The notes beneath the pieces were generated by a model. The model did no database searches. It was not told the origin of the DNA and was given only the letters and a program-made list of their open reading frames with translations. A stretch of 29,252 nucleotides of DNA. Origin: a virus. Each line of letters starts with the position of its first letter. Within the stretch, counting starts at the first letter, position 1. The translations under genes and the position numbers were made by a program. Below are positions 1-29,252 of the stretch, one piece after another. The stretch covers positions 1 to 29,252 of IMG/VR virus record IMGVR_UViG_3300028025_002025. One strand, written 5' to 3'.

Positions 1-2
1 GA

Positions 3-578
3 GAAAAGTGGGGCATCGATGCGGGGCAGTTGTCTCGAATGGTAAAGCGGGGTATGCCCCTCACTTCCGAGTCAGACGCTCAAAGATGGAGGCTCGCAAA
101 TCAGAAGCGAGTGAGCAAATCACAGATAGCCCGGACACCATCCCAGACCTCATCCGAGCCATTAAAAGACTCGGATGCCGAGTCATACAAATCGAAAACC
201 TCGCTTGGCAGATTGAATCGAGCGAAGCAAGCCGAGGTAGTTGCTTACTCATTGGTAGCTACGGCGGCAAACAATCAAAACCCAGTCGCTATGCGGGCGG
301 CGGTGCAGGGATGGGGCGAAGCAAAAAAGCGAGTCGCAGAGGCAGAAATGGAACACGCCCGATTCGAGGAAGTAACCAGAGTGCTAGTGAGAATGGACGA
401 GGTGCGAGAGGTGTTCGGCAAATGGCTAGGAGCAATTAGAAATCTAATGGATGCTATGCCTTCGAGCTTGGCCGCACGAGCAAACCCTAGCGACCCAGAG
501 TGTGCCAAGAGGGCAATCCAAGAGGGCATCGATCAAATCTTTGTGACCATTCAGAAAGCAGAAGGAGCATTCAAGTGA
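3..578 (+). CDS. Terminase small subunit (5' end outside window)
   Basis: This is probably the DNA-recognition subunit of the packaging motor. The frame is open from base 3, so the true start lies upstream. The first visible residues (KWGIDAGQLSRMVKRGMPL, then ESDAQRWRLAN) look like the helix-turn-helix of Nu1-like small terminases, where a short segment ends in a W-R pair. The middle is charged and helical (roughly residues 85-125, rich in A, E and R), as expected for an oligomerisation region. The gene lies about 2 kb upstream of the large terminase, separated by modification-like genes, which is an unusual gap. The TTG at 30 or ATG at 39 could be internal starts, but the HTH begins before them, so a partial gene is preferred. 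The assignment rests on motif resemblance and position. Confidence 0.62.
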   Translation, partial: EKWGIDAGQLSRMVKRGMPLTSESDAQRWRLANQKRVSKSQIARTPSQTSSEPLKDSDAESYKSKTSLGRLNRAKQAEVVAYSLVATAANNQNPVAMRAAVQGWGEAKKRVAEAEMEHARFEEVTRVLVRMDEVREVFGKWLGAIRNLMDAMPSSLAARANPSDPECAKRAIQEGIDQIFVTIQKAEGAFK

Positions 579-1207
579 TCATTATGCCCACAAACAATAC
601 TGGGTTTATGATAGGATATTTAGCTGGAAAGTTTATAGGTTCAATAGGTCTTTTAATATCTCCAAACGGATGGCGATATATACCAGAGGTGATTCCATAT
701 GCCCTAGACAATGGGGCTTATTACGCATTCACAAACAAAACAGAATGGGACGAGGCGGCCTTTTATGAAATGCTGGGCAAAGTTGAGTTATCAAGAAAAC
801 CATTGTGGGTTGCTTGCCCGGACAAGGTTTTGGACAAGGACGAAACGATTGCAAAATGGAGCATATATTCACCTAAAATTAAAGCATTAGGATTTAGGCC
901 AGCCTTTGTCGTACAAGACGGAATGACTCAAGACGATGTTCCTAGTGATGCCGAGGTTATATTTGTGGGAGGCTCGTTTGAATGGAAGTGGAAGATGTTG
1001 CCAGAATTTTGCAGAATGGGGAGGAGAGTTCATTGTGGCAGGGTGAATTCATATGAAGGCTTATGGATTTGTGACGAGAACGGAGTTGAGAGTTGCGATG
1101 GAACTGGATGGGTGAGGGGCGGAATGAAAAGATTGCAACCCCTAATCAATTACCTAGAAGAAAAATATGGAGAAGGGAGAAATCAAAGATGTTTGCTAAA
1201 GACCTAA
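575..1207 (+). CDS. DpdA/TGT-like transglycosylase (putative 7-deazaguanine DNA modification)
   Basis: A 210-residue protein that looks like a compact tRNA-guanine-transglycosylase-type barrel of the DpdA group, which exchanges guanine in DNA for a 7-deazaguanine base. Visible marks are ALDNGAYYAF (Asp45), VACPD (79-83), FVVQDG (111-116), VGGSFEW (131-137), GRVNS (155-159) and SCDGTGW (173-179, Asp175). These follow the order of the conserved Asp, VQ-G, GG and late Asp elements of TGT-like enzymes. The GTG start at 575 has GGAG seven bases upstream and overlaps the preceding stop; ATG 584 is the alternative. The next gene is QueD, from the 7-deazaguanine precursor pathway, which strongly supports this reading. 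The family is recognised by motif pattern, not by alignment. Another TGT-like activity is possible. Confidence 0.6.
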   Translation: MIIMPTNNTGFMIGYLAGKFIGSIGLLISPNGWRYIPEVIPYALDNGAYYAFTNKTEWDEAAFYEMLGKVELSRKPLWVACPDKVLDKDETIAKWSIYSPKIKALGFRPAFVVQDGMTQDDVPSDAEVIFVGGSFEWKWKMLPEFCRMGRRVHCGRVNSYEGLWICDENGVESCDGTGWVRGGMKRLQPLINYLEEKYGEGRNQRCLLKT

Positions 1208-1626
1208 ACAAAACAAAACTAGGTGGAGTTAAATATACTGTTATACAGTCTTTTAAATTTGATGCTTCACACAATTTAAGAAAGGAAGATTTTTCATATT
1301 TGCATCACAATTCATTGGTTGGTCTTATGAAATGTTTCCGTAATCACGGCCACACCTACTCGCTCGATGTCGAGTGGGAGGGTTTCCCAACCGACCAAGA
1401 GCCTATGATTTATCCATTTGGAGAACTCAAGGACTATACCCAAACCCTTGTTCGGTGTTGCGACCACAGCAATCTAAACGAGGTATTCGATTTCCCTACT
1501 ACATTAGAAAATGTTGGGAACTGGTTTTTTAAGAGACTAAAAGCATTTGAATGCGAAAAGCTAAAATTGAGGGCGATTGTTTTGCGTGAGGGGTCAAACA
1601 ATAGGATACGAGTAGAAAATATATGA
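1189..1626 (+). CDS. queD: 6-carboxy-5,6,7,8-tetrahydropterin synthase (QueD/PTPS family)
   Basis: A 145-residue enzyme of the 6-pyruvoyl-tetrahydropterin synthase fold. QueD converts 7,8-dihydroneopterin triphosphate to 6-carboxytetrahydropterin, an early step toward preQ0. All expected residues are visible: zinc ligands His28 (FDASHNL) and His53/His55 (NHGHTY), the catalytic Cys49 (KCFRNHGH), the Asp92-His93 pair in CDHSNLNEV, PTTLEN (103-108) and Glu134 (REG). The enzyme therefore looks intact. ATG 1189 follows an AAGGGAG sequence and overlaps the end of the DpdA-like gene by 19 bases, suggesting coupled translation. FolE, QueE and QueC are not in this window, so those steps must come from the host or from genes upstream. 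Family is secure; QueD versus another PTPS subtype is inferred from context. Confidence 0.85.
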   Translation: MFAKDLNKTKLGGVKYTVIQSFKFDASHNLRKEDFSYLHHNSLVGLMKCFRNHGHTYSLDVEWEGFPTDQEPMIYPFGELKDYTQTLVRCCDHSNLNEVFDFPTTLENVGNWFFKRLKAFECEKLKLRAIVLREGSNNRIRVENI

Positions 1627-2060
1627 AACCAAGAATCTATTTATCTGGGGCGATCTATGGAACAACCGACCAAGAACAAGAATGGAGAAATATAGCGACT
1701 ATCGAACTTCAAGACTTATATGAAATACTTAATCCGCTAGATAGAGACTTTCGGGGAACAAGATTTGATGTGGCAAATAGCACAAAAATAGTAAAGGAAG
1801 ATATGGCCGAAGTCGATCATTCAAATGTAGTGCTTGTGAATGCGGAGAAGCCCGGATGGGGAACGGCTATGGAGGTCTTTTACGCACATATGAAGGGCAA
1901 GCCAGTTTTATTTTTTACATCGAATGACAATCCCTCCCCTTGGCTTCTCGCTAGGGCAAGGAGACTATCTAGTCTTGAGGAGGCAATATCAGAACTAAAG
2001 AAATTCCAAAAAACAATTATTGAGTGCATCGGAAGCAACACACCAATTAAAACACTATGA
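1623..2060 (+). CDS. Nucleoside 2-deoxyribosyltransferase-like protein
   Basis: A 145-residue protein of the nucleoside deoxyribosyltransferase fold (COG3613-like). It opens with a Rossmann-type strand (RIYLSGAIYG), has the acidic pair Asp60 and Asp65 before VVLVNAEKPGWG, and carries the likely catalytic Glu84 in GTAMEVFYAH, followed by GKPVLFF. Members swap or cleave bases on deoxyribonucleosides. Its ATG overlaps the QueD stop (ATGA), placing it in one translational unit with the DpdA-like and QueD genes. That context suggests a role in handling modified or free bases, for example salvage of displaced guanine, but this is inference. A general nucleotide-salvage role, or a hydrolase acting on nucleoside monophosphates, is equally possible. 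Confidence 0.7.
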   Translation: MKPRIYLSGAIYGTTDQEQEWRNIATIELQDLYEILNPLDRDFRGTRFDVANSTKIVKEDMAEVDHSNVVLVNAEKPGWGTAMEVFYAHMKGKPVLFFTSNDNPSPWLLARARRLSSLEEAISELKKFQKTIIECIGSNTPIKTL

Positions 2061-2131
2061 ACGAGTGCTTCATTGTTTTGCTGGTAGCAATCGCAATCCT
2101 TGGCATAGTGCTTCCATTCTTTGACCGATGA
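2057..2131 (+). CDS. 24-residue single-span membrane peptide
   Basis: A very short frame starting at an ATGA overlap with the deoxyribosyltransferase stop and ending in an ATGA overlap with the next gene. The product is almost entirely one hydrophobic segment (FIVLLVAIAILGIVLPFF between MNEC and DR), so it would insert in the membrane. No function is recognised. The start-stop overlaps on both sides argue that it is translated rather than a chance frame. Confidence 0.45.
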   Translation: MNECFIVLLVAIAILGIVLPFFDR

Positions 2132-2301
2132 AAAACATATTTAATTTTATAGATATGCTCGCTGAAAAAATAGCGTGGTTTATACATTTCACCTTTATTT
2201 GGATTATCATTTCCAGAAGTCTTGGATGGCACGATTTTCGATGGGATAATGGACTATTTTGCCTACTATATGCTTATTATTTTTTATTAAGACAAAAATG
2301 A
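2128..2301 (+). CDS. 57-residue membrane protein, unknown function
   Basis: A 57-residue product with two hydrophobic, aromatic segments: about residues 14-29 (IAWFIHFTFIWIIIS) and 42-53 (GLFCLLYAYYFL), joined by a short polar turn (RSLGWHDFRWD). It starts in an ATGA overlap with the preceding 24-residue frame and ends in an ATGA overlap with the HNH gene. Base composition is AT-rich compared with the neighbouring terminase. No family is recognised. Phages often carry such peptides as superinfection or membrane modifiers, but nothing here proves that. Confidence 0.5.
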   Translation: MKNIFNFIDMLAEKIAWFIHFTFIWIIISRSLGWHDFRWDNGLFCLLYAYYFLLRQK

Positions 2302-2603
2302 AACGCTCTCCACTTAAACGCAAAACCCCACTCAAGCGAGGCGGGAAACTACGCCGAGTATCTGCAAAGAGAAAAGGCCAGAACGAGGTGTATAAAGATG
2401 TGCGAGAGAAGTTTCTAACAAACAATCCAGTCTGCCAAGTGTGCCGTTGCAAGATGGCGAGCCAAGTTCACCATAGGCGAGGAAGGTTTGGAGATAGGCT
2501 CAATGAGGTAGAGTTTTTCTTGGCGGTGTGCTTTGAATGCCATCATCAAATCCATATGAACCCAGCTTGGGCATATGCCAAAGATTATTTGGTTAAGAGA
2601 TGA
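2298..2603 (+). CDS. HNH endonuclease-like protein
   Basis: A 101-residue protein with a basic N-terminus (KRSPLKRKTPLKRGGKLRR) and a zinc-stabilised HNH fold: C46xxC49, the HH pair at 58-59, and C78xxC81-H82 with H86. This matches small phage HNH nucleases that sit next to the terminase and nick DNA during packaging in several cos-type phages. It starts in an ATGA overlap with the upstream membrane peptide (ATG 2298) and ends in an ATGA overlap with the large terminase, so it is packaged in the same translational chain. A homing role is less likely because the gene is embedded in the operon without an intron. The exact substrate is unknown. Confidence 0.78.
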   Translation: MKRSPLKRKTPLKRGGKLRRVSAKRKGQNEVYKDVREKFLTNNPVCQVCRCKMASQVHHRRGRFGDRLNEVEFFLAVCFECHHQIHMNPAWAYAKDYLVKR

Positions 2604-4390
2604 ACCAGATTGATGAGGCCAAGAACTTTGCTCGCCTTTTGTTTGAGCCAAGGGAACAACTCTCAATCCCAGAATGGGCAGAGAAAAACCTAACACTTTC
2701 AGCTAGGGTTACGAACATACCCGGTGCGTACTCAACAACGCTCACGCCCTATGTCCGTGAACCGCTAGAGGCTTTTGGCGATGATTCGATTCGGCGGGTG
2801 GTGCTGGTATGGGGGGCACAAACAAGCAAGACCACAACGATTCTAGCTGGCCTAGCGTATCGAATAGCAGAACGACCTTGTCCCGCCTTGTGGGTTATGC
2901 CTAGCGAGCATTTGGCTAGATCATTCACAGAGACTAGGTGGCTTCCAATGATTGACGATTGCCCAGCCCTAGCGAAAGAGAAGCCAGACAACACCGACAA
3001 AATAAAAATCCTAGAGCAACACTTCAAGCGATGCTCGGTCTGGTGGGCTGGCACAAGCCCATCGGCTCTTTCCAGTCGCTCGATTGCTTTGCTTTGTATG
3101 GATGAGGTGGACAAGTTCCCAGAGCAAGCGGGGTCTGGGCGAGAAGCGAACCCAGTTCAGCTTGCAGAGGCACGAGTCAGCACCTACCCAAACCATCTCA
3201 TCATAGCAACTAGTACCCCGACAACTGCCGATTCGATTATTTGGAGTGAATGGCAAAAGGGCGATATGCGTTTCTACTTTGTTCCTTGTCCTCATTGTGG
3301 GCATAAACAGAAGCTGGTATGGGGGCAAGTGAAGTGGGACGAGGCCGCCAAGATCGAGGATGGGGTTTATGATTTTAAGCTGGTTAAATCCTCCACCTAC
3401 TACGAGTGCGAGGAGTGCAAAGAAAAGATTACAGACGGACAGAAAACCAAGATGCTTCGAGAGGGGGAGTGGAGGGCAACCAATCTAAAGGGTGAACCAG
3501 CCAGACGCTCCTATCACCTTAACGGCCTCTATGCCCCTTGGGTTAGCTTCGGAAGTTTGGCGGTGAAGTTTTTGCAAGATAAGCACAATGGAATCATCGG
3601 CCTACAAGACTTCGTGAACCGAGTTCTAGCAGAGCCTTGGATGGAACACGAAAGCGAGAAAATGGAAATTGTGGCTGGCGACTACAAGATGGGCGAGGTC
3701 AGAGTGAATGAGAAACTGATTATGGCTTGCGATATTCAAGAGGCGGGTGGCTTTCACGCTTGGTGCGTTGTTAGGGCTTGGGATATTGAGGGAAGATCAC
3801 GGCTTGTGTGGGCTGGAAGGCTTGAGACTTGGGGAGACATCCAAGCCAAGGCAGAGGAGTTTGGAGTGGAATCGAAATGCGTTTTCTGTGACAGCGGTGA
3901 TCAGACCAGATCAGTATACTACAACTGTTGCGTTAATGGTTGGATAGCGTTGGTGGGTTCAGACCGCACCAGCTTTTCCGAGATTGTGGGCGAGCAAAAG
4001 CTACAACGGCCTTTTGCAAGAATCGCAAATGGCGACCCATTTAGCGGTAAGGCGGTGCAATCGAAGGCTGGGTGGAAGTGGAAGTTCTGCCCAGTTTGGC
4101 GGTGGTCGAACCCATCCATCAAAGACATCCTCTCCAACTTAATCAAAGAACCCGGCTACATCGCATTGGACACCCCCGATGTTTGGCGAGTGCATATCGA
4201 GGCAGAGGTGAAGGTACGAGTGAAAAACCCTATGACTGGAAGAGAAAGGCTTGTGTGGAAGCAAGTCGGAAAGCATAATCACTTAATGGATTGCGAATGT
4301 ATGAACATCGTTGGGGCGGCCTTGTATGGGCGGTTGAAAGTCTCGCCCGCAAGTTTGACAGAAAGTGAGTTTGATAATGGCGAAGGGTGA
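2600..4390 (+). CDS. Terminase large subunit (GpA family)
   Basis: The ATP-driven packaging motor and nuclease, 596 residues, resembling lambda GpA. The ATPase half shows a Walker A-like WGAQTSKTT (71-79), Walker B IALLCMDEV with Asp168-Glu169, and a coupling motif ATSTPT (203-208). A zinc-binding insert follows, with CPHCGHK (C230xxC233) and a second CxxC in YYECEECKEK. The nuclease half has the acidic residues expected for an RNase-H-like fold: Asp in MACDIQEAGG near 377, Asp in VFCDSGDQ near 435 and LMDCECMN near 559. Length is close to lambda GpA (641). It overlaps the HNH gene by ATGA and the downstream joiner by 14 bases. The family call is firm. Confidence 0.95.
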   Translation: MNQIDEAKNFARLLFEPREQLSIPEWAEKNLTLSARVTNIPGAYSTTLTPYVREPLEAFGDDSIRRVVLVWGAQTSKTTTILAGLAYRIAERPCPALWVMPSEHLARSFTETRWLPMIDDCPALAKEKPDNTDKIKILEQHFKRCSVWWAGTSPSALSSRSIALLCMDEVDKFPEQAGSGREANPVQLAEARVSTYPNHLIIATSTPTTADSIIWSEWQKGDMRFYFVPCPHCGHKQKLVWGQVKWDEAAKIEDGVYDFKLVKSSTYYECEECKEKITDGQKTKMLREGEWRATNLKGEPARRSYHLNGLYAPWVSFGSLAVKFLQDKHNGIIGLQDFVNRVLAEPWMEHESEKMEIVAGDYKMGEVRVNEKLIMACDIQEAGGFHAWCVVRAWDIEGRSRLVWAGRLETWGDIQAKAEEFGVESKCVFCDSGDQTRSVYYNCCVNGWIALVGSDRTSFSEIVGEQKLQRPFARIANGDPFSGKAVQSKAGWKWKFCPVWRWSNPSIKDILSNLIKEPGYIALDTPDVWRVHIEAEVKVRVKNPMTGRERLVWKQVGKHNHLMDCECMNIVGAALYGRLKVSPASLTESEFDNGEG

Positions 4391-4610
4391 TTTCATTGGG
4401 CTACCCCTTGCTACCCTAACTTCTCTTCGTGATAAGTATGTTACTTGTTTAGAGGCGATTGCGGTGGCGGGTTCAAGCTATTCGATAGCTGGACGCTCTT
4501 TCTCAAGGGCGAATCTCGGCGAGGTGAGAGATACGATTGCGGAACTAACCCTAGCCATTGAGTCGGCCAATGGTACTCGTATCCGCACAACTTACGCAAA
4601 GTTCTCGTGA
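4377..4610 (+). CDS. gpW-like head-to-tail joining protein
   Basis: A 77-residue protein between terminase and portal, the place occupied by gpW in lambda-like phages. Features are a hydrophobic N-terminal helix (LPLATLTSLRDKYVTCLEAIA), a short beta segment (SSYSIAGRSFSRANLGEVR) and a final helix (DTIAELTLAIESA), the alpha-beta-alpha plan of gpW. GpW-type proteins seal the filled head and receive the tail. ATG 4377 overlaps the end of terminase; an upstream GTG at 4365 adds four residues. Its stop overlaps the portal GTG (GTGA). The fold is inferred from size, pattern and position. Confidence 0.7.
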   Translation: MAKGDFIGLPLATLTSLRDKYVTCLEAIAVAGSSYSIAGRSFSRANLGEVRDTIAELTLAIESANGTRIRTTYAKFS

Positions 4611-7606
4611 AAAAAGCACAGCTAAACTTAATAGATAAAGCCGTAGCTTTTCTGAACCCTCAAGGGGCAGTTAATCGAATGATTGCACGACAAAAGCTCG
4701 TCAACTTCTCCTATGATGCAGTCAAATATACAAGGGAGAGAAAAGGGCCGAGTTCGCTTTCTGGTGCGGAAGATTATCGTTCCAATTACGACCGAGTAGA
4801 GTTGATGAAAAGAGCGAGGGACTTGGCAGAGAATGTTGGCCTTGTTCGCTCCATCCTAATGAAGTTTGCCAGCCATACCGCCGCAAACATTTCCTACCAA
4901 GCCAGAACCGAGAACCCCGAAGTCAATACCGAGGTTGAGATGTATTGGGCAGAATGGTTCGATAAATGCGACCTAACCACAAGACATACTGGCTCAACGC
5001 TTATGCAGGTGGCGATGATGAGTATGTTGCGGGATGGAGATTTTTTATTTTGCCTAGTGAGAGACAAGGACGGAAACCTAAAAATTCAAGGCATTGAGGC
5101 AGATAGGTTAGGAGACCCATTCAAGGTTTATACAAGCCTAGACTTGATTGGTGGAATTCATATTGACCGAGATACTGGTGCTCCAAGTGCATACGACATC
5201 TATAACCGAAGCATTGGGGATTTCTACACCTACCAGACAACCATCCCCTCAAGCCAAGCCTTCCACTTGTTCGACCCACTCCGCATCGACCAGTACCGAG
5301 GAATATCTGCTTTCCATACCGCAATCAATGACGCAACGGACATTTACGATATTATTAACTTTGAGAAGATGGCCGCAAAGAACGCAAGCTCCCAAGCTGG
5401 AATCGTAAAGAGAAACAACAACAATGCCTCCGATCTCTCAAGTCTCACAAACGATGAAGATTTGAATGGCAACACGATCAAACTAGAAGCGATTGAGTCT
5501 GGAAAAATATCTTACCTAGAACCGGGTGAAGATATCGTGTTCCCAGATGGGCCGAGCCGACCAAGTGGAGCGTTTGCGGAGTTCCACAAGATTCTTTTAA
5601 GGAACATTTGCCTTGGCCTTGGCATCCCTTACAGCTTCGCCGTAGACCCTTCCGCTATGTCTGGCCCGACAGCCCGCCTTGAAATGCAACAAGCAGGGCG
5701 AACCTTCCGAAGATACCAGAAACTACTTGAGGACAAAGTTCTTCGACCCATCAAAAACATCGTGATTGCGGACGCAGTTGCAAGGGGATTGATTGAGGAT
5801 AATGTTGGGACAAGAACAACTAGGGGTATATTTAATTTCGGGCCAAATGTCTCCATAGATTTATCACGGGATAGTGCCTCTTCGATAGCCGAGTTTAAGA
5901 CCGGCCTACGAACCGCCGCAGATATTTATAGTGAACGCGGCCAAGATTTTGAAAGCTCGCTACGGCAAAGAGCACAAGAAGCTAGTTTCATTAAGAAGCT
6001 ATCCAAAGAATACGACATTCCAGCCGTTGCAATTTCTGATATTGTCGAGAGCTTGGTATATGCACAGCAAGCGGCAGAAAGATCGGGACAAGGACAAGCA
6101 AGCCAGACCGAGGGAGGCCAGCCAATCCAAGACATCTCGCTCAATGGTGCTCAAGTTGCTTCGCTCATCAACATCATCAATGCGGTTGCCGCTGGTGCTT
6201 TGAGCAAGGAGGGTGCAGTTTCGGTTATCACATCGGCCTTCCCAACAATTTCAAGAGATCAAGCAGTTCTAATCGTTGGCGGGATACAAGAGGGCAATAT
6301 CATCCCAACCACAAAAGAAGAACGCATCGCAAGACAGAAAGACGAAGGCGAGGATACTTCGGGAGGCTCGACCCCCCAAGAACCAACACCCGCCCCAACT
6401 GCCCCCGCTGGCACTTCTCAAAAAAAAAGTAGCTTAGAGATTCTGGAAAGCCTAGACCCCGCATCTATTAAGATGCTGATTGAGGGTATGATGGGTGGCA
6501 TTGAGTTAGGCAAATACGATGGGATTGATTTTACGCCCCCAGAGGGAGCTAGAGAGGCCGCCAAAAGAGCCTTGGATGTGCGGGAAGGCAAACCAGCCAG
6601 CCAGCGAGGGATGACCCCGGTGGGCATAGCTAGAGCTAGAGACTTACAAAATGGCGTGAAGCTATCGCCCGACACAGTAAGGCGAATGCTAAACTTCCTA
6701 ACTCGGCACGAAGTCGACAAGAAGGGAAGCACTTGGGATGAGCAAGGCAAGGGCTGGCAAGCGTGGCACGGATGGGGTGGCGATGCTGGTTATGCGTGGG
6801 CAAGGAAAGTGGTTGGACAGATGGAAGCTAGGGACAAGAAAGAACTGGCAGAACCAGCCTCTTGCCCAATCGCAACCCAAGACATCAAAACAAATCTAGC
6901 CAATAGGCAGACAGCGGTGGACGATGCGAACTACGGCCCAGCCAATCCGAATGAACCAAACGAGGACTATTGGAAGGCCAAGGCCGATGAGTTCCAAGGC
7001 GATGTAGCAACGGCAAAGAAGATGCTTTGTGGTAATTGTGCGGCCTTCGATCAGAGGAGCAAGGTTCTTGGGTGCATTAAGAAGGGAATTGGAGAGGACG
7101 CAAACGAGGTAGCCATTGGTGGCGATCTTGGTTACTGCGAGATTTTTGATTTTAAGTGTGCGGCCAAAAGGACTTGCGATGCTTGGATTGTGGGCGGGCC
7201 GATTACAGACAAGAAGCAAGAACTGGCTAGACCAGTAAGCCAAACCCCATCCCCTCCCAAGGAACGAATCAAAGGCTCAAATGAGAACCCCGAAGGCACG
7301 GCATCAACTAGAAGCAAATCTGGTGACATTGAGATTTCACCAGAGAACGAGGAGGCATTGAGGAACAAGATTGCCGAGTTCAAGGACAAGCACCCCTCAA
7401 GGAAAGCCCCTACCCTTGGAGCATTGAAGAAAGTATTTCGCAGGGGGGCGGGTGCGTTCTCTACCAGCTTTAGGCCAACGATTACCGGGGGAAAGCCCAA
7501 CTCACGCAACGCTTGGGCTATGGCAAGGGTGAACAAGTTTCTCAAGATGGCTGGTGGAGGTGAGGTCAAGAAGTCATACCGAGCGGCAGACGGCGATCTT
7601 CTTTGA
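4607..7606 (+). CDS. Portal protein (lambda gpB type) with extra C-terminal domains
   Basis: At 999 residues this is about twice the usual lambda-type portal. Residues 1-575 look like the portal: an N-terminal segment, SLSGAEDYRSN, a WAEWFDKCDLT region, IEADRLGDP, FHLFDPLRIDQYRGISAF, and LGLGIPYSFAVDPSAMSG near 336-353; a helical segment at 510-565 is also seen in other portals. A Pro/Thr linker (588-603) follows. Then come three further regions: 640-735 (AWHGWGGDAGYAWARK), a cysteine-rich domain 800-862 (CGNCAAF, GYCEIF, TCDAW), and a basic C-terminal domain 915-999 (RRGAGAFSTSFRP, SRNAWAMARVNKFLKM, ending ADGDLL). The GTG start overlaps the previous stop. Portal identity is firm; the role of the tail domains is unknown. 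Confidence 0.9.
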   Translation: MKKAQLNLIDKAVAFLNPQGAVNRMIARQKLVNFSYDAVKYTRERKGPSSLSGAEDYRSNYDRVELMKRARDLAENVGLVRSILMKFASHTAANISYQARTENPEVNTEVEMYWAEWFDKCDLTTRHTGSTLMQVAMMSMLRDGDFLFCLVRDKDGNLKIQGIEADRLGDPFKVYTSLDLIGGIHIDRDTGAPSAYDIYNRSIGDFYTYQTTIPSSQAFHLFDPLRIDQYRGISAFHTAINDATDIYDIINFEKMAAKNASSQAGIVKRNNNNASDLSSLTNDEDLNGNTIKLEAIESGKISYLEPGEDIVFPDGPSRPSGAFAEFHKILLRNICLGLGIPYSFAVDPSAMSGPTARLEMQQAGRTFRRYQKLLEDKVLRPIKNIVIADAVARGLIEDNVGTRTTRGIFNFGPNVSIDLSRDSASSIAEFKTGLRTAADIYSERGQDFESSLRQRAQEASFIKKLSKEYDIPAVAISDIVESLVYAQQAAERSGQGQASQTEGGQPIQDISLNGAQVASLINIINAVAAGALSKEGAVSVITSAFPTISRDQAVLIVGGIQEGNIIPTTKEERIARQKDEGEDTSGGSTPQEPTPAPTAPAGTSQKKSSLEILESLDPASIKMLIEGMMGGIELGKYDGIDFTPPEGAREAAKRALDVREGKPASQRGMTPVGIARARDLQNGVKLSPDTVRRMLNFLTRHEVDKKGSTWDEQGKGWQAWHGWGGDAGYAWARKVVGQMEARDKKELAEPASCPIATQDIKTNLANRQTAVDDANYGPANPNEPNEDYWKAKADEFQGDVATAKKMLCGNCAAFDQRSKVLGCIKKGIGEDANEVAIGGDLGYCEIFDFKCAAKRTCDAWIVGGPITDKKQELARPVSQTPSPPKERIKGSNENPEGTASTRSKSGDIEISPENEEALRNKIAEFKDKHPSRKAPTLGALKKVFRRGAGAFSTSFRPTITGGKPNSRNAWAMARVNKFLKMAGGGEVKKSYRAADGDLL

Positions 7607-7622
7607 CATAATCTGGGCATTT

Positions 7623-8696
7623 ATGCCTTTACCCCTACCTTCCGCTGACGAATCCGAGCAAGACTTTGTATCCCGCTTTATGGGGGATGAGCAAGCTATT
7701 AGCGACTTTCCAGACGAACAACAAAGGGCGGCGGTTGCCTATTCTACCTACCGGGACGAGGAGATGGAGGAAATGGAGCTAGGCGGGGTGAGTATTTTGG
7801 AGGTGGGAGAGGCTAAAGGACACGACCTTTTCGTGGATAAAACAAGCCTAGAGACCGCCCTAAAAATTATGCAGAAAGCCAAGAATGGCGTGAAAATTAA
7901 GATGAATCACGGCTCTGGTTTGGAGGCAGTTTGCGGGTTCGCCAGAAACCCCCGCATCGAAGGGGATAAGCTGGTTGCCGACCTTCGCCTACTCCGCAAT
8001 TCTCCTCATTACGGCCTAATCAAAGAGATGGCCTCCGAAGCCCCCGACCAGTTTGGAATTTCCCTAGCCTTTGTGAATGAGTCCGAGACCATCAATGGCA
8101 AGGATTATATTCGACCCCAGAGCATCGCCTCTGCTGATTTAGTTTCCAGCCCAGCCGCCACAAACGGATTGTTTGAGGAGATGGTGAAGTTTATGGAAAA
8201 ACTCGGTTATGTGCAGGGAGGCAAGACAATCCCAGCCATAGCCAAAGAAGCCGTGGAGGAATCTCCACTTGACAAAAAGGACAAAACAAATATGGAAAAC
8301 AACGATTATAAGAAAGATATGGACGAAATTAAGGTTCGTCTCGCCGCATTGGAAGATGCGATGAAACCCAAAGAAGAAATGAAGAAAGAGGAGATGGCCG
8401 AGGAAGCTCCCAAGATCGTCATCGAAAAAGAAGATGAGGAAGAGAAAGAGGAGACCAAGGAAGAGATGAGCGAGGTCGTGAAGAAAGTTCTCACCGAGTT
8501 CGGCATTAAGCCCATCCCCGCCTCCCCTTCAATCGAAGTTCCTTCCGAGAAAAAGGAAGAACCCAAAACTTTTGAAGCTCTCGTGGCCGCCCATAGCGAC
8601 TACGGAACAAGCAAGCTCAAGGCGATGAAAGCCGTGATGCTGTCCAACCCCAAAGAATACTCCGAGGCTCTGTCTCGTGGTATTACCAAACTCTAA
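7623..8696 (+). CDS. Head maturation protease fused to scaffold
   Basis: A 357-residue protein upstream of decoration and capsid genes. Residues 8-46 carry the cluster FVSRFMGDEQAISDFPDEQQ, common in phage proteases of this group. The protease region (about 55-190) has His96 in KMNHGSG and Ser147 in FGISLAF as the likely catalytic pair, followed by SADLVSSPAATNG. Residues 225-330 are a highly charged E/K-rich coiled-coil scaffold, and the end (KTFEALVAAHSDYGTSK) resembles a capsid-interacting tail. Protease-scaffold fusions drive procapsid assembly and then cut themselves and other head proteins. ATG 7623 is chosen because the family-like N-terminus begins there; a frame extends upstream into the portal gene but has no matching character. 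The third catalytic residue is not certain. Confidence 0.8.
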   Translation: MPLPLPSADESEQDFVSRFMGDEQAISDFPDEQQRAAVAYSTYRDEEMEEMELGGVSILEVGEAKGHDLFVDKTSLETALKIMQKAKNGVKIKMNHGSGLEAVCGFARNPRIEGDKLVADLRLLRNSPHYGLIKEMASEAPDQFGISLAFVNESETINGKDYIRPQSIASADLVSSPAATNGLFEEMVKFMEKLGYVQGGKTIPAIAKEAVEESPLDKKDKTNMENNDYKKDMDEIKVRLAALEDAMKPKEEMKKEEMAEEAPKIVIEKEDEEEKEETKEEMSEVVKKVLTEFGIKPIPASPSIEVPSEKKEEPKTFEALVAAHSDYGTSKLKAMKAVMLSNPKEYSEALSRGITKL

Positions 8697-8714
8697 ACAA
8701 AGGATAATACTAAA

Positions 8715-9074
8715 ATGGCTACAAACATTGACGGTGGTGCAGTTCGCACCTTTAACTTCGCCTCTGCGATTTCGGCTTACCGATTCGTTGAGATTCACAC
8801 GGACGGCACGGCTCGTGCGGCTGTTTCCGGCTCTGCTCGTTGCGTTGGTTCTACCATCAGCGATGTGGCGGCTGGCGACAACGGAGCAGTTAAGCTGTTC
8901 TATCCAACCTTCTTTGCAACTTCCGAGTACGGAATCACCGCTGGCAACCTCGTTGCTACGACTGGTTCTGGCCTTGTGACCACAGCGGCGGCCAATGTCG
9001 GCGTTGTTGGAGTTGCTCTCGAAACTGCTCTTGCCGATGCAGTCATCGAGGTTGCAGTTCCTTTAACCCAGTAA
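8715..9074 (+). CDS. Head decoration-like protein
   Basis: A 119-residue Ala/Gly/Val/Thr-rich beta protein directly before the major capsid gene, the usual place of decoration (stabilising) proteins in lambda-like heads. The pattern FASAISAYRFVEIHTDGTARAA, then VGSTISDVAAGDNGAVKLF and GNLVATTGSGLVTT, is typical of small DUF2190-like capsid proteins. ATG 8715 has AAAGGA about ten bases upstream. No catalytic motif is present. The call relies on composition, size and position; it could be another minor head protein. Confidence 0.65.
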   Translation: MATNIDGGAVRTFNFASAISAYRFVEIHTDGTARAAVSGSARCVGSTISDVAAGDNGAVKLFYPTFFATSEYGITAGNLVATTGSGLVTTAAANVGVVGVALETALADAVIEVAVPLTQ

Positions 9075-9102
9075 TTTAACCAACCCAGAAAGAATATAAA
9101 AA

Positions 9103-10074
9103 ATGAGTTACATTAGCGGCGGTTCAACCATTCGGGCAGACCTAAACCAAGCCCTCATTGAAGCCCCTCAAGCCGATGTCGGTTTGATCGGAGCACAACT
9201 CCTCCCCTTGCAGAATGTTGATGCAAAGGCTGGAACATACCTCAAAGTTCAGTTGGCTGGTGCAGAGTTGTTGACCAATAATGCAACGGCTCGTGATGCT
9301 GGTTCGGGATACAGCCGAGGGATTCGTTCCTTTAGCTCTGCGAACTACTCGACCGATGAGTACGGCCTAGAGGAATTGTTGGACGATTCAAGCGTCAAGG
9401 ATTTGTCGCGTTTCTTTTCGTACGAAAGCGAAACTGCCAAGTTCTTGCTCCGTCAGTTGAAGCTCTCCCACGAGAAGCGGGTTTCCGATCTTCTCTGGAA
9501 CGCAACGACTCCCTTCACCATCGCTGACCAGACTCGTGCAGTTGCCTACACGAACAGCCTAATCACAACGGTTGATGTGGCTCGTGACGTAGCGACCGCC
9601 AAACTCGCTCTTAACCAGTATGGTTACGAGCCGAATTGTGTTGCGATGTCTGCTAATGTGTTTGAGTTGATCAGACGCTCCACCCTCCTACAGAATCAGT
9701 TTTTCGGAGTTATCTCCAATACTGGTGCTCGGTTGTTGAGCGAAGCTGAAATTGCGGCGGCTCTGGGAGTTCAGACCCTCCTCGTTGGTCGTGCGGCGAT
9801 CAACTCTGCCGGCAAGAACAAAGCCTACTCTGGTTCGTTCGTTGTTCCAGATACCAAGATCATCGTAGGTCAGATTGCTGGTGGTGAGTTCACCGCCGGT
9901 GGAATCGGACGCACCTTGGTTTGGTCGGGTGACTCGGCTGGTGGTTTCGTTAGCGAAAGCTATCGTGACGAAGCTCGCCGTAGCCAAGTGCTCCGGGTTC
10001 GTATGAACACGGACGAAGTTGTGATTGATCCGAACGCCGCCGTTCGTATCACCACCAACTACTCCGCAAGCTAA
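9103..10074 (+). CDS. Major capsid protein (HK97 fold expected)
   Basis: A 323-residue protein between the decoration gene and a strong terminator. Features are an N-terminal arm (residues 1-40), KAGTYLKVQLAGAE, GSGYSRGIRSFSSANYSTDEYGL-type E-loop/spine sequence, EELLDDSSVKDLSRFF, a long helix with LKLSHEKRVSDLLWN, and a C-terminal RVRMNTDEVVIDPNAAVRI. This order is that of HK97-fold coat proteins with no delta-domain fusion, since scaffold is supplied by the preceding protein. Codon use is biased toward common codons and CTA is rarer than in the neighbours, consistent with very high expression. A terminator follows within 30 bases of its stop. It is the only good candidate for major capsid here. 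Confidence 0.9.
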   Translation: MSYISGGSTIRADLNQALIEAPQADVGLIGAQLLPLQNVDAKAGTYLKVQLAGAELLTNNATARDAGSGYSRGIRSFSSANYSTDEYGLEELLDDSSVKDLSRFFSYESETAKFLLRQLKLSHEKRVSDLLWNATTPFTIADQTRAVAYTNSLITTVDVARDVATAKLALNQYGYEPNCVAMSANVFELIRRSTLLQNQFFGVISNTGARLLSEAEIAAALGVQTLLVGRAAINSAGKNKAYSGSFVVPDTKIIVGQIAGGEFTAGGIGRTLVWSGDSAGGFVSESYRDEARRSQVLRVRMNTDEVVIDPNAAVRITTNYSAS

Positions 10075-10100
10075 AGATTGTTGTTGGTTGTTTCCTCTGA

Positions 10101-10143
10101 AGAAGGGGGAGTGGGTGAATAACCTGCTCCCCCTTTTTCTTTT
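10101..10143 (+). terminator. Strong intrinsic terminator after the capsid gene
   Basis: GGGGGAG (10105-10111) pairs perfectly with CTCCCCC (10127-10133), extended by AA/TT, with an inner GGT/ACC, and the right arm runs into a T-rich tract (TTTTTCTTTT). It lies 27 bases after the major capsid stop and would limit read-through from the head operon. Confidence 0.9.
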
Positions 10144-10145
10144 AA

Positions 10146-10180
10146 TTGACATCCCCTAGCAGCTAGAAATCCTATTCAAA
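10146..10180 (+). promoter_or_regulatory. Candidate promoter for the glycan cassette
   Basis: A perfect TTGACA (10146-10151) begins three bases after the terminator T tract, exactly 35 bases before the GTG of the glycosyltransferase. The -10 region is poor (ATCCTA or TCCTAT at the right distance). If used, transcription would start at or very near the GTG, giving a leaderless or nearly leaderless message. No Shine-Dalgarno sequence is seen before that GTG. Confidence 0.45.
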
Positions 10181-11830
10181 GTGAAATATCCTATATCCGT
10201 CTATCTCATCGCTGGTAATGAAGAAGAGTATATCGCCAGATGCCTTGAGTCGTTTAAGCCCATTTCAGCGGAGCTTGTTGTTTGCATCGCTAGGGGGAAC
10301 GCTGTCGCAGATAAAACAGAGGAGATTGCGAAGGGGTTGGGTGCAAAGATTGTCCACTATACCAACAAAAACGATTGGCCTCATATTGATGATTTTGCCA
10401 CGGCGAGAAACACGGCACTAGAGGCTTGTTCTAGCGAATGGTGTTTATGGGTCGATGCTGACGATGTGATGTCCAAGGATGGGGCTAAGGTAGTCGAAGA
10501 GGCTATTGACCTTGCCATTGAAAAAGACGCTCACCTTGTGGCGTTAAAATATAATGTAGATAATGCTGGCCTCATCCCACTCCGAGAGGAAATCTCCAAG
10601 AGGGGCACTTGCTATTGGAAGAACCGAGTTCACGAAATGCTTGTTTGCAGAGAGCCGAACAAGACGATTGGGGTGGACAAAATTTTCAGAATCCACAAGC
10701 CCGATGGGTATAAGCCCAAAAGTGCTGAAAGGAACTTTAGAATCCTAGAGGATACACTTTTAACTGCCCCAAACGCCCTTTATTACCAAGCCCAAGAATA
10801 CTTTTTGTCTGGTAAATACGACAAGTGCATTGATTCCAGTATGCGAGCATTGGCATTTCCAGAGCTAGAGGACACGCTTCGATACGATGTGCTTTGCAAC
10901 CTTGGCAGATGTGTTCCAGAGAATGAGAGGCTTTCTTACCTTGGACAAGCCGTGTCCCTGCAACCAGACCGCAGAGAGGCTTATTTCTATATTGCAAACC
11001 ATTGGGCTGGGAAGGGGAACTGGGTAAAGACCTATGGGGCGGCAAGGGCTTGTATGACTTTGCATAGGCCAAAAGCCCACTACTGGAACTTGGTAGAGGC
11101 AATCTATAACTGGCAAGCAATGGACTTATACGAGACAGCATCGGTGTGCGTTGGAGAAACTGCCGAGGCTGAAAAGATTAAGAAGATGCGACCAGCCCCC
11201 AAGATTAGCATTGTTCACGCGACTAGGGGCAGACCGCAAGTTGCTTGGCAGAGGCGATGGCAGTGGCTTTCTTTAGCCGAGAGGCCACTAGAAATTGAGT
11301 GGCTCTTTATGGTCGATCACAACGACCCCATCGACTATACCCCCCACCAAGCCATTAGGTGCAATCCGGGTGGCATAATCAACGCTTGGAACGCTGGGGC
11401 AAAAATAGCCAAGGGGGACATCATCATTCAAATGAGCGATGACTGGACACCCCCTCGCCATTGGGATGCCCTAATTTCGAACGCTATTGGGGATACAAAG
11501 GCAGAGAAAGTGCTGGCAGTATCTGATGGGCTACGGCAAGACAAGCTCCTATGTATGGCGATTCTGACGCAATCTAGACTCAAGAAGCAGGGGCATCTAT
11601 TCCACCCCGACTACCAAGAGTCGGATGGCATCTATTCCGACAACGAGTTCACAGACAGAGCCTACGAAGAACAAGTGGTAGTTGAGGCTAGACATATCCA
11701 ATTTAAGCACGATAACCCTATGTTTAATGGCGGCCAACCAGACGAACAACTAAAGAACCACAACAAGCCAGAATTCTACGAGAAAGGAAAAGCGATCTAT
11801 GAAAAACGCAAACAAAATAATTGGATGTAG
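10181..11830 (+). CDS. Two-domain glycosyltransferase (GT2-like, with TPR-like middle)
   Basis: A 549-residue protein with two GT-A-type units. The first (1-180) starts MKYPISVYLIAGNEEEYIAR and has the sugar-nucleotide/metal motif VDADD (91-95), like WaaE-type transferases. The middle (195-335) is helical and TPR-like (ALYYQAQEYFLSGKYDKC, AYFYIANHWAGKGN). The second unit (338-530) starts KISIVHATRGRP, has FMVDHNDP, NAWNAGAKIAKGDI and an acidic IQMSDDW (416-422). Such proteins add sugars to glycans or proteins in the cytoplasm. It opens a cassette of sugar-transfer and methyl-transfer genes between capsid and connector genes. GTG 10181 is the first start in frame. Acceptor and sugar are unknown. 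Confidence 0.82.
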   Translation: MKYPISVYLIAGNEEEYIARCLESFKPISAELVVCIARGNAVADKTEEIAKGLGAKIVHYTNKNDWPHIDDFATARNTALEACSSEWCLWVDADDVMSKDGAKVVEEAIDLAIEKDAHLVALKYNVDNAGLIPLREEISKRGTCYWKNRVHEMLVCREPNKTIGVDKIFRIHKPDGYKPKSAERNFRILEDTLLTAPNALYYQAQEYFLSGKYDKCIDSSMRALAFPELEDTLRYDVLCNLGRCVPENERLSYLGQAVSLQPDRREAYFYIANHWAGKGNWVKTYGAARACMTLHRPKAHYWNLVEAIYNWQAMDLYETASVCVGETAEAEKIKKMRPAPKISIVHATRGRPQVAWQRRWQWLSLAERPLEIEWLFMVDHNDPIDYTPHQAIRCNPGGIINAWNAGAKIAKGDIIIQMSDDWTPPRHWDALISNAIGDTKAEKVLAVSDGLRQDKLLCMAILTQSRLKKQGHLFHPDYQESDGIYSDNEFTDRAYEEQVVVEARHIQFKHDNPMFNGGQPDEQLKNHNKPEFYEKGKAIYEKRKQNNWM

Positions 11831-11850
11831 GAAATCGAAAAAGGGGGAGA

Positions 11851-11869
11851 ATACCAAGGGGCTTGGTAT
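11851..11869 (+). promoter_or_regulatory. Perfect hairpin covering a ribosome-binding site and start
   Basis: ATACCAAG (11851-11858), GGG loop, CTTGGTAT (11862-11869): an 8-bp perfect stem with a 3-base loop. It buries the GGGG that would act as ribosome-binding site and the first two bases of ATG 11868. It could damp translation of the small gene, or be unwound by ribosomes arriving from the ATG at 11799. Confidence 0.5.
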
Positions 11870-12053
11870 GATTACCTTCGGCAAGTCTAGCATAGACAAA
11901 ACAAAGTATGTGCTAGTGGATATCACCTATGATGATAAGGCTGGGAAGGAATTGTATGAGGCTGGGATGCTTGCCTTAAAGCACGACCCAGAAGCCGTGA
12001 TTGAGTACGCAATCAAAAAAGCATTAGCTGGAATGGCAAAATGCAAGAAATAA
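11868..12053 (+). CDS. Small protein of unknown function in the glycan cassette
   Basis: A 61-residue acidic/lysine-mixed protein: beta-like start (MITFGKSSIDKTKYVLVDITYDD), then a helix (AGKELYEAGMLALKHDPEAVIEYAIKKALAG). No family is recognised. ATG 11868 is preferred because the ordered part begins there and GGGG lies six bases upstream, but that site is inside a hairpin. An in-frame ATG at 11799, overlapping the glycosyltransferase end and preceded by AAAGGA, would add 23 lysine-rich residues. The end overlaps the next gene by 13 bases, so it is likely co-translated with the methyltransferase. Confidence 0.6.
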   Translation: MITFGKSSIDKTKYVLVDITYDDKAGKELYEAGMLALKHDPEAVIEYAIKKALAGMAKCKK

Positions 12054-12649
12054 CCATTAACGACTCATTTGGAAAAGCCCTTACAAAATATAGCGAGGGG
12101 CTAGAGGTTGCCCTAGAAATTGGGGGAGGAACTGGGGATGGCTCAACTCAATGTGTTAGGACAAAAAGGCTATTCAGCATCGAGAACCACCCAGACCGCA
12201 TCGGTAGACACTCAATGAACCTATCGGCAAAGGGGGGCGTTTCCATCAATGGAACTGCAACCTTGCCGAAGCTATGGATGAACCAGTTGGATATAGCGGA
12301 ATTTTATGGCACAAACAAAACTGCACTTAATCAATATCCCCTAGATCAAGTTCTTGGATGGTATCACGAATGCATTGAATTTGCACAACCATACAGCACC
12401 AACGCAATCGAGGACATTCACTTTGAGCATAATGTAGATTTTAACTTTGTGCTGATTGATGGCTCTCCTTTTTCTGGTGAGGCCGAACTTCGTTGCGTAA
12501 GACCATTCCTAGCAGAGAAGGCCATCATAGCCCTAGACGATGTGAACGATATTAAGAACTTGGCGAACTACAACAAGCTCAAGGGATTTGGGAAACTTCT
12601 CTGGGAGGATTGGTCGGTTCGTAATGGTGCGGCCATCTTTCAGTTATGA
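12041..12649 (+). CDS. SAM-dependent methyltransferase-like protein
   Basis: A 202-residue protein with a class I methyltransferase layout: glycine-rich loop ALEIGGGTGDGS (28-39) for SAM, FSIENHP (50s) at the end of strand 2, FVLIDGSPFSGEAE as strand 4 with the acidic residue, and IIALDDVNDI as the following strand. The pattern resembles glycan-modifying methyltransferases with an LIDG motif. It is the first of three consecutive methyltransferase-like genes, all overlapping by a few bases. The substrate is not visible; a sugar on the cassette's glycan is the simplest guess. An insertion (TLPKLWMNQLDIAEFYG onward) is specific to this protein. Confidence 0.65.
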   Translation: MQEITINDSFGKALTKYSEGLEVALEIGGGTGDGSTQCVRTKRLFSIENHPDRIGRHSMNLSAKGGVSINGTATLPKLWMNQLDIAEFYGTNKTALNQYPLDQVLGWYHECIEFAQPYSTNAIEDIHFEHNVDFNFVLIDGSPFSGEAELRCVRPFLAEKAIIALDDVNDIKNLANYNKLKGFGKLLWEDWSVRNGAAIFQL

Positions 12650-13215
12650 CCATTATTCAAATTGGGTGTAATGATGGGAAAGATCATATCCTAGATTTTT
12701 GCACAAAGAACAAGGACAGCATCGAGGCAATACATCTCATAGAGCCAAACCCAGAAGCACTTGAGGATTGTAAGCAGACCTATTCAGATTTTAAGCAAGC
12801 CCGATTCTACAACCTAGCGATTGTCCCAAATGATGCTGACTCTATTGACTTGCACATTCCACGCTCAAAGTCATCCAACGCTCACGCCTCAACATTAAAA
12901 AATCACTTAACAGATCACGGCCATATAGATTTTGATACAATCAATGTTCCAGCCACAACCCTTGCTGGTTTCCTCGACTCAAATAAAATCGAGAAGTGCG
13001 ATAGGCTCTACATAGACACAGAGGGCTTGGATTGTGCGATTGTGCTTAACTTCAATATTCAAAAATACAATATCTCAAGAATTGAATTTGAGACTCTTCA
13101 TTCCGATGGATTTCTAGCAAAGGGGAAAAACTACAACTCCTGCATCGAGAAGCTAAAAACCCTTGGCTACAAGGAAACAGAGGCTGGCGAATATAATGAG
13201 GCTTACGAGCTATGA
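12646..13215 (+). CDS. FkbM-family methyltransferase
   Basis: A 189-residue FkbM-type O-methyltransferase. It starts directly at the SAM-binding strand (MTIIQIGCNDGKDHILDF), has the ribose-binding acidic residue in IHLIEPNP, then FYNLAIVPND, the long central segment with VPATTLAGFLD, LYIDTEGLDCAIV (the conserved D-x-E-G of FkbM proteins) and IEFETLHSDG. FkbM members commonly methylate sugar hydroxyls in polysaccharides and natural products. It shares ATGA overlaps with the genes on both sides, so the three methyltransferases are likely translated in step. Family assignment is firm; the acceptor is unknown. Confidence 0.85.
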   Translation: MTIIQIGCNDGKDHILDFCTKNKDSIEAIHLIEPNPEALEDCKQTYSDFKQARFYNLAIVPNDADSIDLHIPRSKSSNAHASTLKNHLTDHGHIDFDTINVPATTLAGFLDSNKIEKCDRLYIDTEGLDCAIVLNFNIQKYNISRIEFETLHSDGFLAKGKNYNSCIEKLKTLGYKETEAGEYNEAYEL

Positions 13216-13751
13216 ACCATATTAGTGCGGAATTTGAAGAGGATTGGTTTAATTCTCCCAATGTCTATAAAATGCTTGTTGAGAATTGTAGGGACGATGG
13301 GAAGATTGTTGAGCTTGGGGCGTGGAAGGGGAGAAGCTCGGCGTTTCTTGTGGTTGAGGCATACAATAAAAGCCCAAAGATCGAGGTTCATATTGTTGAT
13401 ACTTGGGGTGGGAATCCCTTTGATGGCTCGCAAGATCAATCTACCGACCTATATAATAAATTTATTTCTAATATGTCTCTCCTTGCCAGACCCTACCAAG
13501 CCCACAGAATGACAACAAACGAGGCCGCAGGGCTTTTTGAGGAGGAATCTTTAGACGCAGTTTTTATAGACGCAGACCATTCGTATGAGGCCGTGAAGCT
13601 AGACATTCAAAACTGGATGCCCAAAATTCGCAAGGGCGGGATACTGGCTGGGCACGACTATACTTCTGCTTGGCCGGGGGTCGTAAGGGCAGTTGATGAG
13701 CTATTTCCAGAGGCTGAAAAAATAGACTATTGTTGGGTAAAACAATGTTGA
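13212..13751 (+). CDS. Class I SAM methyltransferase (Methyltransf_24-like)
   Basis: A 179-residue enzyme with motif I IVELGAWKGRSS (31-42), VHIVDTWGG (strand 2, acidic residue), AVFIDADHSYEAVKLDI (motif typical of the Methyltransf_24/cephalosporin-hydroxylase-like group) and GGILAGHDYTSAWPGVVRAV. These enzymes often act on sugars or small metabolites, with the D-x-D-H helping metal or substrate binding. The gene starts in an ATGA overlap and its end overlaps the next glycosyltransferase by seven bases (ATGTTGA). With the two preceding genes it forms a run of three methyltransferases that are different families rather than recent duplicates. Confidence 0.85.
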   Translation: MNHISAEFEEDWFNSPNVYKMLVENCRDDGKIVELGAWKGRSSAFLVVEAYNKSPKIEVHIVDTWGGNPFDGSQDQSTDLYNKFISNMSLLARPYQAHRMTTNEAAGLFEEESLDAVFIDADHSYEAVKLDIQNWMPKIRKGGILAGHDYTSAWPGVVRAVDELFPEAEKIDYCWVKQC

Positions 13752-14512
13752 CCATATTTACCATCGTCCTGAATGGGATGCCCTACATCCAGAGGCATCT
13801 TGCAGAGTTTCAAAAGCTAAAGATTCCTTGGGAGTGGAGGATTGTCGAGGGAGTGGCCGAGCCTCTGGGATGCACCCGATGGTGCAAGCAAGTACCAGAG
13901 AAGTATCACAAGAACTTTGTAAGCGTGGACGGAACGCACGAATACCTTGAGAGCATTAGGGGCGAGAATGTTTCAGTCTATTGGCAAGCAAAACCCTTCC
14001 CCGGTAAGCTGGCGATGATTAGCGAGGCGTTGCGAGGCGTGGAGAAGGGCGTTGTGATGGAGATTGATTCCGATGAGATATGGAGAGCCGACCAGTTAGA
14101 TGCAATCTTTGGGCATCTCAAGGGATGCGAGGAGGGACGAGCGATGCAGTTCCATTGTAACTATTATGTTGGACAGAATAAAAAAGTAGTCACTAGGGAG
14201 GGCTTCGGCTCGAACTGGTACGAGTGGTTTAGGGCTTGGAAGTGGGGCAGGGGAGTTGAATTCGTTAGCCACGAACCCCCCAAACTTAATGTCCAATCAA
14301 TGATGATTCCGAGGGGAGTTACAGAAACTTGGGGGCTAACCTTTGACCACTTCGCCTACGCAACAAAAGAACAAGCACAATTCAAGGAAGATTTCTATGG
14401 ATATAAGGGGCTAGTAGAGGGATGGGAGAAGCTACAAGAAACCACCAGCCCAGTTAGGTTGAGAGATTATTTCCCATTCATAACAGACAAGAGCGTAGTC
14501 GATGAGTGTTAA
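13745..14512 (+). CDS. Glycosyltransferase-like protein (GT-A type)
   Basis: A 255-residue protein that begins like a GT2 enzyme (MLTIFTIVLNGMPYIQRHL), has a helix-strand core (LAMISEALRGVEKGVVMEI) and an acidic IDSDEIW where the metal/sugar-nucleotide DxD is expected, then FHCNYYVG, NWYEWFRAWKWGRG, FVSHEPPKL and a His-containing LTFDHFAYATKEQ. The pattern is that of glycosyltransferases that work on glycans where a lipid or protein acceptor is close. ATG 13745 overlaps the previous stop; an in-frame ATG at 13730 would add five residues. Donor and acceptor are not apparent. Confidence 0.72.
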   Translation: MLTIFTIVLNGMPYIQRHLAEFQKLKIPWEWRIVEGVAEPLGCTRWCKQVPEKYHKNFVSVDGTHEYLESIRGENVSVYWQAKPFPGKLAMISEALRGVEKGVVMEIDSDEIWRADQLDAIFGHLKGCEEGRAMQFHCNYYVGQNKKVVTREGFGSNWYEWFRAWKWGRGVEFVSHEPPKLNVQSMMIPRGVTETWGLTFDHFAYATKEQAQFKEDFYGYKGLVEGWEKLQETTSPVRLRDYFPFITDKSVVDEC

Positions 14513-15173
14513 AACTATCAAATACTCGCAGAGGTTAGGGGATGTGCTTCGTTGCTTACCAGCCGCAAAGTACCTAGCCGACCAAGGCCACGAGGTTTTC
14601 TTTGATTGCTTCGAGCAGTATCACGGAGTTTTTGATTTGGTTAGTTATGTGAAGGCTGGGAGCAAGGGAGATGTTTTGGATTTGGAGATATGGCCGAACA
14701 GATACAACGACTTCATCAAAAGTAGAAAGACTTGGCACGACTTTGTCTATAGTCACCCAGAGATTAGGGAAGCAGACAAGACCAATATCGTCCTAGACAA
14801 GCTAGACGATAAGCCAGCCGAGGGACTTCCAGAATCTTACAACCTAGTTGCCCCTTTCGGTATATCTCAAACATTCTACCGCAACCCGCTAACACTAATC
14901 CAAGACGCAGTTAAAGAGTTTGGAAAAGATAATGTGTTTGTTTTATGTCCACCCGACATAAGGATACAAGGATTGAACACCTACACAGCCAAATCATTTG
15001 AGCAAATGGCAAAGGCCATTAGGGGAGCAGATCAATTCTTGGCGGTCAACTCAAGCCCTATCATCATAGCTTCTGCGGTTAGGAGGGGCAAGGAAAGCAA
15101 GTTTTGGGGCGAGAAAAACGAGGCAGAAGTTCAGAATGTTTTTCACTTTGAGGGGCTAGTAAGGGTGGATTGA
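14502..15173 (+). CDS. GT9-like (heptosyltransferase-type) glycosyltransferase
   Basis: A 223-residue GT-B-like protein. The N-terminal half begins KTIKYSQRLGDVLRCLPAAK, the GD-x-L-x-x-x-P-A pattern of ADP-heptose:LPS heptosyltransferases, followed by GHEVFFDC. The second half has YNLVAPFGISQTFYRNP, VFVLCPPD, and the acceptor-side AIRGADQFLAVNSSPIIIASA, which parallels the D-T-G-x-x-H-x-A region of GT9 enzymes but with NSSP in place of D-S/T-G. It is shorter than typical heptosyltransferases (about 320-350), so it is compact or divergent. It overlaps the previous gene by 11 bases and ends the cassette; the connector genes resume 16 bases later. Confidence 0.68.
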   Translation: MSVKTIKYSQRLGDVLRCLPAAKYLADQGHEVFFDCFEQYHGVFDLVSYVKAGSKGDVLDLEIWPNRYNDFIKSRKTWHDFVYSHPEIREADKTNIVLDKLDDKPAEGLPESYNLVAPFGISQTFYRNPLTLIQDAVKEFGKDNVFVLCPPDIRIQGLNTYTAKSFEQMAKAIRGADQFLAVNSSPIIIASAVRRGKESKFWGEKNEAEVQNVFHFEGLVRVD

Positions 15174-15189
15174 CATAAGAGGTGGTTTT

Positions 15190-15507
15190 ATGGCTGGCAG
15201 TATCCCCACCTCCTACTTCGCTACTGACCTCTCTTATATGATTGAGGACTTGTACCAAACTGTTACTGGTTTGGGTTCGTCCTCTGTTTCTGCTTCTGTC
15301 ACAGACCTAACAACGGCAAGCGAGCTAGAGATAGGTGGTGAGGTGTTTAGAGTGACGCAAAGCCTAGTCGTTTTAGCTTCTGGAATCTCTGCCCCAGTCA
15401 TCGGCTCTCTTTGCACAGTTAGCGGGGTGGAGCGTATGATCGGAGGATTTTCGCAAAGCACAGATGGCCTTTCATTTACCATCGAACTTGCGGAGATTAC
15501 GACCTAA
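15190..15507 (+). CDS. Small head-tail connector candidate
   Basis: A 105-residue protein, Ser/Thr/Val-rich beta (TGLGSSSVSASVTDLTTASE, IGGEVFRVTQSLVVLASG, CTVSGVERMIGGFS). Position after the head genes and before two neck-like genes suggests a head-completion or tail-attachment protein (gpFII-like role), but no signature motif is visible. It has a good ribosome-binding site (AAGAGGTGG) before ATG 15190, and its stop overlaps the following ATG by one base (TAATG), indicating co-translation with the neck gene. Confidence 0.55.
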   Translation: MAGSIPTSYFATDLSYMIEDLYQTVTGLGSSSVSASVTDLTTASELEIGGEVFRVTQSLVVLASGISAPVIGSLCTVSGVERMIGGFSQSTDGLSFTIELAEITT

Positions 15508-15923
15508 TGGCCTCAATAGAGAGGGAGGTGGAGAACGCCCTCCTTAATGTTGTTTCTGGGATTACTGGGGTGAACTTCTTTACAAGTGAAAGAGGCACGG
15601 CTAGGACGATGCCGAGCGTTACGGTTCAAGCCCAAATTAGCGGCGAGGAGGTTATGCCATTTTCCGGAGTGTTCAGAACTCCCGCATCTATTACCTATGT
15701 TGCTAGGGCAGATACAACCCTACGAGCAGACTTTGATGCGAAGTTCTACGACATCTTGGAACAACTCTATCGTGACCCAGACCTAGCGAGCTACCTTACG
15801 ACAAATTCAAACATCACTTTTTATGTCGCAAAGGTAACAGATGATACCCCATCCGTAATAGGGCAAAACCGAACTTGGTCAAGGGCTATGACTTTAGACA
15901 TCATAGCAACCGCAAAAAAATGA
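15507..15923 (+). CDS. Neck/tail-completion protein, copy A of a duplicated pair
   Basis: A 138-residue protein with an N-terminal helix (EREVENALLNVVSGITGVNFF), a beta-rich middle (MPSVTVQAQISGEEVMPFSG) and a last strand WSRAMTLDIIAT. Its architecture fits proteins that terminate the tail tube or link it to the head (gpU/gpZ-type position). It is clearly related to the next protein: the helix, the P/T-x-V/I core, and the C-terminal YVAKVTDDTPSV / YTARITGQTPTI and RTWSRAMTLDII / RAWQRGLKMSLI segments line up. Start ATG 15507 overlaps the preceding stop by one base. Confidence 0.6.
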   Translation: MASIEREVENALLNVVSGITGVNFFTSERGTARTMPSVTVQAQISGEEVMPFSGVFRTPASITYVARADTTLRADFDAKFYDILEQLYRDPDLASYLTTNSNITFYVAKVTDDTPSVIGQNRTWSRAMTLDIIATAKK

Positions 15924-16411
15924 CGAACAGCGTTCAAATCAATGTGGAGGATGCTCTAGACAATCTTCTAGCCAACATCCCCAATCTCAATGTCTATAAG
16001 ACTAATAGGGTTGGGGCAAAGCTATTCCCATTTGCCACAATCTCGGCTTCCGTAGGAGATCAGCTTCTTGGAAACTATACCGGGGTCTATGAAGTAGCCG
16101 TCACAATCGACTACTCCGACACGGCGGCCAAGATTAGCCAAGAGGCTTTTGACGCTGAATACTGCTCAATCTTTGAGGCTTTCTATTCCGAAACTCCACC
16201 CCTCTTTACCAAGATTCAAAACAACATAATCGATACCAAGGTCTATACTGCTCGCATTACTGGTCAAACCCCAACCATACGAACCGCTAAAAGGGCTTGG
16301 CAGAGGGGGTTAAAGATGAGCCTTATTTGCACCCCATCAGAACTAGACGATGGCTTGCGGTACTTGAATTTCTACCAAAAGCAAAACTCAATGTATGTGG
16401 CAGTCATTTAA
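15920..16411 (+). CDS. Neck/tail-completion protein, copy B of a duplicated pair
   Basis: A 163-residue protein paralogous to its upstream neighbour, with the same order of segments: VQINVEDALDNLLANIPNLN helix, FPFATISASVGDQLLGNYTG sheet, EAFDAEYCSIFEAFYSE, YTARITGQTPTI and AWQRGLKMSLICT. It has a longer C-terminus (PSELDDGLRYLNFYQKQNSM) that copy A lacks. Start ATG 15920 is in an ATGA overlap with the stop of copy A; an upstream in-frame start would lie inside copy A and lacks similarity. Both copies may form a hetero-oligomeric ring, or one may have a new role. Confidence 0.6.
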   Translation: MTNSVQINVEDALDNLLANIPNLNVYKTNRVGAKLFPFATISASVGDQLLGNYTGVYEVAVTIDYSDTAAKISQEAFDAEYCSIFEAFYSETPPLFTKIQNNIIDTKVYTARITGQTPTIRTAKRAWQRGLKMSLICTPSELDDGLRYLNFYQKQNSMYVAVI

Positions 16412-16421
16412 CAAGGGTTAA
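16408..16421 (+). repeat. Small hairpin at the stop codon between two genes
   Basis: TTAAC (16408-16412), AAGG loop, GTTAA (16417-16421): a 5-bp perfect stem containing the TAA stop, seven bases before ATG 16428. Too weak to terminate transcription by itself. Similar short hairpins occur at 19175 and 25402. Confidence 0.35.
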
Positions 16422-16427
16422 GGCTAT

Positions 16428-17420
16428 ATGGCACTTTCAATTTTAGACGGCAACCAGTCAGCAACAACCCTCTCAACCATCCTCTCTAGTGGGCAACACA
16501 TCACCGCCCATACCGTTGTTAGCCTTGGAACTCAAGCGATTACAGATATGCGTGGTGCTGTTAGCGGAAGTGTTGTCTCCATCTCAAACCTACCAGCCAC
16601 CCAGCCAGTCTCGATTGCGTCAGTCACTATTGGCAACACAGTTACAATTGCTGGAACAGTCACGGCTAACCCAACTGGAACACAGACGATTGCTGGCACG
16701 GTAACGGCGAATATTGGGGATGCCATAAGCCTTGTAGGTGGTGGATACTCTACCCTTACTGATCTTTTAGCTAACGAAACTATTGCAGTAAGAGAACTTC
16801 CCGCCATCTCTGGCACGGTGACGGCGAATGGTGGAGATTTCGCATCTATTGTCGGAGACTCAATGCCAGCGAAAGCAGTTGCGATTGGTTTTTATAGTGG
16901 TGACGAAGGTGGTATTGCCCAAGTAGATGATTCAACCAGAAGGCTGCCCATCTCTGGCACAGTCACCATCGGCTCTGCCCTCCCCGCTGGCACAAACCGC
17001 ATCGGCGTAGTTACGATTGGCGGGGGAACGGTCACCATCGGAGCGGGGACGGCACAGATTGGCTCTGTAACAGTTGGCAATTCAGTAACGATTGGCTCGC
17101 TACCTGCGATTAGCGGGACGGTTACGGCCAACTCATCTAACGGCTCTCTAACGACAAGATTTGGCTCTGTCACTACTGCGAACACGGCTTTTGCAACATC
17201 GGCAGTAACTAATTCAAATCGCAAATATCTTTTAATTCAAAATATAACTACTGCTTCAAATGTAATTACAGTCGGAGTTGGATTTACTCCCACGACAACT
17301 CAAGGTATCCAGCTTGCCGCAGGGGCTGGCCTAACTTTTGAAGGTAGTTATATTCCGACTGGTGCGGTTAATTTATTGTCTAGTGTAACCGCTTCTTGCT
17401 TCACCATCTTGGAGGCGTAA
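16428..17420 (+). CDS. Repeat-rich virion surface protein
   Basis: A 330-residue Thr/Val/Gly-rich protein made largely of short beta repeats of the form I-S/A-G-T-V-T-A/I (residues 74-80, 88-94, 127-133, 175-181, 228-234) with many VTIG units between. The end (residues 265-330: NRKYLLIQNITTAS, VGVGFTPTTTQGIQL, FEGSYIPTGAVNLL) resembles a jelly-roll-like domain common at the ends of phage surface proteins. There is no catalytic motif. It probably forms a beta-structured fibre, spike or capsid decoration. It follows the neck genes and precedes another surface-protein candidate that begins right after its stop (TAA then GTG). No signal peptide is present, as expected for a virion part. Confidence 0.65.
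   Translation: MALSILDGNQSATTLSTILSSGQHITAHTVVSLGTQAITDMRGAVSGSVVSISNLPATQPVSIASVTIGNTVTIAGTVTANPTGTQTIAGTVTANIGDAISLVGGGYSTLTDLLANETIAVRELPAISGTVTANGGDFASIVGDSMPAKAVAIGFYSGDEGGIAQVDDSTRRLPISGTVTIGSALPAGTNRIGVVTIGGGTVTIGAGTAQIGSVTVGNSVTIGSLPAISGTVTANSSNGSLTTRFGSVTTANTAFATSAVTNSNRKYLLIQNITTASNVITVGVGFTPTTTQGIQLAAGAGLTFEGSYIPTGAVNLLSSVTASCFTILEA
16608..17147 (+). repeat. Coding repeats: ISGTVTA/VTIG beta repeats
   Basis: Within the preceding protein, codons 61-240 encode at least five copies of an (I)SGTVTA-like heptamer plus many VTIG tetrads. DNA copies are imperfect (e.g. ACGGTAACGGCGAAT and ACGGTGACGGCGAAT), so the repeat is maintained at protein level, with enough DNA identity for recombination to change copy number. 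Confidence 0.7.
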
Positions 17421-18245
17421 GTGGGCTTCTTTGCCACTAGCGGAATCCTTAATGAAAGAGGATTTTTTGCAGAGGGATTCGACCCAGACGCACTAAACTA
17501 CATTAACCGAGTAGAGACAGCAGATGACCAACGACTTGAGCCAAGAGTTAGAACTGCAATCAACCAATTCGTTCTAGGATGCAAGCAAGACGGAATTTGG
17601 ACTTCACTTGTAACCTCTTGCATTATGGCTGGGGCAAGAACGGTAGCAGGGGCAATTACTCCTCTTGTTGGAAACGCTCCAACTAACAATAACTTTGTGG
17701 CTGGTGATTATAGCAGAACACTTGGATTGATTGGGAATGGTTCGAATAAATATCTTACAACTGGATATAGTAATAACGATACAACAAATTTTCCGCAAAA
17801 TGATTCACATATTTCTTGTTATATAACAACATCTCAAACTGGCGGTACTGGGGTTTTTGTGGGAACACAATCTACGCTTGGAAATATCTTGAATATGACT
17901 TATGGAACAGCAACGCAAATTTCTTTTAGAAATAGGTCTGGAAGTGGTAGGCTTTTTAGTTTAGCTCCTATTGGATTCCAAGCATCTACAAGAAATAATA
18001 GTGCAAATTTTTCATCAAGAGCAACATTCTCTGGTGGAAATGTTAGCGATGTTACAACCACAGCACTGTCAGGCACTCCCGCAAACCACGCATACGGAGT
18101 ATTCTGCGGATTTTCTGGTGCAACTCCAAATGGATTTTCTACTGCTCGTATGTCTTTTTATTCGATCGGGAAAAGCCTTACGATTGCAAGTTTAGACAGC
18201 CGAGTAACTGCCCTAATGAGCACGCTGACAAGAGTTATAGCATAA
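17421..18245 (+). CDS. Putative tail fibre or receptor-binding protein
   Basis: A 274-residue Ser/Thr/Gly/Asn-rich protein. A short head (MGFFATSGILNERGFFAEGF, then NYINRVETADDQ) is followed by IWTSLVTSCIMAGARTVAGAI and a long beta domain with DYSRTLGLIGNGSNKYLTTG, SHISCYITTSQTGGTG, FRNRSGSGRLFS and FSTARMSFYSIGKS, which looks like a concanavalin/LamG-like sandwich common in phage fibres. The end (LDSRVTALMSTLTRVI) is the type seen when such domains close a fibre. GTG 17421 directly follows the upstream stop and has GGAGG close by. The family is inferred from fold pattern and composition only. Confidence 0.55.
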   Translation: MGFFATSGILNERGFFAEGFDPDALNYINRVETADDQRLEPRVRTAINQFVLGCKQDGIWTSLVTSCIMAGARTVAGAITPLVGNAPTNNNFVAGDYSRTLGLIGNGSNKYLTTGYSNNDTTNFPQNDSHISCYITTSQTGGTGVFVGTQSTLGNILNMTYGTATQISFRNRSGSGRLFSLAPIGFQASTRNNSANFSSRATFSGGNVSDVTTTALSGTPANHAYGVFCGFSGATPNGFSTARMSFYSIGKSLTIASLDSRVTALMSTLTRVIA

Positions 18246-18364
18246 TGAAACTTATTCTACTTTCATTCTTCCTATGCTCTTGCTCGCCCAAACCAGAACA
18301 TAACAATATATTACCCCGATATTCTGATATGGGTGCGGCTGAAGATGCGGGGAAGGTGAAATGA
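18245..18364 (+). CDS. 39-residue lipoprotein
   Basis: A 39-residue product with a lipoprotein signal: MKLILLSFFLCSCS, where the second Cys (LCSC) is the likely lipid anchor, then a short polar tail (KPEHNNILPRYSDMG, ending EDAGKVK). The start overlaps the previous stop by one base (TAATG). No function is recognised. Small phage lipoproteins may be outer-membrane spanins or superinfection-exclusion factors; its location among tail genes does not decide between these. Confidence 0.6.
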   Translation: MKLILLSFFLCSCSPKPEHNNILPRYSDMGAAEDAGKVK

Positions 18365-18520
18365 ATGAGTACCACGGATGATAAGGATACCCCTAGCTGG
18401 CGTGACTTTATGGCAAGCCTCAAGTTCTTGGAGGCCGAGGGCTACATAGAGATATTCTATAACGACAAGGGCGAGCAGATGGTTCGGATTGCCCCCGGTG
18501 CAGAGAAAGCAAGGCTATGA
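18365..18520 (+). CDS. 51-residue protein, unknown
   Basis: A 51-residue acidic/mixed protein: WRDFMASLKFLEAEGYIEIF, then YNDKGEQMVRIAPGAEKARL. The helix-turn-strand pattern with a closing beta hairpin looks like a mini winged-helix segment, but it is too short to claim DNA binding. Its stop overlaps the next start (ATGA), and it begins just after the lipoprotein stop. Translation is supported by this tight packing only. Confidence 0.5.
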   Translation: MSTTDDKDTPSWRDFMASLKFLEAEGYIEIFYNDKGEQMVRIAPGAEKARL

Positions 18521-18771
18521 GTGCAGACCAAGTTGCTGACTTGCGGGAGAGACTCGCAAGAATTGAAGAAAGGCAGGTGAATTTAATTTCCGTTTTAGAG
18601 CGTCACACTAGTGAGATAGCCGAATGGACGGGGAGGATGAACGGCAAGGTAGACACCCTAGAAAGGGATGCCCACACCATCAAAACAAAGCTATGGCTAG
18701 TTGCTCTAGTGTCGGGGGCGGTATTCTCTACAATCTGGGAACTCATAAAGGTGCGTGTGTTCCCACGATAA
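18517..18771 (+). CDS. Coiled-coil membrane protein (XhlA/holin-accessory-like)
   Basis: An 84-residue protein with an N-terminal coiled coil (about 5-55, heptads of DLRERLARIEERQVNLISVL and IKTKL) and one C-terminal hydrophobic span (LWLVALVSGAVFSTIWELI, about 59-77), ending in basic RVFPR. This layout is that of haemolysin XhlA-type proteins, which support holins in lysis in Gram-positive phages, and of many phage membrane proteins of unknown role. It starts in an ATGA overlap. It may assist the holin encoded 8 kb downstream, or act in adsorption. The lysis role is inferred from architecture only. Confidence 0.6.
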   Translation: MSADQVADLRERLARIEERQVNLISVLERHTSEIAEWTGRMNGKVDTLERDAHTIKTKLWLVALVSGAVFSTIWELIKVRVFPR

Positions 18772-18772
18772 T

Positions 18773-18799
18773 TTGACACCCTTAAAGTAGAACTATGAT
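18773..18799 (+). promoter_or_regulatory. Candidate promoter before the tail-tube gene
   Basis: TTGACA (18773-18778) and TATGAT (18794-18799), separated by 15 bases, lie in the 55-base gap before ATG 18827. Both hexamers match sigma70 consensus well, but the spacing is two shorter than ideal. GAGG is present upstream of the ATG, so a normal leader would be made. Confidence 0.5.
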
Positions 18800-18826
18800 T
18801 AACAATTTTTCTGAGGTTTCAATCTA

Positions 18827-19174
18827 ATGCCAGCGGTCACAGTTGGAAATTCTGGTCTTGTATTTGGGTTAAGCACAGAGACGATTGGTCTTGTGCAGAG
18901 CTTCTCTGAGACTCGGAATGTCGAAAAGAATGAAGTCCGTAACGCCAGCGGAGATGTAACTGGTGTCGGATATTATAACCCTACGACAGCCTATTCCTTG
19001 AGCGTTGCAATTACTGGGGCTAATACCGGCCTAACGGTTGGTGGTGCTTTTGCTTCTCTTGCTAATGCTACTACAGTTGGAACTTGTCGAATTGACTCAA
19101 TCGCCCTTAACAAGACGAATACTGGCTTCGTCACTATCGACATCTCGGCTACTGGCTATCCGAATGTAAGTTAA
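18827..19174 (+). CDS. Candidate major tail (tube) protein
   Basis: A 115-residue Thr/Val/Gly/Asn-rich beta protein: MPAVTVGNSGLVFGL, FSETRNVEKNEVRNASGDV, YYNPTTAYSLSVAITGANTGL, then CRIDSIALNKTNTGFVTIDISATGY. The alternation of short strands and turns is that of small tail-tube subunits (the N-E-V-R-N-A-S-G-D-V stretch is a common tube signature). It lies just upstream of the chaperone and tape-measure genes, the lambda-like order, and has its own candidate promoter, as expected for a major structural gene. It is smaller than lambda gpV (246), so the call is moderate. Confidence 0.65.
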   Translation: MPAVTVGNSGLVFGLSTETIGLVQSFSETRNVEKNEVRNASGDVTGVGYYNPTTAYSLSVAITGANTGLTVGGAFASLANATTVGTCRIDSIALNKTNTGFVTIDISATGYPNVS

Positions 19175-19193
19175 TAGAGGTTCTAGTCCTCTA
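19175..19193 (+). repeat. Intergenic hairpin
   Basis: TAGAGG (19175-19180), 7-base loop, CCTCTA (19188-19193): a perfect 6-bp stem in the gap before ATG 19210. It is followed by ATGAAATCCTAAACTTATGG, closely matching the stretch after the hairpin at 25402 (ACGAAATCCTTATGG). Confidence 0.5.
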
Positions 19194-19209
19194 ATGAAAT
19201 CCTAAACTT

Positions 19210-19590
19210 ATGGAAGGCAGTAGTTACTGGGGCACGACAAACATTAAAGTGGCGAGTGCCGTGGCCGCCTTCGGTGGAACGCTACGACAAGCAGACCCAG
19301 TTACCCACATAGTTCGTGAGGATGGCTCAAAGCAGATTACATTCTGGTTCAATTCTGGCGGGTCTGGAAGTATCGCCAAGAAAGAGATGGAAGCTAAGTG
19401 GTCAGATATGACTAGCGACCAAGAAGCACCCATTCGTTATGTCAGAGCCGCACTAGAGAATCGGGAAACCTTGCTAGGATTGGTTAAAAGAGCCGAGCCA
19501 ATTCAGATCATAAAGAGAGGGGGGCAGACGCTCCTTGTTCCAGTAAATGCAAAACCAGAATTGAAAAGGGCTATACTAAGGGCAATGTAA
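19210..19590 (+). CDS. Tail-region protein of unknown function
   Basis: A 126-residue protein: SSYWGTTNIKVASAVAAFGG, then DGSKQITFWFNSGGSGS, a helical EMEAKWSDMTSDQ, and a basic end (IIKRGGQTLLVPVNAKPELK). No family is recognised. Its place between the tail-tube candidate and chaperone G suggests a tail-assembly or terminator role. The ATG has no Shine-Dalgarno sequence and follows the hairpin at 19175. The next gene begins one base after its stop. Confidence 0.5.
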   Translation: MEGSSYWGTTNIKVASAVAAFGGTLRQADPVTHIVREDGSKQITFWFNSGGSGSIAKKEMEAKWSDMTSDQEAPIRYVRAALENRETLLGLVKRAEPIQIIKRGGQTLLVPVNAKPELKRAILRAM

Positions 19591-19591
19591 A

Positions 19592-19969
19592 ATGAATAAT
19601 ATCCTAGATGACGAACTGAATAGTAGCTTTGTAAAACCCGGCAGAGATTACAAGGGGGAAGCAATAGCCGACTACACGGAAGGCTCTCGCCTATTGATGC
19701 TTCAATGCAAAGAACCGCAAGACTCCTCTGTATATTTTGTATGGGCTTTTCTCTACATCCATATTCTGATCGCAAAGAACCGCAAAGAAGCAATCAAACT
19801 AGCGTGGAATAGGGATGAGTTTAGGGACAAGTTGCTTGGCTGGATAGAGGACAAGACAGAGGAAGATAGAACCGTAGCCACAAACATAGTTTCAGAAATG
19901 ATCGAAGAGGCGTCTAGGGCAAAAGTTTCAGTTGTACTATCTGGGAATATCGCATCGGGAAACGACTAA
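19592..19969 (+). CDS. Tail assembly chaperone G
   Basis: A 125-residue acidic, helical protein: NNILDDELNSSFVKPGRD, YTEGSRLLMLQCKEP, VYFVWAFLYIHILIAKN, then IEDKTEEDRTVATNI and a short C-terminus. It has the size and acidity of gpG-type chaperones that bind the tape measure during tail assembly. It ends two codons after a GGGAAAC heptamer, so a fraction of ribosomes should shift -1 and make a longer G-T product. Identity comes from this arrangement more than from sequence similarity. Confidence 0.75.
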   Translation: MNNILDDELNSSFVKPGRDYKGEAIADYTEGSRLLMLQCKEPQDSSVYFVWAFLYIHILIAKNRKEAIKLAWNRDEFRDKLLGWIEDKTEEDRTVATNIVSEMIEEASRAKVSVVLSGNIASGND

Positions 19970-20178
19970 CGCCAGCGTGGACGGCTTACACCCTCTTTAC
20001 GCTGGCAGAGAAAACTGGATGGAACTTAGACTATATGCTTTGGAACATTCCAATCCGACTCCTTAACCAAGCCACCCACACCTACCTTTATGAAGAGGGC
20101 TATCGGTTAGTGCGTGAATCCTCCGCAACATCATCAGACAAGTTAGAGATGGCAAAACTGATGGGGATTGAGGTTTAA
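19592..20178 (+). CDS. Tail assembly chaperone G-T (by -1 frameshift)
   Basis: The fused product of G and a T extension in the -1 frame. After slipping on GGGAAAC (19957-19963), translation continues as RLTPAWTAYTLFTLAEKTGW and ends at TAA 20176-20178, adding 71 residues (total about 195). The extension is helical and has no start codon of its own near the overlap, so a frameshift explains it well; as a separate gene it would need a start inside the frame, and ATG 20034 would leave only a fragment. Lambda G and G-T use the same logic: the T part binds the tail-tube protein. The annotated span covers both frames. Confidence 0.8.
19957..20006 (+). promoter_or_regulatory. Programmed -1 ribosomal frameshift signal
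   Basis: Slippery heptamer GGGAAAC (19957-19963) in the correct register (G GGA AAC), a 7-base spacer (GACTAAC, containing the 0-frame stop), and a perfect 8-bp stem: GCCAGCGT (19971-19978) pairs with ACGCTGGC (19999-20006) over a 20-base loop. All three parts match a textbook bacterial -1 element. A pseudoknot with the loop is possible but not obvious. Confidence 0.85.
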
Positions 20179-20198
20179 CATCAGCTAATTTTGTGGCA

Positions 20199-21014
20199 AT
20201 GAACATTTTAACCGCATCCGTAGGCAATAATGGAGGCATAATCTCTAATGTTGATGCAGTAAAACAAGCATTAGAAGCCTATGTAAAAGTTAGAAACCAG
20301 TCTGTATTTGAATCGGTAAAAGAAAAGATGGCAAACATAGCCTATAAAGCCTCACAAAATACATATTTTTCCCCACCACAGACCATAAGAAATCAATTAA
20401 CTTCACTTCCCATTACTAAAGATGAGGGGAAAAAGAGATACGGAGATACACAATTTGTTGGCCTATATAAGCTAATGAATTGGCAAAGAAAGAATATGGG
20501 GCTTTTCCCTTTGGGTGGAAGCAAAAACAGAATCAATAAAAAGGGTAAAAAAATTAAGCAAGTCCCAAGAAACACTGGGCCGTCTGCTGGATTGAATAGA
20601 TTTATGGATGGCAAGACCAAGGCATTTCTAAAGGCAAGAGCTAGAGGTTCAAAGTTCTTGAGGATTGGCTGGGCTTTGGCCGCCTCTGCAATGGGCAAGC
20701 CATTCGGAAGGGGAGACTTTGGCTCAGCTACACTTGCAAGACTATCTGGAAAGGCATACGGAGGAGGGGCAACGATAGATAGAATTGCACCGGGCCAATC
20801 AGTTTTTACAATATACAATGGGGCTGGCGTGTTTGACCTTCGATACAAGGGAACACCTATGCGTAATTCAAGTGACATCGCAAGAGCAAGAGCCGTTCAA
20901 GAGGCCGGCTTACGAGTTGGAGTTGATGCAGAGATCAAATCAATGTATGAGCTTGTAATTAAGAGAAACTCTGCGGCGTGGTTTGGCAAGAAAATGAATG
21001 TGAAGGCAGTCTAA
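20199..21014 (+). CDS. Tail-region protein of unknown function
   Basis: A 271-residue basic protein: helical N-terminus (VKQALEAYVKVRNQSVFESV), YKASQNTYFSPPQTIRNQL, a basic middle (KNRINKKGKKIKQVPRN), ALAASAMGKPFGRGDFG, and a C-terminal beta/helix part (FTIYNGAGVFDLRYKGT). No family is recognised. Lying between G-T and the tape measure, it may be an assembly or completion factor. ATG 20199 is listed; GTG 20193 would add two residues. Neither has a clear ribosome-binding site. The stop overlaps the tape-measure ATG by one base. Confidence 0.55.
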   Translation: MNILTASVGNNGGIISNVDAVKQALEAYVKVRNQSVFESVKEKMANIAYKASQNTYFSPPQTIRNQLTSLPITKDEGKKRYGDTQFVGLYKLMNWQRKNMGLFPLGGSKNRINKKGKKIKQVPRNTGPSAGLNRFMDGKTKAFLKARARGSKFLRIGWALAASAMGKPFGRGDFGSATLARLSGKAYGGGATIDRIAPGQSVFTIYNGAGVFDLRYKGTPMRNSSDIARARAVQEAGLRVGVDAEIKSMYELVIKRNSAAWFGKKMNVKAV

Positions 21015-22660
21015 TGGAGCCGCTAATCTTTAAGATCGAAACGCAAGCCGATGATTCGGGGGTGCGTCAGTATGATAAAAGTTTAAGTGGCCTAGATGTA
21101 TCCTCAAAGAAAGCCTCTGGTGCGTTAAAGTCTTTCGTTCAAGATGTAGCACAAGCAAAAGATGGAACAGATGTTGCCTCGGCGGCTCTTGGGGCATTTA
21201 GCCGAGTGCTTGGCTCGTCATTAGCTGGAACTGGAATTATTATTGCTGGGAAGGCATTGATAGATGCGTTCTCAAAGATTGATGAGGCAGTAAAAGAATC
21301 AGAGACAGCAGTTTCCGAGGCATTCGCTGGAATGGATAAGGCCGGGAAGGCGATGAGTTTTGCAGAGGCAGTTGGGCAAGCAAATAATTTTGAGGGAGTT
21401 GCAGAGAAAATTAGGAAAAAGATTAAAGAGATCAACGATTCCCCATTCACAAGCATAATCGACAACATCACACAATCTACAAAGCTGATGGATGTGCAAG
21501 CCACGATTGCAGAAAATCAAGCCAGAGAAATCAAGCGAATGGGGGCTGAATCGGAATTGGCTCATTTACAAAGGATGCACGGGCTTGATGCAGAAAACAA
21601 GGCACTAGAATTAAATTCAAGGGCATTAGAGAAAGAACTAGACGGAATAGATGCAATTAAGGAATCTGAAACAGCATTAGCCATTACTCGCAAATATCAG
21701 CTACAAGCAGATGAAATTAGGGCAAAATTTGCCGATGAGCGAAATAAGGCCGAAGTTGAAAACGCAGCGAAAAGACAAAAAGAAATAGATGCTCAAATCA
21801 AAAAGGAGATAGAGCTTGGGCAAGCTCAGCAAAAAAGATTCAACGACCTATATAATGCAGAGGTAAAGGCTCGAGAAGAAACTCAAAGCAGAATAGACGC
21901 ACATCTTGAAGCAGAAGAAGAACTAGCAACTAAACTGCTAGAACTCTATGATGCATTAGATAAAGCAAGGAATAAACCGCCGAGAGCAGGTGGGATAGTG
22001 GGTGGAGGAGGAGAGGAAGGAATCCCCGGCTTACCACCGGGAAGTTCGGCTGATATAGGAGGGCAACAAGCGGCTCAAAGAGCATATATACAAGGGCTTA
22101 AAGATTCAGCAGAGCAACTTAGACAATACACAGCAAATCAATTAAAGGCGAATGGCCTAGCCCACGATTCTTACGCTGTAAATAACGCACTAATACAAAC
22201 CGCCAAAGACCTTGCATACGAACAAGGGAGATCAAAGTATGGGATTCAAGACTTTATTGATGCAATAAGAACAGCAGAACAGAACCTTTCAGATTTCAAG
22301 CAAAGCACCCAAGACGCAAGCAAAATCACAAGTCAGTTTAGCACTAGTATGGAGGAAATATTCCCAGCCTTCGATAAGACAGTAAAGAGTGCCGAGAATT
22401 TTTCTGATAGTATTACGGAAAATACGGGTGACTTAGTTAAGGATTTTCTAAAGACGGGGGATGAAACTGCTGATGTTGGGAAAGACTTTAATGAGTTGGG
22501 GACAGCCACCGATGACCTTGCCACTAAGTTAAAAGAGGCTAGTAAAGAGGCCGAGATTAAGGAAAAAAAAGCTGACAACACAGAGAAGGTTTTAACAGAT
22601 ATTCACAAGCTATTAGAAAGCAACCTAGAAGAAATGCGTACTTACGCTTTTGTAAGATAA
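21014..22660 (+). CDS. Tape measure protein
   Basis: A 548-residue, largely helical protein that sets tail length. It has an N-terminal region typical of tape measures (LIFKIETQADDSGVRQYDKS), a hydrophobic Gly/Ala segment (about 66-86, SSLAGTGIIIAGKALIDAF), long coiled-coil helices rich in E, K, A and Q (about 120-320), a Gly/Pro break (about 320-345), and more helices to the end. The ATG overlaps the preceding stop (TAATG). At about 0.15 nm per residue the tail would be near 80 nm, short but reasonable for a siphovirus (inference). No peptidase domain is visible. Confidence 0.85.
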   Translation: MEPLIFKIETQADDSGVRQYDKSLSGLDVSSKKASGALKSFVQDVAQAKDGTDVASAALGAFSRVLGSSLAGTGIIIAGKALIDAFSKIDEAVKESETAVSEAFAGMDKAGKAMSFAEAVGQANNFEGVAEKIRKKIKEINDSPFTSIIDNITQSTKLMDVQATIAENQAREIKRMGAESELAHLQRMHGLDAENKALELNSRALEKELDGIDAIKESETALAITRKYQLQADEIRAKFADERNKAEVENAAKRQKEIDAQIKKEIELGQAQQKRFNDLYNAEVKAREETQSRIDAHLEAEEELATKLLELYDALDKARNKPPRAGGIVGGGGEEGIPGLPPGSSADIGGQQAAQRAYIQGLKDSAEQLRQYTANQLKANGLAHDSYAVNNALIQTAKDLAYEQGRSKYGIQDFIDAIRTAEQNLSDFKQSTQDASKITSQFSTSMEEIFPAFDKTVKSAENFSDSITENTGDLVKDFLKTGDETADVGKDFNELGTATDDLATKLKEASKEAEIKEKKADNTEKVLTDIHKLLESNLEEMRTYAFVR

Positions 22661-22664
22661 ATAT

Positions 22665-23432
22665 ATGGCAACCACAATACTCGGCACATTCCCAATCCTT
22701 AACTCAAAAAAATCAGAGACAGACGAGTACGGCTTTGATTATGTGTCATATCAGTACACAATTAAGACAAGCACCATAGGCAGTTACAACATTAAGAAAG
22801 ATGATATCTTCGATGGCATAGAAACTTGGCGTGGGATTTCTTGGACTAAAAGCTCTAATCCCGGCTCGCTTTATGTTGTAGACAGTGTGCAAACGATTGA
22901 TGTTGCGGGAGGATTAACAGAGCTTACAGTCAATACCGTTGGCACTAAAAACATCGCAAACCCTCCGAGAGTCTCTCTTCTTTCTAGTGGCCCGCTTATA
23001 TTTGGATTATCTGGCACACCTCCAAGCGGAACTATTTATGGCTACGGAATTAGTGGAGCAGGGCAGAGCATTGAGGTGAAGTTTCTTGCTAGTGGTGGAG
23101 CCGCTGGGCAGCAAGCAGTTTTCACAACACATTTCTCGTCTACTATGCCAACAACTTTGGGTGGCACTAGTCTGCCAGTTCCAGAAAGGGGGGATGGTTC
23201 GTTTAGTGACGAAACTGTAATAAACCAATCGACCAACAACCCTTCTCTTGTTGGTAGCGGGGGAACATACTATGGTTTTGTTTGTAAAACAATTTTAACA
23301 GAGAAGCGGGGAAGTCTCCTTCTTGTGACACTTGTTTTTTCTGAGGCTGGATATGCCTTTACTTGGGGCGGGGAAGATGCCCAAGGAAATCAAACAACTG
23401 TTCTTAGATATTCCTTCCCACGCTTAGGATAA
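22665..23432 (+). CDS. Tail tip protein of unknown family
   Basis: A 255-residue protein right after the tape measure, where distal-tail and baseplate proteins lie. It is beta-rich: GTFPILNSKKSETDEYGFDY, YQYTIKTSTIGSYNIKKDDIF, then Gly/Ser-rich strands and a Trp/Gly end (YAFTWGGEDAQGNQTTVLRY). It has no recognised domain. Size and place suggest a tail-tip hub or fibre-attachment protein. The ATG follows the previous stop by four bases with no clear ribosome-binding site. Confidence 0.55.
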   Translation: MATTILGTFPILNSKKSETDEYGFDYVSYQYTIKTSTIGSYNIKKDDIFDGIETWRGISWTKSSNPGSLYVVDSVQTIDVAGGLTELTVNTVGTKNIANPPRVSLLSSGPLIFGLSGTPPSGTIYGYGISGAGQSIEVKFLASGGAAGQQAVFTTHFSSTMPTTLGGTSLPVPERGDGSFSDETVINQSTNNPSLVGSGGTYYGFVCKTILTEKRGSLLLVTLVFSEAGYAFTWGGEDAQGNQTTVLRYSFPRLG

Positions 23433-23436
23433 AATT

Positions 23437-23700
23437 ATGCCACAAGAACCCAGACTTCAAATGCTACCCGATAGTTCAATGAAACTATCCGGGCAACACT
23501 TTAGAAGAGTAGTAAGAAGAATTGAGTCTATCGTTCCTCTTGCGGGGGATAATATAACCGTAGAACCCAAAGAAGGCGGCTATGAAATAAGTGCATCCCT
23601 TCCATCTTTTAATGTCATTACCCTAAATGTGTGTTCGAATGGCACCCCAAGTACGATTAGTGTGTATGGGCCTCTTGACCTTGAGGCTTTCGGGGTTTAA
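23437..23700 (+). CDS. Small tail-region protein
   Basis: An 87-residue protein: basic helical head (SGQHFRRVVRRIESIVPLAG) then beta strands (NITVEPKEGGYEISASLP, NVITLNVCSNGTPSTISVYG). The pattern suggests a small structural link between tail tip and fibre. AGGA lies about nine bases before ATG 23437. No family is recognised. Confidence 0.5.
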   Translation: MPQEPRLQMLPDSSMKLSGQHFRRVVRRIESIVPLAGDNITVEPKEGGYEISASLPSFNVITLNVCSNGTPSTISVYGPLDLEAFGV

Positions 23701-23715
23701 CAAGAACCAACCATT

Positions 23716-25398
23716 ATGGCATCAAACATCGACATTCTTTTAGACAAATCTGGTGGGCTACTCTTGGGTGGTTCAGCCCCTGCGGGTGTACTGCCAGATT
23801 TTACTAGGAACGATGTTTACCCCTTTCGAATCCGTGTGCTTGAACGCAACGCAGACGGCTCATATACAGACGCTAATCTCTCTAGCCCCTCCTTCTCGCT
23901 TGGCATAGGGAACATTGATGCAGTAGCAACAGACGGCCAATTCAAGCTAACCACGACCACGGGAACTTCCACGGCCATATCCTTTAACGCCACTACTGCC
24001 CAAGTGCTTTCTGCGGTTAGTGCCATTGCTGGGAATGTGAGCGTAGCCACCTATGGTGATTCCGGTTCAGCTTGGATTATCACTGCGGCTACCCCCAACA
24101 CGGCACTCAGCTTTGGGGCGTTGCCATTCACCCTTTTCCCAACTGCGACTATCCAAGTAAACACACGGAGAGCACCAACCGCCTCGGTCAACGCACAGCA
24201 AATCATTTCGTTAAGCCGCAACCCTGCTGTTTTCTCTGACTCCTTTACCTCTGTTTCTGGTGTGGGCGTTGCCCTAACAAAAATACAAGACGGATCGGCG
24301 TCATTGAATGAGACTTACGCCCTCACTATTGGAAACGATGTTTATGGTGGTTCGTACAGCTTGGCTTATGGGGGCTATTCGGTTGGTATTGGTTTTAATC
24401 AGACAGCAATAAATGTAACCACAATTTTGTCTGCGATAACTGGAATCGGTACTGGCAACATCTCCGTTGTAAGCGATTCGAAGAGAGGGTTGATCATATC
24501 TTTTGTTAATTCTCTTGGCCTACAAAATGTATCTACTCCCCTCACTTTAGATTCCTCTGGGGTGCAGGTTTATAATTGGTATTCGGCCGCAGTTACAATG
24601 TCCACGAGCGAGATGGAGGAACTATTTAACGAAGCCGGGACAGACACCATAACGCCCACCCTAGAGATTGAGATGACGGAGAGTGGTCAGACAAAGACCC
24701 TTCTTCAGTACACGGCATCCATCAGCAAGGACTTAATTTTGACTGGTGCTTTAGTACCAGCCGATTTAGCTCTCTACTATACCAAGGCACAAGTGGACGC
24801 TGGATTCATCGCAGATTCAGCAACAAATGTTAATGCAGTTAATCGGGCACTAAAATCTTCAAGTGGCGTGACTGCCGTAAATTATGGTGGTCGAACATTG
24901 GTCAATGCGGCTGGTTCGACAGTTGTTAGTTTCGGCACTGGTCTGCAATTATCTGGGGATATTGGATTCTATGGGGCAACGGTTACCGCCCAACCCTCTG
25001 GCGTAAATATAGTCTCTGGTCTAACAAACCTTGGGCTTCTTTCCTACACCCAGCCAACGGCAGTCAATGTTGTGTCTGGTCTAATCAATACTGGCCTAAT
25101 TGCAAGCGGAGTTAGCTACGGAGTGCTCCCTCAATCTCCTCGAACAGTCACGACCCTTACCTCAGTTACCTTTGGAACGATAGCTGGAAACGATCAACAT
25201 TATCGAGATGTTGTTGTTACTGGTGCGGCGGTAAATGATATTGTGCTGATCGGCTTACCCTCGGCAGTATCGTCTGGAATCGTGATTCAGGGCGTGGTCT
25301 ATAAAGCCAATACCGTCTGCCTTTCTGCAATACACTCCGACACCGGAAGCGTTGACCTCAACACCGCCACCTACCGAATCACCGTCATCGGCTATTAA
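23716..25398 (+). CDS. Tail fibre / upper baseplate protein
   Basis: A 560-residue beta-rich protein. The N-terminus (residues 1-60, with NDVYPFRIRVLERNADGSY) looks like a baseplate/fibre attachment domain. It then carries two copies of a domain with the pattern G-x-F/Y-x-L-x-x-x-(G) ... I-x-F-N-x-T-x-A ... A-I-x-G-x-x-x-V (around residues 70-105 and 210-245). A helical stretch (about 295-360) is followed by a beta stalk and a C-terminal domain (RTVTTLTSVTFGTIAGN to ATYRITVIGY), a common ending of phage fibres that likely contacts the receptor. No SD precedes ATG 23716. Role assigned from architecture. Confidence 0.7.
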   Translation: MASNIDILLDKSGGLLLGGSAPAGVLPDFTRNDVYPFRIRVLERNADGSYTDANLSSPSFSLGIGNIDAVATDGQFKLTTTTGTSTAISFNATTAQVLSAVSAIAGNVSVATYGDSGSAWIITAATPNTALSFGALPFTLFPTATIQVNTRRAPTASVNAQQIISLSRNPAVFSDSFTSVSGVGVALTKIQDGSASLNETYALTIGNDVYGGSYSLAYGGYSVGIGFNQTAINVTTILSAITGIGTGNISVVSDSKRGLIISFVNSLGLQNVSTPLTLDSSGVQVYNWYSAAVTMSTSEMEELFNEAGTDTITPTLEIEMTESGQTKTLLQYTASISKDLILTGALVPADLALYYTKAQVDAGFIADSATNVNAVNRALKSSSGVTAVNYGGRTLVNAAGSTVVSFGTGLQLSGDIGFYGATVTAQPSGVNIVSGLTNLGLLSYTQPTAVNVVSGLINTGLIASGVSYGVLPQSPRTVTTLTSVTFGTIAGNDQHYRDVVVTGAAVNDIVLIGLPSAVSSGIVIQGVVYKANTVCLSAIHSDTGSVDLNTATYRITVIGY

Positions 25399-25401
25399 CG
25401 C

Positions 25402-25415
25402 AGGGCTAATGCCCT
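25402..25415 (+). repeat. Intergenic hairpin
   Basis: AGGGC (25402-25406), TAAT loop, GCCCT (25411-25415): a perfect 5-bp stem in the gap before ATG 25428, followed by AACGAAATCCTTATGG. Same architecture and trailing sequence as at 19175. Confidence 0.5.
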
Positions 25416-25427
25416 AACGAAATCCTT

Positions 25428-26060
25428 ATGGCCTTTCTACACGCAAGTTATAGCGGGTATTTCCCATTTTGCATTACTGAAGAAGGAGAGGTTGGAGACA
25501 ATACATCTAACCCAGTTGGTATGTCTCTTGAGGACGCTATGGCACTCTACTGGAAGCCCAAGACATTTCGGATTGTTGAAAGCTGGAACACGGTTTGGTT
25601 GGCATCTGAAGACCCATATATAGTTTATACAGTAACCGGGGAAACAAATGTTACTCTTTCTAGTGGAAAAACAAAAATGAGAGAATCAGTATGCCCTCCA
25701 TTCGACACTATTATTAATGGTAATGCTGGAACATTTACAAGAACAAGACCACCAGCAACTCCACCAGTTGATCTTGTAACCGATATTCTAAATTTACAGC
25801 TATTTGTTGATGAACCATACGTGGTTTTAAGGGATAAACTATATTATCCTAGAATTGTTTTTTCTAGATCAAGTAATCCAGACTATTGGGAGTGGTCATC
25901 AATAGGCGGTGGAGGGCCAGCGAGTGAGTTTTACAGAGCAGAGATTGGGATAAATGATAACACATATTCATTTCAAATGTATAGTAGAGCCGCTCAACTT
26001 GCTGTATCAACAAACTGCTCCTCGGTTATTACAATAGATGAAGAAAGAGATGCTGAATAA
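25428..26060 (+). CDS. Tail-end protein of unknown function
   Basis: A 210-residue protein: aromatic start (FLHASYSGYFPFCITEEGE), LEDAMALYWKPKTFRIVESW, VYTVTGETNVTLSSGKTK, LYYPRIVFSRSSNPDYWEW, and an acidic end (VITIDEERDAE). The beta-rich, Ser/Thr-rich body fits a receptor-binding or fibre-assembly protein. Base composition is AT-richer than the fibre gene before it. No family is recognised. The end overlaps the following gene in another frame. Confidence 0.5.
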   Translation: MAFLHASYSGYFPFCITEEGEVGDNTSNPVGMSLEDAMALYWKPKTFRIVESWNTVWLASEDPYIVYTVTGETNVTLSSGKTKMRESVCPPFDTIINGNAGTFTRTRPPATPPVDLVTDILNLQLFVDEPYVVLRDKLYYPRIVFSRSSNPDYWEWSSIGGGGPASEFYRAEIGINDNTYSFQMYSRAAQLAVSTNCSSVITIDEERDAE

Positions 26061-26538
26061 TATAGTTGCAAATGGAGGTTTTCTTTGTGGTGGATTTGTT
26101 CGTGATTGGCTTATTCTTGGAGAACAATACAACGACATAGATTTTTATTTTGAGAAGGAAATCCCAGATGAATTCGCCTATTGGAAAAGCAACGGAAGGG
26201 CGATGGTAAATCAAATAGATGGGGTCACATATCATATTGTTGCTATGAATCCTCACTCCGACTTGAGTTGCAACCTATTCTGCTTTGATGGGAAAAGGAT
26301 ATTCGCAAGACCGACAAGGGTTTTATTTTCATACGCTAAAAGCTGGGCGTTAATCTTTGAAAAGAAATTTGTATATACAAACACGCTGGACATTAGATGC
26401 AGAACCAAAATGCTAAACAAGGGGTGGGTTCAAGACCGCATAGACACGAGGCAAAGAGGAGAACCACTAGCACCCCTATGCGGAGCTTGGTCTAACTTTA
26501 CCTTGGCTAAAGAAAGGTTTGATGCCATAGCCTCTTGA
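26038..26538 (+). CDS. Cca-like nucleotidyltransferase-fold protein
   Basis: A 166-residue protein with the pol-beta/Cca-type active site: CGGFVRD (17-23, the GG-x-V-R-D motif of tRNA nucleotidyltransferases and poly(A) polymerases), then NDIDFYF with Asp33 and Asp35 as the metal-binding D-x-D. Only the catalytic head is present (normal Cca enzymes exceed 400 residues), so this is not a complete tRNA-repair enzyme. It could add a nucleotide to a protein, RNA or small molecule. ATG 26038 or 26050 may start it; 26050 has a purine-rich AGAAAGAG. It lies between tail and lysis genes, an odd place for such an enzyme. Confidence 0.68.
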   Translation: MKKEMLNNIVANGGFLCGGFVRDWLILGEQYNDIDFYFEKEIPDEFAYWKSNGRAMVNQIDGVTYHIVAMNPHSDLSCNLFCFDGKRIFARPTRVLFSYAKSWALIFEKKFVYTNTLDIRCRTKMLNKGWVQDRIDTRQRGEPLAPLCGAWSNFTLAKERFDAIAS

Positions 26539-26554
26539 CACTCCCCGTCTTCTT

Positions 26555-26725
26555 ATGGAACAACTACTAGCCTTCATTCAGTCTCAAGATGTGTTTGCTT
26601 GGGTGGGTGCTTTGGTTGCCCTCCTCTCTGCCGTGATCGCAGTTGCCTCTTTGATTCCGGGTGACGAGCCAGAGAATACCTTGCAAAAGGTTGTGGATTT
26701 CTTGTCCAAGTTTTCTAGGAAATAA
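26555..26725 (+). CDS. Holin-like membrane protein
   Basis: A 56-residue protein with one strong hydrophobic span (about 14-34, FAWVGALVALLSAVIAVASLI) and a polar C-terminus (PGDEPENTLQKVVDFLSKFS). The GDEP-x-x-x-LQ-x-V-x-x-x-L pattern after the span is common in small phage holin-like proteins. It is the first gene of the lysis group, followed four bases later by the i-spanin. It would form lesions in the inner membrane to release the endolysin. Only one clear span is visible, so its topology class is unclear. Confidence 0.65.
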   Translation: MEQLLAFIQSQDVFAWVGALVALLSAVIAVASLIPGDEPENTLQKVVDFLSKFSRK

Positions 26726-26728
26726 AAG

Positions 26729-26890
26729 ATGTGGGAGGCCATTCTCGCCTCGCTTGTTGGTGTGATTGGGATTGTGGCTTGGTGGACAAAGAACAGAGCC
26801 AAGACTCGCAAGGAAAGAGACGATGAAGAAATTGCTTACAAACGCCGTCTGCGAGATACAGAAGTGGACGCTTGGATTCATCGCCGCTAG
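26729..26890 (+). CDS. Inner-membrane spanin (Rz-like, i-spanin)
   Basis: A 53-residue protein with an N-terminal membrane segment (MWEAILASLVGVIGIVAWW, residues 1-19) and a strongly charged helical tail (TKNRAKTRKERDDEE, then YKRRLRDTEVDAW). This is the Rz plan: an N-terminal anchor and a periplasmic coiled coil. It is shorter than lambda Rz (153). The next gene, a lipoprotein in another frame, begins inside it at 26823, which is the classic Rz/Rz1 overlap. Pairing with that gene is the main support. Confidence 0.65.
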   Translation: MWEAILASLVGVIGIVAWWTKNRAKTRKERDDEEIAYKRRLRDTEVDAWIHRR

Positions 26891-27101
26891 TTTGATTTGT
26901 GGGTGTGCGACCACCCGCCCCTACGACATTGGGGAAGTGCCAAACCAAGATTCGATTAGCGACTTCATTATGCGGTATGACAAGCTCGACCGAACCAAAG
27001 CAACCCCAGACGAATACCGCCAGCTTTATGGGCAAACGCTCAAAACGATTTCTAGACTCGTGGAAGAAAATGAACGACTCCGAAAGAGGCTTGACCAATG
27101 A
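26823..27101 (+). CDS. Outer-membrane spanin lipoprotein (Rz1-like, o-spanin)
   Basis: A 92-residue lipoprotein: basic MKKLLTNAVCEIQK, hydrophobic WTLGFIAASLI and a lipobox ending in Cys28 (ICGC-ATT), then a mature part with PYDIGEVPNQDS and a coiled-coil end (LKTISRLVEENERLRKRLDQ). The start lies inside the i-spanin gene in a different frame (68-base overlap), and the stop overlaps the endolysin ATG (ATGA). With the i-spanin it would fuse inner and outer membranes at the end of lysis, implying a Gram-negative host. An upstream in-frame start at 26766 lacks a signal-peptide-like N-terminus and is rejected. Confidence 0.72.
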   Translation: MKKLLTNAVCEIQKWTLGFIAASLICGCATTRPYDIGEVPNQDSISDFIMRYDKLDRTKATPDEYRQLYGQTLKTISRLVEENERLRKRLDQ

Positions 27102-27604
27102 CGATTCGGGAGGCCGTGGAAAGATCAAGAAAGCACATCGAAAAGTGCGAGCCTAGTTTTGGGAAGAGGGTTGGGGCTTGGTACTCGGAGTTGATGAGCA
27201 AAAAAATTCCAGTTTTGATCTACTGCTCGGTGCGTACTCCCCAAGAACAAGAGGAACTCTATGCCCAAGGACGGACAAAGGCAGGGAGGAAGGTCACAAA
27301 CGCTCGTGGAATACCTCCGCAATCGCTCCACATTGACCAAGGCAAGGGGGCACACGCCATTGACTATGTGCCCCTATCCCGCACCCCAACTGGCAATCTA
27401 TTGGCCTCGTGGGACGATGACCAAACCTATTCGATCTGCCAGAAGATCGCACAGAAACACCAGCTACGGCATTTGGAATGGGAACAACCCCATCTTGAGG
27501 ACGCAACAATCTCTGGGTGGAGGGAATTAGTCTCGCCACAAAAGCAACAAGTGAATAATCAAAAAGTTTCCCTAGTCAGCAAGAGGCCGTGGTCTAGTCG
27601 TTAA
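27098..27604 (+). CDS. Endolysin, M15 peptidase family
   Basis: A 168-residue cell-wall peptidase resembling phage L-alanyl-D-glutamate / D-Ala-D-Ala peptidases (VanY/M15). Visible parts are RTPQEQEELYAQGRTKAG (46-63), SLH at 76-78 (zinc ligand His78), HAID with Asp89, SWDDDQTYS, and RHLEWEQPH (124-132) with the second zinc His125 and Glu127. The SLH...AID region has a short insertion compared with the compact S-x-H-x-x-G-x-A-x-D pattern. It has no signal peptide, so it depends on the holin. ATG 27098 overlaps the o-spanin stop (ATGA). Confidence 0.85.
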   Translation: MTIREAVERSRKHIEKCEPSFGKRVGAWYSELMSKKIPVLIYCSVRTPQEQEELYAQGRTKAGRKVTNARGIPPQSLHIDQGKGAHAIDYVPLSRTPTGNLLASWDDDQTYSICQKIAQKHQLRHLEWEQPHLEDATISGWRELVSPQKQQVNNQKVSLVSKRPWSSR

Positions 27605-27607
27605 TGG

Positions 27608-27967
27608 ATGACATCAACGCAAGGCGTGGAGAAAACCCCAAAGCATTTTACAAAAAAGCACGAACTCCATTTAACGACTTTGCAAGTTGCGGCGGTTGAG
27701 TCGATGGAGAAGAAATACAAGCGGGGGGTTGAGGAACACGGCGGGACAAAACTTTGGGAGATGCCATCGGTGAAACTTGTTGAGAACGCAATCGAAGAGG
27801 CAACCGACCAGCTAACCTATCTGCTCACGCTTCGTTCCCAAATGCACATAGTTCTTGAATTAGCAAGGGATGGATGCACCGATGAGACATTGACAAATCC
27901 TAGAGCTAGAGAGTGTTGTCACCTTATTTACACAACTCTTACAGGTCAATCTAAACCCCCTTTATGA
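27608..27967 (+). CDS. MazG-like / all-alpha NTP-pyrophosphohydrolase candidate
   Basis: A 119-residue helical protein: KKYKRGVEEHGGTKLWEMPS, then ENAIEEATDQLTYLLTLR (60-76) with Glu63, Glu64 and Asp67, an E-E-x-x-D pattern like the metal site of MazG-type NTP pyrophosphohydrolases, and YTTLTGQSKPP at the end. Phage MazG homologues hydrolyse NTPs or alarmones; this shortened form could also be a relative with no activity. The ATG 27608 starts four bases after the endolysin stop and its TGA overlaps the phosphoesterase ATG (ATGA). An overlapping small frame at 27604 is considered separately and rejected. Confidence 0.5.
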   Translation: MTSTQGVEKTPKHFTKKHELHLTTLQVAAVESMEKKYKRGVEEHGGTKLWEMPSVKLVENAIEEATDQLTYLLTLRSQMHIVLELARDGCTDETLTNPRARECCHLIYTTLTGQSKPPL

Positions 27968-28704
27968 AGCCCATTAAATTCGTTGCTTGTGGGGATATCC
28001 ACGGCGACGAACAAGATGCCCAATCGGTAAAGGCTCTTCTTGCTTTCACGAAAGAATACCAGCCCGATCTGGTGGTTTGCATCGGAGACCTCTGGGATTT
28101 TAGGGCGATAAGAAAAGGGGCAGGGGATGAGGAGCAAGCATCGAGCCTTCAAAAAGATTGGGATTGCGGGGAGGAGTTCATTCGAGAGTTCTTCAAGTTT
28201 GGGGATGAGAGAATCTTTCTCCGGGGCAACCACGATGAACGCATATATGACTTGAGCCGTAACTCTCGAAGTGGAATAGCGAGGGACTACGCCAACGATG
28301 GCATTGAAAACATCGAGGCCATTATGAAAGAGACAAGGGGAAGAATGTTCCCTTACGATTCCGTGGCTGGTATCTACAAGTGCGGGACGCTCTCATTCGC
28401 ACACGGCTACGGCCACGCTATGCACTCTGCGAAGCAACATAGCGATGCGTATGGGGATGTGATCTTTGGCCACACCCACGCAATCGATTATTTCCGTAGC
28501 ATCTCCATTGACCCCCGCACCGGGTACAACATCGGATGCCTCTGCAACAAAACTCCCGAATACAACCGAGGCCAGTTGCGTAGATTAAGATGGCAACACG
28601 GCTGGGCTTACGGAATGATTTACTCCGATAAGACCCACGATGTATTTCAAGCAAGACAACGAGGAAATAAGTTCCATCTCCCAACAAACATAAAATCCTT
28701 CTAA
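27964..28704 (+). CDS. Metallophosphoesterase (calcineurin-like)
   Basis: A 246-residue binuclear-metal phosphoesterase with all family motifs: GDIHGD (10-15; Asp11, His13), GDLWD (41-45), GNHDER (88-93; Asn89, His90), HGYGH (147-151) and GHTH (169-172). It has no signal peptide, so it acts in the cytoplasm on phosphoproteins, nucleotides or nucleic-acid ends. Such phage enzymes are seen with DNA-metabolism genes. Between GDLWD and GNHDER there is an acidic helical insert (GAGDEEQASSLQKDWD). It overlaps the MazG-like gene by four bases and directly precedes the winged-helix-like gene. Substrate unknown. Confidence 0.9.
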   Translation: MKPIKFVACGDIHGDEQDAQSVKALLAFTKEYQPDLVVCIGDLWDFRAIRKGAGDEEQASSLQKDWDCGEEFIREFFKFGDERIFLRGNHDERIYDLSRNSRSGIARDYANDGIENIEAIMKETRGRMFPYDSVAGIYKCGTLSFAHGYGHAMHSAKQHSDAYGDVIFGHTHAIDYFRSISIDPRTGYNIGCLCNKTPEYNRGQLRRLRWQHGWAYGMIYSDKTHDVFQARQRGNKFHLPTNIKSF

Positions 28705-28970
28705 TGAAATCCCCTAAAAATCCTTGGCAGAAACTTCTCGAAGAACACATACAAAATAAAGAATGCCCTCCACGACCAGAGGGATTTTGCACTCGCGAGG
28801 AGATAATGGAAATGATGGGAAGGAAGTCTAGTTCTATCGACCGCATTCTTCGTGAACTACTCGATAAAAAGAAATTGGAAGTTCGAAAAATCCAAGTGGT
28901 TCTCACCAGCAAAAATGGAGATAAACACTTTCGATGGATAAAAGCCTACAAAATCATCCCTAGCAAGTAG
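28704..28970 (+). CDS. Winged-helix-like DNA-binding protein
   Basis: An 88-residue basic protein with a helix-turn-helix pattern: FCTREEIMEMMGRKSSSIDR (28-47), then ILRELLDKKKLEVRKIQVVL (wing strands) and a basic end (HFRWIKAYKIIPSK). The alternation of T-x-E-E-I, G-R-x-S-S-S-x-x-R and strand pair is that of winged-helix regulators. It sits at the end of the structural region, next to a promoter, so it may regulate the following genes. Family assignment is by pattern only. Confidence 0.6.
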   Translation: MKSPKNPWQKLLEEHIQNKECPPRPEGFCTREEIMEMMGRKSSSIDRILRELLDKKKLEVRKIQVVLTSKNGDKHFRWIKAYKIIPSK

Positions 28971-29020
28971 CGTGTTTATAGGTATTTACAAACTATCTTC
29001 AAAAAAGATTCAACCGACCC

Positions 29021-29048
29021 TTGACAAGTTGTGGGGGTGTGATAGAGT
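29021..29048 (+). promoter_or_regulatory. Promoter before the last complete gene
   Basis: TTGACA (29021-29026), 16 bases, TAGAGT (29043-29048). Transcription would begin about seven bases after the -10, at or next to the ATG at 29055, so the message may be leaderless. A G-rich stretch (GTGGGGGTGTG) lies between the hexamers. The 85-base gap 28971-29054 holds nothing else clear apart from a weak AT-rich ATCTT/AAGAT hairpin around 28995-29009. Confidence 0.6.
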
Positions 29049-29054
29049 GCGGGT

Positions 29055-29225
29055 ATGCAAGCAACAACAACAAGAACCGAAGTCACCCCGGTCAAAGTGG
29101 GTTACACAAGGATTCTCGGCTATTGGGTTAAGTTAGGAACAAAGCGACACTCCATTTTGGTGCAAACCAAAAAACATTTAGATGATTTGCGAACAGCCGA
29201 AATAAGCGAATGGAAAAACAAATAA
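29055..29225 (+). CDS. 56-residue protein, unknown function
   Basis: A 56-residue basic protein: MQATTTRTEVTPVKVG, YTRILGYWVKLGTKRHSIL (beta hairpin-like), then a helix (TKKHLDDLRTAEISEW). No family is recognised. It has a promoter 7 to 34 bases before its ATG and no ribosome-binding site, so it may be translated from a leaderless transcript. The pattern of an isolated promoter with a small basic protein suggests an early or regulatory gene. Confidence 0.55.
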   Translation: MQATTTRTEVTPVKVGYTRILGYWVKLGTKRHSILVQTKKHLDDLRTAEISEWKNK

Positions 29226-29247
29226 CCAACCAAGAAAGAAAAACCAA

Positions 29248-29252
29248 ATGAA
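29248..29252 (+). CDS. Start of a further gene (cut off at window end)
   Basis: An ATG at 29248 follows an A-rich purine stretch (AAGAAAGAAAAACCAA) 22 bases after the previous stop and runs out of the window after five bases. This fits the spacing of the other genes, but nothing of the product can be read. Confidence 0.3.

Follow-up and report, generated by a model that had tools for sequence, protein, structure and literature searches.

A conserved slot for glycosyltransferases and methyltransferases in the structural block of two uncultivated phage clades, a candidate modular virion-glycosylation locus

We analysed the complete IMG/VR record IMGVR_UViG_3300028025_002025 (29,252 bases, positions 1 to 29,252; hereafter the window), which also encodes a GpA-type terminase and a lambda-type portal. 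Downstream of the major capsid protein gene, seven overlapping plus-strand ORFs span 10181-15173, with neighbours overlapping by 4-32 bases; this run had been called in a first-pass annotation of the same DNA, and every one of its ORFs is there. The genes are named c1 to c7 from left to right, and the ORFs have the coordinates given below, save that the sixth (13730-14512) opens earlier than the c6 gene assigned to it.

9103..10074, plus strand: major capsid protein gene, left neighbour of the cassette (phrog_1005 major head protein, 1.6e-26).
10099..10139, plus strand: terminator-like hairpin in the gap between capsid gene and cassette (18 pairs, then a T run).
10145..10151, plus strand: conserved ATTGACA motif before c1 (TTGACA at 10146).
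10181..11830, plus strand: c1, proposed protein-priming glycosyltransferase, 549 aa (profile, fold, presence in 69/69 intervals).
11799..12053, plus strand: c2, 84 aa (present in 61/69 intervals).
12041..12649, plus strand: c3, probable SAM methyltransferase, 202 aa (weak Methyltransf_24 match, conserved motifs).
12646..13215, plus strand: c4, FkbM-family methyltransferase (PF05050, 7.6e-12; TIGR01444 above cut-off).
13212..13751, plus strand: c5, Methyltransf_24 methyltransferase, TylF-like (PF13578, 2.9e-18).
13745..14512, plus strand: c6, divergent GT-A-like glycosyltransferase (PF00535, 0.045; conserved DxDE).
14502..15173, plus strand: c7, short glycosyltransferase of GT9/heptosyltransferase fold (by fold).
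15190..15507, plus strand: h1, small conserved gene, right border of the cassette (adjoins c7 in relatives).

The run had been placed between capsid and connector genes; the capsid side of this claim holds, while connector is a label by position, h1 and the other genes downstream of the cassette having no family match. Purifying selection acts on all seven cassette genes, with median dN/dS values of 0.05-0.15 that lie in the range of the capsid protein (0.11), and none of c1-c7 contains a membrane-like segment. The window's own cassette carries no sugar-nucleotide synthesis gene, hence the sugar donors must be host-derived. No tRNA genes were found in the window.

The first gene, c1, had been described as a double GT-A protein. 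Profile matches support both domains: c1 belongs to GT2 (GT-A) by PF00535 (2e-16; 60.7 bits against a cut-off of 23.3), residues 5-330 match phrog_13126 (1e-32) and residues 341-528 match phrog_14945 (2e-7). That description had overlooked the TPR-like helices lying between them, which are the main clue to c1; profiles and the predicted structure together give the order GT-A domain, TPR-like helices, second GT-like domain, the last of these being modelled at low confidence (pLDDT <50 from residue 483). The DxD motif (D92-x-D94) is invariant in relatives. A profile of 23 relatives compared with the PDB matched GmaR (1.4e-11, the best match to a natural enzyme) and SunS (1.3e-9), and the c1 model retrieved SunS and ThuS as its top Foldseek matches (9e-16), with structural alignments of Z 19.1 over 269 residues for ThuS and 18.2 for SunS. 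These matches cover both the GT-A and the TPR parts, and c1 has the architecture of a TPR-bearing protein glycosyltransferase of the GmaR/SunS kind, in which a GT-A domain is joined to a TPR/helical part. By profile and predicted fold, the first half of c1 is thus closest to enzymes that glycosylate peptides or proteins (SunS/ThuS, GmaR). A SunS-like model does not, however, prove a protein acceptor, because GT2 enzymes that build glycans (WrtF, TarS) score close behind (Z 16-17).

SunS, which is encoded by the SPbeta prophage, and ThuS are peptide S-glycosyltransferases whose GT-A domain is likewise followed by a helical/TPR-like part, and they are the best fold match of c1. Unlike them, c1 carries an extra C-terminal GT-like domain, has no bacteriocin peptide gene nearby and scores far below the cut-off of the SunS equivalog TIGR04195 (34.1 bits against 350); from its sequence, it looks like an enzyme of the SunS kind that is not itself a SunS. 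GmaR, the flagellin GlcNAc transferase, shares with c1 a GT domain and a TPR domain, whereas its C-terminus is an antirepressor domain (PMC9638930) where c1 has its GT-like domain. GmaR transfers GlcNAc onto flagellin, its TPR part having been proposed to recognise the substrate (PMC9638930), and the TPR part of FlmG binds its protein substrate, the flagellins (PMC7591256). Kinship, constancy and place together suggest a protein target for c1, a constant and probably protein-priming enzyme.

The second gene had been listed as a small unknown protein, and c2 indeed finds no family match in Pfam or NCBIfam and a PHROG match only at E 0.04. Three methyltransferases of different types had been proposed to follow it, two of which are clear: c4 exceeds the cut-offs of the FkbM profiles PF05050 (46.1 against 22.7) and TIGR01444 (46.0 against 37.7), and c5 exceeds that of PF13578 (Methyltransf_24; 67.1 bits against 26.3). 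The third, c3, matches PF13578 below this cut-off (E 0.018, 16.3 bits); it keeps a glycine-rich EIGGGTGDGSTQ motif and a DGSPFSG motif across relatives and is probably a SAM methyltransferase. For c6, put down as a second GT-A protein, the GT2 match (PF00535, 14.1 bits) also falls short of the family cut-off of 23.3, and the DxDE motif is conserved across relatives. The c6 ORF opens at TTG 13730; translation probably starts at ATG 13745, which gives 255 aa, since conservation begins at this codon and the proteins of relatives have the same median length.

The GT9-like character attributed to c7 is confirmed by fold and not by sequence family. Neither Pfam nor NCBIfam gives a match, placing c7 outside the GT9 sequence profiles; the predicted structure is confident (pLDDT 91.6) and has the GT-B fold of GT9 enzymes, aligning with WaaF at Z 15.0 (rmsd 3.3, 218 of 223 residues), with the protein heptosyltransferase TibC as its top Foldseek match (5.6e-7). 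The likeness to the GT9 enzymes WaaC, WaaF and TibC extends over the whole length of c7, although c7 falls short of WaaC and WaaF by about 100 residues and, unlike these, has no sequence-family match. PDB sequence searches with c6 and c7 profiles returned nothing useful.

The gap before c1 had been read as a strong terminator followed by a TTGACA belonging to the cassette. The first element stands: the 18-pair hairpin and its T run are retained in many relatives, namely where no extra gene is inserted at this point. The second does not. TTGACA occurs nine times on the plus strand of the window and never on the minus strand, and the heptamers ATTGACA/TTTGACA lie at 10145-10151, 15169-15175 and 18772-18778, that is, before c1, h1 and h7. 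Among distinct upstream stretches, the heptamer was found in 90/114 for c1 and in all of those for h1 (81/81) and h7 (47/47), as against 0 or 1 before the eight to nine other genes tested. No sigma-70-type -10 box was called at normal spacing from the conserved TTGACA, and before h1, where the heptamer lies ~20 bases from the start codon, a box at that spacing would fall inside the gene. With no -10 box and no specificity for the cassette, a sigma-70 cassette promoter was rejected; the motif seems to mark module borders in this phage group, and could act in regulation or serve as a recombination linker.

Relatives were chosen through capsid-gene searches of IMG/VR, blind to cassette content, yielding 69 distinct complete capsid-to-h1 intervals of 3.2 to 7.2 kb. 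The first gene is present in every one of them (69/69), with c3, c6 and c7 in 64/69 each, c2 in 61/69, c5 in 17/69 and c4 in 14/69; a set of 72 distinct capsid-to-h1 intervals gives a similar picture (genes 1, 3, 6 and 7 in 61-72, genes 4 and 5 in 17-18). Cassettes differ among relatives by swaps and insertions, the cargo gained in this way comprising an FkbM-like protein (x6), an MT23 enzyme, GT-A and GT7C enzymes, a B12-type radical SAM protein with an NAD-epimerase, a sulfotransferase, and a radical SAM protein with two transketolase-like halves. Clear sugar enzymes thus occupy the equivalent slot in relatives, and the original reading of the block as a glycan cassette of glycosyltransferases and methyltransferases is sustained. 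Lipid-carrier and flippase genes were found in none of the cassettes examined.

The arrangement extends to a second clade. A distant phage, first met on a contig of a Betaproteobacteria MAG and then on viral contigs, has a capsid protein 48% and a c1 38% identical to those of the window; its cassette runs from c1 through a GT-like protein, a HAD phosphatase and a sugar nucleotidyltransferase to another GT. In its clade mates (capsid proteins 71-74% identical to that of the distant phage), c1 is followed by an MT24 or MT23 methyltransferase, a GT47 protein that includes a radical-SAM-like part, and a GT9-like protein 41-45% identical to c7; h1-h3 come next. Across this clade, c1 is present in all 7 loci with enough sequence. 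The plan (c1 first, a variable middle, often c7 last) is thus old. The GT47/radical-SAM-like protein is an unusual pairing, a GT47 exostosin domain (1.3e-25) and a radical-SAM-like stretch (1e-3) standing in one protein of 616-625 aa (14480-16333 in locus L260; also in L258, L261, L262 and L264).

A search for cultured relatives among 50,697 phage records gave no match to the window's capsid protein; c1 matched in its GT2 half only (22-33% identity), and the best TerL stood at about 32%. For the host, a capsid-profile scan of genome contigs gave no matches, and a c1-profile scan led to one phage-like contig from the Betaproteobacteria MAG and to short contigs from a Chthoniobacteraceae MAG, which is not enough to assign a host. 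In the Chthoniobacteraceae MAG, c1 homologues are fused to a c5-like Methyltransf_24-like domain (725-867 aa; L251, L252, L159); these fusions lie on two short contigs and are followed by a GT-A-like gene. Such a fusion ties glycosyl transfer and methyl transfer together.

We also compared the inheritance of c1 with that of its neighbours. Across 76 genomes, c1 distances correlate with those of c7, h1, h2, h7 and h8 at r 0.83-0.89, as against 0.26 for the capsid gene; c2 (0.33) and c3 (0.40) track c1 weakly despite standing between c1 and h1. Divergent forms of c1 (17 genomes) always occur with a divergent h2 (50% or less to the window) and near forms (42 genomes) always with a near h2 (70% or more), in both cases with any capsid type. 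On gene trees, tail class changes 5 times for c1, 6 for c7, 13 for c3 and 20 for the capsid gene, counts that are rough, the classes being defined by identity to the window and the trees built by FastTree. Taken alone, this pattern would favour an acceptor in the connector or tail. Within the main c1 class alone, the correlation with h7 vanishes (-0.06), those with h1 and h2 are 0.63-0.64 and that with the capsid gene rises to 0.54, such that no structural gene stands out as the partner of c1; nor does c1 track the variable distal tail genes. Covariation was accordingly set aside as a means of naming a tail or connector acceptor, and the deep split of c1 with the downstream genes fits a non-capsid acceptor without showing one.

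From what is established directly, namely the seven genes with their family or fold assignments, the unchanging position of the locus, and a c1 that stays while the genes after it are exchanged, we propose, with a probability of about 0.6, that the cassette is a modular virion-glycosylation locus built of a constant c1 and exchangeable sugar and methyl enzymes. During particle production, c1 would hold a phage structural protein via its TPR part and attach the first sugar to it through its GT-A domain; the second GT domain of c1, c6 and c7 would then lengthen the chain, and c4, c5 and probably c3 would methylate its sugars, capping or diversifying it, with c2 acting as an accessory protein. 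With cargo that changes, every phage lineage would come to bear a distinct glycan. Cargo chemistry, sugar methylation included, is here predicted from enzyme families. That the first enzyme is constant agrees with a single, fixed acceptor, most likely a virion protein. A bolder version, which we hold only tentatively, would make the locus a counterpart of O-antigen loci: the constant primer would mark one fixed virion protein and a recombining slot would yield lineage glycans, with c1 and the GT9-like enzyme co-inherited with the downstream connector/tail block, not with the capsid, and the glycan sitting on a tail or connector protein, where it would act in adsorption or particle survival.

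The first-pass annotation had left the choice between decoration of the virion and a change of host LPS. The former gains weight from c1, which joins GT and TPR parts in the manner of protein glycosyltransferases and occurs in every locus. The latter, widened to any host surface glycan (LPS, capsule or S-layer glycan) that the phage might alter, for instance so that the cell is not infected again or progeny do not stay bound to receptor debris, we consider unlikely. Surface-polysaccharide loci also contain glycosyltransferases and sugar methyltransferases, the fold of c7 is common to the LPS heptosyltransferases WaaC and WaaF, and the association of c1 and c7 alleles with tail-side genes would fit a link to the receptor; the lack of membrane-like segments in c1-c7, and of any lipid-carrier or flippase step in the cargo examined, nevertheless speaks against such a role, the constant, TPR-bearing, SunS-like c1 points to a protein acceptor, and c1 shows no link with the variable distal tail genes. 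The gtr serotype-conversion operons of temperate phages also bring about a phage-encoded glycan change and encode membrane proteins (a flippase and a GT); the window's cassette has no membrane proteins and is not of gtr type.

It is less probable still that c1 transfers sugar to a regulator or to a host protein such as flagellin, pilin or some other surface protein: the closest characterised enzymes do modify flagellin (GmaR) or a secreted peptide (SunS), yet c1 keeps its position among the structural genes in both phage clades and the cassette is without a host surface gene. A role in hypermodification of phage DNA, by the addition of sugars and methyl groups, is very improbable, for although phages that add sugars to DNA bases are known (PMC12838424) and a QueD-like gene in the window hints at base modification, QueD and NDT genes were detected in 1/32 relatives (partial records) as against c1 in all 32, and the nearest kin of c1 act on proteins.

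Virion glycosylation as such is known from mycobacteriophages (PMC12363180; PMC12619734), among which Che8, Corndog and Myrna glycosylate capsid and tail tube proteins by phage-encoded GTs (PMC12363180). Phage-encoded GTs are common to both systems; the glycan has been demonstrated in the mycobacteriophages and is predicted from genes here, and the window's group differs from them in that exchangeable genes occupy a conserved slot within its structural block. The kind of process is therefore already known, and the new element is the architecture, in which the primer stays constant and the structural core holds a slot for exchangeable glycan genes, an arrangement of which our literature search found no description. 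If the proposed reading is correct, a virion-glycan locus belongs to the structural core of two uncultivated phage clades, and its sugar chemistry is specific to each lineage, with methylation and, in relatives, possibly also sulfation and radical-SAM reactions. Outside the mycobacteriophages too, glycosylation of the virion would then count as a core trait that diversifies, raising the questions of which particle protein is glycosylated and what drives glycan variation by selection among phages that infect environmental bacteria.

Elsewhere in the window, three ORFs within positions 500-2060 hint at 7-deazaguanine DNA modification: a possible DpdA-like one without a family match (500-1207), one resembling QueD (1093-1626; PF01242, 2e-22) and one for a nucleoside deoxyribosyltransferase (1623-2060). 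A gene for a 274 aa protein at 17421-18245 matches phrog_17104 (5.8e-60, unknown function), and in some relatives its homologue stands between the capsid gene and c1. In other relatives (L093, L102, L109, L018, L260 and others), the same gap holds a conserved protein of 96-98 aa, followed by a highly variable one whose N-terminus is conserved and whose remainder is LamG-like lectin, Gly-rich or other; the two perhaps form a particle appendage with exchangeable heads.
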